DNA of 48,748 nucleotides, from contig CASEQE010000069.1 in NCBI GenBank assembly GCA_949289995.1, positions 1 to 48,748 of the forward strand. The letters run 5' to 3'. Below, piece after piece: positions 1 to 48,748 of this stretch. The notes under the pieces are model-generated. The model was not told where the DNA came from. It searched no databases and saw nothing but the letters and a program-made list of their open reading frames with translations. The translations under genes and the position numbers were made by a program. The stretch is from an uncultured Peptococcaceae bacterium (GTDB lineage Bacteria; Bacillota; Dehalobacteriia; UBA4068). The first letter of the stretch is position 1. Every line of letters begins with the position of its first letter.

Positions 1-1
1 C

Positions 2-1555
2 CCCATGAAAGCGCCTCTCTTTGCCATGGTTTTGCGCAAATGGCTAGAAGGAGCCAAAATTCTTGCTTTGGAACAAACCCCAGGGGAACGGGTTGGACAA
101 ATCGTTTTGGAAACCCGTAACGATGTCGGCGATATAATTACTTGCCGCTTAATTATAGAAATTATGGGAAAACATAGCAATATCATTTTGGTGAACGAAA
201 AGGATCGGATCGTAGACGGAATCCGCCGCTATGGCAGCAATCTTTCTCGATATCGTCAAGTTTTACCCGGACAAGCTTATATACCGCCGCCGCCTATGCA
301 TAAATTGGCTTTGGAAACCATAGACGAGGATCATTTGGCCCAAGCTTTGTTTCAAAAACCAGAGTTATCTCTTAAAGAAGCGCTGGTAAAAAACGTTTGC
401 GGCATTTCGCCCCTGTTTGCCATTAGTTGCTGCCATGCCTATAATCTGAATGAAAATTGTCTTTGCGACGAACTTGGCGTGTATGAAATCAGTAAACTCA
501 CGCAAGCTTTAACCAATTTACGAGATCAAACGGCAAACGGCGCCTTTCAACCCGTAGTATTGTATCGCCAAGGGCAACCGGTAGATTTCGCCGCTTTTCT
601 CCCCAGTCAATGGCAAGAGGAGGAAACCCGTCCTTTTCCTGGGATGAGCCAAGCTATGGACGATTTTTATAGTTACAAAGAACGCCAGGCTTTATTTCAA
701 GAACAAAAAAGAATCCTAAATAAAACCTTCTCTCATCATATTACCCGATTGGATAAAAAAATATCCCTGCAAGAACAGGATTTGCGGCAATGCGAGGCGG
801 CTAACCGCTATAAAGAAGCGGGAGATTTGCTTTCCGCCTATCAATTTCATCTGCGCAAAGGACAGGAATCTGTAGAATTACCATCATTTGCCGATGAAAA
901 CGTATTAATCACCATCCCTTTAAATCCGGCGCTAAACCCGCAAGAAAATATCGGCTACTATTATCGCCGTTATAGCAAAGCTAAAAACGCCCGAGCGCCA
1001 ATCGAGCAGCATTTACAAACCAATCGTCTGGAACTAGAATATGTGTTTAGCCTACAAACCATGGTAAATTGTGCAGAAAAACAAAGCGATTTGCAAGCAA
1101 TCGCCAAAGAAGCCGCCGCGGAGGGATTGCTGCGACTCCAGGAACCATCAGGGAAACCAGGAAAAAAACATGCCGCCAAGGAGAAGGAGCCTGCATTACC
1201 ACCTCGACAATATATCTCTCCCGATGGTTTTGTCATCTTAGTCGGGCGTAACAACAAACAAAATGACAAATTGACATTGAAAATGGCCGCGGAAAACGAC
1301 GTTTGGCTGCATGCACAAAAAATGCCCGGCTGCCATGTAATTATCGTCAGCCGGGGGCTGCAAATTCCGGAAACGACTTTATACGCAGCGGCGGAAATAG
1401 CCGCCTGGTTCTCAGACGGGCGGGAAGCTGACAAAATTCCAGTGGACTATACCCTGGTTCGGGAAGTAAAAAAACCCGCCCATGCCAAACCAGGCATGGT
1501 CATATATTTCAAGCAAAAAACCCTATACGTGCAACCAAAAGAACCGGGGAAATAA
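2..1555 (+). CDS. rqcH: Rqc2/RqcH-type NFACT protein (5' end outside window)
   Basis: Ribosome quality control factor that binds stalled 50S-peptidyl-tRNA and adds C-terminal alanine tails; older names are FbpA or fibronectin-binding-like. The frame is open from the first bases, and the visible 517 residues start inside the N-terminal NFACT-N domain, so roughly the first 50-70 residues of a usual 570-590 are missing. Seen: MVLRKWLEGAKI near the start, EIMGKHSNIILV (about 52-63), a coiled-coil middle (about 225-285) and a C-terminal NFACT-R domain with DVWLHAQKMPGCHVII (about 430-445). It ends inside a hairpin (1539-1569) facing pyrF. Family call is firm; the exact role in this organism is inferred. 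Confidence 0.9.
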   Translation, partial: PMKAPLFAMVLRKWLEGAKILALEQTPGERVGQIVLETRNDVGDIITCRLIIEIMGKHSNIILVNEKDRIVDGIRRYGSNLSRYRQVLPGQAYIPPPPMHKLALETIDEDHLAQALFQKPELSLKEALVKNVCGISPLFAISCCHAYNLNENCLCDELGVYEISKLTQALTNLRDQTANGAFQPVVLYRQGQPVDFAAFLPSQWQEEETRPFPGMSQAMDDFYSYKERQALFQEQKRILNKTFSHHITRLDKKISLQEQDLRQCEAANRYKEAGDLLSAYQFHLRKGQESVELPSFADENVLITIPLNPALNPQENIGYYYRRYSKAKNARAPIEQHLQTNRLELEYVFSLQTMVNCAEKQSDLQAIAKEAAAEGLLRLQEPSGKPGKKHAAKEKEPALPPRQYISPDGFVILVGRNNKQNDKLTLKMAAENDVWLHAQKMPGCHVIIVSRGLQIPETTLYAAAEIAAWFSDGREADKIPVDYTLVREVKKPAHAKPGMVIYFKQKTLYVQPKEPGK

Positions 1556-1569
1556 AATCCCCGGTTCTT
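1539..1569. terminator. Hairpin between convergent rqcH and pyrF
   Basis: Perfect 11-bp stem AAGAACCGGGG/CCCCGGTTCTT with a 9-nt AT loop. The left arm overlaps the rqcH stop codon. Neither side has a long U tract (the minus side reads TTCTTTTGG), so it is a weak but probably bidirectional terminator. Confidence 0.5.
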
Positions 1570-1650
1570 GCATGATAAGTATTCGTTAGCAATCATTTTG
1601 TCAGTTATTTTATATAGTTATATATTATACGCTATATATGGCCACTTTGC

Positions 1651-2385
1651 TTATGCTTCCGCCATTTCCAGAGCAATTTTTTCCGCCGCCGCCGCCGGAT
1701 CCGCCGCTTTGGTAATCGGCCGGCCGATCACTAGATAATCGGCGCCTGCCTGTATTGCCTGGGCGGGCGTAGTAATACGCTGCTGGTCGTCAGCGCCGGC
1801 CCATACCGGCCTTACGCCAGGCGTAACGATCAAAAAATCTTTACCACAAGCCTGGCGGATGGCAGCGATTTCCTGAGGTGAACATACCACGCCGGCCAAG
1901 CCCGACGCTTTGGCCATTTTTGCCAAAGCTACTACATGCTGGGCAATGGGCTTATCCACCCCCATCTCCTGCTGGAAATCCTCTTGGCTAATGCTGGTTA
2001 ACACCGTCACCGCCAAAGATAGCGGCGTAGGCAAATGATTTTGCGCCGCCTCATCCAGCAAAGCTTGCTGAGCCGCTCGCATCATTTTCGAACCGCCGCC
2101 GGCATGTAAAGTAAACATAAATGCTTGCCGCTTCACCATGACGCGACTGGTTTGGGCAACGGTATTGGGGATATCATGAAATTTAAGGTCAATAAACACG
2201 CGACCGCCTAAAAGCTGAATATCCCGGACGATATCCGGCCCTTCGCTATTATAAAGCTGCATACCAACTTTGTATGCGCCCACTTTACCGGACAAACGTT
2301 TCACCAAATCAAAAGCCTGTTCCCGGCTAGACACGTCCAAAGCGACGATAATTTTTTCACTGGCTTTTTGAACATTGCGTTCCAT
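1651..2385 (-). CDS. pyrF: Orotidine 5'-phosphate decarboxylase
   Basis: Last step of UMP synthesis: decarboxylates OMP. The 244-residue protein has the usual length of the short bacterial form. The catalytic DxKxxD motif is seen as FIDLKFHDIPNTV (about residues 62-74), and the C-terminal phosphate-binding segment reads VTPGVRP then GADYLVIGRPI. Start chosen at the ATG at 2385, after AGGGGGAAGG, rather than the in-frame codon eight residues upstream. It stands alone, without other pyr genes, directly downstream of the 6S RNA candidate on the same strand. No pyrimidine attenuator was recognised; it may be read from its own weak promoter or by read-through. Confidence 0.93.
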   Translation of the reverse strand: MERNVQKASEKIIVALDVSSREQAFDLVKRLSGKVGAYKVGMQLYNSEGPDIVRDIQLLGGRVFIDLKFHDIPNTVAQTSRVMVKRQAFMFTLHAGGGSKMMRAAQQALLDEAAQNHLPTPLSLAVTVLTSISQEDFQQEMGVDKPIAQHVVALAKMAKASGLAGVVCSPQEIAAIRQACGKDFLIVTPGVRPVWAGADDQQRITTPAQAIQAGADYLVIGRPITKAADPAAAAEKIALEMAEA

Positions 2386-2455
2386 TGACCTTCCCCCTTG
2401 CGCTAGCATAAGATTTTATCATGCACATAGCCTGATCGCTACTGAATTTTGATCA

Positions 2456-2640
2456 TAAAAACCCCCGCTTTGCCGTGAGGACCGAGGTTTTGAAACCTGC
2501 TATTTGCAGGTGGGTAACCGCCCGATTACTTTCGCAGTCCTCAAACAAACGAGGCAGGACGGCCATAACCGGAGCAAATTTCCCTTTTAAAAGGTGTTGG
2601 GTCAAAACATACGGTCATCTTCACAAACATCGCAGGGAGT
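2456..2640 (-). ncRNA. ssrS: Probable 6S RNA (ssrS/bsrA-like)
   Basis: A non-coding stretch of about 185 nt between aspS and pyrF with its own strong promoter (2647-2675). The transcript starts near ACTCCCTGCG and ends near AAAGCGGGGG followed by TTTTT. The two ends pair imperfectly: ACTCCC with GGGGGT, GTGA with TCAC, GACCG with CGGTC. Inside lie TTTTGACCCAACACC and an apical helix GCCGT/ACGGC then GAGGAC/GTCCTC. Length, closing stem, open centre and apical stem fit 6S RNA, which mimics an open promoter and binds sigma-A RNA polymerase. In Bacillus subtilis the 6S-1 gene bsrA also lies beside aspS (from memory), which supports the call. The ends are approximate. A protein-coding reading on the plus strand (2475-2702) resembles nothing. 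Confidence 0.68.
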
Positions 2641-2646
2641 GGTTAT

Positions 2647-2675
2647 ATTATACCATCATCTCATCCATTTCACAA
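2647..2675 (-). promoter_or_regulatory. Sigma-A promoter of the 6S RNA
   Basis: On the minus strand TTGTGA, a 17-nt spacer and a perfect TATAAT, placing the transcription start near 2640. It lies just downstream of the aspS terminator, so the RNA is an independent unit. Confidence 0.75.
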
Positions 2676-2721
2676 CCGAAAATTTTCCCTAGCGAAAAAT
2701 AACAAAAACGCTATGCAACAA

Positions 2722-2747
2722 AAACAGGAAGCCTAGGCTTCCTGTTT
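2722..2747 (-). terminator. Terminator of hisS-aspS
   Basis: Perfect 26-nt palindrome (arm AAACAGGAAGCCT) starting 9 nt after the aspS stop, followed on the minus strand by a short T run (TTTTTGTT). Confidence 0.8.
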
Positions 2748-2755
2748 ATTTTATA

Positions 2756-4570
2756 TTATTCTTTCTCTTCGCCCATTGCACCGGCATTTTTCTTTTGCGG
2801 CATACTAGGACGGATATGCAATTCACGCAATTGCTGAATGGTTACGGAACTGGGCGCTTGGGTCATCATGCAAGTAGCGCTTTGGGTTTTGGGGAAAGCG
2901 ATCACGTCGCGGATACTATCTTTATGCCCCATCAACATAATCATCCGATCCAAACCAAAAGCTACGCCGCCATGGGGCGGAGCGCCGTATTCAAACGCAT
3001 CCAATAAATAGCCGAATTTATCTTTGCTCTCTTCTTCACTAATATTCAGCAAAGCAAAAATCTTTTCTTGCACGTCCCGACGGTGAATACGAATAGAGCC
3101 GCCGCCCAACTCCACACCGTTCAATACGCAATCGTAAGCTTTCGCCCGCACGTCGCCAGGTTTTTCCATTAAAATCGGTAAGTCTTCGTCTTTGGGCATC
3201 GTAAAAGGATGATGCATAGCCTTCCAACGCCCTTCATCAGCTTCATATTCAAACATAGGAAAGTCGGTAACCCAAAGGAAATTCAACTCGTTTTCGTCGA
3301 TTAATCCTTCCCGTCTGGCAATTTCCTGGCGCAAATGGCCTAAACTTTCAGCCGCCACTCGCCAATCTGCCGCCACGAACATCAACAAATCGCCTGGCTC
3401 CGCTCCCATTCTTTGTAACAAACGCTGGGTTTGATCCTCGGTAAAGAACTTGGTTATCGGCGAATGAAGCTCTCCTTCTCTAACCATAATATAGGCCAAT
3501 CCGCGTGCACCATATACGCCCACAAAATCTTTTAAAGCATCCATATCCCGGCGGGAATATCCAGCGCAGCCTTTGGCGTTGATTCCCCGCACCCAACCGC
3601 CTTTTTTCGCTACCGAGGCAAAGGTGGTGAAATCGCTTTCCGCCGCGATATCGGCAATATCGATCAACTCCATGCCAAAACGCAAATCGGGTTTATCAGA
3701 GCCGAACCGGCTCATCGCCTCATGATAGCTGATCATAGGGAAAGGCGTCGGTATTTCCCTACCCAGAGCTTGGCGGAATACATAAGCCAACATCTCTTCG
3801 CACAGATGGCGTACGTCTTCTTCGTCCACAAAGGACATTTCCATATCCAATTGGGTAAACTCCGGTTGCCGGTCGGCCCGCAGGTCTTCATCCCGGAAAC
3901 AACGAGCGATTTGGAAATATTTATCCATCCCAGCCACCATCAGCATTTGTTTAAACAGCTGCGGACTTTGGGGGAGCGCATAAAAGGCCCCGGGATGAAC
4001 CCGGGAAGGCACCAAATAGTCCCGTGCCCCTTCCGGAGAACTTTTGCCCAGCATAGGCGTTTCAATTTCATAGAACCCAGCTTCGTCTAAAAAGCGGCGC
4101 ATCGCCATAGCGGTTTGATGCCGCAGCTTGATCGCTTCCTGCATCACCGGACGGCGCAAATCCAAATACCGATACCGCAAACGCAATAATTCGTCTACGT
4201 TCACATCGTCTTCGATATAAAAAGGCGGCGTTTTAGCACGATTGAGTATAATTAATTTGGAACCGACTACTTCCACCTCGCCAGTAGCAAGATTTTCGTT
4301 AGCCGTATCCGCCGGCCGGGGGCGCACCCGTCCCTTAACGTTCAACACGTATTCGCTACGAACCTGCTCGGCCAAAGCAAAGGATTCGGCGTCCCCTTGG
4401 GGGTCGAATACCACTTGCACCAAACCTTGGCGATCTCGCAAATCAATAAAAATCAGTCCGCCATGATCCCGCGTTCGCATAGCCCAACCGCAAAGAACGA
4501 CTTCCCTGCCATCGTCTTTCAGCCGTAAATCGCCGCAATAATCGGTCCTCTTCATCAATTTTTCCACCAT
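2756..4570 (-). CDS. aspS: Aspartyl-tRNA synthetase
   Basis: Class II synthetase charging tRNA-Asp. The 604-residue length is typical of the bacterial type with a GAD insertion. Seen: N-terminal OB-fold anticodon domain (about 1-105), class II motif 1 region with EIETPMLGKSSPEGARDYLV (about 170-190), motif 2 FRDEDLRADRQPEFTQLD (about 221-238), GAD domain in the middle, and motif 3 GGVAFGLDRMIMLMG near 535-550. Start at 4570 follows AAAGGAGC at 8-nt spacing. Second gene of a hisS-aspS operon, 63 nt after hisS. Whether it also mischarges tRNA-Asn cannot be judged here. Confidence 0.96.
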   Translation of the reverse strand: MVEKLMKRTDYCGDLRLKDDGREVVLCGWAMRTRDHGGLIFIDLRDRQGLVQVVFDPQGDAESFALAEQVRSEYVLNVKGRVRPRPADTANENLATGEVEVVGSKLIILNRAKTPPFYIEDDVNVDELLRLRYRYLDLRRPVMQEAIKLRHQTAMAMRRFLDEAGFYEIETPMLGKSSPEGARDYLVPSRVHPGAFYALPQSPQLFKQMLMVAGMDKYFQIARCFRDEDLRADRQPEFTQLDMEMSFVDEEDVRHLCEEMLAYVFRQALGREIPTPFPMISYHEAMSRFGSDKPDLRFGMELIDIADIAAESDFTTFASVAKKGGWVRGINAKGCAGYSRRDMDALKDFVGVYGARGLAYIMVREGELHSPITKFFTEDQTQRLLQRMGAEPGDLLMFVAADWRVAAESLGHLRQEIARREGLIDENELNFLWVTDFPMFEYEADEGRWKAMHHPFTMPKDEDLPILMEKPGDVRAKAYDCVLNGVELGGGSIRIHRRDVQEKIFALLNISEEESKDKFGYLLDAFEYGAPPHGGVAFGLDRMIMLMGHKDSIRDVIAFPKTQSATCMMTQAPSSVTIQQLRELHIRPSMPQKKNAGAMGEEKE

Positions 4571-4633
4571 AATCGACCGCTCCTTTTATTTTTGAAATAT
4601 CCGCTAAATCACACTACGCAACTACCGCCGTCG

Positions 4634-5899
4634 TTAAGCTTGTCTATCGAGCAAATAAGCCGGTAGTTCCTTTTCCGGAACAAAAGTTTGCGTTCCTTCC
4701 GCCATAAGTTTGACTTGCACGCCGCCGGCGGAAACCTCGTCATCTCCGATCACCACGGCCACCGGAGCACCGGAACGATTGGCTGCCTTCATGTGGGCTT
4801 TCAAACTCTTATCCTCATAATCCATGCCGCAAACGATACCGGCGCGTCGCAAAGCCGCGGTGATGGCGAAAGCTTTATCCCGGGTAGACCGGCTGCCGAT
4901 GCCGATCACCCAGACGTCTACCCTTTGCTTCGCTTCTATACTTTCATTTTGCGCCGCCAAAGCGGTAAATATCCGCTCCATTCCCAAGGCAAATCCTACG
5001 GCTGGGCAGGATTGACCATTGATTTCTTCCATTAAACCATCGTAACGTCCACCGCCGCAAACGGCGCTTTGTGCGCCAATGCTATCCACAACCATTTCAA
5101 AAGCGGTGTTGGTATAATAATCCAAGCCCCGCACCAAACGCGGTTGCTCCACAAACGGTATATTCACGGCTTGTAATAATCTTTTTACTTGCTGGTAATG
5201 TTCGCGGCAATCGTCGCATAAATAATCGGTTATCTTTGGCGCAGCGGCGCTAATGCGCATACAAGCATCGTTTTTACAATCCAGCAGGCGCAACGGATTT
5301 CGGACAAAACGTTCCCGGCAACTGCCGCATAATTGGTCAAGGTAGGGCTGAAAATATGCCGATAAGGCTTGGCGGTAAGCGGGGCGGCATTGATGGCAAC
5401 CCACGCTATTTAACAATAATTTTAAATCCCGCAAACCCAGCCGTCGATAAAAATCCCAGGCAAAAGTGATAATTTCCCCATCCGCCATCGGATCGGCGCA
5501 ACCGAAATATTCCAGGCCAAACTGATGAAACTGACGAAAACGTCCAGCTTGAGGACGTTCGTAACGAAACATTGGCCCAATATAGTATAATTTCACTTCT
5601 TTGGACAAACCGTAAAGCTTGTTTTCTCCGTAAGCCCTGCATACCGCCGCGGTATTTTCCGGCCGTAAAGTGAGCGAACGCCCCGAACGATCGGTAAACG
5701 TGTACATTTCTTTTTGTACAATATCCGTACCGTCGCCCACCCCCCGGGCAAATAAATCCGTATCCTCAAATAAAGGCGTTCGGATTTCCTGATAACCATA
5801 TTCCTGACACATATCCCGCAATAAGGTTTCAACGGCTTGCCATTTTATCGTCTGCTCCGGAAGTAAATCATTGGTCCCCCGGGGTCTGGTAATGGTCAT
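4634..5899 (-). CDS. hisS: Histidyl-tRNA synthetase
   Basis: Class II synthetase charging tRNA-His; 421 residues, the usual size. Seen: N-terminal RPRGTNDLLPEQ, motif 2 region GPMFRYERPQAGRFRQFHQF (about 110-129), the histidine-specific LVRGLDYYTNTAFE (about 254-267), GGGRYDGL, motif 3 AVGFALGMERI, and a C-terminal anticodon domain. The ATG at 5899 is preceded by AAAGGAGGA with good spacing; the upstream in-frame codon lacks such a site. A perfect TTGACA/TATAAT promoter lies about 35 nt upstream, leaving a leader of about 30 nt, too short for a T-box. In many Bacillota hisS-aspS follows rel-dtd-MBL; here those genes lie inverted next door. Confidence 0.96.
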   Translation of the reverse strand: MTITRPRGTNDLLPEQTIKWQAVETLLRDMCQEYGYQEIRTPLFEDTDLFARGVGDGTDIVQKEMYTFTDRSGRSLTLRPENTAAVCRAYGENKLYGLSKEVKLYYIGPMFRYERPQAGRFRQFHQFGLEYFGCADPMADGEIITFAWDFYRRLGLRDLKLLLNSVGCHQCRPAYRQALSAYFQPYLDQLCGSCRERFVRNPLRLLDCKNDACMRISAAAPKITDYLCDDCREHYQQVKRLLQAVNIPFVEQPRLVRGLDYYTNTAFEMVVDSIGAQSAVCGGGRYDGLMEEINGQSCPAVGFALGMERIFTALAAQNESIEAKQRVDVWVIGIGSRSTRDKAFAITAALRRAGIVCGMDYEDKSLKAHMKAANRSGAPVAVVIGDDEVSAGGVQVKLMAEGTQTFVPEKELPAYLLDRQA

Positions 5900-5934
5900 G
5901 CATATCCTCCTTTGCCTACTCGCCAAACTAATTA

Positions 5935-5964
5935 ATTATATACGTCTTTTCCTATATTTGTCAA
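5935..5964 (-). promoter_or_regulatory. Promoter of hisS-aspS
   Basis: Minus strand TTGACA, an 18-nt spacer and TATAAT, both hexamers perfect. The expected start near 5928 gives a leader of about 30 nt before the hisS ATG. Confidence 0.8.
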
Positions 5965-6049
5965 ATACTTCGCGACAAACCATACGGTTTTCTTACGTAA
6001 GATATCGAAAGTTTTCGTCAATAAAACCTCTGGTAATCCCGTCCATACT

Positions 6050-6078
6050 TTGTTATACTTATTATAGGTTTTTATATA
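6050..6078 (+). promoter_or_regulatory. Candidate promoter of ftsQ-ftsZ-codY
   Basis: TTGTTA, a 17-nt spacer and TATATA on the plus strand, about 100 nt before the ftsQ start and divergent from the hisS promoter. The -10 is imperfect, so the call is moderate. Confidence 0.5.
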
Positions 6079-6087
6079 CCTAACTTG

Positions 6088-6150
6088 CAAGCCGCATGAA
6101 AGCGACAGGCACGTCATTCCCGGCGTAGCCAAGCGCCGGCGGATTGCTTG
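6088..6150 (+). other. Structured GC-rich leader before ftsQ
   Basis: Downstream of the candidate promoter, CAAGC (6088-6092) can pair with GCTTG (6146-6150), enclosing a 6-bp GC hairpin CCGGCG/CGCCGG (6120-6125 with 6134-6139). No known riboswitch family is recognised. It lies 30 nt before the ftsQ start codon. Whether it is regulatory is not shown. Confidence 0.35.
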
Positions 6151-6180
6151 ATAGACGCCCATCTTAAGAAAGGAAAAGAA

Positions 6181-6990
6181 ATGGTTAGTAGTCCCTCGCA
6201 GACCAAAACAGGGAAGCCCGTTCGCAAAGTAACCAACATCGATACATATCGCAAAAACCGCCGCAAAGCCGGACATTATCGCTGGGCTTTGATGTTGGTT
6301 TTTGCCGTCGCCTGTCTTTTTGCTGGCTATTTTTTCGCCATTTCTCCTTTCTTTGCCGTCCGGGAAATTCGCATCGTTGGCAATAGCCAAGTGGATAGCC
6401 AAAGGATTATTCAATTGTCGGGCATTGAAAACGGCGATAATATTTTTGCCGTTAACAGCCGTTCCGTCAAACAATTGCTACAAATTGAACCCAAAATTAA
6501 AGATGCAGAAGTTTCTCGTTCTTTAAGCGGCAAAATCACCATCACCGTTAGCGAGCGCCAAAGTGTTGCTACCGTAGCGTTAGATCAATTTTTTGTCACC
6601 ATCGATGAGCAGGGACGTATTTTGGCCCGTTACCGTACCATCAGCGATTGTCAATTGCCTTTGATCACCGGTTTGCCCCAAGATTTGGCGGCTACCGCCG
6701 CCCCGGGATGTTATATCCGTTCCGCCCAACTGGAACAAGCTCTATCCATCGTTCGTGAATTGCAAGAGTATGCTTTGGATTTAGGGGAATTGAACATCGC
6801 CGACGATCAGCAAATCAAATTATATACCCTCACCGGCGTGGAATTGCGCATGGGTGATAAAACTAATATGAAAGAAAAATACCTGGTCGCCAGTGCCATC
6901 ATCAGCAACCATAGCGAAACCGGCTCGCTAAGCCAAATCCGCTATATAGACGTATCCGCCGGACAAGCCGTGGTATGCTACAAACGTTAA
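6181..6990 (+). CDS. ftsQ: Cell division protein FtsQ/DivIB
   Basis: Bitopic membrane protein of the divisome linking FtsL/FtsB to the septal synthase FtsW-PBP; 269 residues. Seen: a basic cytoplasmic tail of about 38 residues, one membrane helix (ALMLVFAVACLFAGYFFAI, about 39-57), then a POTRA domain starting FAVREIRIVGNSQVDSQRI and a beta domain with VTIDEQGRIL. Start at the ATG at 6181 with AAGGAAAAG upstream; an in-frame TTG at 6148 has no such site. It begins the plus-strand island and precedes ftsZ with no ftsA between. In most relatives ftsQ follows murB directly; here murB is 5.5 kb away on the other strand. Confidence 0.88.
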   Translation: MVSSPSQTKTGKPVRKVTNIDTYRKNRRKAGHYRWALMLVFAVACLFAGYFFAISPFFAVREIRIVGNSQVDSQRIIQLSGIENGDNIFAVNSRSVKQLLQIEPKIKDAEVSRSLSGKITITVSERQSVATVALDQFFVTIDEQGRILARYRTISDCQLPLITGLPQDLAATAAPGCYIRSAQLEQALSIVRELQEYALDLGELNIADDQQIKLYTLTGVELRMGDKTNMKEKYLVASAIISNHSETGSLSQIRYIDVSAGQAVVCYKR

Positions 6991-7146
6991 AGAAACGCCG
7001 GCTTATTTTGAGTATCCATGGCAAAATTAAAGGCTTTTTGCCACAAATCAAGAATTAATATTTTTGCAGTAATTTTTCAGCAGGGAATCTTCTTCTGGCG
7101 TGGAATTTATTAGCACAGTTGTACATATCCATAAGGGGGCATGTAG

Positions 7147-8253
7147 ATGTTACTATTTGACGATAATATGTCTAGCCAATTTGCCAAAATTAAAGTCGTC
7201 GGTATCGGCGGCGGCGGAAGCAACGCCGTAAATCGGATGATCAAAAACAACTTAGACGGCGTTAGTTTTATCGCCATAAACACGGATATACAGGCCCTCA
7301 ATTATTCCAATGCGGAAACGGTTATGCAAATCGGCCCAAAACTCACCAAAGGCTTAGGTGCTGGCGGCAATCCGGAAATCGGCAAAAGGGCAGCGGAAGA
7401 AAGCCGCACAGAATTGGCGGCCATGCTGGAAGGCGCGGATATGGTCTTCGTTACCGCAGGTATGGGCGGCGGCACCGGTACGGGAGCGGCACCGGTGGTT
7501 GCTTCCATTGCTAGGGAAATGGGCGCTTTAACCGTGGGCGTGGTAACCAAACCCTTTAGTTTCGAGGGAAGAAGACGGGCGCAACAGGCGGAAATGGGCA
7601 TCGCAGAGCTCAAAGAAAGTGTCGATACCTTAATTACCATCCCCAACGATAAACTCTTGCAAATCGTCGATAAAAAGACCACTATGCAAGATGCTTTTAT
7701 GATTGCCGACGATATTTTGCGGCAAGGCGTGCAAGGCATAGCCGATTTAATCAGCAAACCGGCCTTGATCAACTTGGATTTTGCCGACGTAAAATCGGTT
7801 ATGAAAGATGCCGGCTCCGCATGGATGGGGATCGGCATTGGCAAAGGGGAAACCAAAGCGGTGGACGCATCGGCAAACGCCATTTCCAGCGCAATGTTGG
7901 AAACTTCAGTCAAAGGGGCAAAAGGGATACTGTTATCCATTACCGGCGGCCCGGAAATGAGCCTACTGGAAGCCAACGACGCCGCCAAATATATCTACGA
8001 AGTGGCCGACGCCGACGCGCAGATTATTTTCGGCGTTGGCATCGACGAGACCTTGGAAGATGCGGTTAAAGTTACCGTTATTGCCACCGGTTTCGACAAT
8101 CGTAATCCTATTAGTTCCACAGCCGCCACCTCCTCCAACGGTATCGCCGCCAGCGGGCGTTTAAACGCGCCAAAGATTCCCGAAGCACCGATTAAACCGG
8201 TTAGTTTGGGCGATATTGATTTGCCTACATTTTTGCGGCGGGACGGAAAATGA
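7147..8253 (+). CDS. ftsZ: Cell division GTPase FtsZ
   Basis: Tubulin-like GTPase that forms the Z-ring. The 368 residues include [15 protein letters not shown] (about 17-31), the tubulin signature GGGTGTG (about 107-113), the synergy (T7) loop [11 protein letters not shown], and a C-terminal tail ending [12 protein letters not shown], which matches the conserved peptide that binds FtsA, SepF or ZapD-type partners. The ATG at 7147 follows AAGGGGG; an ATG just upstream is followed at once by a stop. A 156-nt gap separates it from ftsQ, with no convincing promoter seen. codY follows 31 nt downstream. Confidence 0.97.
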
Positions 8254-8284
8254 ATACCTATTATAAAGAAACGGAGCTGATTCA

Positions 8285-9076
8285 ATGAGCACCCTGCTGG
8301 AACGGACGCGGGAGATCAACAAAATTATTCAAAAAGCGGCGGGGCATCCGATTAGTTTTGTGGAAATGGCCGAAACGTTATGTAAAAATATTAACAGCAA
8401 CGTCTATATTTTGGGCAGAAAAGGTAAAGTGTTAGGTTATACGTTCATGGAAAACTTTTATTGTCCCACCATGGACGATATCGTAAAATTAGATGCACAT
8501 TACCCAGATCGATACAACGATGACTTACTGAAAACCACCGAAACGCAAGTCAACATCGACCGAAAAGGCGCTTGCGTTTTTGGCGTGCATAATACCTGCT
8601 TCCTGAAAGACAAATATACCACAATTATCCCCATTATGGGCGGTGGGCAACGGCTGGGCACGTTAATGTTGTCCAAAACCGGTGAATTTGATGAATCAGA
8701 TTTAATTTTGGCCGAGTTGGGAGCAACTGTCATCGGCATGGAAATTTTGAGAGCAAAAGTAGAAAAAGTAGAAGACACTGCCAGGCAAAAAGCGGTGGTC
8801 AGTATTGCTTTTGATACCCTTTCTTATTCGGAGCTAGAAGCCGTAGTACATATTTTTAATGAGCTAAACGGGACCAATGGCCTTTTGGTAGCCTCTAAAA
8901 TCGCCGATAAGGTCGGTATTACCCGTTCTGTAATCGTAAATGCTTTGCGCAAATTGGAGTCTGCTGGCGTAGTAGAAGTGCGTTCTCTTGGCATGAAAGG
9001 CACTTATATTCGTGTTTTAAATGAATTTCTTTTAGAGGAACTAGATCGAATTCAATTAACGCATCATAATTTTTAG
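8285..9076 (+). CDS. codY: GTP-sensing global repressor CodY
   Basis: Transcription regulator that senses GTP and branched-chain amino acids and represses nutrient-limitation genes; found in Bacillota. The 263 residues match the family length (about 259): N-terminal GAF ligand domain starting [20 protein letters not shown], and a C-terminal winged helix with [20 protein letters not shown] then [27 protein letters not shown] precedes the ATG. It lies 31 nt after ftsZ, so the two are probably co-transcribed, and it ends at a clear terminator (9102-9142). The better-known context is downstream of hslUV; beside ftsZ is unusual to my knowledge. Stop codon is TAG. Confidence 0.95.
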
Positions 9077-9101
9077 TGGCATGTACTTTATGTAAAAAAT
9101 T

Positions 9102-9142
9102 AGGTTGTCTCCCGCCTCTATGCGTCAGAGATAACCTTTTTT
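9102..9142 (+). terminator. Terminator after codY
   Basis: 10-bp stem AGGTTGTCTC/GAGATAACCT (one G-U) with a 16-nt loop, followed by TTTTT. It separates ftsQ-ftsZ-codY from rel. Confidence 0.8.
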
Positions 9143-9168
9143 ATTTTCGCAAACGAGGTTGATAGATT

Positions 9169-11358
9169 ATGGACGTAACCATCGAACAAATCATCGCCAA
9201 TGTAAAGAAATATAATCCGGCTTCCGATAGCGCCAAAATCTTGGCCGCTTACCAATTGGCCGCCTCCGCTCATGGCAACCAGAAACGGGATTCTGGCGAA
9301 CCGTATATCGTACACCCACTGGCCGTAGCCGATATTTTAAGCACCATGCAGATTGACGATACAAGCATTATCGCCGGTTTGCTCCACGACGTGGTGGAAG
9401 ACACCACCATACCTGCGGAAGTGATCGGTCAAAAATTTGGCAAAGATACCATGAATTTGGTAGTAGGCTTAACCAAATTAAGTAAATTGCAATTTAATAC
9501 CCGTCATGATGCACAAGCGGAAAATTTGCGTAAAATGTTTGTTGCCATGTCCAACGATATCCGAATCATTTTGATTAAGTTGGCAGATCGTTTGCATAAT
9601 ATGCGCACGATCGAGTCCCATCATTCCCAATTGCGCAAAATTGAAATTGCGGAAGAAACATTAACCATTTTTGCCCCTTTGGCACATCGTTTGGGTATTT
9701 TTAAAATAAAAAGCGAACTGGAAGATCGGGCGATCGCTATTCTGGAACCGGAAGATATCGCCAAAATTAAAGAAGAATTGGCCGAAGGAAAAGAAGAAAG
9801 AGATAAATTTATTCAGGATCATTGCCGGCAAATTCGCGAAGCCTTGGATAAAGCCTCCATTAAAAGCGAAGTAAACGGCCGCTTTAAAAGTTATTACAGC
9901 ATTTATAATAAAATGCGCAATCAACATAAAGAATTAAGTGAAATTTTTGACTTAAATGCAATTCGTGTGATTGTGGACACTGTAAACGATTGTTATGGCG
10001 CATTGGGCATCATACATACCATGTGGAAACCCATTCCAGGCCGCTTCAAAGATTTTATCGCCATGCCAAAACCTAATATGTATCAGTCGATCCATACTAC
10101 TTTAATCGCGGATAACGGCGCTCCCTTTGAAGTACAAATACGTACCTGGGAAATGCACCGTACCGCCGAATACGGTATCGCTGCCCATTGGCGCTATAAG
10201 GAAGGCACCAGTAGCGTAGCGGATTTTGACAAAAAGGTAGAATGGCTGCGGCAAATGCTGGAATGGCAACAAGAAGTGGGAGACGCCAACGAGTTTATGG
10301 AAAACATCAAAGGCGCCTTGTTTAGCGAAAATATTTACGTCTTTAGCCCTGCCGGCGACGTATATGAATTGCCCACCGGTTCTTCTTCTATCGACTTCGC
10401 CTACCGTGTGCATACCCAAGTAGGGCATCAATGCGTAGGAGCCAAGATTAATCACCGGCTTATGCCCTTAGAGACCCAACTACAAAATGGCGATATCGTG
10501 GAAATCCTTACTGCCAAAGGTAGCGGTCCCAGTAGAGATTGGTTGAAAATCGTTAAGACACAACAAGCTAAGAATAAAATTCGCCAATGGTTCCGAAAAG
10601 AAAAACGAGACGATAATATTGAATTGGGCAAAGAAGCTCTGGATAAAGAATGTAAAAAATATAATTTGGATCCTACAATCATTTTAAAGGCTGATAAATT
10701 ACGAGATTTGGTAAAACGATATAATTTTACCACTTTAGACGATATGTATGCCGCCTTAGGCGACGGCGCTTTGCGGGCGGAAAACGTCATTTCACGCTTA
10801 AAGGAAGATTACCGCCGAGAACAACCGCCCAAAGTGGAAATCAAACAAGGCGTAAAACCGGAACGACAACATATTAATCCGGAAACGGTAATCGTCAAAG
10901 GCGCAGCGGAAGGTTTAATGATTCACTTTGCTTCCTGTTGCAAGCCGCTCCCCGGAGATAAAATTATCGGCTATATCACGCGAGGCCGGGGTATATCCGT
11001 ACACCGCAGCGATTGCCCCAATGTGCGCCGCTATCAAGAAACAGAAGCCGACCGGTTAATTGAGGTAGAATGGGGCAGTAAACAAAGCGGCATTTATCAG
11101 GTAGAAATGGAAGCTACCTGTATCAATCGTGAACGGATTATCATGGATATTCTAGCCGTTATGGCCGAAACAAAAACCACCATTACCGGCGTGCATGTAT
11201 CCGTGGATCAACGTACCAATTTCGCCAGATGCTTTATTAAAATGGAAGTACGTAACCCAGATCAGTTCGACTACTTAATGCAACGGGTCTCCAGAATTAA
11301 AGACGTGGTTGAAGTACGACGCGTCGTAAACCCGGTAAACAAAAAAGAAAAAAATTAG
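9169..11358 (+). CDS. relA: Bifunctional (p)ppGpp synthetase/hydrolase Rel
   Basis: Makes and degrades the alarmone (p)ppGpp, the stringent response signal. The 729 residues show the full RSH order: HD hydrolase with LLHDVVEDT (about 71-79), synthetase with GRFKSYYSIYNKM (about 237-249) and the RFKD signature (about 292-295) typical of bifunctional enzymes, TGS domain (IYVFSPAGDVYELPTGSSSI, about 390-410), a Cys/His-containing segment with HFASCCKPLPGDKIIGY, and a C-terminal ACT domain. Both active sites look intact. It follows the codY terminator, so it probably has its own promoter, not identified. Downstream: interrupted dtd after 10 nt, then the MBL hydrolase. Rel lowers GTP, the signal read by neighbouring CodY. 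Also called rel or rsh. Confidence 0.96.
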   Translation: MDVTIEQIIANVKKYNPASDSAKILAAYQLAASAHGNQKRDSGEPYIVHPLAVADILSTMQIDDTSIIAGLLHDVVEDTTIPAEVIGQKFGKDTMNLVVGLTKLSKLQFNTRHDAQAENLRKMFVAMSNDIRIILIKLADRLHNMRTIESHHSQLRKIEIAEETLTIFAPLAHRLGIFKIKSELEDRAIAILEPEDIAKIKEELAEGKEERDKFIQDHCRQIREALDKASIKSEVNGRFKSYYSIYNKMRNQHKELSEIFDLNAIRVIVDTVNDCYGALGIIHTMWKPIPGRFKDFIAMPKPNMYQSIHTTLIADNGAPFEVQIRTWEMHRTAEYGIAAHWRYKEGTSSVADFDKKVEWLRQMLEWQQEVGDANEFMENIKGALFSENIYVFSPAGDVYELPTGSSSIDFAYRVHTQVGHQCVGAKINHRLMPLETQLQNGDIVEILTAKGSGPSRDWLKIVKTQQAKNKIRQWFRKEKRDDNIELGKEALDKECKKYNLDPTIILKADKLRDLVKRYNFTTLDDMYAALGDGALRAENVISRLKEDYRREQPPKVEIKQGVKPERQHINPETVIVKGAAEGLMIHFASCCKPLPGDKIIGYITRGRGISVHRSDCPNVRRYQETEADRLIEVEWGSKQSGIYQVEMEATCINRERIIMDILAVMAETKTTITGVHVSVDQRTNFARCFIKMEVRNPDQFDYLMQRVSRIKDVVEVRRVVNPVNKKEKN

Positions 11359-11368
11359 GAGAATCCTT

Positions 11369-11806
11369 ATGCGCGCCTTGATTCAAAGAGTAAAACATGC
11401 TAATGTTAGTTGTGGCGGCGAACAAAGATCCATTGGCGTCGGTTTGGTAATTTTACTGGGCATAGCCAAAGACGATGAAGAATCGGCTGCAGATTATTTG
11501 GCACGCAAAACTGTGAATTTGCGCATATTTGAAAATGAGCAAGGAAAACTCGACAAATCCTTAATCGATATATAGGGAGAGGCTTTGGTCGTTTCCCAAT
11601 TCACTTTATATGCAGATTGTCATAAAGGCAATCGGCCCAGCTTTGACCAAGCGGCAGGCGCAGATTTGGCGCGCCGTCTCTACCTACGATATCAAGAACA
11701 AATTGCCGCCGCCGGCATACCCGTGGTTAGCGGTTTTTTTCAAAATCATATGTCCGTAACCCTTTGCAACGACGGACCGGTAACAATTCTATTGGAAAGC
11801 AGGTAA
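11369..11806 (+). pseudogene. dtd: D-aminoacyl-tRNA deacylase with in-frame TAG
   Basis: Dtd frees tRNA from wrongly attached D-amino acids. Both halves of the roughly 145-residue protein are present in one frame: MRALIQRVKHANV to DKSLIDI, a TAG at 11573-11575, then [15 protein letters not shown] to the C terminus. The SQFTL and NDGPVT active-site motifs are both intact, on the far side of the stop. Against the family pattern SLxDVGGExLxVSQFTL the TAG takes the place of a glycine codon, with no length change. The start has AGGAG upstream. Options: a recent nonsense mutation, a sequencing error, or read-through. Reinitiation at TTG 11585 would lack the N-terminal half. TAG ends codY and rel as a normal stop nearby, so wholesale recoding is unlikely. 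Confidence 0.75.
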
Positions 11807-11811
11807 ATTAT

Positions 11812-12444
11812 ATGAACGAGACATATCAAATTATCACCGTACCAGTATTGCAGCAAATCAACAATTGCTATCTTTTGGTTTGCACCGCCACAAAAGATGC
11901 GGCGATTATCGATCCGGGAGGTGATCCGGAGCTAATTTTTCACCAGGTTGAAGCTGCCGGTTTACACATAACGGCAATTATCAATACTCATGGTCATAGC
12001 GATCACATTGGCGCCAATGAAGCTATGCAAGAAAAATATCAAGCGCCTTTGATGATACACCGCTTAGACGAACCGATGCTCTCCAGACCCAGCTTATCTT
12101 TGGCTCTTTTTGGCGGCGGCGTGTGCAGAGGCGGAAAAGCCGATCGATTGTTGGAAGATGGGGACATCATTGAAGTTGGTAAATTGACTTTACAAACCAT
12201 TCATACACCCGGTCATACGCCTGGCGGTATCTGTCTGCTTGGCGACGGCTATTTGTTTTCCGGCGACACCTTATTCCAGCTTTCTATCGGACGTACCGAT
12301 TTTCCCGGCGGTAGTTTTGAGCAGTTGCGCCAATCTCTGGCGCGGCTTTGCCAATTGGATGATAACACCTTGGTATATCCAGGCCATGGCCCCTCTACGA
12401 CTTTGGCTTATGAAAAACGCTACAACCCTTACTTACGTCCTTAA
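11812..12444 (+). CDS. Metallo-beta-lactamase fold hydrolase, glyoxalase II-like
   Basis: Two-zinc hydrolase, probably acting on a thioester; 210 residues. Seen: THGHSDHIGANEAM (HxHxDH, about 60-73), TPGHTPGGICLLGDGYLFSG with the third metal histidine and GDTLF, then IGRTDFPGG, and a late histidine in VYPGHGPST (about 190). This short form, without the C-terminal glyoxalase II helical domain, commonly follows rel and dtd in Bacillota. The ATG at 11812 lies 5 nt after the dtd stop, so it is probably translated by coupling; an interrupted dtd could reduce that. The substrate is unknown. A bidirectional terminator follows. Confidence 0.85.
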   Translation: MNETYQIITVPVLQQINNCYLLVCTATKDAAIIDPGGDPELIFHQVEAAGLHITAIINTHGHSDHIGANEAMQEKYQAPLMIHRLDEPMLSRPSLSLALFGGGVCRGGKADRLLEDGDIIEVGKLTLQTIHTPGHTPGGICLLGDGYLFSGDTLFQLSIGRTDFPGGSFEQLRQSLARLCQLDDNTLVYPGHGPSTTLAYEKRYNPYLRP

Positions 12445-12464
12445 GCTTTTGGCTAGCGAAACAT

Positions 12465-12503
12465 AAAAAGTACGTTTAGCTGTTTTAGCTAAACGTACTT
12501 TTT
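12465..12503. terminator. Bidirectional terminator between MBL gene and murB
   Basis: Perfect 17-bp stem (arm AAAAAGTACGTTTAGCT) with loop GTTTT and T runs on both strands. It closes the plus-strand island and the minus-strand dcw cluster. Confidence 0.88.
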
Positions 12504-12535
12504 TATATTTATGGCTTTTGCCAGTCTACAGCAAA

Positions 12536-13447
12536 CTAAAACTCGCCAACCATTTTAACTTCGGTAGCCAATTTTACGCCGGAATATTCGAATACCCGTT
12601 GTTGCACTTCTTCAATTAAGGCTTTAACGTCGCTGGCTTTTGCTCCGCCTAAATTAATAATAAAATTGCCGTGTTTTTTTGAAACGGCAGCGCCGCCAAT
12701 AGAAACGCCGCGCAAATGGGCCATTTCAATCAAACGTCCGGCGTGATCGTTTTCCGGATTGCGAAAAACGCTGCCGCAGGAAGGGAATTCCAAAGGCTGA
12801 TTAAAACTGCGTTTCTGAGAAAAATCTTTGATTTTGGCCATGATTTCATCTTTATCGCCGGGTTGCAGCTGCAAACGTACTCTGGTAATCACCACGGGCA
12901 ATTTAAACAGGCTACTATCTCTATAGGTAAAATGGATTTCCTCTTTCTTTAACGTCAATGGCTCGCCGTCATAGGAAACAGCCTCCACTTCCGTAACAAA
13001 TTCGCCAATGGTATTGCCATATGCGCCAGCATTCATGCGCACGGCGCCGCCAACGCTGCCGGGAATGCCTCGAGAAAATTCCAACCCAGCCAAGCTACGC
13101 TCCGCCGCCTCCAAGGCCAATGTGGAAAGCAACATACCGGCGCAAGCCTCCACCTGTTCGCCTCGCCAACAGCTGGCGGCAAAGGGAGCGGCAAACTTAA
13201 TCACCACGCCGCGAATCCCTTTATCTCCCACCAAAAGATTGGAACCGTTACCAACGACCAGCCAAGGCATATTCTCTTTATGCACTAAAGCTAAACATTT
13301 GGCCAATTCTTCCTCCGAAGCAGGAAAAACCATAAAATCGGCAGGGCCGCCAATTTTCCAGGTGGTATGCCGCTGCATGGGTTCATCCATCAAAACCGGC
13401 TGGGAAAAAATTTCTTGCAAAGCAGTAAGCCACTGGGCTTTATTCAC
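12536..13447 (-). CDS. murB: UDP-N-acetylenolpyruvoylglucosamine reductase
   Basis: FAD enzyme making UDP-MurNAc from the MurA product. The 303 residues show FAD-binding VVGNGSNLLV (about 63-72), FSRGIPGSVGGAVRMNAGAYG (in two parts, about 123-143), the catalytic serine region FPSCGSVFRNP (about 223-233) and a C-terminal FIINLGGA. The length fits type II (Bacillus-like) MurB. Start is a GTG inside the last codons of murC (8-nt overlap), so translation is probably coupled. It is the last gene of the dcw run here; in relatives ftsQ would follow. Confidence 0.95.
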   Translation of the reverse strand: MNKAQWLTALQEIFSQPVLMDEPMQRHTTWKIGGPADFMVFPASEEELAKCLALVHKENMPWLVVGNGSNLLVGDKGIRGVVIKFAAPFAASCWRGEQVEACAGMLLSTLALEAAERSLAGLEFSRGIPGSVGGAVRMNAGAYGNTIGEFVTEVEAVSYDGEPLTLKKEEIHFTYRDSSLFKLPVVITRVRLQLQPGDKDEIMAKIKDFSQKRSFNQPLEFPSCGSVFRNPENDHAGRLIEMAHLRGVSIGGAAVSKKHGNFIINLGGAKASDVKALIEEVQQRVFEYSGVKLATEVKMVGEF

Positions 13448-14828
13448 CGCTTATCCTCCTCTTTTGTTTTAAATAATCCTCGCCTAGACGGCGGATGTTA
13501 CCGGCCCCCATAATCAACAGCAAATCGCCGGGACGCACTTCCCGGATCAAATAGGACAAGGCTTCATCCATATCCGCCGCATAGCTTATATTATTATGCC
13601 CCATTTTTCGAGCCGCGTCAACTATTAAACGGGCGGAAACCCCAGGGATAGGCGGTTCAAAAGCCGGATAGATTTCTGATATTACCGTCACATCGGCAGC
13701 GCTTACCGCTTGGGCAAAAGCCTGATACATACTTTGCGTACGGGTATAACGATGGGGTTGAAACACGGCTACCAGCCTACCTTCCGTCACATCACGGGCC
13801 GCTTTTATGGTTGCCGCCACTTCCGCCGGATGATGGGCATAATCGTCGACAACTCGCACGCCGTCAACTTGCCCTAAAAGCTCAAAACGTCGTCCCGTGC
13901 CAGTAAAATGGCTTAAACCCGCCACACATTGAGCAAAATCCAGACCAATACGTCTGCCAAAAGCAATCGCTGCTAAAGCGTTGCTGATATTATGCCGTCC
14001 GGGGATACGCAAAAGCAAGCGTCCCAAACATTTTCCTCGATAGTACACGTCGGCACAGGCGCAACCGTCGGCATCATGACCGAAGTTTTTTATCCAGTAG
14101 TCCACTCCGTCGGCTTCGTCCAAAGAATACGTTACATAATCTATAGGAATTTGCTCCATCAGCTCACGGCAAATGGGGCATCCTTTGTTCATCACGGCAA
14201 ATCCATGTGCAGGCAATTGACGCAAATATTGGCCAAAGGCGGTTTTGATATTTTCCAAATTTTGATAATGATCCAAATGATCGCTATCGATATTGGTCAC
14301 AACGGCAATGCTAGGATGGAGCAATAAAAATGTGCCGTCGCTCTCATCCGCTTCCGCAACCAAATAATCGCCGCTTCCCGCCTTCGCATTGCCACCGCCG
14401 ATAGCAGGCAGCATACCGCCAATGATAATCGTCGGATCCAGACCGCAGAACTGCAGCATGGTGCCAATCATCGCAGAAGTGGTGGTTTTTCCATGAGCGC
14501 CAGCAACGCCAACGCTAATTTTAGTACTCATCAAATAAGCCAGCATTTCCGCTCGTTTATAAATCGGCAAGCCGCGGCGTTTGGCTTCAATAATTTCCAC
14601 ATTGTCCTCTTTTACGGCAGATGAGTAAACGACTACTTGTGCATCGTCTGGTATATTGGCCGCATCATGCCCTATACGCACGTCCGCCCCCTGTTCCTGC
14701 AAAGCCAGGGTAGTACGTCCGGCTTTGACATCCGATCCGCTAATGTGAAAACCCATCCCCAACATAATGTTGGCGATAGCGCTCATGCCGATACCGCCGA
14801 TTCCAATAAAATGCAAATTTTGCTCCAT
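13440..14828 (-). CDS. murC: UDP-N-acetylmuramate--L-alanine ligase
   Basis: Cytoplasmic Mur ligase adding L-Ala to UDP-MurNAc; 462 residues. Seen: Rossmann N-terminal HFIGIGGIGMSAIA (about 6-19), ATP loop AGAHGKTTTSAMIG (about 109-122), EADESDGTFL, TNIDSDHLDHY, and VVDDYAHHPAEV in the C-terminal domain. SD AAGGAG precedes the ATG; only 2 nt separate it from murG and it overlaps murB by 8 nt. Confidence 0.96.
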   Translation of the reverse strand: MEQNLHFIGIGGIGMSAIANIMLGMGFHISGSDVKAGRTTLALQEQGADVRIGHDAANIPDDAQVVVYSSAVKEDNVEIIEAKRRGLPIYKRAEMLAYLMSTKISVGVAGAHGKTTTSAMIGTMLQFCGLDPTIIIGGMLPAIGGGNAKAGSGDYLVAEADESDGTFLLLHPSIAVVTNIDSDHLDHYQNLENIKTAFGQYLRQLPAHGFAVMNKGCPICRELMEQIPIDYVTYSLDEADGVDYWIKNFGHDADGCACADVYYRGKCLGRLLLRIPGRHNISNALAAIAFGRRIGLDFAQCVAGLSHFTGTGRRFELLGQVDGVRVVDDYAHHPAEVAATIKAARDVTEGRLVAVFQPHRYTRTQSMYQAFAQAVSAADVTVISEIYPAFEPPIPGVSARLIVDAARKMGHNNISYAADMDEALSYLIREVRPGDLLLIMGAGNIRRLGEDYLKQKRRISGE

Positions 14829-14830
14829 AA

Positions 14831-15955
14831 CTATCTCCTTGATGAGTTCTCCTCAATGATTTTTTTGGCAATTTGGCAAATCTGTTCTGCAGCGTTAGGT
14901 TTTGCTAAAGATTTTGCCGCTTCGCTCATGGTATGCAGTTTTACCGGGTCATGAATAAAAGATAAGGCCTTCTCCAACAAAAGATCACTATTCAAATCGG
15001 CATCGCGAATCATTTCCGCCGCTCCTGCCGCAGCCATAGCCTGCGCATTAGCGGTCTGGTGATCCCCTGCCGCATAAGGAAACGGAATCAATAACGATGG
15101 CACGCCCAAACAAGCAATTTCAGCCAAAAAAGAAGCCCCGGATCGGGCTATGGCCAAATCTGCCAAAGCCAAAGCATACTCCATATGCTCCAAATAAGGT
15201 AAAAGTAATAAATGAGGATGGGCCGGCGTCGTTTGGCGCAATTGCTGATAATTTTTTTCACCGCATAAATGTATAATCCGTACGTTTTCCGCCAATAGAC
15301 GATCATAGGCGCCAGCGACGGCTTTATTAATGCTTTGCGCCCCCTGCGAACCGCCAGTAATCAGTATGGTAGGGATATCTCTTTCTTTGCCATCGATATT
15401 AAAAAAACGCCACGCCTCATCCCGATTCACATGCAGCACCCCTTGCCGCACTGGTAAACCGGTCAAATAGATGTGGCTTTTGGCAGGGAAAAAAGAAGCC
15501 GAAGCGGCAAACGTCTGGCAAATACCCTGCGCACGTTTGGCCAAATATCGATTGGCCCGGCCGGGATATGCGTTTTGCTCATGCAAAAGCGTCGGTATAC
15601 GCAAAGATTGCGCAGCTCTCAATACCGGAGCTGCCGCATAACCACCGCAACCGATCACAATATCTGGTTTAAATTTCTCGATATAGGTTTTGGCTTCCTG
15701 CCAACCTCGCAAATTAACGATAATTTCTTTAAATAATGTCGCCCGACGCATATGCAAACCGCTGGCAGCTACGCCTTGATAAGCAAATCCAGCGCTTTGC
15801 GCCGCTTTTTCTTCTGCGGCTGCGCCCTGTCCATCAGGGCTTTTTTTGCCGCCCATGAACATAACTTTCCAACCGGATTCTTCCAGCGCACGGGCTATAG
15901 CTAAAGCAGGATAAATATGCCCGCCGGTACCGCCGCCAGATACAATCGCCTTCAT
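14831..15955 (-). CDS. murG: Lipid II synthase MurG (GlcNAc transferase)
   Basis: Adds GlcNAc from UDP-GlcNAc to lipid I at the inner membrane face; 374 residues. Seen: N-terminal SGGGTGGHIYPALAIA, PDIVIGCGGYAAAPVL (about 95-110), HEQNAYPGRANR, the ITGGSQGAQSIN UDP-binding segment (about 193-204) and GDHQTANAQAM near residue 295. Start set at ATG 15955 because MKAIVSGGGTGGH is the family N terminus; two upstream GTG codons in frame are possible alternatives. A 119-nt gap to ftsW contains a hairpin. Confidence 0.95.
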   Translation of the reverse strand: MKAIVSGGGTGGHIYPALAIARALEESGWKVMFMGGKKSPDGQGAAAEEKAAQSAGFAYQGVAASGLHMRRATLFKEIIVNLRGWQEAKTYIEKFKPDIVIGCGGYAAAPVLRAAQSLRIPTLLHEQNAYPGRANRYLAKRAQGICQTFAASASFFPAKSHIYLTGLPVRQGVLHVNRDEAWRFFNIDGKERDIPTILITGGSQGAQSINKAVAGAYDRLLAENVRIIHLCGEKNYQQLRQTTPAHPHLLLLPYLEHMEYALALADLAIARSGASFLAEIACLGVPSLLIPFPYAAGDHQTANAQAMAAAGAAEMIRDADLNSDLLLEKALSFIHDPVKLHTMSEAAKSLAKPNAAEQICQIAKKIIEENSSRR

Positions 15956-16048
15956 AACTTTCACCACCGCCCCTTATTGTACGCGATATTGGCCATAAAT
16001 GCAAATAAAATATCTGGCCTTATGGGTCGCTTATTCTTTTCGGCAGAC

Positions 16049-16070
16049 AGGAACAAATCATTTGTTCCTG
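16049..16070 (-). repeat. Hairpin in the ftsW-murG gap
   Basis: Perfect 10-bp inverted repeat CAGGAACAAA/TTTGTTCCTG with a 3-nt loop, just after the ftsW stop. It lacks a U tract, so it may be an mRNA processing or stability element rather than a terminator. Confidence 0.5.
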
Positions 16071-16074
16071 GTTT

Positions 16075-17181
16075 TCACCTGCGACTGCGGGATAAATTTA
16101 GAATAATGCCCGTCAAGGTCAAAGTAACCACTAACGAAGTGCCGCCATAACTAACAAAAGGCAGCGTGACGCCGGTAACGGGCAATAACCCGGTAACCAC
16201 GCCCAAATTGACTAAGGCCTGAGCGGCCACCACCGAGGTAAGCCCTACTGTTAACAGAGAAGCAAAAACGCTTTCGTTTTTCACCGCAGCCGTCATGCCT
16301 CGCCATACAAAAATCATAAACACGATTACCAAAAACGCGGCGCCGACAAACCCCAATTCTTCCCCTAGGACGGAAAAAATAAAATCCGTATGCCGGCTGG
16401 GCAAATAAAACCATTTAGCGCCACCGTTGCCTAAGCCAACGCCGGTAAGTCCGCCGGATCCCAAAGCCAGCAACGATTGAATCGCTTGATAGCCCTCGTC
16501 TTTTGGATAGGCCCAAGGATTTAACCAAGAATATACCCGCTCCATGCGGTAAGGCTCCAGAATAATAGCCAAAATCGCGCCGCCAATCCCGCAACCAACC
16601 ACCGCCAGCAAATACTTAACGTCGATGCCGGCGCAAAGCATCATAGCGAAACAAGCAACCCCCACAACCACCGCCGTGGACAAATCCTTTTGCAGAATAA
16701 TCAAGCCGCACACCACACCGGTTAACCCAATGCAATAAGCGGCGCATTTAAAAGTTTTGATTTCTCTTTGCCACCCAGTAAGGATACAAGCCAACAACAT
16801 TGGCAAAGCAATTTTACTTAATTCAGAAGGCTGGAACTGAATCCCTGCGATTTCCATCCATCTCTGAGCGCCGCCGATAACCTCAATCTGTTCGTTAATG
16901 ACCATAAAAATTAACAACGCCAAAACGACTAAAAAAAAGGGCAGAGCAAATCGTTTATACCATACCGCAGTCATTTTATAGGCGACAATCAATCCCACCA
17001 GGCCCACGCCGGCGCTAACCGCTTGCCTTTTTAAATAATACAATGCATCGTTATAAGGCGGATAGGAGGTAAAATACTGGCTGGATGAAAAAACCATCAT
17101 TAAACCAAAAACCAACAGCAATAAAGCGCTAATCAATATCCACCAATCCGGATTCTCTTTTTTTTGCAACGGCCGGGCCAT
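16075..17181 (-). CDS. ftsW: Septal peptidoglycan polymerase FtsW (SEDS)
   Basis: Multi-helix SEDS glycosyltransferase that polymerises lipid II with its partner class B PBP. The 368 residues contain about ten hydrophobic helices and the family signatures GGAQRWMEIAGIQFQPSEL (about 102-120), DLSTAVVVG, LGSGGLTGVGLGNGGAKWFY (about 241-260), HTDFIFSVLGEELGFVG (about 265-281) and LPFVSYGGTSLV near the C terminus. SD AAGGAGG precedes the ATG. The position between murD and murG favours FtsW over SpoVE or RodA, although these are close paralogues. Confidence 0.93.
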   Translation of the reverse strand: MARPLQKKENPDWWILISALLLLVFGLMMVFSSSQYFTSYPPYNDALYYLKRQAVSAGVGLVGLIVAYKMTAVWYKRFALPFFLVVLALLIFMVINEQIEVIGGAQRWMEIAGIQFQPSELSKIALPMLLACILTGWQREIKTFKCAAYCIGLTGVVCGLIILQKDLSTAVVVGVACFAMMLCAGIDVKYLLAVVGCGIGGAILAIILEPYRMERVYSWLNPWAYPKDEGYQAIQSLLALGSGGLTGVGLGNGGAKWFYLPSRHTDFIFSVLGEELGFVGAAFLVIVFMIFVWRGMTAAVKNESVFASLLTVGLTSVVAAQALVNLGVVTGLLPVTGVTLPFVSYGGTSLVVTLTLTGIILNLSRSRR

Positions 17182-17244
17182 GTATATCCTCCTTGTGGCA
17201 TGGATCTGCAGTAACGATAAATTGCGATAGGACGTTGAGACGTT

Positions 17245-18585
17245 TTAACCAGTAACCAGCCGTTTAAACAATCTTCCTCTTTGTTCATAATTGTCAAACA
17301 TATCCCACGAAGCACAGGCTGGCGATAGTAGCAACACGTCGCCGGGATGCGCTGCCGCTTCCGCCAGACGAACCGCATCTTCAAAATCATCGGCTAGGCG
17401 GTAGGCTGTAAAACCTACATGATCGGCGGCTTTTTTTAATTTTGGCGCGGTTGCGCCTACCAATACCAAACAACGTACTTTTTCTTTAATCAATTCCATT
17501 AAGGGCAAAAAGTCCGCCTCTTTATCATAGCCGCCGGCAATTAATACAATCGGTTGGTCATATGCATGTAACGCTTTGGCGGTGGAAGCAGGATTGGTCC
17601 CTTTGGAATCGTTTACGTATGTGACGCCATTTTTGCAAATTACAAATTCCAAACGATGTTCTACTCCGGGGAAAGTTCGTAATGAATCGACAATTTGCTG
17701 CAAATCCATATCCACAATCCGGGCAATTACCGTGGCCGCCATCGCGTTTTGCCAATTGTGACTTCCTTTTATGTATATGTCGTTCGTCGCTATAAGATTC
17801 CTGCTTTTCCCTTGTTCCGCCACATAAATGGCGCCATCCATCACATAAGCGCCTTGTTCCACCGGAGCTTGTAAACTAAAATAGCGGCGTTGGGCTTTCA
17901 ATTGTCCTTCATGACGGCGCACCAGGGCGTCATCATAATTCAAAACGGCAAAATCCGCTTCTTTTTGCCGGGCAAAAATTTTTTCCTTAATGGATGCATA
18001 ATTGTCCAAAGTGCCATGACGATCCAAGTGATCGGGGGTTAAGTTCAAATAACAGGCAATATGAGGTGCAAAATCAATACAGCTTTCCAACTGAAAGCTG
18101 GAAACCTCGGCGACAATCCATCCGGAAAAATTTTCTACTTCCTCTACTAAAGGCATTCCGATATTACCGCCTATCAAAGCTTTCATACCGGCCTGCTGCA
18201 ACATATATCCGGTAAGCGCGGTGGTTGTGGTTTTGCCATTGGTTCCGGTTATGGCGATAAACGGACTTTTGCTGAAACGATAGGCCAATTCCAATTCTCC
18301 GACAATTGGTATCGCCGCCTGGCAGCACATTCTGAGAATAGGGATCATCGGCGGCACGCCGGGGCTAACCACAGCCATATGCCAATTTGCCGATGGCGGC
18401 AAAGCGTTGCCTAATAGCATATGGCAACCTTGCGCCTGTAAATGATTGATTTCCGACGAAAGCTTATCTTTGGTCTTGCTATCGTATAACGTTACATCGG
18501 CGCCACGATTCAATAAAAAGCGGCTTACAGCCAAACCGCTTAAACCTGCCCCCACCACAAGAATTCGCTTATTTTTGATTTCCAT
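17245..18585 (-). CDS. murD: UDP-MurNAc-L-alanine--D-glutamate ligase
   Basis: Adds D-Glu to UDP-MurNAc-L-Ala; 446 residues. Seen: N-terminal RILVVGAGLSGLAVSRFLL (about 8-26), ATP loop ITGTNGKTTTTALTGYML (about 113-130), NLTPDHLDRHGT, VNDSKGTNPAST (about 320-331) and LLLSPACASWDMFDNYEQRG near the C terminus. SD AGGGGGA lies before the ATG. The 63 nt to ftsW and 36 nt from mraY fit one operon. Confidence 0.96.
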   Translation of the reverse strand: MEIKNKRILVVGAGLSGLAVSRFLLNRGADVTLYDSKTKDKLSSEINHLQAQGCHMLLGNALPPSANWHMAVVSPGVPPMIPILRMCCQAAIPIVGELELAYRFSKSPFIAITGTNGKTTTTALTGYMLQQAGMKALIGGNIGMPLVEEVENFSGWIVAEVSSFQLESCIDFAPHIACYLNLTPDHLDRHGTLDNYASIKEKIFARQKEADFAVLNYDDALVRRHEGQLKAQRRYFSLQAPVEQGAYVMDGAIYVAEQGKSRNLIATNDIYIKGSHNWQNAMAATVIARIVDMDLQQIVDSLRTFPGVEHRLEFVICKNGVTYVNDSKGTNPASTAKALHAYDQPIVLIAGGYDKEADFLPLMELIKEKVRCLVLVGATAPKLKKAADHVGFTAYRLADDFEDAVRLAEAAAHPGDVLLLSPACASWDMFDNYEQRGRLFKRLVTG

Positions 18586-18621
18586 ACGATCCCCCTGTAT
18601 GATTTCTAACCGGCAACATCG

Positions 18622-19593
18622 TTAAAATGCGATAATCAATGAAAATAACACCATAATTAAAGTAGCTAACCAGAACATATACGATACTTTGGTTTCCGGC
18701 CAACCCATTTGTTCAAAATGATGATGCAGCGGCGCCATTTTAAAAATCCGACAACCGGTCAGCTTATAATAGCCGACTTGTAACATCACGGAAACTGCCT
18801 CCAGCAAATATACCAAACCAAATCCTATGGTCAACAATTCGCATCTACCTACCAAAGCAAAACCGGCTATTGCGCCGCCCAAAGCCAAGGACCCGGTATC
18901 CCCCATAAATACTTTGGCGGGATAATGGTTGTATACCAAAAAGCCGCAGCAACATCCAGCAAACGCGCAGGCCAAAACCGACTGATTTTCCACCTCCAGA
19001 CCCATAGCGCCCAGAAGTAAAAAAACGATAAAATAGCCGCAAAATACAATGAACGATACGCCGGCAGCCAAACCATCCAAACCATCGGTTAAGTTCACCG
19101 CATTGATCAAACCCACTAAAAATATTGCCATCAAAGGATAATATAACCACCCGGCATCCCATACCGCTATATTGGGCAATAGATACAACACCGTATCCCG
19201 ACCAGCCCAAAAATGGGCGCCAATTAATAAAAGGACGATGGCGGTAAACTGTCCCAATAACTTTTGCATTACCGACAAACCTTCGGAACGATGAAAAACG
19301 ACTTTTAGCACATCGTCGCAACAGCCTATCAAAGCAAAAGCCAAAAAACTAAACAGCCATAACCATAATTCCGGTTGAGATTTACAAAATATCGCCGCCA
19401 AAATCAACATGGGAAGAATAAAAATAAATCCTCCCATGGTCGGCGTACCCGCCTTACTCAAATGCTTTTGCGGTCCGTCAGAACGAATGGTTTGTCCAAT
19501 TTTGAGCCGCCTTAAAAGAGGCAAAATACACTTCCCCAAGCCAAGAGTTAAAATTACCGCCAAAACAAAGATCAGCACATACCAGTAATCCAT
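18622..19593 (-). CDS. mraY: Phospho-MurNAc-pentapeptide transferase MraY
   Basis: Integral membrane enzyme making lipid I from UDP-MurNAc-pentapeptide and undecaprenyl phosphate. The 323 residues contain about ten membrane helices. Catalytic and binding motifs seen: GTPTMGGFIFI (about 49-59), GCCDDVLKVV (about 90-99), NAVNLTDGLDGLAAG (about 164-178), FMGDTGSLALGG (about 230-241) and APLHHHFEQMGWPETKV (about 289-305). SD GGAGAAG precedes the ATG. In most dcw clusters murF sits between murE and mraY; here only 36 nt separate them. Confidence 0.96.
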   Translation of the reverse strand: MDYWYVLIFVLAVILTLGLGKCILPLLRRLKIGQTIRSDGPQKHLSKAGTPTMGGFIFILPMLILAAIFCKSQPELWLWLFSFLAFALIGCCDDVLKVVFHRSEGLSVMQKLLGQFTAIVLLLIGAHFWAGRDTVLYLLPNIAVWDAGWLYYPLMAIFLVGLINAVNLTDGLDGLAAGVSFIVFCGYFIVFLLLGAMGLEVENQSVLACAFAGCCCGFLVYNHYPAKVFMGDTGSLALGGAIAGFALVGRCELLTIGFGLVYLLEAVSVMLQVGYYKLTGCRIFKMAPLHHHFEQMGWPETKVSYMFWLATLIMVLFSLIIAF

Positions 19594-19629
19594 AGCTACT
19601 CTTCTCCATGTTTCCGTTTGTCACAATAC

Positions 19630-21114
19630 TTATTTTGTTTCTTTGCCAGTTAAGATTTGCCGTACCGTTTCGCGATCATCAAAATGTTGTTTGGTATCGC
19701 CGACGATTTGATAATCCTCATGCCCTTTGCCGGCAATCACCACCATATCTCCAGGTTCCGCCAATTTTAAAGCCATAGCAATCGCATCCGCACGGGAAGC
19801 TTCCACCAAATAGTTGGTGCACACTTCTTTAATCCCTCTCTCAATTTGTTCGATAATCGCCATTGGTTCCTCAAAGCGAGGATTATCGGAAGTAATAATC
19901 GCCACATCGCTTAAGGATCCAGCTATTCTGCCCATAATCGGACGTTTGGCATTATCACGATTACCGCCGCAACCAAATACGCTAATCAGACGTCTTGGAG
20001 ACAATTCCCTAGCCGCACGCAACACGTTTTCCAAACCGTCTGGCGTATGGGCATAATCCACTACCACCATAAACTTCTGTCCGCAATCGATAAGCTCAAA
20101 GCGGCCTGGAACTTGCGGTGCGCGGGCTAACGCCTCCAGCGTCTCGTCCATGCCGATACCTTCCGCTAAAGCGGTAGCCGTAGCAGCTAAAGCATTATAA
20201 ATATTAAACTTGCCAATTAACGGTACATACGCATGGTAAACCCGGCCTTCATATCTAAAATCAAAACGGGAACCGTCATTTTGCGAGGTATAGGATAGCA
20301 AGCGCAGAGTAGCGCCTTGCTGAACGCCATAAGTCCACAACGGCGCGGCGCAAGCTTCGGCAAAATCGGCGGCGGATGGGTCGTCCACGTTTACTACGCC
20401 ATAACCATCCTCTCCCGCTTGTCCTACCATAGAGAAAAGCTTGACTTTGCAAGCCCGATACCGATCCATCGTAACATGATAATCTAAATGATCCTGTGTT
20501 AAATTGGTAAAGATCGCTCCCCTAAAAAAGCAAGCATCTACCCGTCCCTGGCTAAGAGCATGGGAAGATATCTCCGCCACAGCCGCCTGACAATGGTTCT
20601 GCTCCATTTCCCGTAACATTTGATAGAATTCTACCGACTCCGGCGTAGTATTTAACGACGGCAATACTCGTTGACCCAATTGATTTTCAATTGTACCAAT
20701 CAGACCGCAAGGACGGCCATTCTCTTGCAAAATCCAGCGAATTAAATTGGTGACGGTAGTTTTTCCGTTGGTTCCCGTTACGCCGATTAAACGCAAGCGA
20801 TGGTCGGGATAACCATAAAAAGCAGCGGCAATTTTCGCTAAAGAACGGCGCGTATCTTTTACCAAAATCAGCGGAGCGCCGGCAGGGCAAGCCTTTCTAT
20901 TTTGGGCTAAAATCACCGCCGCTCCCGCTGCCAACGCATTATCGATATATTGATGGCCGTCGGCTTTTTCGCCAACGATAGCGGCAAACAAACAACCGCG
21001 CTCCGCCTTGCGGGAATCGTAAACTAAGTCTTTTATGTCTTGATCCCAAAGCGAATCCAAATTTTCCGCTTCGCATTCCGCGCCCAAAATTTCCAATATT
21101 TGTTTGATTTTCAT
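19630..21114 (-). CDS. murE: UDP-MurNAc-tripeptide synthetase MurE, meso-DAP type
   Basis: Adds the third stem-peptide residue. The 494 residues show ATP loop GVTGTNGKTTVTNLIRW (about 111-127), NLTQDHLDYHVTMDRY (about 213-228), DYAHTPDGLENVL (about 347-359), FGCGGNRDNAKRPIMG, and TSDNPRFEEP (about 402-411). DNPR is the motif of meso-diaminopimelate enzymes; lysine enzymes differ there. Start set at ATG 21114 after GGGAGG at 7-nt spacing, not the codon 15 residues upstream that nearly touches the PBP stop. It is a single MurE, not a MurE-MurF fusion. Confidence 0.95.
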   Translation of the reverse strand: MKIKQILEILGAECEAENLDSLWDQDIKDLVYDSRKAERGCLFAAIVGEKADGHQYIDNALAAGAAVILAQNRKACPAGAPLILVKDTRRSLAKIAAAFYGYPDHRLRLIGVTGTNGKTTVTNLIRWILQENGRPCGLIGTIENQLGQRVLPSLNTTPESVEFYQMLREMEQNHCQAAVAEISSHALSQGRVDACFFRGAIFTNLTQDHLDYHVTMDRYRACKVKLFSMVGQAGEDGYGVVNVDDPSAADFAEACAAPLWTYGVQQGATLRLLSYTSQNDGSRFDFRYEGRVYHAYVPLIGKFNIYNALAATATALAEGIGMDETLEALARAPQVPGRFELIDCGQKFMVVVDYAHTPDGLENVLRAARELSPRRLISVFGCGGNRDNAKRPIMGRIAGSLSDVAIITSDNPRFEEPMAIIEQIERGIKEVCTNYLVEASRADAIAMALKLAEPGDMVVIAGKGHEDYQIVGDTKQHFDDRETVRQILTGKETK

Positions 21115-21162
21115 ACCTATACCTCCCTTGTATCCAGAGGCGCCGGCGGCGCTTGACAAAAC

Positions 21163-23289
21163 TCACTCGCTGAATTGGACGTTTACCGTAGATCCTGCTG
21201 CCACTTTTTCCCCGGCTTGCGGTTGTTGTTCCACGGCTTCCCCGCTACCGTTATACGTAAGCTTTAGCCCCATGGCAGAAAGCAGCGCTGCCACCTCGGA
21301 TAGACGCTTGCCGCTAAGATCGGGCACAGTAACCATACCCAAAGTGCCTGTAGACGGCGCATCGCCTAATTCTAAAGAAATCAAACTGCCTTCATCGGCC
21401 ATAGAACCGGCGGCCGGCAGTTGAGAAACCACCACGTCGCCGCTGCCAATAATCTCCACCTGAAAGCCGGATAAACGCAAAGCCTGCTCCGCGCCTTCTG
21501 CAGATAAATTGGTGACATCGATTACTTCGATTTGATTAACCGTTTGCTCCACTTCGCTTTCCACCGAAGGCGCAATACCCAGATAACGCAAACAATCGCT
21601 TACCACAGCGGAAAAAATAGGCGCCGCCACCTGGCTACCATAATATGCCCCTGAGGGTTCATCAACGATTACCAAACATACCAGTTCCGGATCGTCTGCC
21701 GGTACGATACCGGCAAAAGATGCGACGTATTTGCCCGGTGCATACACGCCGTTTTCCGCTTTCTGCGCCGTACCGGTTTTACCGGCGATTTTATAACCAG
21801 AAATTGCCGCTTTGGTACCCGAACCTTCCGTAACTACGCCTTGTAACACTTCCAACATCGTTGCCGAAGTTTCCGCGGAAATAACCTGACGCACCGGTTC
21901 CACTTCCATTTCTTGAACAACGTTGCCTTCGCTATCCACTATTTTGGACACAATTTGCGGTTTCAATAACACGCCACCATTGGCTACGGCGCTAACGGCG
22001 GTAATCATTTGTATGGGCGTGACGGCTATACCCTGGCCAATTGAGATAGTGCCGATCTCTACATTATGGGCGTTTTCTTCGCTAATCAGGATCCCTTTCG
22101 CTTCGCCGGTTAAATCGATACCCGTCGTTTGACCAAAACCAAAAGCGCGAATATACTTATAAAATAAGCCCTTCTGCTTTTCTTCTATTGATAAACCAAT
22201 GGTTACAAACGCTGGATTGCAGGAATTTTTGACCGCCTCGGCAAAGCTCTGGCTTCCATGGGGCGTAGTAGCCCAACAACCGATACGGCTACCATCTACC
22301 ATAATATAGCCTGGGTCATAGTAGCGGCTATTTAAATCCGCCACCCCTTCTTCTAACGCCGTAGAAGCCGTAATAATCTTAAAAACCGAACCGGGTTCAT
22401 AAGAATCGCTAATCAAGAAGTTACGATAGGTGGAACTATCATAATCACCGTAATGGTTGGGATCATAGGCTTCTCGATAAGCGGCCACCAATACCTCGCC
22501 GGTTTGCGGGCGCATGATTAAAATGCCTGCGCCTTTTGGTGGCGTCTCGCTTTCCATTAGCGCATCCAATTCACGCTCGGCAAAATACTGCATATTTTCG
22601 TCTATGGTCAAATATACGTCGCTACCGTCTACCGGCGCAATATATTCATACTCCGCCTGCGTAATCAAACGTCCTTGATTATCATACTCGCCGACGATAC
22701 GACCGTCCTCACCGGCCAATACTTCGTCCATCGACTTTTCTATACCTTCCAAACCGTCGTTATCGACGCTGGCAAAACCGATTACATGCGCCGCTAAAGT
22801 TCCTTTGGGATAATAACGCTGGGTTTCCTCGACAATATTAATACCCACATAATCGTTTTCTGCAATCTGTTCTTTGATTTCCGCCGCTACGTCAAAATCG
22901 ACCTTTCTTTGTATCCATACAAAAGAAACGTCAGACGTTACCTTTTCGTAAACCGTTTGTTCATCCAAAGATAAAGCCTGCGCCAAAAAAGATGCCACTT
23001 CTTTTTGCTGTCCAGCTGCCTTAATGTCAGGCGGGCTAACGCTGATGGAATCGGCAGTTATACTAAACGCCAATTTATTGCCGTTGCGATCATATATGGT
23101 ACCGCGGGAAGCCGCCACCGGCAAATCTCGGGTACGTATTTCGTCGGCCTTTTCTTGTAATTCCCGTCCTTGAAACAATTGAATTTTGATTAGCCAGATC
23201 ACAACTAATGAAAAGCAGCATAAACAGATAATTAATACCAATGTAATCCGTCGCTGCAAATCAATTCTATTTAGCTTTGTCGGCCTCAT
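21163..23289 (-). CDS. Class B penicillin-binding protein (FtsI/SpoVD type) with two PASTA domains
   Basis: Septal D,D-transpeptidase crosslinking peptidoglycan; partner of FtsW. The 708 residues show a short cytoplasmic tail, one membrane helix (about 15-36), a dimerisation/pedestal domain with RGTIYDRNG, and a transpeptidase domain with SVFK (about 300, catalytic Ser), SCN (about 354) and KTGT (about 504). Two C-terminal PASTA domains follow (about 590-708; VPDLSGKRLSEVAALLS in the second). The position after ftsL makes it the vegetative division PBP (FtsI/PBP2B); PASTA-bearing SpoVD is the close alternative in spore formers. Confidence 0.93.
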   Translation of the reverse strand: MRPTKLNRIDLQRRITLVLIICLCCFSLVVIWLIKIQLFQGRELQEKADEIRTRDLPVAASRGTIYDRNGNKLAFSITADSISVSPPDIKAAGQQKEVASFLAQALSLDEQTVYEKVTSDVSFVWIQRKVDFDVAAEIKEQIAENDYVGINIVEETQRYYPKGTLAAHVIGFASVDNDGLEGIEKSMDEVLAGEDGRIVGEYDNQGRLITQAEYEYIAPVDGSDVYLTIDENMQYFAERELDALMESETPPKGAGILIMRPQTGEVLVAAYREAYDPNHYGDYDSSTYRNFLISDSYEPGSVFKIITASTALEEGVADLNSRYYDPGYIMVDGSRIGCWATTPHGSQSFAEAVKNSCNPAFVTIGLSIEEKQKGLFYKYIRAFGFGQTTGIDLTGEAKGILISEENAHNVEIGTISIGQGIAVTPIQMITAVSAVANGGVLLKPQIVSKIVDSEGNVVQEMEVEPVRQVISAETSATMLEVLQGVVTEGSGTKAAISGYKIAGKTGTAQKAENGVYAPGKYVASFAGIVPADDPELVCLVIVDEPSGAYYGSQVAAPIFSAVVSDCLRYLGIAPSVESEVEQTVNQIEVIDVTNLSAEGAEQALRLSGFQVEIIGSGDVVVSQLPAAGSMADEGSLISLELGDAPSTGTLGMVTVPDLSGKRLSEVAALLSAMGLKLTYNGSGEAVEQQPQAGEKVAAGSTVNVQFSE

Positions 23290-23319
23290 TCCATCGCTCC
23301 TTTGATCTATAGGGCCAAA

Positions 23320-23862
23320 TTATTCCGCCGCACCTGTATCCCCATAAAAATGCCGGTCTAACATCATCGCCAAAGAATGCCACAGGCCTTGATCGCCCGA
23401 CTCCTCTTCCAAAGTTGCAAGCGTATCTTGCTCCGTACTATTTTGCAATCCCATAGCAATATAAGCGCTGTTCTTCTCGTTTAAATAATACACTTCGTCC
23501 GCCTCCGGATATATCATTCCCAATTGATTCAATGCATGGTCTTCAATTCTTGCCAAAGAATTTAATTCACCATATTCATATTCTGCTAAAGCGATATCGT
23601 TTTCTTTATCCGCAATCTTCGTTTGTAAGCTGTTAATCTCTCCATTCACTACGCCAATCTGGGCAGCCAAATACAAATAGGCAAAGCAAAATGCCATCAG
23701 ACAAGCGCTTAACAGACATAATGCCAGCCGGTCTTTACGCAGTCTTCTTTTGGTTGCAATTTTTCCGCCGGGCAAAACTTCCATCCGGCGGCGCATCACC
23801 TCTGGATAATTCAAATACTCCTGATATTCTCGATAGGCCGTACTGCTGTTGCCTGTTGCCAT
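23320..23862 (-). CDS. ftsL: Cell division protein FtsL-like, long C-terminal tail
   Basis: Small bitopic protein that activates FtsW-PBP together with FtsB/DivIC and FtsQ/DivIB. The 180 residues have a basic cytoplasmic tail (about 1-45), one membrane helix (LALCLLSACLMAFCFAYLYL, about 46-65), and an extracytoplasmic helical segment (about 70-115) ending in ALNQLGMIYPEADEVYYL, the usual FtsL end. A further 50 residues, rich in acidic and polar residues, extend beyond it, longer than most FtsL. The call rests on topology and on its place between rsmH and the PBP. SD AGAGGTG precedes the ATG. Confidence 0.82.
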   Translation of the reverse strand: MATGNSSTAYREYQEYLNYPEVMRRRMEVLPGGKIATKRRLRKDRLALCLLSACLMAFCFAYLYLAAQIGVVNGEINSLQTKIADKENDIALAEYEYGELNSLARIEDHALNQLGMIYPEADEVYYLNEKNSAYIAMGLQNSTEQDTLATLEEESGDQGLWHSLAMMLDRHFYGDTGAAE

Positions 23863-23947
23863 TATATGTTCACCTCTTGATAATCATTACAAACTTTTAT
23901 AAAATAATAAAAAAGGGAATAAAAAAACGCTGGCGGCTTATTTTGCG

Positions 23948-24898
23948 TTATAGCTTTTCCGCAATCCGCAATTTGGCGCTATGAGCGCGGGGATTAGCGG
24001 CTAGTTCATCGCCGTCAGCCTGTATGGGTTTTCGGTTGATTTGTTTTATCGTTGCCCTATGACCGCAAACGCATATAGGCAACTCTTTCGGACATAAACA
24101 ATCGGTAGCATATTCACGAAACATGTCTTTGACAATACGATCTTCCAAAGAATGAAAAGTAATCACCGCCAGCCGTCCTTGGGGCCGCAACAACTCTACC
24201 GCCTGCGCTAATCCCTGTTTAAGTTCGTCCAATTCCCCATTTACAGCAATGCGCAATGCTTGGAAGGTTCTGCGAGCGGGATGTTGATCTTTTTCGCGGG
24301 CGCCTACGGGTACCGCCTGTTTAATCACCGCCGCCAGTTGACCGGTCGTGGTAAAAGGCTCTTTTTCCCGGGCGGCAACCATAAATTGGACAATGCGTTT
24401 CGCCCACTTTTCTTCCCCATAGTCGAAAAGAATACGGCACAACTGCTCCGGCGTATACGTATTGACGATATCTGCTGCAGTTGTAAGCTGACGCCGATCC
24501 ATCCGCATATCCAAAGGCGCGTCCACGCGGTAAGAAAAACCCCGCTCCATCCTATCGATTTGATAAGATGAAACGCCTAAATCCAAAAGCACACCATCCA
24601 CCGCCTGTATATTGGCGTCGGCGGCAGCTTCCCGCATATGGCTAAACGCATCATGCCGCAAAGCAAAACGGCCTGGATAGGCTGCCAACACTTTACCGGC
24701 GGCAGCCAACGCCTCTTCATCCCGGTCTATCCCCAAAAGAAAACTATTGGGGGCGGCCGCCAGCAGCGCCGCTGCATGTCCAGCCCCACCCAACGTACCG
24801 TCTATATAGATTCCTCCGGCAATTGGTTGCAAAGCCTCAATCGTCTGCCGCAGCAAAACCGGAGCATGATGAAAGCCAATTTCGCCTTTGTCGTCCAT
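23948..24898 (-). CDS. rsmH: 16S rRNA m4C1402 methyltransferase RsmH
   Basis: SAM-dependent methyltransferase acting on 16S rRNA C1402 (older name MraW). The 316 residues show HHAPVLLRQTIEAL (about 10-23), SAM loop YIDGTLGGAGHAAALL (about 32-47), GIDRDEEAL, LLDLGVSSYQIDRMERGFSY (about 104-123), MRMDRRQ, and the C-terminal VITFHSLEDRIVK and AHSAKLRIAEK. Start ATG follows AAGGAGC. It lies 9 nt after mraZ. Confidence 0.96.
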   Translation of the reverse strand: MDDKGEIGFHHAPVLLRQTIEALQPIAGGIYIDGTLGGAGHAAALLAAAPNSFLLGIDRDEEALAAAGKVLAAYPGRFALRHDAFSHMREAAADANIQAVDGVLLDLGVSSYQIDRMERGFSYRVDAPLDMRMDRRQLTTAADIVNTYTPEQLCRILFDYGEEKWAKRIVQFMVAAREKEPFTTTGQLAAVIKQAVPVGAREKDQHPARRTFQALRIAVNGELDELKQGLAQAVELLRPQGRLAVITFHSLEDRIVKDMFREYATDCLCPKELPICVCGHRATIKQINRKPIQADGDELAANPRAHSAKLRIAEKL

Positions 24899-24907
24899 AT
24901 ACGCTCC

Positions 24908-25339
24908 TTACAGGTTTACATGATCGAATCGCACCGCCGCAGCCTCATATTCGGCATCTGCTTCTTCAATATAAGCCTCCCAACGGCTTTTATCCCATAT
25001 CTCTAAACGACTGGACACGCCGATGGTAACGATTTCTTTATCCAACATAGCATGAGCGCGTAGATTAGCCGGCAAAACTACTCGATACTGCTTATCTACT
25101 TCCGCTTCAAAAGCGCCGGAAAAGAAATTTCGTGCAAATTTACGAGCCTCGGCATCAGTTGTGGATAATTGACGCATATTTCCCGCTGCCCTTTGCCAAC
25201 CTTCAAAAGTATAGACAAAAAGGCAATGTTCGAACCCCTTGGTGATAATAAATCTATCTCCCAAGTCTTCGCGGAACTTAGCCGGAACGATATATCGCCC
25301 TTTGGCGTCAATGGAATGTGGTATCTCGCCAATTAGCAT
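24908..25339 (-). CDS. mraZ: Transcriptional regulator MraZ
   Basis: AbrB/SpoVT-fold DNA-binding protein, first gene of the dcw operon and in studied bacteria a repressor of it. The 143 residues match the family length. Two DxxxR motifs mark the tandem AbrB halves: DAKGRYIVPAKFRE (about 12-25) and DKQYRVVLPANLR (about 83-95). Start set at ATG 25339 because MLIGEIPHSIDAKGR is the canonical N terminus; an in-frame GTG at 25360 lies within the operator repeats. Three 10-bp repeats upstream form its likely binding site. Confidence 0.95.
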   Translation of the reverse strand: MLIGEIPHSIDAKGRYIVPAKFREDLGDRFIITKGFEHCLFVYTFEGWQRAAGNMRQLSTTDAEARKFARNFFSGAFEAEVDKQYRVVLPANLRAHAMLDKEIVTIGVSSRLEIWDKSRWEAYIEEADAEYEAAAVRFDHVNL

Positions 25340-25343
25340 AGAC

Positions 25344-25373
25344 GCTCTACTTTCCTCCACTTTCCTCCACTTG
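25344..25373 (-). promoter_or_regulatory. MraZ operator: three 10-bp direct repeats
   Basis: Minus strand reads CAAGTGGAGG, AAAGTGGAGG, AAAGTAGAGC head to tail, ending 4 nt before the mraZ ATG. Direct repeats spaced one helical turn upstream of mraZ are the known form of the MraZ box; AAAGTG(G/T) repeats are reported for Mollicutes. The repeats also contain the GGAGG sequences nearest to the start codon, so binding could affect both transcription and translation. Confidence 0.75.
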
Positions 25374-25391
25374 ATACTCTTTTTAGTTCTA

Positions 25392-25397
25392 TTTATA
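25392..25397 (-). promoter_or_regulatory. Possible -10 element of the dcw operon
   Basis: Minus strand TATAAA about 20 nt before the operator. A TTGAAG lies 21 nt upstream, too far for a good -35, so the promoter is only a suggestion. Confidence 0.3.
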
Positions 25398-25459
25398 GCG
25401 TTTAATTCCTCTTTGTTGCTTCAAAAAAAATTAATATTTTTTCTATTCTATGGCACAAA

Positions 25460-25491
25460 AAAAGCGAACGCTATATATAGCGTTCGCTTTT
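25460..25491 (-). terminator. Terminator upstream of the dcw operon
   Basis: Perfect 32-nt palindrome (arm AAAAGCGAACGCTATA) followed on the minus strand by more Ts (TTTTTTTGTG). It ends the M20/membrane-protein unit and insulates mraZ. The plus-strand side is also followed by an A-rich tract. Confidence 0.85.
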
Positions 25492-25526
25492 AAAAAAAAA
25501 TCTACATGTGTAAATCAAAAAAACAC

Positions 25527-26090
25527 TTATTTTTTGAGACGCCGGTATAAAAAAACCACTGCTACGGCAACAAATACCACCAACAGTACTTCCTCTCCCC
25601 GATGCCAGGAAGCAAGAGCAATTACTCCGTTTAGCAGGAGCATCATAATCGTACCGGCCACAATCATACCGGCGCCCACCGCAATTAAGGATCGTATAAA
25701 GGGCAGCGACATCAAAGAAGCAACCAGGCAACCGGTCCACACGCCGGTCATAGGCAGCGGCACAGCCACCAGAAAAAACAAGCCCAACATGCCCCAACGC
25801 CGCACTTTATCCTGATTACGCTGATTATGGGCGACTAGTTTCTGTAGCGGACGCCGGAAAGGCCCTTTCGTTGATAAAGTGCGAATCGTCCAAGGCAAAA
25901 ATAGCAGCAAAGGAATCACCGGCACAAAGTTGCCGGCTATGGACCAAGCAAAACTTTGAAGAGGCGTCAGTCCCCACAACACGCCTAAGGGCAACGCCCC
26001 CCTAAGCTCCGTAACCGGCAGCATCGATAGAAAAAATACCGCCACATGGGGCTCAATCGTGGAAAAAAACGCAATAAAAGAATCTGCCAT
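25527..26090 (-). CDS. Small multidrug export family membrane protein
   Basis: Integral membrane protein of 187 residues with about five hydrophobic segments. It fits the family named small multidrug export protein (PF06695), whose transport role is poorly established. Seen: SMLPVTELRGALPLGV (about 22-37), FVPVIPLLLFLP (about 55-66) and VAVPLPMTGVWTGCLVASLM (about 108-127), the conserved P-rich motif of the family. It follows the M20 gene by 17 nt, so they are probably co-transcribed. The substrate is unknown. Confidence 0.8.
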   Translation of the reverse strand: MADSFIAFFSTIEPHVAVFFLSMLPVTELRGALPLGVLWGLTPLQSFAWSIAGNFVPVIPLLLFLPWTIRTLSTKGPFRRPLQKLVAHNQRNQDKVRRWGMLGLFFLVAVPLPMTGVWTGCLVASLMSLPFIRSLIAVGAGMIVAGTIMMLLLNGVIALASWHRGEEVLLVVFVAVAVVFLYRRLKK

Positions 26091-26107
26091 CGTTACCTCG
26101 CCAGCAT

Positions 26108-27256
26108 TTATTTATCCTGGGAAGCCAAAGCATAAGCGGCGTGATACAGCGTAAGACTGCCATAAGGCATAGCGCTTTCTTCAATATCAAAATGGGAATT
26201 GTGCAAAGGATAGCGGCAACGTTGGCTACCAGCGCCGGTGAAAAAGAAGGCGGCTGGCACAGCTTTGCCATAAAACGCAAAATCTTCCGCCGTCATGCGC
26301 GGCCGATCCAAAACCACTACTTGTGCGCCAGCTTTTTCAGCCGCGTCCGCCACCGTCACATCCAACTGCGGGTCATTAATCAACGGCGGATAGCCGTCAT
26401 GAAATTTCAGTTCATAGGACGCGCCGTAGGCAGAGCTAATTCCCTTGACGATTTCCTCTATGCATTGTCTTACGCTCATATCCACTTCATTGCTAAAGCA
26501 ACGAATCGTTCCGTTCATGTCGACTCTATCCGGGATAATATTATGCCGACTACCCCCATGAATAGACCCAATCGTGATTACCAGCGGATCAAAAGTATCG
26601 ATACGGCGGCTACGAATATTTTGCAAAGCGCCGATTACCTGGGCGGCAACCACAATATTATCCACGGCCTTATGAGGTTGCGCGCCATGTCCGCCTTTGC
26701 CGGTTATGGCTATGCTAAAAGTATCGTCCAAAGACATTGTGGCCCCGTCGTGAATACCGATTTTTCCAGGCGGCAAATCGGTAACGATGTGCGTGCCAAA
26801 AATTCCGTCCACATCCGGGTTTTGCAACACGCCGGCTTCGATCATAAACTTCGCCCCGCCCGGCGGCTTTTCTTCACAAGGTTGAAAAATAAACTTCACC
26901 GTACCCGCCGGCGGGTTTTCGCTCATGAGTTTTGCAGCGCCCAGGGCCATCGCCACATGTGCATCATGACCGCAAGCATGCATTTTGCCGGGAATGAGCG
27001 ATTTATATGGGCAATCGCTTTCTTCAAGAATCGGCAAGGCATCAATATCCGCACGCACGGCAGCGCATTTTTTCTTACTATCTCCAGGCAATATGCCCAA
27101 TACGCCATAGCCGGCAATTCGTTCCTTTACTGTAAAGCCGAAGCTTCGTAAAATGCTGGCGATGTATCCCGCCGTGTCCCTTTCTTCACCGGAAACTTCG
27201 GGGTGCATATGCAAATACCTACGCCAATTTACCAATATTTGCTGATCGATATTCAT
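26108..27256 (-). CDS. M20 family amidohydrolase/aminoacylase
   Basis: Two-metal amidase of the M20D group (hippurate hydrolase or N-acyl amino acid deacylase-like); 382 residues. Metal motifs seen: GKMHACGHDAHVAMALGAA (about 89-107), FQPCEEKPPGGAKFMIE (about 124-140), GTHIVTDLPPG (about 154-164), and a late histidine in LHNSHFDIEESAM. The dimerisation domain carries GKGGHGAQPHKAVD. ATG at 27256 follows GGAGG at 5-nt spacing. The substrate cannot be told; N-acetyl-diaminopimelate deacetylase is possible, but no dap genes are adjacent. Confidence 0.88.
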   Translation of the reverse strand: MNIDQQILVNWRRYLHMHPEVSGEERDTAGYIASILRSFGFTVKERIAGYGVLGILPGDSKKKCAAVRADIDALPILEESDCPYKSLIPGKMHACGHDAHVAMALGAAKLMSENPPAGTVKFIFQPCEEKPPGGAKFMIEAGVLQNPDVDGIFGTHIVTDLPPGKIGIHDGATMSLDDTFSIAITGKGGHGAQPHKAVDNIVVAAQVIGALQNIRSRRIDTFDPLVITIGSIHGGSRHNIIPDRVDMNGTIRCFSNEVDMSVRQCIEEIVKGISSAYGASYELKFHDGYPPLINDPQLDVTVADAAEKAGAQVVVLDRPRMTAEDFAFYGKAVPAAFFFTGAGSQRCRYPLHNSHFDIEESAMPYGSLTLYHAAYALASQDK

Positions 27257-27281
27257 TGCGTCCTCCATTTGCGGATTATTA

Positions 27282-27317
27282 AACAGGCAAGGCGGGCGCA
27301 TGTGCCACCCGCCTGTT
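27282..27317 (-). terminator. Possible terminator after the TPR-like gene
   Basis: GGCGGG/CCCGCC stem (27291-27296 with 27308-27313) with alternative outer pairing AACAGG/CCTGTT, 29-64 nt after the stop of the gene ending at 27346. The U tract is weak (TTTAATAA). Confidence 0.35.
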
Positions 27318-27345
27318 GGCGCATTTTAACTTGCTATACGAAAAG

Positions 27346-28047
27346 CTATTCGGTTTCTTCCGTGCCGCCCACGGTGGAATTAAAGGAATCCAAGCTCTGA
27401 TATTCCTGAATCAAACTTTCAGCTTGCCCAATATCGCTACTACCCATGGGGAGACCATCAATATATTGATTGAGATAAGTTTCCGTGGCTTCCAGGCCTT
27501 GCGTAGAATACAGGAAAGCCGCATAATTGGCCGCAGTTTCAATATCCTGAGGCGCGATGGCAATCGCTTCTTCAAAGCAAGCGGCGGCGGAAGTATCGTC
27601 GCTCGCGGCATAATACATGGAGCCTGCGCTGGCCAAAATTCTGGCACGGCCCGCTTCGTTGAGATTTTCCGGAGCCAAATCGTAACTGGTTTGATAGTAT
27701 TGAGCAGCACTGGCGGCGGCGGATACGGCCAAAGCCTGATAGTCGGCCGCAGATTCTTCGCCGCTAGCGACGGCATACAGTTGATACAAATATTGATAAC
27801 CGGTAGCTAGCGCATTGGCGTTTTCATAAGTATTTTCTGCCTGATAATCCTGGGTTAGGCCAGCCAGATATTCTTCGTATGCTTTAATTTGATCCTCAAT
27901 CGTCGTTCCAGTCTGGGTGCCGGAAGAATAATCGGAGCTTCCCCAAGAGGCGAAACCAAGCACCAAACCTAAAATTAACAGCACCACTACGGCGATCAAT
28001 ACGCCTCTTCTGTTTTTCGTCGCTCGACGAATTTTCTGCATGAACAC
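27346..28047 (-). CDS. Membrane-anchored TPR-like protein
   Basis: Not recognised as a named protein. The 233 residues have a basic start, one membrane helix (GVLIAVVVLLILGLVLGFASW, about 15-35), a Ser/Thr/Gly linker, then helical, Ala/Tyr-rich repeats resembling tetratricopeptides (YDLAPENLNEAGRARILAS and ACFEEAIAIAPQDIETAANY, about 120-185). The C terminus is acidic. Start is a GTG at 28047 with AGGAGG at 8-nt spacing; an ATG two codons on is less well placed, and another ATG is out of frame. The helical domain would lie outside the membrane. A role as assembly or scaffold protein is a guess. Confidence 0.7.
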   Translation of the reverse strand: MFMQKIRRATKNRRGVLIAVVVLLILGLVLGFASWGSSDYSSGTQTGTTIEDQIKAYEEYLAGLTQDYQAENTYENANALATGYQYLYQLYAVASGEESAADYQALAVSAAASAAQYYQTSYDLAPENLNEAGRARILASAGSMYYAASDDTSAAACFEEAIAIAPQDIETAANYAAFLYSTQGLEATETYLNQYIDGLPMGSSDIGQAESLIQEYQSLDSFNSTVGGTEETE

Positions 28048-28099
28048 AATCCATTCCTCCTACGGTGACAATTTTACGCTTTCATTTGCGCTTATATTC

Positions 28100-28489
28100 T
28101 TAATGCAGACAATCGTTGCAAATGCCATAACATTCTAAGCGGTGACTTTTCACCAATCCTGGCGCGGCGGTTAAGACCTCGTCGCTAATCAGTTGATCTT
28201 GTGGGTCGAAATCTAACACTCTGCCGCATTTTTCGCATACAAAATGGTAATGTGGTTTCGGGTTACCATCAAAACGGCTTTGATTCTTACCATAGTTCAA
28301 CTCAAGAATTTGTCCTTCTTCCCGCATAACCTGTAAATTCCGATATACGGTACCCAAACTTATATCGGGAATTTTTTTCCGCGCCTCTTCATATATCCAA
28401 TCCGCTGTGGGATGGCTTGTCGTTGAACACAATATTTCATAAATAAGTTTCTTTTGTCTCGTCATGCGTTTTTGTTTTTGTTCCGCCAT
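28100..28489 (-). CDS. perR: Fur-family regulator, PerR type
   Basis: Metal-dependent repressor; PerR senses peroxide through iron-catalysed histidine oxidation. The 129 residues show winged helix TSHPTADWIYEEARKKIP (about 24-41) and SLGTVYRNLQVMREEGQI (about 45-62), the sensing-site segment SRFDGNPKPHYHFVCEKCG (about 71-89), and the structural zinc pairs CEKC and CNDC. SRFD, HYH and a following DFD match PerR better than Fur. It lies 24 nt after the ylbF gene and is probably co-transcribed with it. No PerR box was found nearby. Confidence 0.8.
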   Translation of the reverse strand: MAEQKQKRMTRQKKLIYEILCSTTSHPTADWIYEEARKKIPDISLGTVYRNLQVMREEGQILELNYGKNQSRFDGNPKPHYHFVCEKCGRVLDFDPQDQLISDEVLTAAPGLVKSHRLECYGICNDCLH

Positions 28490-28513
28490 GCAAATGCCCC
28501 CTCAGGTTTGGAA

Positions 28514-28966
28514 TCAATTTAAAACACCTGAACTCTCCTCATACATCAACATTTCCTCTCCGACTTCCAATTTTGAGCAAAAAACGTCTTGAATGTCGGA
28601 AATCAAGCGATATAACCTACCTTCCGCGTACAAATAATCGTTAATGATCGGCTCCTTAGTGATCTCAGCGTAAGCAGATTCAAAATCAGCGGATTCATCT
28701 TCCGTGTCTTCGCCCATCATAGCCACAAAACGCAAATTAAACTGCTGCTGGCGCAATTCATTTAGGATAGTCATTTGCTCCTTATGTGCCATCAGACGTT
28801 TTTTTGCCTCTATGTATTGCAAATATTCGGGGCTAGCGGCCAACATATCTGCCAAAACAGCCGCCTGACGCCGAATCATTTGTTTATTACCTATTTTTTT
28901 ATCGGCTTTATTTTTTTGTTGCGCAATGTTTTGCGTCATTTCTGCAAAAGATTCTTTATTAATCAT
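28514..28966 (-). CDS. YlbF/YmcA family protein
   Basis: Helical protein of 150 residues fitting the YlbF family by the central segment DMLAASPEYLQYIEAKKRLM and EQMTILNELRQQQF (about 40-80). In Bacillus subtilis, YlbF, YmcA and YaaT form the Y-complex that directs RNase Y, so a link with the rny gene in this window is plausible. Start at ATG 28966 follows TGGGGGAA; an ATG seven codons upstream lacks a ribosome binding site. A minus-strand promoter lies at 28994-29022. The N-terminal region is Lys/Gln-rich and probably a helical tail. It cannot be told whether this is the YlbF or YmcA counterpart. Confidence 0.72.
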   Translation of the reverse strand: MINKESFAEMTQNIAQQKNKADKKIGNKQMIRRQAAVLADMLAASPEYLQYIEAKKRLMAHKEQMTILNELRQQQFNLRFVAMMGEDTEDESADFESAYAEITKEPIINDYLYAEGRLYRLISDIQDVFCSKLEVGEEMLMYEESSGVLN

Positions 28967-28993
28967 GATTCCCCCACATTGATACATTTTGCT

Positions 28994-29022
28994 ATTCTAT
29001 CTCGAATTGTTTTATTCGCCAA
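28994..29022 (-). promoter_or_regulatory. Promoter of ylbF-perR
   Basis: Minus strand TTGGCG, a 17-nt spacer and TAGAAT. It overlaps the divergent LysM-gene promoter. Confidence 0.55.
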
Positions 29023-29035
29023 TAAATCCTATAAC
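29007..29035 (+). promoter_or_regulatory. Promoter of the LysM gene
   Basis: Plus strand TTGTTT, a 17-nt spacer and TATAAC, interleaved with the ylbF-perR promoter on the other strand, so polymerases would compete. The leader is about 105 nt. Confidence 0.5.
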
Positions 29036-29148
29036 CCTTTTTCATGCTCAAGGTTTTTATTGGCTTTATTAAAAGTAATTTTTCCGTACAGGCACAAAAC
29101 GGCCGCTGCCGCATAGATTATCCATATAGATTTTGGGGAGGTATTTCC

Positions 29149-29547
29149 ATGCTTATCCATTCCGTACGCAAAGGGGAAACCCTATGGCAAATCGCCAAGG
29201 CCCACAATATTTCTTTAGCCGCCTTATTGGCGGCAAATCCGCAAATTGCAGATCCAAATTATATCGTTCCCGGCATGGTGGTCAACGTGCCGACCGTGTG
29301 GCAGGAGGAGACGAACGTAGACACAAAGCCAGAGCCGGAACAAGTAAAACCTTTTATTTATATCTCGCAACCGGGAGAAAATTTGCTTGCCATAGCTGAA
29401 ATCACCGATACGCCGTTAGGCAAATTAATTTATTACAACCGGCAATTCTCACGAGTCGATCCTTTGCCGGAACATAGCCGCATTATTATTCCAGCCAAAG
29501 AATCTTATCCTGCGGAAATACGCAGTCAAAATATGCGACGGCGGTAA
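29149..29547 (+). CDS. Protein with two LysM domains, no signal peptide
   Basis: 132 residues: LysM 1 from IHSVRKGETLWQIAKAHNIS (about 3-22) to VPGMVVNVP, an acidic linker (EETNVDTKPEPEQ), and LysM 2 from FIYISQPGENLLAIAEITDT to SRIIIPAKE. LysM modules bind GlcNAc-containing glycans such as peptidoglycan. No signal peptide or membrane helix is visible, so the product may stay inside (spore-coat-like proteins of the SafA/SpoVID kind carry LysM) or leave by another route. ATG 29149 follows GGGGAGG. It is a lone plus-strand gene between minus-strand units. Confidence 0.82.
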   Translation: MLIHSVRKGETLWQIAKAHNISLAALLAANPQIADPNYIVPGMVVNVPTVWQEETNVDTKPEPEQVKPFIYISQPGENLLAIAEITDTPLGKLIYYNRQFSRVDPLPEHSRIIIPAKESYPAEIRSQNMRRR

Positions 29548-29554
29548 CAAACAA

Positions 29555-29588
29555 AAGCCGCTCCTGCCGGCAGGAACGGCTTCATTTT
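29555..29588 (+). terminator. Terminator of the LysM gene
   Basis: 14-bp stem AAGCCGCTCCTGCC/GGCAGGAACGGCTT with one mismatch and no loop to speak of, then CATTTTAT. It starts 7 nt after the stop. Confidence 0.65.
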
Positions 29589-29695
29589 ATACACACATCC
29601 ACGATTTCTGCCGCAGTGCGACCAAATGACATAGAGGACGCCTGTACAAAACGATGCAAACGACGTCCTCGTCAATGCCGTCCGGTAAAACGCCA

Positions 29696-29893
29696 TTAGG
29701 AAACCGCTTCGTTTAAAGCAGTCATCAACGCATCAATATCGATACCATGGGCGGTAGCCCCTTGTTCAATATTCTCAAAATGAGCGGCGGCGCAACCAAT
29801 GCAACCCATACCAAACTGCATTAAAATCTGAGCGGTTTGCGGCCATTGTTGCACCACTTCCATGATACCCATTTCTTTGGTAATAGCGGCCAT
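29696..29893 (-). CDS. DUF1858 small redox-type protein
   Basis: 65-residue soluble protein of the DUF1858 family (hybrid-cluster-associated redox disulfide domain). It has the expected helical pattern ITKEMGIMEVVQQWP (about 4-18) and the CxxC in GMGCIGCAAAHFENIEQGAT (about 31-50), which could form a disulfide or bind metal. Start ATG 29893 follows AGGAGGAGG at 7-nt spacing. No hybrid cluster protein gene lies here. It sits alone between the LysM gene and gdh; the 150 nt downstream hold two hairpins and no gene. Function unknown. Confidence 0.82.
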   Translation of the reverse strand: MAAITKEMGIMEVVQQWPQTAQILMQFGMGCIGCAAAHFENIEQGATAHGIDIDALMTALNEAVS

Positions 29894-30000
29894 GTTCACA
29901 CCTCCTCCTGATCATGGATTAAAGCAGGCGCGAACCTGCCGAAACGTGAAATTGTCCACATTCTTTATTATTCAGGTAAACAGCAAAAATATGTATTTGT

Positions 30001-30046
30001 TTTACAAGCTGCAGGCAGCGCATATGCGCTGCCTGCAGCTTGTAAA
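30001..30046. repeat. 46-nt perfect palindrome after gdh
   Basis: TTTACAAGCTGCAGGCAGCG-CAT and its exact complement, centred between 30023 and 30024, 24 nt past the gdh stop. There is no unpaired loop and no U tract on either side. It probably acts as an mRNA 3' end or stability hairpin for gdh. Confidence 0.85.
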
Positions 30047-30069
30047 TTGCAATTCTTAAGGCAAAAGGT

Positions 30070-31407
30070 TTAGACAACACCCTGGGCGATCATAGCGTCG
30101 GCAACTTTAACGAAGCCGCCGATGTTGGCGCCTTTCACATAGTTGCAATAATCGCCTTCCTGACCATATTCACGGCAGGTTTCATGGATATCGGACATGA
30201 TCTGTTTCAGTTTTGCATCCACTTCTTCGGCCGTCCAGTTATAACGCATGCTGTTTTGGGACATTTCCAAACCGGAAACCGCTACGCCGCCGGCATTGGA
30301 AGCTTTACCGGGAGAGTAAAGGATTTTGGAAGCCAAGATAGCGTCGATGGCCCCTTTGGTGGAGGACATATTGGAACCTTCGGCAATGCATTTGCAGCCG
30401 TTCTTAATTAAGGTTTTGGCGTCTTCTTCGTTCAATTCGTTTTGCGTCGCAGTGGGGCAAGCGATATCGCAGGGCACTTCCCACGGTTTACGGCCAGGAC
30501 GATATTCCAGACCGAATTTATCAGCGAAATCTTTAATCGGACGGCGATGTACGGTCCACAAGGGTTTGAGGAATTCCAATTTCTCGCCCTTGATGCCGTC
30601 GGGATCGTAAACATAACCGTAAGGATCGCCTACGGTGACAACTTTGCCGCCTAATTGATTGACTTTTTCAATCAGGAAGGTACCGACGTTGCCGCCGCCG
30701 GAATTGACAACGGTTTTGCCTTCTAAGCTGTCGCCTTTGGTGGCCAACATGGCTTGGGCAAAATAGATTACGCCATAACCGGTAGCTTCCGGACGGATCA
30801 AGCTGCCGCCAAAAGTACGGCCTTTACCGGTGAGAACGCCGGTAAATTCATTGGCGATTTTTTTATATTGACCAAACATATAAGCCACTTCTCTGGCGCC
30901 TACGCCGATATCGCCGGCGGGACTATCCAGATTGGGACCAATATGACGGTACAGTTCGGTCATAAAAGCTTGGCAGAAGCGCATAACTTCATTGTCGGAT
31001 TTGCCTACGCCGTCAAAATCCGCGCCGCCTTTGCCGCCGCCCATGGGCAGAGTGGTAAGACTGTTTTTAAACACCTGCTCGAAAGCTAAGAATTTCAAGG
31101 TGCCCAAAGTCACGCTGGGATGGAAGCGAAGACCGCCTTTGTAGGGACCAATAGCGCTGTTCATCTGAACACGATAGCCGCGGTTTACTTGGATTTCGCC
31201 TTTGTCATCAACCCAAGGAACACGGAACATTATGACCCGCTCCGGCTCGACCATTCTTTCCAAAATTTTGTTATCGGCATATTTGGGATTGGCATTGATA
31301 AAATCGGCCAAAGTCAAAACGACCTCTTCTACTGCCTGGTGAAATTCCGGCTCGGCGGGATTTTTGGCTTTCACGTTTTCCATGAATTTTGCTACATCAA
31401 AAGACAT
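30070..31407 (-). CDS. gdhA: Glutamate dehydrogenase
   Basis: Hexameric enzyme interconverting glutamate and 2-oxoglutarate plus ammonia; 445 residues, the E. coli GdhA size class. Seen: catalytic lysine segment GGGKGGADFDG (about 123-133), FGGSLIRPEATGYGV (about 198-212), Rossmann loop NSGGGNVG (about 234-241), CPTATQNELNEEDA (about 320-333), and SNAGGVAVSGLEMSQNS. The loop differs slightly from the usual SGxGNVA, so NAD versus NADP use cannot be read safely. ATG follows AAAGGGAGG. Monocistronic: own promoter at 31523-31551 and a hairpin after the stop. Confidence 0.95.
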   Translation of the reverse strand: MSFDVAKFMENVKAKNPAEPEFHQAVEEVVLTLADFINANPKYADNKILERMVEPERVIMFRVPWVDDKGEIQVNRGYRVQMNSAIGPYKGGLRFHPSVTLGTLKFLAFEQVFKNSLTTLPMGGGKGGADFDGVGKSDNEVMRFCQAFMTELYRHIGPNLDSPAGDIGVGAREVAYMFGQYKKIANEFTGVLTGKGRTFGGSLIRPEATGYGVIYFAQAMLATKGDSLEGKTVVNSGGGNVGTFLIEKVNQLGGKVVTVGDPYGYVYDPDGIKGEKLEFLKPLWTVHRRPIKDFADKFGLEYRPGRKPWEVPCDIACPTATQNELNEEDAKTLIKNGCKCIAEGSNMSSTKGAIDAILASKILYSPGKASNAGGVAVSGLEMSQNSMRYNWTAEEVDAKLKQIMSDIHETCREYGQEGDYCNYVKGANIGGFVKVADAMIAQGVV

Positions 31408-31522
31408 TCCATTACCTCCCTTTATTTTCTATACCCTTATGTATAGATTTTACGTTTTACGAGATTCGTCCCAGAATCCATACTAAAATCGTTTCCTTTG
31501 CCCACAAAAGAATTGTAACTCT

Positions 31523-31551
31523 TTTATACCCTAAAAACAAGCCTTTTGCAA
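31523..31551 (-). promoter_or_regulatory. Candidate promoter of gdh
   Basis: Minus strand TTGCAA, a 17-nt spacer and TATAAA, giving a leader of about 105 nt. The remaining gap up to dnaE (31552-31642) is AT-rich, with only a weak AGCAT/ATGCT hairpin. Confidence 0.5.
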
Positions 31552-31642
31552 AAAAGTTTTTCATTTCAGGCAAATTTTATTATATCGCAGCATTTTCATG
31601 CTATCTCCATCAATAAATTTTCAATTTTATTTCTTTCGATTT

Positions 31643-34600
31643 TCATTGCGCTACCACGTTTGCTTCTCCCAAGACTAGGCGCAAAGATTGCAGCAAATTT
31701 TTGTCAATATCGACGCCGCTAATTCCAGGAAAATCATTATATGTCTGCAAATCATTAAAATATGCCCGTACTTCTATCATGCCCGGATAATCTAGCATCA
31801 AACTACGCGCTTTCTGCAAAAAATTATAATCCTGGGAATCAGCAAAACGCAGGTACAATTTTAGCGGCGATTGGATATCGTCAATCGTCAATTCGGCCAA
31901 ACCATTTTCATTACGCACCCGGGCGGCAACCAAAACGGCCCTACCTTCCGCCACCATATGCTGTAATTTTTCATATGTTTTGGGGAAAATGGCGCAGTGA
32001 ATACTATTTTGTTGATCTTCCAAAACAAAACTAGCCATAGGATCCCCTTTTTTGGTGATACGCCTAACTAAACCGCTAATCATGCCTGCCGTCTTAATTT
32101 TTGTTCCATTCTCCGCTTCCGTCAATTGGCCAATCCGGTGGCTGGCTTTGCGGTATAACTGCTCGCCATAAACATCCAAAGGATGACCGCTAACATAAAA
32201 ACCAATCATCTCTTTTTCCATGGCCAATAATTGCTTAAACGGGTATTCCGCAGTCTCGATTAATTGTATAGAAGCGCCGCCGGAAGCATCGTCCATACCA
32301 AAATCAAACAAAGAAAGTTGATCGCTTTCCTTATCGGCATTGGCTTTTTTAGAAAGCTCCAGCGCCCTATCAATAGAAGCCAACATCGTAGCCCGGTTAC
32401 TGCCTAAATTATCCAAAGCGCCGCAACGGATTAAGCTTTCTAGAACTTTTCGGTTCAACAATTGCCTTTGACATAAATCCGCCAGGGATACATAGGGGCC
32501 GTTGGCTTCTCTTTCCTCTACAATTTTTTTAACCGCTTCCCTGCCCACATTTTTCACGGCGCTCATTGCATAACGGATTTTTCCATCCACCACATTAAAT
32601 TTAACGCCGCTTTCATTTATAGATGGAGGCAATACGGTAATGCCCATGCGTTTGCATTCTTCAATATATTCCGGCACTTTATCCACAGTATCCATTACCG
32701 AGGTCATCATGGCTGCCATAAATTCTGCAGGATAATTGGCTTTTAACCATGCGGTTCGATATGAGACCAACGCATAAGCGGCACTATGGCTTTTATTGAA
32801 TCCATACTCGCCAAATTTTTTTAAAAGCTCAAAAATTTCTTCGGCGGTTTTCTGATCGATATGATTATTTTTGCAACCGTTGACAAAATCATCCCGGGCT
32901 GCATTAATAATTTCAATTTTCTTTTTGCCCATGGCGCGGCGAATCATATCTGCTTTGCCCAGGGAAAAACCACCCAAAACCTGAACTATTTGCATCACTT
33001 GCTCTTGATACAAAATGACGCCATAGGTTTCCCGAACGATGCTTTCCATAGACGGGTGCATATAGGTTACTTTTTTCAATCCATGTTTGCCGTCAATAAA
33101 ATCATCCACCATACCGCTGCCCAAAGGACCAGGCCGATACAAAGCCACCAAAGCAATAATATCTTCAAAACGTTCTGGGCGCAAATTCTTCAAAATTTTA
33201 CGCATACCTTCGCTTTCCAGCTGGAATACGGCAATGGCATCCCCTTCGCTTAGCATCGTATAAGTAGCGGGGTCATCCAAAGGTATGCTGTCCATATCTA
33301 TTTTTATACCGCGGCTTTTTTCAATATTTTCCACAGCATCATCAATCACCGACAATGTACGCAGCCCCAGCAAATCCATTTTCACCAAACCACAGGCTTC
33401 CACCTGTTCTTTGGGATATTGTGTGGTCACGCTGCCATCTTTATTATCTTTCTGCACTGGCATATAACTAACCAGTTCGTTTTGGGCAATCGCCACGCCG
33501 GCGGCATGCTTGCCGCAATGGCTGGGCATACCCTGAATTTTATCCGCAATATCCAACAGTTCTTTAACCTGCGGATCATTTTCATAAATATAGCGCAAGT
33601 CCGGACTTAATTCCATTGCTTTATCAATGGTTTTAATTTTTGGATCTTCCGGCATAAGCTTGACCACCTTATCCACATCGGCATAAGGCATATTCAGAAC
33701 CCGTCCTACAGCCCGCACTGCGCCTTTCATCAACATAAAGTTGAATGTTACGATCTGAGAAACATGTTCTTCTCCATACTTGCGCACCAGATAATCCACG
33801 ACTTCGCCCCGGCGCAAATCACTGATATCCGTGTCGATATCCGGTGGTGTAACCCGCTCCGGATTGAGAAAACGCTCGAACAACAAATCATATTTCAAGG
33901 GGTCAATATTGGTAATACCCAAACAATAGGCGACAATGCTACCGGCGGCGCTGCCCCGGCCTGGCCCCACAGATATACCCTGTTGTCTGGCATAATTAAT
34001 CATATCCCATACAATTAAAAAATAGCCGGGAAAATCCAGACGATTGATAATTGACAATTCATATTCCATTCGTTCCTGTATTTCCGGCGTAACCGGTTGG
34101 TATAGACGGTTTAAACCTTCTTGACAAAGGTGTCGCAGATAGCTTTGCAAATCATATCCCGGCGGCACCTGATAATTGGGCATATACAATTTGCCAAACT
34201 CAAAATCCACCTGGCAACGTTGGGCAATTTCCAGAGTATTGGCCAAAGCATCTGGTCTATCCGGAAACAGAGCGGCCATTTCCTGTTCCGTTTTTAAATA
34301 AAACTGATCATTGGCAAAACGCATTCGGTTTTCATCCGAACGAATTTTTCCGGTTTGGATACAAAGCAAAATATCGTGCATTTCCGCATCAGATGCATCC
34401 ACATAATGCAAATCGTTTGTTGCCACCACTTTCAGCGATAATTCATCGGCAATACGTAATAAATGGGGAATACAGATCAATTCTTCCCGCAAACCGTGAT
34501 TTTGTATCTCAATGAAATAATGATCTGGGCCAAAAATATCCAAATACTCCTTGGCAATGCTTTTTGCTCCTTCTAAATCCCCGCTAAGAATTTTTTCCGG

Positions 34601-35023
34601 CACTTCCCCGGCTATACAGGCAGAAAGGCAGATAATCCCTTTGCTATAACGGCGTAAGACCTCTTTGTCCACCCGGGGTTTATAGTAAAAGCCTTCCAAA
34701 GAACCAATGGATACAATACGACATAAGTTTCGATAGCCCTCATTATTTTCCGCCAGCAGAATCAAATGGCATGCTGTATCTCCCTTGCGCCCGCTTCGGG
34801 AAAAACGGTCGTTACAAACATACACTTCGCAACCAATAATCGGTTTAATCCCTGCTTTTTTTGCCTTTGTGTAAAAGTCGATTACGCCATACATCACCCC
34901 ATGGTCAGTAATGGCGCAAGCAGGCATGCCATATGCGGCGGCCTTGGCTACCAAATCGTCAATTTTGGCCGCTCCATCCAATAAACTATATTCCGTATGA
35001 TTATGTAAATGCACAAATGCCAT
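31643..35023 (-). CDS. dnaE: DNA polymerase III alpha subunit DnaE
   Basis: Replicative C-family polymerase; 1126 residues, DnaE type (not PolC). Seen: N-terminal PHP domain FVHLHNHTEYSLLDGA (about 3-18), polymerase core with GPGRGSAAGSIVAYCLG, the catalytic aspartates in PDIDTDISDLRR (about 395-406), the third aspartate in VKMDLLGLRTL, YRPGPLGSGMV, a helix-hairpin-helix region, a clamp-binding QLSLF (about 900), and an OB domain (AGMISGLVRRITKKGDPMAS). The residue after the catalytic pair is Ile rather than the usual Phe. radC lies 17 nt upstream, so they probably form one unit. Confidence 0.95.
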   Translation of the reverse strand: MAFVHLHNHTEYSLLDGAAKIDDLVAKAAAYGMPACAITDHGVMYGVIDFYTKAKKAGIKPIIGCEVYVCNDRFSRSGRKGDTACHLILLAENNEGYRNLCRIVSIGSLEGFYYKPRVDKEVLRRYSKGIICLSACIAGEVPEKILSGDLEGAKSIAKEYLDIFGPDHYFIEIQNHGLREELICIPHLLRIADELSLKVVATNDLHYVDASDAEMHDILLCIQTGKIRSDENRMRFANDQFYLKTEQEMAALFPDRPDALANTLEIAQRCQVDFEFGKLYMPNYQVPPGYDLQSYLRHLCQEGLNRLYQPVTPEIQERMEYELSIINRLDFPGYFLIVWDMINYARQQGISVGPGRGSAAGSIVAYCLGITNIDPLKYDLLFERFLNPERVTPPDIDTDISDLRRGEVVDYLVRKYGEEHVSQIVTFNFMLMKGAVRAVGRVLNMPYADVDKVVKLMPEDPKIKTIDKAMELSPDLRYIYENDPQVKELLDIADKIQGMPSHCGKHAAGVAIAQNELVSYMPVQKDNKDGSVTTQYPKEQVEACGLVKMDLLGLRTLSVIDDAVENIEKSRGIKIDMDSIPLDDPATYTMLSEGDAIAVFQLESEGMRKILKNLRPERFEDIIALVALYRPGPLGSGMVDDFIDGKHGLKKVTYMHPSMESIVRETYGVILYQEQVMQIVQVLGGFSLGKADMIRRAMGKKKIEIINAARDDFVNGCKNNHIDQKTAEEIFELLKKFGEYGFNKSHSAAYALVSYRTAWLKANYPAEFMAAMMTSVMDTVDKVPEYIEECKRMGITVLPPSINESGVKFNVVDGKIRYAMSAVKNVGREAVKKIVEEREANGPYVSLADLCQRQLLNRKVLESLIRCGALDNLGSNRATMLASIDRALELSKKANADKESDQLSLFDFGMDDASGGASIQLIETAEYPFKQLLAMEKEMIGFYVSGHPLDVYGEQLYRKASHRIGQLTEAENGTKIKTAGMISGLVRRITKKGDPMASFVLEDQQNSIHCAIFPKTYEKLQHMVAEGRAVLVAARVRNENGLAELTIDDIQSPLKLYLRFADSQDYNFLQKARSLMLDYPGMIEVRAYFNDLQTYNDFPGISGVDIDKNLLQSLRLVLGEANVVAQ

Positions 35024-35040
35024 TTTTAGCTCCCTATCGT

Positions 35041-35739
35041 TTAAAACATCATACCTTTGGCAGCCATGCTGATATAGCGGTTGCCGCTAACGATAATATG
35101 ATCCGTGACGCTAATATTAATTTCGTTTAACACCATAACCAGGCGTTTGGTTAATTTGACGTCGCCGACGCTAGCTTGCAGGCTACCGCCAGGATGATTG
35201 TGGCTGAGCACCACGCTATTTGCTTTGTAAGCCAAGGCCTTTTCCACCACCAAGCGAGGATACACCGACACTTCGTTAATCGTTCCTTCGTTGATCAGCA
35301 CGGCCTGAATCAAACGATTCTGATTATCCAGGCACAATATATAAAATTTCTCATAAGCGCAGCCGATAAATAAGCTAACACAATATTCTCCCAAAGTATA
35401 TGTATTATCAAACAACAGCCGGTCGCCCCATTTGGACAATTGGTAACAACGGCAGACTTGCGGGATTAAGGTTAGCAATGTGGCGGTATTGGCGCCAACG
35501 CCCTTCACATCCAACAATTGCTGATACTCTGCATCCAAAACGGCAGATAAACCGCCAAATTGTTCGATCAATCTATGCGCTAATTCATTAGTATCCTTGT
35601 AGGGAATGGCATAAAAAAGCAAAAACTCCAATACTTGATGGTCATCGAACTTTTCCAAACCTTCTTGGAGCGCCCGCTTCCTCAGTCGTTCTCGATGACC
35701 GCTATGAATATTTTTCGACGATTTATCTTTTTCTGCCAT
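35041..35739 (-). CDS. radC: RadC family JAMM protein
   Basis: DUF2466/RadC protein of 232 residues; once thought to act in DNA repair, its true role is unsettled. Seen: N-terminal helix-hairpin-helix LLDVKGVGANTATLLTLIP (about 75-93) and the JAMM zinc motif SHNHPGGSLQASVGDVKLTK (about 179-198), complete with His-x-His and Asp. The ribosome binding site is weak (AGGAAATGGG). It lies directly upstream of dnaE; the promoter is unclear (TATAAT and TATAAA stretches without a good -35). Confidence 0.93.
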   Translation of the reverse strand: MAEKDKSSKNIHSGHRERLRKRALQEGLEKFDDHQVLEFLLFYAIPYKDTNELAHRLIEQFGGLSAVLDAEYQQLLDVKGVGANTATLLTLIPQVCRCYQLSKWGDRLLFDNTYTLGEYCVSLFIGCAYEKFYILCLDNQNRLIQAVLINEGTINEVSVYPRLVVEKALAYKANSVVLSHNHPGGSLQASVGDVKLTKRLVMVLNEINISVTDHIIVSGNRYISMAAKGMMF

Positions 35740-35806
35740 AAGCCAATCCCATTTCCTATTTGCAAATCTTTTATATCTTTTGCAATTATATCATGACATG
35801 CTCATA

Positions 35807-36577
35807 TTATACCATAATACTGCCAAATAAAAGCCAAGCCAATAGAAACAGCAATTCGCCGCAAGCAACGCCCGCCCCATAACAGGCCTCGTCCAAACCG
35901 CCAGTCAGGAAACGCCGTTGACCGACAAATATATAGATACCCAACAAAGCGGTAACGAGCGACATCAGCATAGTCATATTACTTAAAGGCAATAAAACCA
36001 ACAAGGATAGACCGGAGCAAATCAAAAAGCTTCTTGAGCTAAAACCGTTATGTAACCAACCGGGTTCTGCTGCGGGAAAATCATAGACCAGCCAACCCAG
36101 CAACCAACGGGAAAAAACCGATGCAGCGATTAATGGGATAAAACCCATAATCCGCCAGCGTAACAACAACAGATATGCTATGTATAAAGCGCATAGCCAT
36201 AAGGCGCCCCAGCCTATCGCTATCTTGCTAAAACGGAAGGAAGCCTTTTCCCGTCGCTCCAACCAATCTGCATCCAACAAAGGGGTTTCCTCCGTCTCCA
36301 AGGAAGAAACCCGCTTTCCCCCATCCACAACGGTCATCAAATCCTGCAAAAATACGCCGCCGCCCAATAGAAAATTTACCGCCACCAAAGCGGCAGCGGC
36401 GGCGGCTAAAGGTATAGCGACAAATAGACGCGCCGCGCCAAATAAACAAAGACCGCAAAACACGCCTAATAAAGGCAAAAAACGCAAAGCTTTCGGCAAA
36501 AGGGTTTGATTCCGTCTATATTTTTTAGGCACAATCAAGTAGGTATACTTTGCGACAAGCAATAAAAACAGCTTCAT
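35807..36577 (-). CDS. Divergent CobS-like membrane protein
   Basis: Not a standard member of any family I recognise, but the layout resembles adenosylcobinamide-GDP ribazoletransferase (CobS). The 256 residues have about six to seven hydrophobic segments. GGGVFLQDLMTVVDGG (about 71-86) sits where CobS has GGLHxDGLADxxDG; ASVFSRWLLGWLVYDFP (about 151-167) where CobS has a conserved SRW/GRW; and GGLDEACYGAGVACGELLF (about 225-243) where CobS has GGxTGDxLGAxxExxEV. Several acidic catalytic residues are changed or shifted, so CobS activity is doubtful, and no cobalamin genes lie nearby. Next gene 14 nt upstream. Overall homology is inference. Confidence 0.5.
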   Translation of the reverse strand: MKLFLLLVAKYTYLIVPKKYRRNQTLLPKALRFLPLLGVFCGLCLFGAARLFVAIPLAAAAAALVAVNFLLGGGVFLQDLMTVVDGGKRVSSLETEETPLLDADWLERREKASFRFSKIAIGWGALWLCALYIAYLLLLRWRIMGFIPLIAASVFSRWLLGWLVYDFPAAEPGWLHNGFSSRSFLICSGLSLLVLLPLSNMTMLMSLVTALLGIYIFVGQRRFLTGGLDEACYGAGVACGELLFLLAWLLFGSIMV

Positions 36578-36590
36578 TTATCAGCATCCT

Positions 36591-36839
36591 TTAATGGATA
36601 TGCTTTTCCAATTCGCAAATCCTTTTGTTTTTTTCCCACAATTGCCGGGCATAGTCGCCGACTTGCTTCTTTAAGTTGGCGTTTTCCCGGCGTAAATTTT
36701 CCGCTTCTTTCTTTTGTTTTAATTGACTTTGATACAAAAGATCCAGCAGCACCCCTCTACTTAAACGTAAACTAAATATGCTTTCTTGTAAAGCGCGAAT
36801 TTTATCCTCATATACATCCTTACCGGTTGGTTCTTCCAT
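36591..36839 (-). CDS. Small coiled-coil protein
   Basis: Unrecognised 82-residue protein. After a short acidic start (MEEPTGKDVYEDK) it is helical with clear heptads: LQESIFSLRLSRGVLLDLLY (about 16-35), then KKEAENLRRENANLKKQVGD and KNKRICELEKHIH, a likely coiled coil. No membrane segment. Start at ATG 36839 has AAGGAG at 8-nt spacing; an ATG two codons upstream is too close to it. It lies 14 nt before the CobS-like gene, suggesting joint expression. Function unknown. Confidence 0.65.
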   Translation of the reverse strand: MEEPTGKDVYEDKIRALQESIFSLRLSRGVLLDLLYQSQLKQKKEAENLRRENANLKKQVGDYARQLWEKNKRICELEKHIH

Positions 36840-36945
36840 GGGCATATCTCCTTTTCTTATGACTTGATTTGTGGCGCTAACGCCAGCCGGTAACGACATC
36901 TGGCGTCAATCAGATCAGAAGTAGTATATGCCTAGGTCAAGCCGG

Positions 36946-37761
36946 CTATTCTTTATGTTCCGCCAAAATAGCCAATTGGCCCACAGTCGTTACCCGGCAA
37001 CCCAGTTCACGAAAGCCGGGAGCATGAAAATCAGAGCCGCCTAAAGCAGCCAAGCGATAAGCCCGGGCGATTTGCAAATATTTCCGTTCCGCCATACGAT
37101 TATGTTCGCTATGATATACTTCAATACCGCCGATGCCGGCGCTGATTAAACGAGGGATCACATAATCGGCGCCGCCTACGCCAGGATGGGCCAATGCAGC
37201 GACACCTCCGGCGGATCGAATGATCTCAATGGCCTCCAGTGGATCTAATTTCATACGTGGCACATAAGCCGGCGCACCGTAGGACAACCATTTGACAAAC
37301 GCTTCTTTAATGCTTTCCGCATAGCCTTTTTCTACCATAGCTTTGGCCACATGCGGCCTCCCAAGGCTATGGCCTTTCCCATCCGCCGCTCCCACGACGT
37401 CCGACACGTTCATTTTGAACCCTAAACGATTTAAGCGTCGCACCATTTCTTCACAGCGCACCAACCGGGAATCGCGCATTTCAATCAAACGGGGATGGCT
37501 ATCCAATTGGCGGTGGTCTAGCCAGTAACCTAATATATGCACTTCATGGTCTCCATGCTGCGCCGAAAGTTCCACCCCGGCAATAAAAGGATAATCCAGT
37601 TCGTCAGCGCGTTTTTGCGCTTCCTCTACGCCAGCCATCGTATCATGGTCGGTCAGCGCAATACCCAGCAGCCCTAAATCTTTGGCCTTTTCAACTAGGC
37701 GCGCCGGCGAGCATTGCCCGTCGGAAGCGGTACTATGAACATGGGTATCAAAACCGGTCAT
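36946..37761 (-). CDS. PHP domain phosphoesterase (TrpH/YciV type)
   Basis: Metal-dependent phosphoesterase; E. coli YciV/TrpH of this type is RNase AM, a 5'-3' exonuclease that trims rRNA ends and degrades short oligonucleotides. The 271 residues fit. Metal motifs seen: FDTHVHSTASDGQCSP (about 4-19), LGIALTDHDTMAG (about 32-44), IAGVELSAQHGDHEVHILGY (about 60-79), GGVAALAHPGVGGA (about 190-203), and GGSDFHAPG near the C terminus. ATG 37761 follows AAGGAGAG; the open frame upstream overlaps the M19 gene and lacks a start signal. The substrate is inferred from the family only. Confidence 0.87.
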   Translation of the reverse strand: MTGFDTHVHSTASDGQCSPARLVEKAKDLGLLGIALTDHDTMAGVEEAQKRADELDYPFIAGVELSAQHGDHEVHILGYWLDHRQLDSHPRLIEMRDSRLVRCEEMVRRLNRLGFKMNVSDVVGAADGKGHSLGRPHVAKAMVEKGYAESIKEAFVKWLSYGAPAYVPRMKLDPLEAIEIIRSAGGVAALAHPGVGGADYVIPRLISAGIGGIEVYHSEHNRMAERKYLQIARAYRLAALGGSDFHAPGFRELGCRVTTVGQLAILAEHKE

Positions 37762-37814
37762 TTGCCACTCTCCTTGAGAAAACTTACCTATATTAGGCGG
37801 CGGCTTATATATGC

Positions 37815-38735
37815 CTATTGCGGCAACACCTGCAACAACAAATCTTTCACATTGTCGCCCACCACCCGACAAATATCCCTTTCGCTAAAACCTCTATCAG
37901 CCAAAGCTTGATACAACAGGGGTAAACTTTCCACGCCTTGTATACCTTCCGCCAATGGAGCCCCGTCAAAATCGCTTCCCAAGGCCACGCCTTCTATACC
38001 CATAATTTCAGCCGCATGCTCAATATGGTCGCAAATTCGCTCGATATTACCGGGAGATCCCAAAAAATCGGGAACAAACGTGATTCCTACCACGCAGCCC
38101 AAACCAGCCATTTCATGCAATTGCCGGTCGGTTACATTACGCGGATAAGGCCCGGGGTTTGGGTTCAGGGCAGCGCAACAAGTATGGGACATAATAAACG
38201 GCGCATCACTATATTCGGCCAGTTGCCAAAAGCTTTTCTCGCCAATATGAGCGGCATCCAATAAAATGCCCAACTGATTACAACGGCGTATCAACGCTTT
38301 CCCCGCCGGCGTGATTTCGCCATCCTCTGCACAACCGCCGGCAAAGCCGTTGTTAAAATTCCATGTCAAACCGACAAAACGCAAACCGCTTTGAAACCAG
38401 CGATCTAAATGTTCCGCCGATGAACCTAGACATTTGGCGCCTTCGGCGCCAATTAATATCATTGTATGCCGGGATTCTCGCAATTGCCGTCGATTGGTCA
38501 AAACTTCCAGCCACTGGCCCTGATCTTCGATATCGTGTAACAAAGCGTTTAATAAATAGTCGAATATTTCCGTCTCTCTTGATTGATACGCCGGGGACTC
38601 GGTGCATAAAGCGAAAAAAGATACGTCCAAATACTGCTGCAATCGATCAAAATCCATATTGGCTTGAGACAAAGTATCCAAAGTTTTGTGCCGTAACAAA
38701 TGAATCGCCGTATCGCAATGGGTATCTATGCGCAT
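37815..38735 (-). CDS. Membrane dipeptidase-like M19 metallopeptidase
   Basis: Zinc dipeptidase of the renal dipeptidase family; 306 residues. Seen: first metal pair RIDTHCDTAIHLL (about 2-14), the bridging glutamate in LIGAEGAKCLG, LTWNFNNGFAGG (about 121-132), DAAHIGEKSFW, SHTCCAALNPNPGPYPRNVT, where most relatives read SHSNxRxL...HPRN, and GSDFDGAPLAEG (about 249-260). No signal peptide, so cytoplasmic. SD GGGAGA precedes the ATG. ymdB is 30 nt upstream, so the two are probably co-transcribed. Substrate unknown. Confidence 0.87.
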   Translation of the reverse strand: MRIDTHCDTAIHLLRHKTLDTLSQANMDFDRLQQYLDVSFFALCTESPAYQSRETEIFDYLLNALLHDIEDQGQWLEVLTNRRQLRESRHTMILIGAEGAKCLGSSAEHLDRWFQSGLRFVGLTWNFNNGFAGGCAEDGEITPAGKALIRRCNQLGILLDAAHIGEKSFWQLAEYSDAPFIMSHTCCAALNPNPGPYPRNVTDRQLHEMAGLGCVVGITFVPDFLGSPGNIERICDHIEHAAEIMGIEGVALGSDFDGAPLAEGIQGVESLPLLYQALADRGFSERDICRVVGDNVKDLLLQVLPQ

Positions 38736-38765
38736 AATCGCTATCTCCCTTCGTAATCTCCACAG

Positions 38766-39548
38766 TTATAACGCAGGTTGCCAAAAATGCAGCGGCGTTA
38801 AACTTGTGCAATGTCCCTGACCGTCAATATCTGCCACAACACCGTTAAATTGCAAATCTCCCCTAGCCGTTTCAAATTTTGCCGGCAAACCATCTAAAAA
38901 ACGCTTGATAATAATATTTTTATCCACTCCCAACACTGAATCTCGGGGTCCAGTCATACCAACGTCGGTAATATAGCCGGTGCCTTTGGGCAAAATTCGC
39001 CCATCCGCGGTTTGCACATGGGTATGGGTACCAACGCAAACGCTGGCTCTCCCATCCACATACCAGCCCATTGCGATTTTTTCGCTGGTTGCCTCGGCAT
39101 GGAAATCTATAAATATATAGGGGGTCTCTGCTTGCGCTTGCTTCAGCAACAAATCCACGGTGCGAAAAGGACAATCGACGCTTGGCAGATAGACTCTACC
39201 CAATAAATTGATTACCGCTAAGGACACGTCCCCCAACTGATACAAACCCATTCCCCGCCCCGGCAAACCGGGGGGCAAATTGGCCGGGCGTAGCAAACGT
39301 TTTTCATTTTGGATAAAGTTAAAAATATCTCGATTATCCCAAGTATGATTACCCATGGTAAAAACGTCGACGCCACAATCATGCAATTCATAAAAAACTT
39401 TCCTGGTAATTCCGAATCCGCCGGCGCTATTTTCCCCGTTGGCAATAATAAAATCCACCTGATATTCTTCGATCAAGCGGGGTAAATGGGCGCTCACCAT
39501 ATGCCTACCGGGAGCGCCGACGATATCGCCGATAAATAGTATTTTCAT
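38766..39548 (-). CDS. ymdB: YmdB family metallophosphodiesterase
   Basis: Calcineurin-fold phosphodiesterase; Bacillus subtilis YmdB hydrolyses 2',3'-cyclic nucleotides and affects biofilm and RNase Y-linked processes. The 260 residues match. Metal motifs seen: KILFIGDIVGAPGR (about 2-15), FIIANGENSAGGFGI (about 34-48), FTMGNHTWDNRDI (about 63-75), FIDFHAEATSEKIAMG (about 145-160) and VGTHTHVQTADG (about 170-181), then GYITDVGMTGP. Start ATG 39548 has AAAGGAG upstream. It has its own promoter (39727-39755) and a 170-nt leader with a three-helix fold. rny lies upstream behind a terminator, the usual rny-ymdB order. Confidence 0.93.
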   Translation of the reverse strand: MKILFIGDIVGAPGRHMVSAHLPRLIEEYQVDFIIANGENSAGGFGITRKVFYELHDCGVDVFTMGNHTWDNRDIFNFIQNEKRLLRPANLPPGLPGRGMGLYQLGDVSLAVINLLGRVYLPSVDCPFRTVDLLLKQAQAETPYIFIDFHAEATSEKIAMGWYVDGRASVCVGTHTHVQTADGRILPKGTGYITDVGMTGPRDSVLGVDKNIIIKRFLDGLPAKFETARGDLQFNGVVADIDGQGHCTSLTPLHFWQPAL

Positions 39549-39614
39549 CTTAACTCCTTTATATCGAAGCCCAACGTCCCCATACGCAAACATTATATGC
39601 TTTTCGGGAAGCGC

Positions 39615-39695
39615 TTAGCCGTAGGCCAGGAAAACAAAACGTTCTCCGGCAGCAGGGCGGTAAACGGTACCGCTGCGGTTCGCCAAGCCGGCTAA
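39615..39695 (-). ncRNA. Structured leader RNA before ymdB
   Basis: In the 170-nt ymdB leader, TTAGCCG/CGGCTAA (39689-39695 with 39615-39621) closes a junction of two hairpins. P2 is GCAGCGGTA/TACCG-CC-CTGC with loop CCGTT (39652-39676). P3 is CCGGAGAAC/GTTTTCCTGG with loop GTTTT and a bulge (39626-39649). A 12-nt joining strand GCTTGGCGAACC precedes P2. I could not match it to any riboswitch or ribozyme family. No terminator follows, so action on translation or mRNA stability is more likely. The strand is set by the flanking gene and promoter. Confidence 0.5.
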
Positions 39696-39726
39696 TGGAG
39701 ATATAGGGGCAAACCGCATTGAAAGT

Positions 39727-39755
39727 ATTATACCATGAACGCCTAACAAAATCAA
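39727..39755 (-). promoter_or_regulatory. Promoter of ymdB
   Basis: Minus strand TTGATT, a 17-nt spacer and a perfect TATAAT, directly after the rny terminator. Expected start near 39720. Confidence 0.65.
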
Positions 39756-39793
39756 AAAACCGTTCCTGAATCTTTCCTGTAGGAACGGTTTTT
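39755..39793 (-). terminator. Terminator of rny
   Basis: 13-bp stem AAAAACCGTTCCT/AGGAACGGTTTTT with a 13-nt loop, followed on the minus strand by Ts; 28 nt after the rny stop. Confidence 0.88.
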
Positions 39794-39820
39794 CTATGAC
39801 AATTTTAGCGTTTCCAAAAG

Positions 39821-41362
39821 TTATTTGGCATAGTCCACTGCACGGGTTTCACGAATTACCACAACCTTAATTTGACCAGGATATTCTAACTCCGCTTCAA
39901 TTTTCTTTACAATTTCCTTAGCAGTACGGGCAGCCAGCAAATCGTCTATTTTATCCGGCTGAACGATAATACGAATTTCTCGACCGGCTTGAATGGCATA
40001 GCATTTTTCCACGCCTTCAAAACTTTCGGCAATTTCTTCCAATTTTTCCAAACGCTTAATATAGTATTCCAACGTTTCCCGACGCGCTCCGGGACGGGCT
40101 GCGGAAATGGTATCGGCAGCCTGCACCAAAGCCGCTTCCAAACTATCAACCTCCACATCGCCATGGTGGGCCAAAATTGCGTGGACGATTTCCGGGCTTT
40201 CTTTATACTTGCGGGCAAAGTCGGCGCCAATTACCGCATGGGAACCTTCCATTTCATGATCGATGGCTTTACCAATATCATGCAGCAAGCCGGCCCGTTT
40301 TGCCAAGGTAATATCCGCACCCAATTCGGCGGCCATCACCCCAGCTAAATGGGCAACCTCCACAGAATGTTTCAATACGTTTTGGCCATAGCTGGTGCGG
40401 AATTTTAATCTACCCAATAGTTTAATCAACTCATTATGCAAGCCGTGCACATTGGTATCGAAGGTTGCTTGCTCCCCTTCTTCCCATATGCGTTGTTCCA
40501 CTTCCTTGCGGGAACGCTCCACCATCTCTTCAATGCGTCCTGGCTGAATACGACCGTCTAAAATCAATTTTTCTAAAGCTACTCGAGCAATTTCCCGGCG
40601 TACCGGATCAAAACCGGACAAGATAACCGCCTCCGGCGTATCGTCGATAATCAAATCAATACCGGTCAACGTTTCTAAGGTACGAATATTACGGCCCTCC
40701 CGGCCGATAATTCTACCTTTCATTTCTTCGTTAGGCAAAGCCACTACGGAAACGGTGGTTTCTGCAACATGATCTGCCGCGACCCGCTGAATCGCCGAGG
40801 CGACAATTTCGCGGGCACGTTTTTCCCCTTCTTCTTTCGCAGAATTTTCAATTTCTTTAACCAACATAGCCGCTTCATGTTTTACTTCTTCTTCTATGCT
40901 GGTCAATAAAATCTGTTTTGCTTCGCTAGTGGTAATTCCGGAAATAGATTCTAATTCCTGCAGTTTTTGCTGTTGTAGTTCAATCGCCTTCTGTCTACGG
41001 TTTTCAATTTCCGTTTCTTTTTTGCGAATGGACTCTTCTTTTTTTTCAATGCTATCCAGTTTGCGGTCTATATCTTCTTCTTTTTTCTGCAAGCGTTTTT
41101 CTTGCCGGACAATTTCGTTATATCTTTCTTTATTATCCCGATCCGCTTCTATTCGTTGCCGGTGGATTTCTTCTTTTGCTTCTAATAAAGCTTCTTTTTT
41201 TCTAGTTTCACTTTCTTTTTTGGCATCAATTAGAATTTTGGCCGCCGCGTCCTCCGCGGATTTAATTTTTGCTTCTGCTAAACTTTTGCGCATATAATAG
41301 CCGCCAGCCAAGCCAATGGCTACGCATATAAAAGCTAATAAAATAACAATAACTGGATGCAT
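39821..41362 (-). CDS. rny: Ribonuclease Y
   Basis: Membrane-anchored endoribonuclease that starts mRNA decay in many Bacillota. The 513 residues show an N-terminal membrane helix ([21 protein letters not shown], about 4-24), a long charged coiled coil (about 30-190), a KH domain with [19 protein letters not shown] (about 217-235), an HD domain with [18 protein letters not shown] and [10 protein letters not shown] (about 330-368), and a C-terminal region with [14 protein letters not shown]-type ending. ATG follows GGAGGTG. It has its own TTGACA promoter 240 nt upstream and a terminator hairpin between promoter and gene, suggesting attenuation. Confidence 0.97.
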
Positions 41363-41405
41363 GATTCACCTCCGTTCTTATCATTCTGATAAATTTTAAA
41401 AAAAT

Positions 41406-41426
41406 AACCGGGTTAAAAACCCGGTT
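41406..41426 (-). terminator. Intrinsic terminator in the rny leader (candidate attenuator)
   Basis: Perfect 9-bp stem AACCGGGTT/AACCCGGTT with a 3-nt loop, followed on the minus strand by A and seven Ts. It lies about 150 nt after the rny promoter start and 43 nt before the rny ATG. Confidence 0.8.
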
Positions 41427-41431
41427 CGTGA

Positions 41432-41558
41432 ATATAGATGAAAGACCCACGACACTTTTCGCCTTGGATATGCATAATATATATATGATTTTAGCTAAAC
41501 GGATTATATATATCTTTTCATTTCATCTATATATCAGAAATTCTTCACCAAGAATTCC
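41432..41558 (-). ncRNA. Structured rny leader upstream of the terminator
   Basis: Between promoter and terminator the RNA can form a 9-bp hairpin GGAATTCTT/AAGAATTTC (41537-41558) and a 12-bp long-range helix ATATAGATGAAA/TTTCATCTATAT (41521-41532 with 41432-41443) enclosing an AT-rich arm. No T-box, S-box, purine or other known motif was recognised. It is either a regulatory leader of rny or a free RNA of about 165 nt. Confidence 0.5.
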
Positions 41559-41578
41559 GAACAGTCTTTAACATATAT

Positions 41579-41607
41579 ATATTATTATTTTTCCAGGCTA
41601 ATGTCAA
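41579..41607 (-). promoter_or_regulatory. Promoter of rny
   Basis: Minus strand perfect TTGACA, a 17-nt spacer and TAATAT; expected start near 41572. It lies just after the stop of the CofE-like gene. Confidence 0.75.
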
Positions 41608-41629
41608 GCACTAATTATATCCCTGCCAC

Positions 41630-42349
41630 TCATGCCTGCAGTGGGCGAATTATGCCCATCGGCGTTTGTTGCCCTTCCTGCCCCAAGGGATTGTCTTTGA
41701 GAATACGCACCATCAAATCCTTATCAATAGCCGGATCAGAAACGCCTAAAATCACGCCTCCCAAATCATTGATATCGGTAATAATCACCGGTACGCCTAC
41801 CGCGTCCGCCACATATTTGGCGGTTTTATCCGGTTCCAAAGGACCTAAAGTGACGCAATGGCTCAACGGTTCCACTACATAATCGGCAGGTCCATCGATA
41901 GAAGCTACCCGATAACCAGCTATTTTGTAAAACCATCCCCGGCGACCAAATAATTTGCCAATAGCAGAAACGAAAGCGGCAAACAAAATACGAACGCGTC
42001 CACATTCGCGAACGGCCATTTCCATAGTTTCCGGAATACTAATACCCACGCCATGGGGATTTTTATAAACAAATTTGACCAAAAATCGTGCCAAGCGGCT
42101 AGGCTTAATAGTTTCTACCGGTATGGAGCGACCTTGCGTGGCAGCGACGCTTTTTTCACCAAAAAAGATAATGTCCCCTTTTTCCAACAATGGTCCGGCA
42201 TATTTTTTGGCGACTTCCGCCAAATCGTCGCCTTTCCACAATACATGGGTGCGTAAGCATATACGACGGTAGGTTACGCCGTCTACCACGATATCTGCAT
42301 TTTTTCCTTCATTAATTACCGCATAATCGCAAGCATATTCCATCGTCAC
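41630..42349 (-). CDS. F420-0:gamma-glutamyl ligase-like (CofE family) protein
   Basis: CofE adds glutamate to coenzyme F420-0 in actinobacteria and archaea; homologues of this kind also occur in Bacillota where F420 is not expected. The 239 residues show LRTHVLWKGDDLAEVAKKYA (about 32-51), GDIIFFGEKSVAATQGRSIP (about 58-77), a central segment with NPHGVGISIPETMEMAVREC, VTLGPLEPDKTAKYVADAVG, and TDINDLGGVILGVSDP, all CofE-like. GTG start at 42349 has AGAGG at 8-nt spacing. It lies 60 nt after recX. The real substrate is unknown; a role in another gamma-glutamylation is possible. Confidence 0.72.
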   Translation of the reverse strand: MTMEYACDYAVINEGKNADIVVDGVTYRRICLRTHVLWKGDDLAEVAKKYAGPLLEKGDIIFFGEKSVAATQGRSIPVETIKPSRLARFLVKFVYKNPHGVGISIPETMEMAVRECGRVRILFAAFVSAIGKLFGRRGWFYKIAGYRVASIDGPADYVVEPLSHCVTLGPLEPDKTAKYVADAVGVPVIITDINDLGGVILGVSDPAIDKDLMVRILKDNPLGQEGQQTPMGIIRPLQA

Positions 42350-42409
42350 GTTTCTTACCTCTTTTTTTATTTACATACCCGTACATTATACGCCGCGGCT
42401 TGTCTCAGG

Positions 42410-42916
42410 TCAATCCTGAAAATCATTTTGCAATAGGTGAAATATCTCGTTCACAGGAAATCCACGCCGCGCCAAACGTCTGGCGATTCTCTGGATTTCT
42501 TTTGTATATTGTTCTCGAGACAAATCTGCGGATAGCTTACTTTGTTCTTTGGCCACGGCGCAGGCTAAGACCTCCCGCTCGGTTTGCCGGTCATAGTATT
42601 GCTCCAAAGCGGCGGCAATATGCTCTTCTTTCACACCCTTTTGCCGCAACTTTTGCCGGACATAAAGCCGCCCTCCATATTGATACTGTTGATAATGGCG
42701 AATCGTCGCCGTTACCAACCTGTTTTCATCCAAATATCCTAAATCTTTTAATCTTTCTACTGTTTGCGCCACGTCATTTTCCTGGGCGCCTTTGGCAATC
42801 AGCTTAGAAGACAGTTCCGATTCGCTGTAATCCCGCATTCCCAGCAAACGCAAAGCAATATCATACACTTTTTCCGGGGGCAAAACAGAGGAAGCATTGC
42901 GTTTATTCCAAGTCAT
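42410..42916 (-). CDS. recX: RecA regulator RecX
   Basis: Binds RecA filaments and modulates recombination and SOS. The 168 residues are built of three-helix repeats: [23 protein letters not shown] (in two parts, about 21-43), [14 protein letters not shown] (about 55-68), [20 protein letters not shown] (about 89-108), and [18 protein letters not shown] near the end, the last a typical RecX signature. ATG 42916 overlaps the last 14 nt of recA, so translation is probably coupled; a GTG further inside recA is less likely. Confidence 0.9.
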
Positions 42917-44012
42917 TGTCGTGGCTATTTTCCTCCATATCCTCACTTAAAGAACCGATTTGTATAAACGCTTCATTACCCTCCATGGACATTTGGCGAA
43001 TCTTATTTTCAATTTCATTGCGCACGTCCAAATTTTTATCCAAAAAATCTTTGGCGTTTTCTCTGCCTTGGCCGATTCTCTCGCCATTATAGCTATACCA
43101 GGCGCCGGCTTTATTGACGATTTTTAGTTCTACGCCGATATCAAGAATATTGCCGGAAACGGATATCCCTTTGCCATACATGATATCAAATTCCGCCTGT
43201 TTAAAGGGGGGGGCCACTTTATTTTTAACAACCTTTACCCGAGTACGGTTGCCTACGAAGCTATTGCCCACTTTAATACCTTCCACGCGGCGCACATCCA
43301 TACGCACGGAAGAATAAAATTTTAATGCCCGTCCGCCGGAAGTGGTTTCCGGATTGCCAAACATAACGCCTACTTTTTCACGAATTTGATTAATAAAAAT
43401 CAGACAGGTATTGGATTTTCCCACCGCACCGGTAAGCTTACGCAGGGCTTGAGACATCAAACGAGCCTGCAAGCCCACATGGGAATCTCCCATATCGCCT
43501 TCCAATTCTTGTCGCGGCACCAAAGCAGCCACGCTATCTACGACGATGATATCCAATGCGCCGCTGCGCACCAAAGCTTCGGCAATTTCCAAAGCCTGCT
43601 CGCCGGTATCCGGTTGGGAAATCAGTAATTCGTCAATATTCACCCCTAAATTGCGGGCATAAATCGGATCAAGCGCATGTTCTGCATCAATAAATGCGGC
43701 GGCGCCGCCGCGCTTTTGTGCTTCCGCCACGATATGCAAAGAAACGGTGGTTTTACCGCTAGATTCCGGTCCAAAAATTTCCACCACCCGTCCCCGAGGC
43801 ACGCCGCCGACCCCCAAAGCCAGATCCAAAGCCAAAGAGCCGGTGGGAATCACGCCAATATTGGTAATCGCCCGTTCTCCTAGGCGCATAACCGAACCCT
43901 TGCCAAATTGCTTTTCGATTTGTGCCAAAGCCATGGATAAGGCTTCTTCCTTATCTTTTTTGGTGGCGGGCATATTTTGTATCCGCTCCAGCTTGTTTGA
44001 CTTGTCCGACAT
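42903..44012 (-). CDS. recA: Recombinase RecA
   Basis: ATP-dependent strand exchange and SOS co-protease; 369 residues. Seen: [10 protein letters not shown] (about 37-46), Walker [10 protein letters not shown] (about 78-86), the EHALDP segment, Walker [25 protein letters not shown], the L2 region with [19 protein letters not shown] (about 216-234), and an acidic C-terminal tail. ATG 44012 follows AAAGGAGG. Promoter TTGTGC-17-TATAAT and an SOS box between promoter and start indicate LexA control. First gene of recA-recX. Confidence 0.98.
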
Positions 44013-44028
44013 GTTTGTTCCTCCTTTT

Positions 44029-44042
44029 AGAACATTTGTTCG
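44029..44042 (-). promoter_or_regulatory. LexA (SOS) box of recA
   Basis: Minus strand CGAACAAATGTTCT matches the Bacillota LexA consensus CGAACNNNNGTTCG at all but the last base. It lies just downstream of the -10, where LexA would block transcription. Confidence 0.88.
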
Positions 44043-44049
44043 CAAACTA

Positions 44050-44078
44050 ATTATACCGTATTTTACATTGCGGCACAA
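44050..44078 (-). promoter_or_regulatory. Promoter of recA-recX
   Basis: Minus strand TTGTGC, a 17-nt spacer and a perfect TATAAT, 8 nt upstream of the SOS box. No clear terminator separates it from proS. Confidence 0.72.
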
Positions 44079-44107
44079 TAAGAAAAATATTTTTTTACCG
44101 TTTTATA

Positions 44108-45838
44108 TTACGAACAATGCAAATCCTGGAGCATGCTGCGCACAAGATTTTGGATTATATCAGCCACATCGGCCAAAGCAACCTCCTGCACTTCACCCGT
44201 TGCGCGGATTTTAATTTCCACTGTTCCCGTTTCCCGGCATTTTTTGCCCACGGTTATGCGTAACGGGAAACCCAATAAATCAGCGTCGTTAAACTTGACG
44301 CCAGGTCTTTCTTTGCGGTCGTCAATAAGCGTCTCCACACCCCGTTTGGATAATTCCTGATATAACCCCTCCGCCTGTTCCACCAAAAATTCGTCCTTAT
44401 CGTTAACGGGAACGATTTCCACCTGCCAAGGGGCCACGCTCATCGGCCAAACGATGCCATAGTCATCATGATTCTGTTCAATAATCGCCGCCATAGTACG
44501 GCCGACGCCAATACCATAGCAACCCATCACGATATCTTGCTCCTGACCTTTTTCATCCAAATAGCGGGCCCCTAATTTAGCGCTATATTTGGTATATAAT
44601 TTAAATATTTGACCCACTTCTATGCCTCGCGCCGTATCCAAAGGAGCGCCACAAACAGGACATGCCGCGCCTTTTTCCACCAAAACGATATCGGCAACTG
44701 TGTCGATACGATAATCCCCTCTTTGCGGATTCACGTTTTTCAGATGATAATCTTTTTCTCCCGCGCCGCAAGCATGGTTCACCATCAGCGCCACTTCCCG
44801 ATCGGCCACCACCGGAACATCCTGGTTTAAGCCCACTGGGCCGCAATACCCCGGCTCCATACCATGCTGCCGTACCGTTTCATCATCGGCAAAGAACAGT
44901 TCCACGCACCCTAACACATTAGCCAATTTTACCTCGTTTACCTGACGATCCCCCCGAATCAGCACCGTCACAAACTTACCATCCGCCATATAACAAATGG
45001 TTTTGACCAAACGATTGGCTGGCATACCCAACAAAGCCGCTACCGCTTCCACCGATTTGCAATCCGGCGTATGTACTTTTTCCATAGAAGCAGGCGTTTC
45101 TCCTACGCCGGTAGGACAAGGCTCAACAGCGGCAATTTCATCTGTGGCGGCATAATCGCATTTATGGCAAAATAGAATTTGACTTTCCCCCACTTCCGAT
45201 AAAGCCATAAACTCATGACTACCAGAACCGCCGATAGCGCCGCTATCCGCCACTACCGGACGGCAAGTTAAGCCGCAACGATTGAAAACATTGGTATAGG
45301 CCGTATGCATTTTTTGATAACTAATCTCCAATCCGGCTTCGTCCCGATCGAAGGAATACAAATCTTTCATCACAAATTCCCGGCAACGCATCAAGCCAAA
45401 GCGGGGCCGCCGCTCATCACGGAATTTGGTTTGAATTTGGTATGGCATCAGAGGCAACTGTTTATAGGAACGCACATCATTACGAACATGAGCGGTAATC
45501 AACTCTTCATGGGTAGGCGCCAGCAAAAAGTCCCGGTCATGCCGATCTTTCACCCGCCACAATTCCTTGCCATATACATTCCAACGGCCTGATTCCTGCC
45601 ACAATTCCGCCGGCTGCACCGTGGGCATAAACATTTCCTGGCCGCCTTGGGCGTCCATTTCCTCACGAATAATTTGCATGATCTTTTTCATCACACGCCA
45701 TCCCACCGGCATATAGGAATATATTCCCATAGCCACTTTGCGGATCAATCCTGCCCGCAACATCAGTTGGTGGCTGGCGATTTCCGCTTCCGCAGGCACT
45801 TCACGCAAAGTTGCCGAATACAGTTGGCTCATTCTCAT
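44108..45838 (-). CDS. proS: Prolyl-tRNA synthetase (bacterial type with editing domain)
   Basis: Class II synthetase charging tRNA-Pro; 576 residues, typical of ProRS with an inserted YbaK-like domain that clears Ala-tRNA-Pro. Seen: N-terminal MRMSQLYSATLREVPAEAE, LAPTHEELITAHVRND (about 107-122), motif 2 QTKFRDERRPRFGLMRCREF (about 135-154), the insertion (about 225-395, with VKTICYMADGKFVTVLIRGD), GCYGIGVGRTMAAI (motif 3, about 436-449), and a C-terminal anticodon domain. ATG 45838 follows GGAGG at 8-nt spacing. It is the last gene of dxr-rseP-ispG-proS. Confidence 0.96.
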   Translation of the reverse strand: MRMSQLYSATLREVPAEAEIASHQLMLRAGLIRKVAMGIYSYMPVGWRVMKKIMQIIREEMDAQGGQEMFMPTVQPAELWQESGRWNVYGKELWRVKDRHDRDFLLAPTHEELITAHVRNDVRSYKQLPLMPYQIQTKFRDERRPRFGLMRCREFVMKDLYSFDRDEAGLEISYQKMHTAYTNVFNRCGLTCRPVVADSGAIGGSGSHEFMALSEVGESQILFCHKCDYAATDEIAAVEPCPTGVGETPASMEKVHTPDCKSVEAVAALLGMPANRLVKTICYMADGKFVTVLIRGDRQVNEVKLANVLGCVELFFADDETVRQHGMEPGYCGPVGLNQDVPVVADREVALMVNHACGAGEKDYHLKNVNPQRGDYRIDTVADIVLVEKGAACPVCGAPLDTARGIEVGQIFKLYTKYSAKLGARYLDEKGQEQDIVMGCYGIGVGRTMAAIIEQNHDDYGIVWPMSVAPWQVEIVPVNDKDEFLVEQAEGLYQELSKRGVETLIDDRKERPGVKFNDADLLGFPLRITVGKKCRETGTVEIKIRATGEVQEVALADVADIIQNLVRSMLQDLHCS

Positions 45839-45889
45839 AACATGTTCCTCCATCCGCAATATAAATATATAAAAATTTATAAGAAAATT

Positions 45890-46972
45890 TTATTCTTTTA
45901 AGAGTTTGTCCACTGCTTGTAACAAAGCGGGCGCCAATTGTTCCGTGGGATATTTGGCCACCGTTCGTCCTTTGACGAACAACAAACCGCAGTCCTTACC
46001 GCCGGCTATACCGACGTCAGCATCCGCCGCTTCGCCCGGCCCGTTAACCGCGCAACCCATCACGGCAATCGTCAACGGCCGCGGCGGCATAACATCCGCC
46101 AAAGCCCGGCGCACTGCCAACGCCACCCCTTCTACGTCTATTTCCGTGCGGCCGCATGTGGGACAGGAAATAAACGAAAATCCCTGCCGCCGGATATCCA
46201 ATAGCGATAAAATCTTTTGCGCCGCCTGGACTTCTTGTAGCGGGTCGCCGGTTAAAGAAACGCGAATGGTATCGCCAATTCCTTGGCTCAGTAAGGAGCC
46301 GATTCCGATGGCGGATTTTAACACGCCGTCTTCACCCAAACCAGCCTCGGTTACGCCAAGGTGCAGAGGATAATCGCATACCTTGGCAACTTCCCGATAT
46401 GCCGACAGCATAACCGGCAAAGATGTGGCTTTTAGTGAAATTTTGATATCAAAAAAATGATTTTCTTCCAACATTTCCACATGCCGCAAGGCGCTTTCAC
46501 ATAATGCTGGACCAGTGCAGCCGCCATATTTTTTTCGCAAATCCTTCTCTAAAGAACCGCCGTTTACCCCTACGCGAATGGGGATGCCCGCCGCCTGCGC
46601 CGCCAGAGCTACCTGCGTCACCCGTTCTTTACCGCCGATATTGCCGGGATTGATACGCAAACCGGCCACGCCGGCTCGAATGGCAGCCAAAGCCAAAAGA
46701 TAATCGAAGTGAATATCTGCCACCAAAGGCAAGGGAGAGCGGGGAACGATTTGCGCCAAAGCCTCTGCATCTAGCCGGTTCGCCACGGCCAAGCGACCAA
46801 TTTCCGCCCCGGCGTCCGCTAAAGCGTTTAACTGTGCCAGCGTAGACGCCACGTCAGCCGTACGGGTATTGTTCATCGATTGAATCGAAATAGGATTGTC
46901 TCCGCCTATCGCCACCTTTCCCAGGTGCACGACGCGGCTGTTTCTTCTTGGATATGGTTGCGCAATCGTCAT
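45890..46972 (-). CDS. ispG: 4-hydroxy-3-methylbut-2-enyl diphosphate synthase
   Basis: Iron-sulfur enzyme of the MEP isoprenoid pathway (older name GcpE). The 360 residues show PISIQSMNNTRTADVASTL (about 28-46), the TIM barrel with VADIHFDYLLAL and LRINPGNIGG (about 104-113), GVTEAGLGEDGVLKS, and the 4Fe-4S cysteines in SCPTCGRTEID and GCAVNGPGEAADAD. ATG 46972 has GAGG at 6-nt spacing; an in-frame GTG at 46984 overlaps the rseP stop and is an alternative start. With dxr it supplies undecaprenyl precursors used by MraY. Confidence 0.95.
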   Translation of the reverse strand: MTIAQPYPRRNSRVVHLGKVAIGGDNPISIQSMNNTRTADVASTLAQLNALADAGAEIGRLAVANRLDAEALAQIVPRSPLPLVADIHFDYLLALAAIRAGVAGLRINPGNIGGKERVTQVALAAQAAGIPIRVGVNGGSLEKDLRKKYGGCTGPALCESALRHVEMLEENHFFDIKISLKATSLPVMLSAYREVAKVCDYPLHLGVTEAGLGEDGVLKSAIGIGSLLSQGIGDTIRVSLTGDPLQEVQAAQKILSLLDIRRQGFSFISCPTCGRTEIDVEGVALAVRRALADVMPPRPLTIAVMGCAVNGPGEAADADVGIAGGKDCGLLFVKGRTVAKYPTEQLAPALLQAVDKLLKE

Positions 46973-46980
46973 CTTCTGCC

Positions 46981-47994
46981 TCACTCCAACAAACGGATGA
47001 TATCCCGATAGGTAATCAATACCATTAATCCCATTAGTACGGCCAAACCGATAAAATTAACCATGCCAATTTTGTTTCGGTCAAAAGGTTTGCGCCGCAC
47101 CCCTTCTATGGCGAACAACAACAATTGGCAGCCATCCAAGGCGGGAAACGGCAACAGATTCACAATACCCAAATTGATACACAAATAACCGGTAAGCAAC
47201 AATATAGTTTGCAACCCATTACTCGCCGCCTGATCCACCACGCTAACGATAGCCACCGGACCGGCCACGTCAAAGGGAATTTGCCCGCTAAACATTTGTA
47301 CCAAAGCCAGAATCAATAGCCTGGTAAATTCCACCGACTGGCGCACGCCCAAAGAAATGGCGGCGAACAGGTTTTGCCGCTCTTCCATGGGCATAATACC
47401 TAACTTCCAGCCGCCAGCCTCCTGATCGTAATATGGGGTCACGTTCAAAGTCATCAACTGGCCGTTTCGTTCCACTTGCACTTCCACATAATCCGTTTTA
47501 TCCGCCTTCTCTACCGCAGGAGCGATATCGGCCCATTCTTCTACGATTTCGCCGTCGATGCTGACGATATAATCCCCCCGCTGCAAGCCTGCCTGCGCAG
47601 CCCCGCTATTTTCGGTCACTTCCCCCACCTGATTGGCGGTGGAATAACTGCCGATCATCATAAATACTACGATAAAGAGAAGGATGGCCATTAAAAAATT
47701 CATAAACGGACCGGCAAACACGATCAGCATTTTTTGCCATACCGGTTTCATATTAAAAGCCCGTGGATCGTCGCTGGTCTCTTCTTCTCCTACCATTTTA
47801 CACCAACCGCCGATAGGCAGCAAGCGAATGGTGTATTGGGTTTCTTTCCCTTTCCAAGCCGCCAATTTTGGACCCATGCCTATACTGAAATCGGTAACGT
47901 AAACATTACAAGCCTTTGCGGCAATAAAATGGCCAAATTCGTGGCTGACAACCAGCAAACAAAAGATAAGAATCACAAAGATTGCCGTTAAAAT
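46981..47994 (-). CDS. rseP: Site-2 metalloprotease RseP/RasP, probable AUU start
   Basis: Membrane zinc protease that cuts transmembrane segments, for example of anti-sigma factors and signal peptides. The 337 residues show the zinc motif VSHEFGHFIAAK (about 15-26), GMGPKLAAW, IRLLPIGGWCKM, a PDZ domain (about 115-195), and NLLPFPALDGCQLLLFAIEG (about 281-300) with the third zinc ligand. The first ATG or GTG in frame (GTG 47976) has no ribosome binding site and would cut the first membrane helix. AGGAGG at 48002-48007 lies 7 nt before an ATT at 47994, giving ILTAIFVILIFCLL, the usual RseP N terminus. I therefore place the start there. Confidence 0.88.
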   Translation of the reverse strand: MLTAIFVILIFCLLVVSHEFGHFIAAKACNVYVTDFSIGMGPKLAAWKGKETQYTIRLLPIGGWCKMVGEEETSDDPRAFNMKPVWQKMLIVFAGPFMNFLMAILLFIVVFMMIGSYSTANQVGEVTENSGAAQAGLQRGDYIVSIDGEIVEEWADIAPAVEKADKTDYVEVQVERNGQLMTLNVTPYYDQEAGGWKLGIMPMEERQNLFAAISLGVRQSVEFTRLLILALVQMFSGQIPFDVAGPVAIVSVVDQAASNGLQTILLLTGYLCINLGIVNLLPFPALDGCQLLLFAIEGVRRKPFDRNKIGMVNFIGLAVLMGLMVLITYRDIIRLLE

Positions 47995-47998
47995 GGTT

Positions 47999-48748
47999 TT
48001 ACCTCCTTTGCACTTGGTTCAACGCCCAATTGTGCCAATCGCAAATCTCATCCAAAGTCTCGGCGCTTCCTCCAGGGTATTGCTCTAAAACGCGAGCCAA
48101 TCCCCGGCTAATTTCTGGAAAAGCAATTCTCCCCTGCAAAAATTGTTGCACCAAAGCTTCGTTTGCCCCGTTAAAGACCACCGGCGCGCCTCCACCCGCC
48201 TGCCCGGCCGCTACAGCTAATTGCAATCCGGGAAAACGGCGATGATCCACCGGTGCAAAATGCAACTCGCTCAAACGGCTAATATCTAGCAAAGCGGTCA
48301 AACCCGACGGCCGTTGGGGATACAATAATGCGTATTGTATAGGCAAACGCATATCCGCCGGCGCCATTTGCGCCTTGATGCTACCGTCGGCAAACGTCAC
48401 CAGGGAATGCACTATGCTTTCTGGATGTATCACCGGTTGAATATGCGGATAATCCACATGAAACAAATAATGCGCTTCAATAATTTCCAGACCTTTGTTT
48501 ACCATAGTGGCGCTATCAATGGTAATTTTCGCTCCCATATGCCACTTAGGGTGGCGTAAAGCCATTTCCGGAGTAACTTGTTCCAACTGATTTTCGCTAA
48601 ATTGGCGGAACGGTCCGCCGCTGGCGGTAATCACTAATTTTGCCACCGTGGAAGGCGCTTCGCCTTGTAGGCATTGCCATATGGCAGAGTGCTCGCTATC
48701 CACCGGCAAAATCGAAACGCCGCGGCGCTCCGCCGCAGCTAATACCAG
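47999..48748 (-). CDS. dxr: 1-deoxy-D-xylulose 5-phosphate reductoisomerase (5' end outside window)
   Basis: Makes MEP from DXP, the committed step of the MEP pathway. The C-terminal 249 residues are present and the frame stays open to the window edge. Seen: LPVDSEHSAIWQCLQGE (about 14-30 of the visible part), ITASGGPFR, MALRHPKWHMGAKITIDSAT, MVNKGLEIIEAHYLF, and VIHPESIVHSLVTFADGS, the metal and substrate segments of Dxr. Its last codons, AGG AGG, form the ribosome binding site of rseP. Order dxr-rseP-ispG-proS is common in Bacillota. Confidence 0.95.
   Translation of the reverse strand: MVLAAAERRGVSILPVDSEHSAIWQCLQGEAPSTVAKLVITASGGPFRQFSENQLEQVTPEMALRHPKWHMGAKITIDSATMVNKGLEIIEAHYLFHVDYPHIQPVIHPESIVHSLVTFADGSIKAQMAPADMRLPIQYALLYPQRPSGLTALLDISRLSELHFAPVDHRRFPGLQLAVAAGQAGGGAPVVFNGANEALVQQFLQGRIAFPEISRGLARVLEQYPGGSAETLDEICDWHNWALNQVQRR

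Follow-up and report, generated by a model that had tools for sequence, protein, structure and literature searches.

The window analysed here, a stretch of 48,748 nucleotides, carries on its minus strand an rny gene for RNase Y (39821-41362; 513 amino acids), identified by TIGR03319 at 771.6 bits against a cut-off of 454. In many Bacillota most mRNA decay begins with RNase Y; studies of how the enzyme is controlled have dealt mainly with B. subtilis, in which the control works through the stability of the mRNA. The gene order in the window is recA, recX, a gene for a CofE-like protein, rny, and a gene for a TIGR00282/YmdB-type phosphoesterase (38766-39593, minus strand). The CofE-like gene (41630-42349, minus strand), whose F420 ligase-like product scores far below the family cut-off, adjoins the rny promoter on its upstream side, and the leader described below lies between this gene and rny, also on the minus strand. 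Of all Rfam families, 6S RNA alone (RF00013, 86 bits) reaches its gathering threshold in the window, at 2458-2641 on the minus strand.

The earlier note on this DNA described a perfect TTGACA-17-TAATAT promoter ahead of rny. The -35 box TTGACA (41607-41602), which has a counterpart at the matching place in nearly all relatives, and the 17-nt spacer bear this out; however, the -10 box TAATAT (41584-41579) matches TATAAT at only 4 of 6 positions, for 10 of 12 consensus matches overall. Transcription start and termination sites are predictions, and promoter spacing places the inferred +1 at about 41572. The RNA opens with GUUAAAGACUGUUCG (nt 1-15; 41572-41558), directly followed by P2, a 9-bp hairpin at 41558-41537 (arms 41558-41550 and 41545-41537), and by P3, a 12-bp long-range helix of ATATAGATGAAA/TTTCATCTATAT (41532-41521 with 41443-41432). 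The 5' strand of P3 contains a conserved AUAUAGAUGA stretch, recognised in the family alignment and in a phylum motif, and its 3' strand, UUUCAUCUAUAU, comes from the fold and a covariation count. Enclosed within P3 are an AU-rich arm, P4 (GAUAUAUAUA...UAUAUAUAUU; 41514-41476), and a small hairpin, P5 (41469-41445), which varies among relatives, both placed by folding and alignment. An intrinsic terminator, recovered by scan, fold and alignment, follows as AACCGGGTT-TTT-AACCCGGTT (41426-41406), a 9-bp hairpin with a 3-nt loop, and then the U-tract ATTTTTTT (41405-41398); the end of its stem lies 43 nt from the rny ATG (41362), and a ribosome-binding site, GGAGG, can be read at 41373-41369. The 9-bp hairpin, the 12-bp helix, the AT-rich arm and the terminator with its 43-nt distance to rny are thus all present on the minus strand as had been claimed. 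The leader folds at -45.7 kcal/mol (z = -3.8), and 0 of 200 shuffles were as low. Among the 34 genes called in the window, which alone supply the background rate of upstream terminators, rny is the only one whose start has a terminator on the same strand in the 135 nt ahead of it (1 of 34). No promoter of equal quality was found between the terminator and rny.

Folding of successively longer transcripts revealed an antiterminator formed from the first 15 nt, which the earlier note had overlooked. RNA nt 1-15 pair with CGAAC (41428-41424), which overlaps the terminator 5' arm, and with GGUUUUUAAC (41421-41412), which lies inside the terminator hairpin, to give 15 bp with a 2-nt bulge; the 3' partners are therefore the stretch just before and inside that hairpin. 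Folding points to all three strands, together with the swap test described below for nt 1-15 and GGUUUUUAAC and with covariation for CGAAC. Truncated RNAs ending at nt 156-165 adopt the antiterminator (-42.8 kcal/mol at nt 162), and when the terminator 3' arm is present the fold flips to the terminator (-45.7 kcal/mol, versus -42.6 kcal/mol with the antiterminator forced). The two structures share bases and are mutually exclusive, and the antiterminator precedes the terminator in the growing RNA, forming before the terminator 3' arm exists, which makes the earlier note's expectation that most transcripts stop ahead of rny no more than a possibility. The conserved P3 domain, closed by the 12-bp helix, holds the two antiterminator strands together, and this helix fits either state. 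A leader peptide was considered and discarded: the ATG in AUAGAUGA has no ribosome-binding site, the frame in the window reads ATG AAA TGA, and no conserved peptide was seen. An extra pairing of the 5' end with GCUUAAC inside P3, found in leaders L016, L018, L020 and L021, is absent from the window.

Relatives were compared by rny-anchored alignment; they are uncultured gut and digester Bacillota, largely metagenome bins, and the names among them point to goat rectum, termite gut and mouse gut or read UBA5757 and UBA4997. A DNA search with the leader returned only the sister genome at high identity, and in the rny-anchored comparison the same leader layout recurs among family relatives. Terminators lie upstream of rny in 33 of 36 class leaders by a strict scan. 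Across 11 aligned leaders (A1), AUAGAUGA is the same in every one, and AUAGAUGA/UCAUCUAU of P3 are identical except in two that carry UCAUCUGU. The outer helix is 92% paired in the 11-leader family alignment, and 7 of its 10 pairs show compensatory changes. The outer helix and P3 together reach a covariation score of 0.268, versus 0.143 +/- 0.020 for shuffled alignments; 0 of 500 shuffles reach this value, and it collapses when the family alignment is slid by 1-3 columns. The last pair of the outer helix, columns 12:231, competes and co-varies with the terminator pair 231:248, as expected for alternative structures. RNAalifold recovered P3 and the terminator from the family alignment and missed the outer helix, because that helix competes with the terminator; it was therefore assessed by explicit pair counting. 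When 5' ends and terminators were exchanged inside the window's family, the swapped partners paired as well as the true ones in 19 of 5000 permutations. This covariation covers the outer helix, P3 and the terminator, and the interior helices P4 and P5 align poorly between families. The earlier note had made its proposal hinge on conserved helix pairing in relatives, and the pairing is conserved, with compensatory changes.

The survey was extended to 250 Bacillota genomes, 242 of which have a detected rny, with transcription start sites and terminators in relatives chosen by simple scans. Of 40 upstream regions in the phylum set, drawn from almost as many families, about 35 have a terminator ahead of rny, a count that includes the atypical L151 and in which a few short leaders are also uncertain. 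These terminators are mostly CCGAGUUUCUACUCGG and accompany a TTGACA promoter, and many of the leaders start with GGGAGAAACUAG, in which AGAAACU is complementary to AGUUUCU of the terminator. Among 61 leaders, the pairing of each 5' end with its own terminator beat pairing with the terminators of other leaders (0 of 5000 permutations), and the corresponding swap test on the outer helix gave 20.25 versus 15.71 +/- 0.38 for 56 leaders (0 of 5000) and again 0 of 5000 when restricted to 26 phylum leaders. When the terminator 3' arm is left out, 62% of the arm and loop nucleotides pair with the leader 5' end, versus 36% with shuffled 5' ends (65 leaders; p = 5e-9). Once the first 45 nt are removed, 55 of 57 leaders form the terminator with a probability above 0.8. 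In intact leaders the equilibrium probability of the terminator spans 0 to 1, with the terminator favoured in most, which indicates that the balance in intact leaders varies from species to species and must depend in part on kinetics.

The leader interior differs strongly between families in both length and sequence, and some families have shorter, different switches, seen by eye as CCCCUGG:CCAGGGG in L134, AGUAGCCC:GGGCUACU in L157 and AGCCACUUU:AAAGUGGCU in L160. The short leaders L134, L143, L157 and L160, which are unrelated in sequence, each hold a 7-9 bp complement to their own terminator, and this suggests that rny attenuation has originated or been rebuilt on more than one occasion. 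In five leaders (L040, L041, L042, L123 and L124), a sequence resembling (U)UAGAAUA occurs twice, at the 5' end and in mid-leader, opposite only one UAUUCU(AA) ahead of the terminator, which may allow a second alternative pairing. Of 71 Paenibacillaceae-type loci, no more than 4 have a terminator-like hairpin ahead of rny, and these hairpins belong to a single weak type. The Paenibacillaceae rny leaders L051, L052, L062, L072 and L165 lack a terminator and have another conserved layout in common, with CCCAAG...CUUGG immediately ahead of the ribosome-binding site and, in some, a hairpin of the UUUUUACUUU type; this layout is possibly a control element in its own right.

A covariance model of the family element (R1) was run on 61 genomes and found one strong match per positive genome, always directly upstream of rny. 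A few chance-level matches aside, no element serving another gene was found in these genomes. Among the matches with E of 0.01-1, those in genomes G035, G037, G041 and G008 fall on rny leaders and so support a shared origin reaching outside the family; the rest look like chance. In Rfam 15, the leader has no gathering-level match and none that convinces at E <= 10, and for 20 phylum leaders the scan returned nothing but chance matches below threshold, none of them at plausible scores, so that the earlier statement that no known riboswitch motif is recognised holds for this release. Most families of a 2017 survey of 224 RNA motifs should be in Rfam. No rny element was found in the open papers searched, a search that covered the main texts of work on the discovery of structured RNAs and on premature terminators. 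What appears to be new here is an rny attenuator with an unusual antiterminator built from the 5' end of the transcript, and an earlier description is possible.

Taken together, the leader holds an intrinsic terminator between promoter and start codon, a 15-bp alternative pairing that excludes it, and compensatory changes that maintain both. With the conserved pairing, the single-copy link to rny and a true antiterminator, the proposal that this is a candidate attenuator of RNase Y is strongly supported, and we are confident, judging from sequence and predicted folds, that the leader acts in cis as a transcription attenuator of rny. Bacteria with this leader probably adjust the amount of RNase Y by ending the transcript early. 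The folding suggests how: as polymerase crosses the terminator 5' arm and loop, an intact leader would transiently form the antiterminator and polymerase would pass, and if the antiterminator strands were separated or their pairing upset, the terminator would form and rny would be left untranscribed. A version in which the intact leader is read through by stability was set aside, since the terminator is favoured at equilibrium in most leaders; a kinetic reading is preferred, and antitermination must on these grounds be kinetic or assisted.

The exclusive link to rny argues for self-control, and the interior of the leader offers a candidate point of attack. A GGGUUUCUUAUAUAGAU-like stretch follows the antiterminator 5' strand from the phylum set through to the window, the motif GGnYYYY..UAUA occurs in 33 of 63 leaders versus 5.4 expected from shuffles, and AUAUA(GAU) recurs across phylum leaders. 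The window version is AUAUAUAGAUGA, which is paired in P3 only once the far strand has been made. In B. subtilis, RNase Y sites have GA in AU-rich, unpaired or weakly structured sequence with structure downstream (PMC11780869), and the conserved AUAUAGAUGA stretch resembles them in having GA in AU-rich sequence; the B. subtilis enzyme also cleaves its own 164-nt 5' UTR (PMC10303841). In the proposed model RNase Y itself would cleave the AU-rich stretch that separates the strands, or sit on it, and so disconnect the 5' strand from the growing RNA, whereby spare RNase Y activity would terminate transcription of its own gene, a negative feedback. In the cleavage version the leader would work as a fuse: RNase Y would cut the growing leader, the 5' strand would be lost, the terminator would form and rny would stop.

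Self-control by RNase Y is our guess, one that fits the exclusive rny link, the conserved AU-rich stretch and the self-control of B. subtilis rny (PMC10303841). Counting against RNase Y as operator, AUAGAUGA is base-paired in P3 after P3 closes (family f1 fold). In B. subtilis the enzyme is anchored in the membrane, and to cut a nascent leader it would have to act within seconds, which is demanding. The B. subtilis precedent also differs in working by mRNA decay. On balance, an attenuator operated by RNase Y is a reading we favour by a hair, RNase Y as the operator by whatever means is an even call, and operation through RNase Y cleavage is put forward tentatively, as a possibility we rather doubt.

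The strict sequence conservation of P3 could instead mean a bound ligand or another protein. An orphan riboswitch, in which a small molecule or ion bound by the P3-P4-P5 domain decides between antiterminator and terminator, would account for the closed domain beside a terminator/antiterminator pair and for the conservation of P3 and the AUAUAGAU stretch in sequence, beyond pairing; however, the interior varies strongly between families, riboswitch classes usually serve several genes whereas no strong copy of the model lies before a gene other than rny, and no Rfam family matches, which makes this explanation unlikely. Operation by something other than RNase Y, whether an RNA-binding or cold-shock protein or polymerase or ribosome behaviour such as transcription speed, would suit a bistable fold that depends on kinetics and a conserved AU-rich stretch that could bind a protein. 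Against this, the element accompanies rny alone in the genomes searched, which speaks for the product of that gene, and no conserved leader peptide was seen; an operator other than RNase Y is likewise improbable.

A role apart from rny regulation is harder still to reconcile with the data. The earlier note had offered a separate small RNA of about 165 nt as its alternative, a length that should read about 175 nt: such an RNA would act elsewhere, with rny served by incidental read-through. Its own promoter, paired ends and strong terminator fit this well enough, but in every family sampled the element keeps its place next to rny, on the upstream side, and, a few chance-level matches aside, it did not occur apart from rny in the 61 genomes, a plain small RNA would have no use for an antiterminator that competes with its terminator, and rny has no equally good second promoter of its own downstream of that terminator. 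This explanation is very unlikely. A passive partial terminator, setting a fixed low rny level without regulation, would agree with an equilibrium that favours the terminator in most leaders; yet a terminator of fixed strength does not need a co-varying, mutually exclusive pairing maintained over a phylum, and we give this version hardly any credence.

If a phylum-wide rny attenuator is true, many clostridial lineages would adjust their decay capacity at the level of transcription, along another route than B. subtilis, and if it is operated by cleavage, rny would read free mRNA-decay capacity and convert it to termination. The leader offers defined, mutable parts (the 15-bp antiterminator, the terminator and the AU-rich stretch), which make nuclease self-control by termination directly testable, and it adds a widespread structured RNA that is missing from Rfam 15.

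Among known systems, the E. coli rne 5' UTR is similar in being the structured leader of a gene for a decay-initiating endonuclease, conserved among relatives. The rne leader recruits RNase E and thereby speeds decay, and it is not known to have an intrinsic terminator switch; enzyme and RNA are both unrelated to those of the rny leader. The rne case has itself been contrasted with RNase Y (PMC10303841). The self-control of B. subtilis rny concerns the same gene, acts through the 5' UTR and the start of the mRNA, and involves a sigma-A-type promoter and a UTR of similar length (164 nt); however, control there is by mRNA decay, with an RNase Y cut followed by RNase J1, and the results and discussion of that study describe no terminator or antiterminator (PMC10303841). 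In contrast to the B. subtilis leader, for which no terminator is described, the window and its relatives have one, and the leader reads as a switch. In its overall plan of promoter, structured leader and mutually exclusive antiterminator and terminator, the rny leader resembles other Bacillota attenuators such as T-box leaders, riboswitch expression platforms and L20-type ribosomal-protein leaders. Autogenous terminator/antiterminator attenuators exist for ribosomal proteins. The rny leader differs from these attenuators in serving rny only, in matching no Rfam family, and in building its antiterminator from the very first nucleotides of the transcript, where they use a strand beside the terminator.
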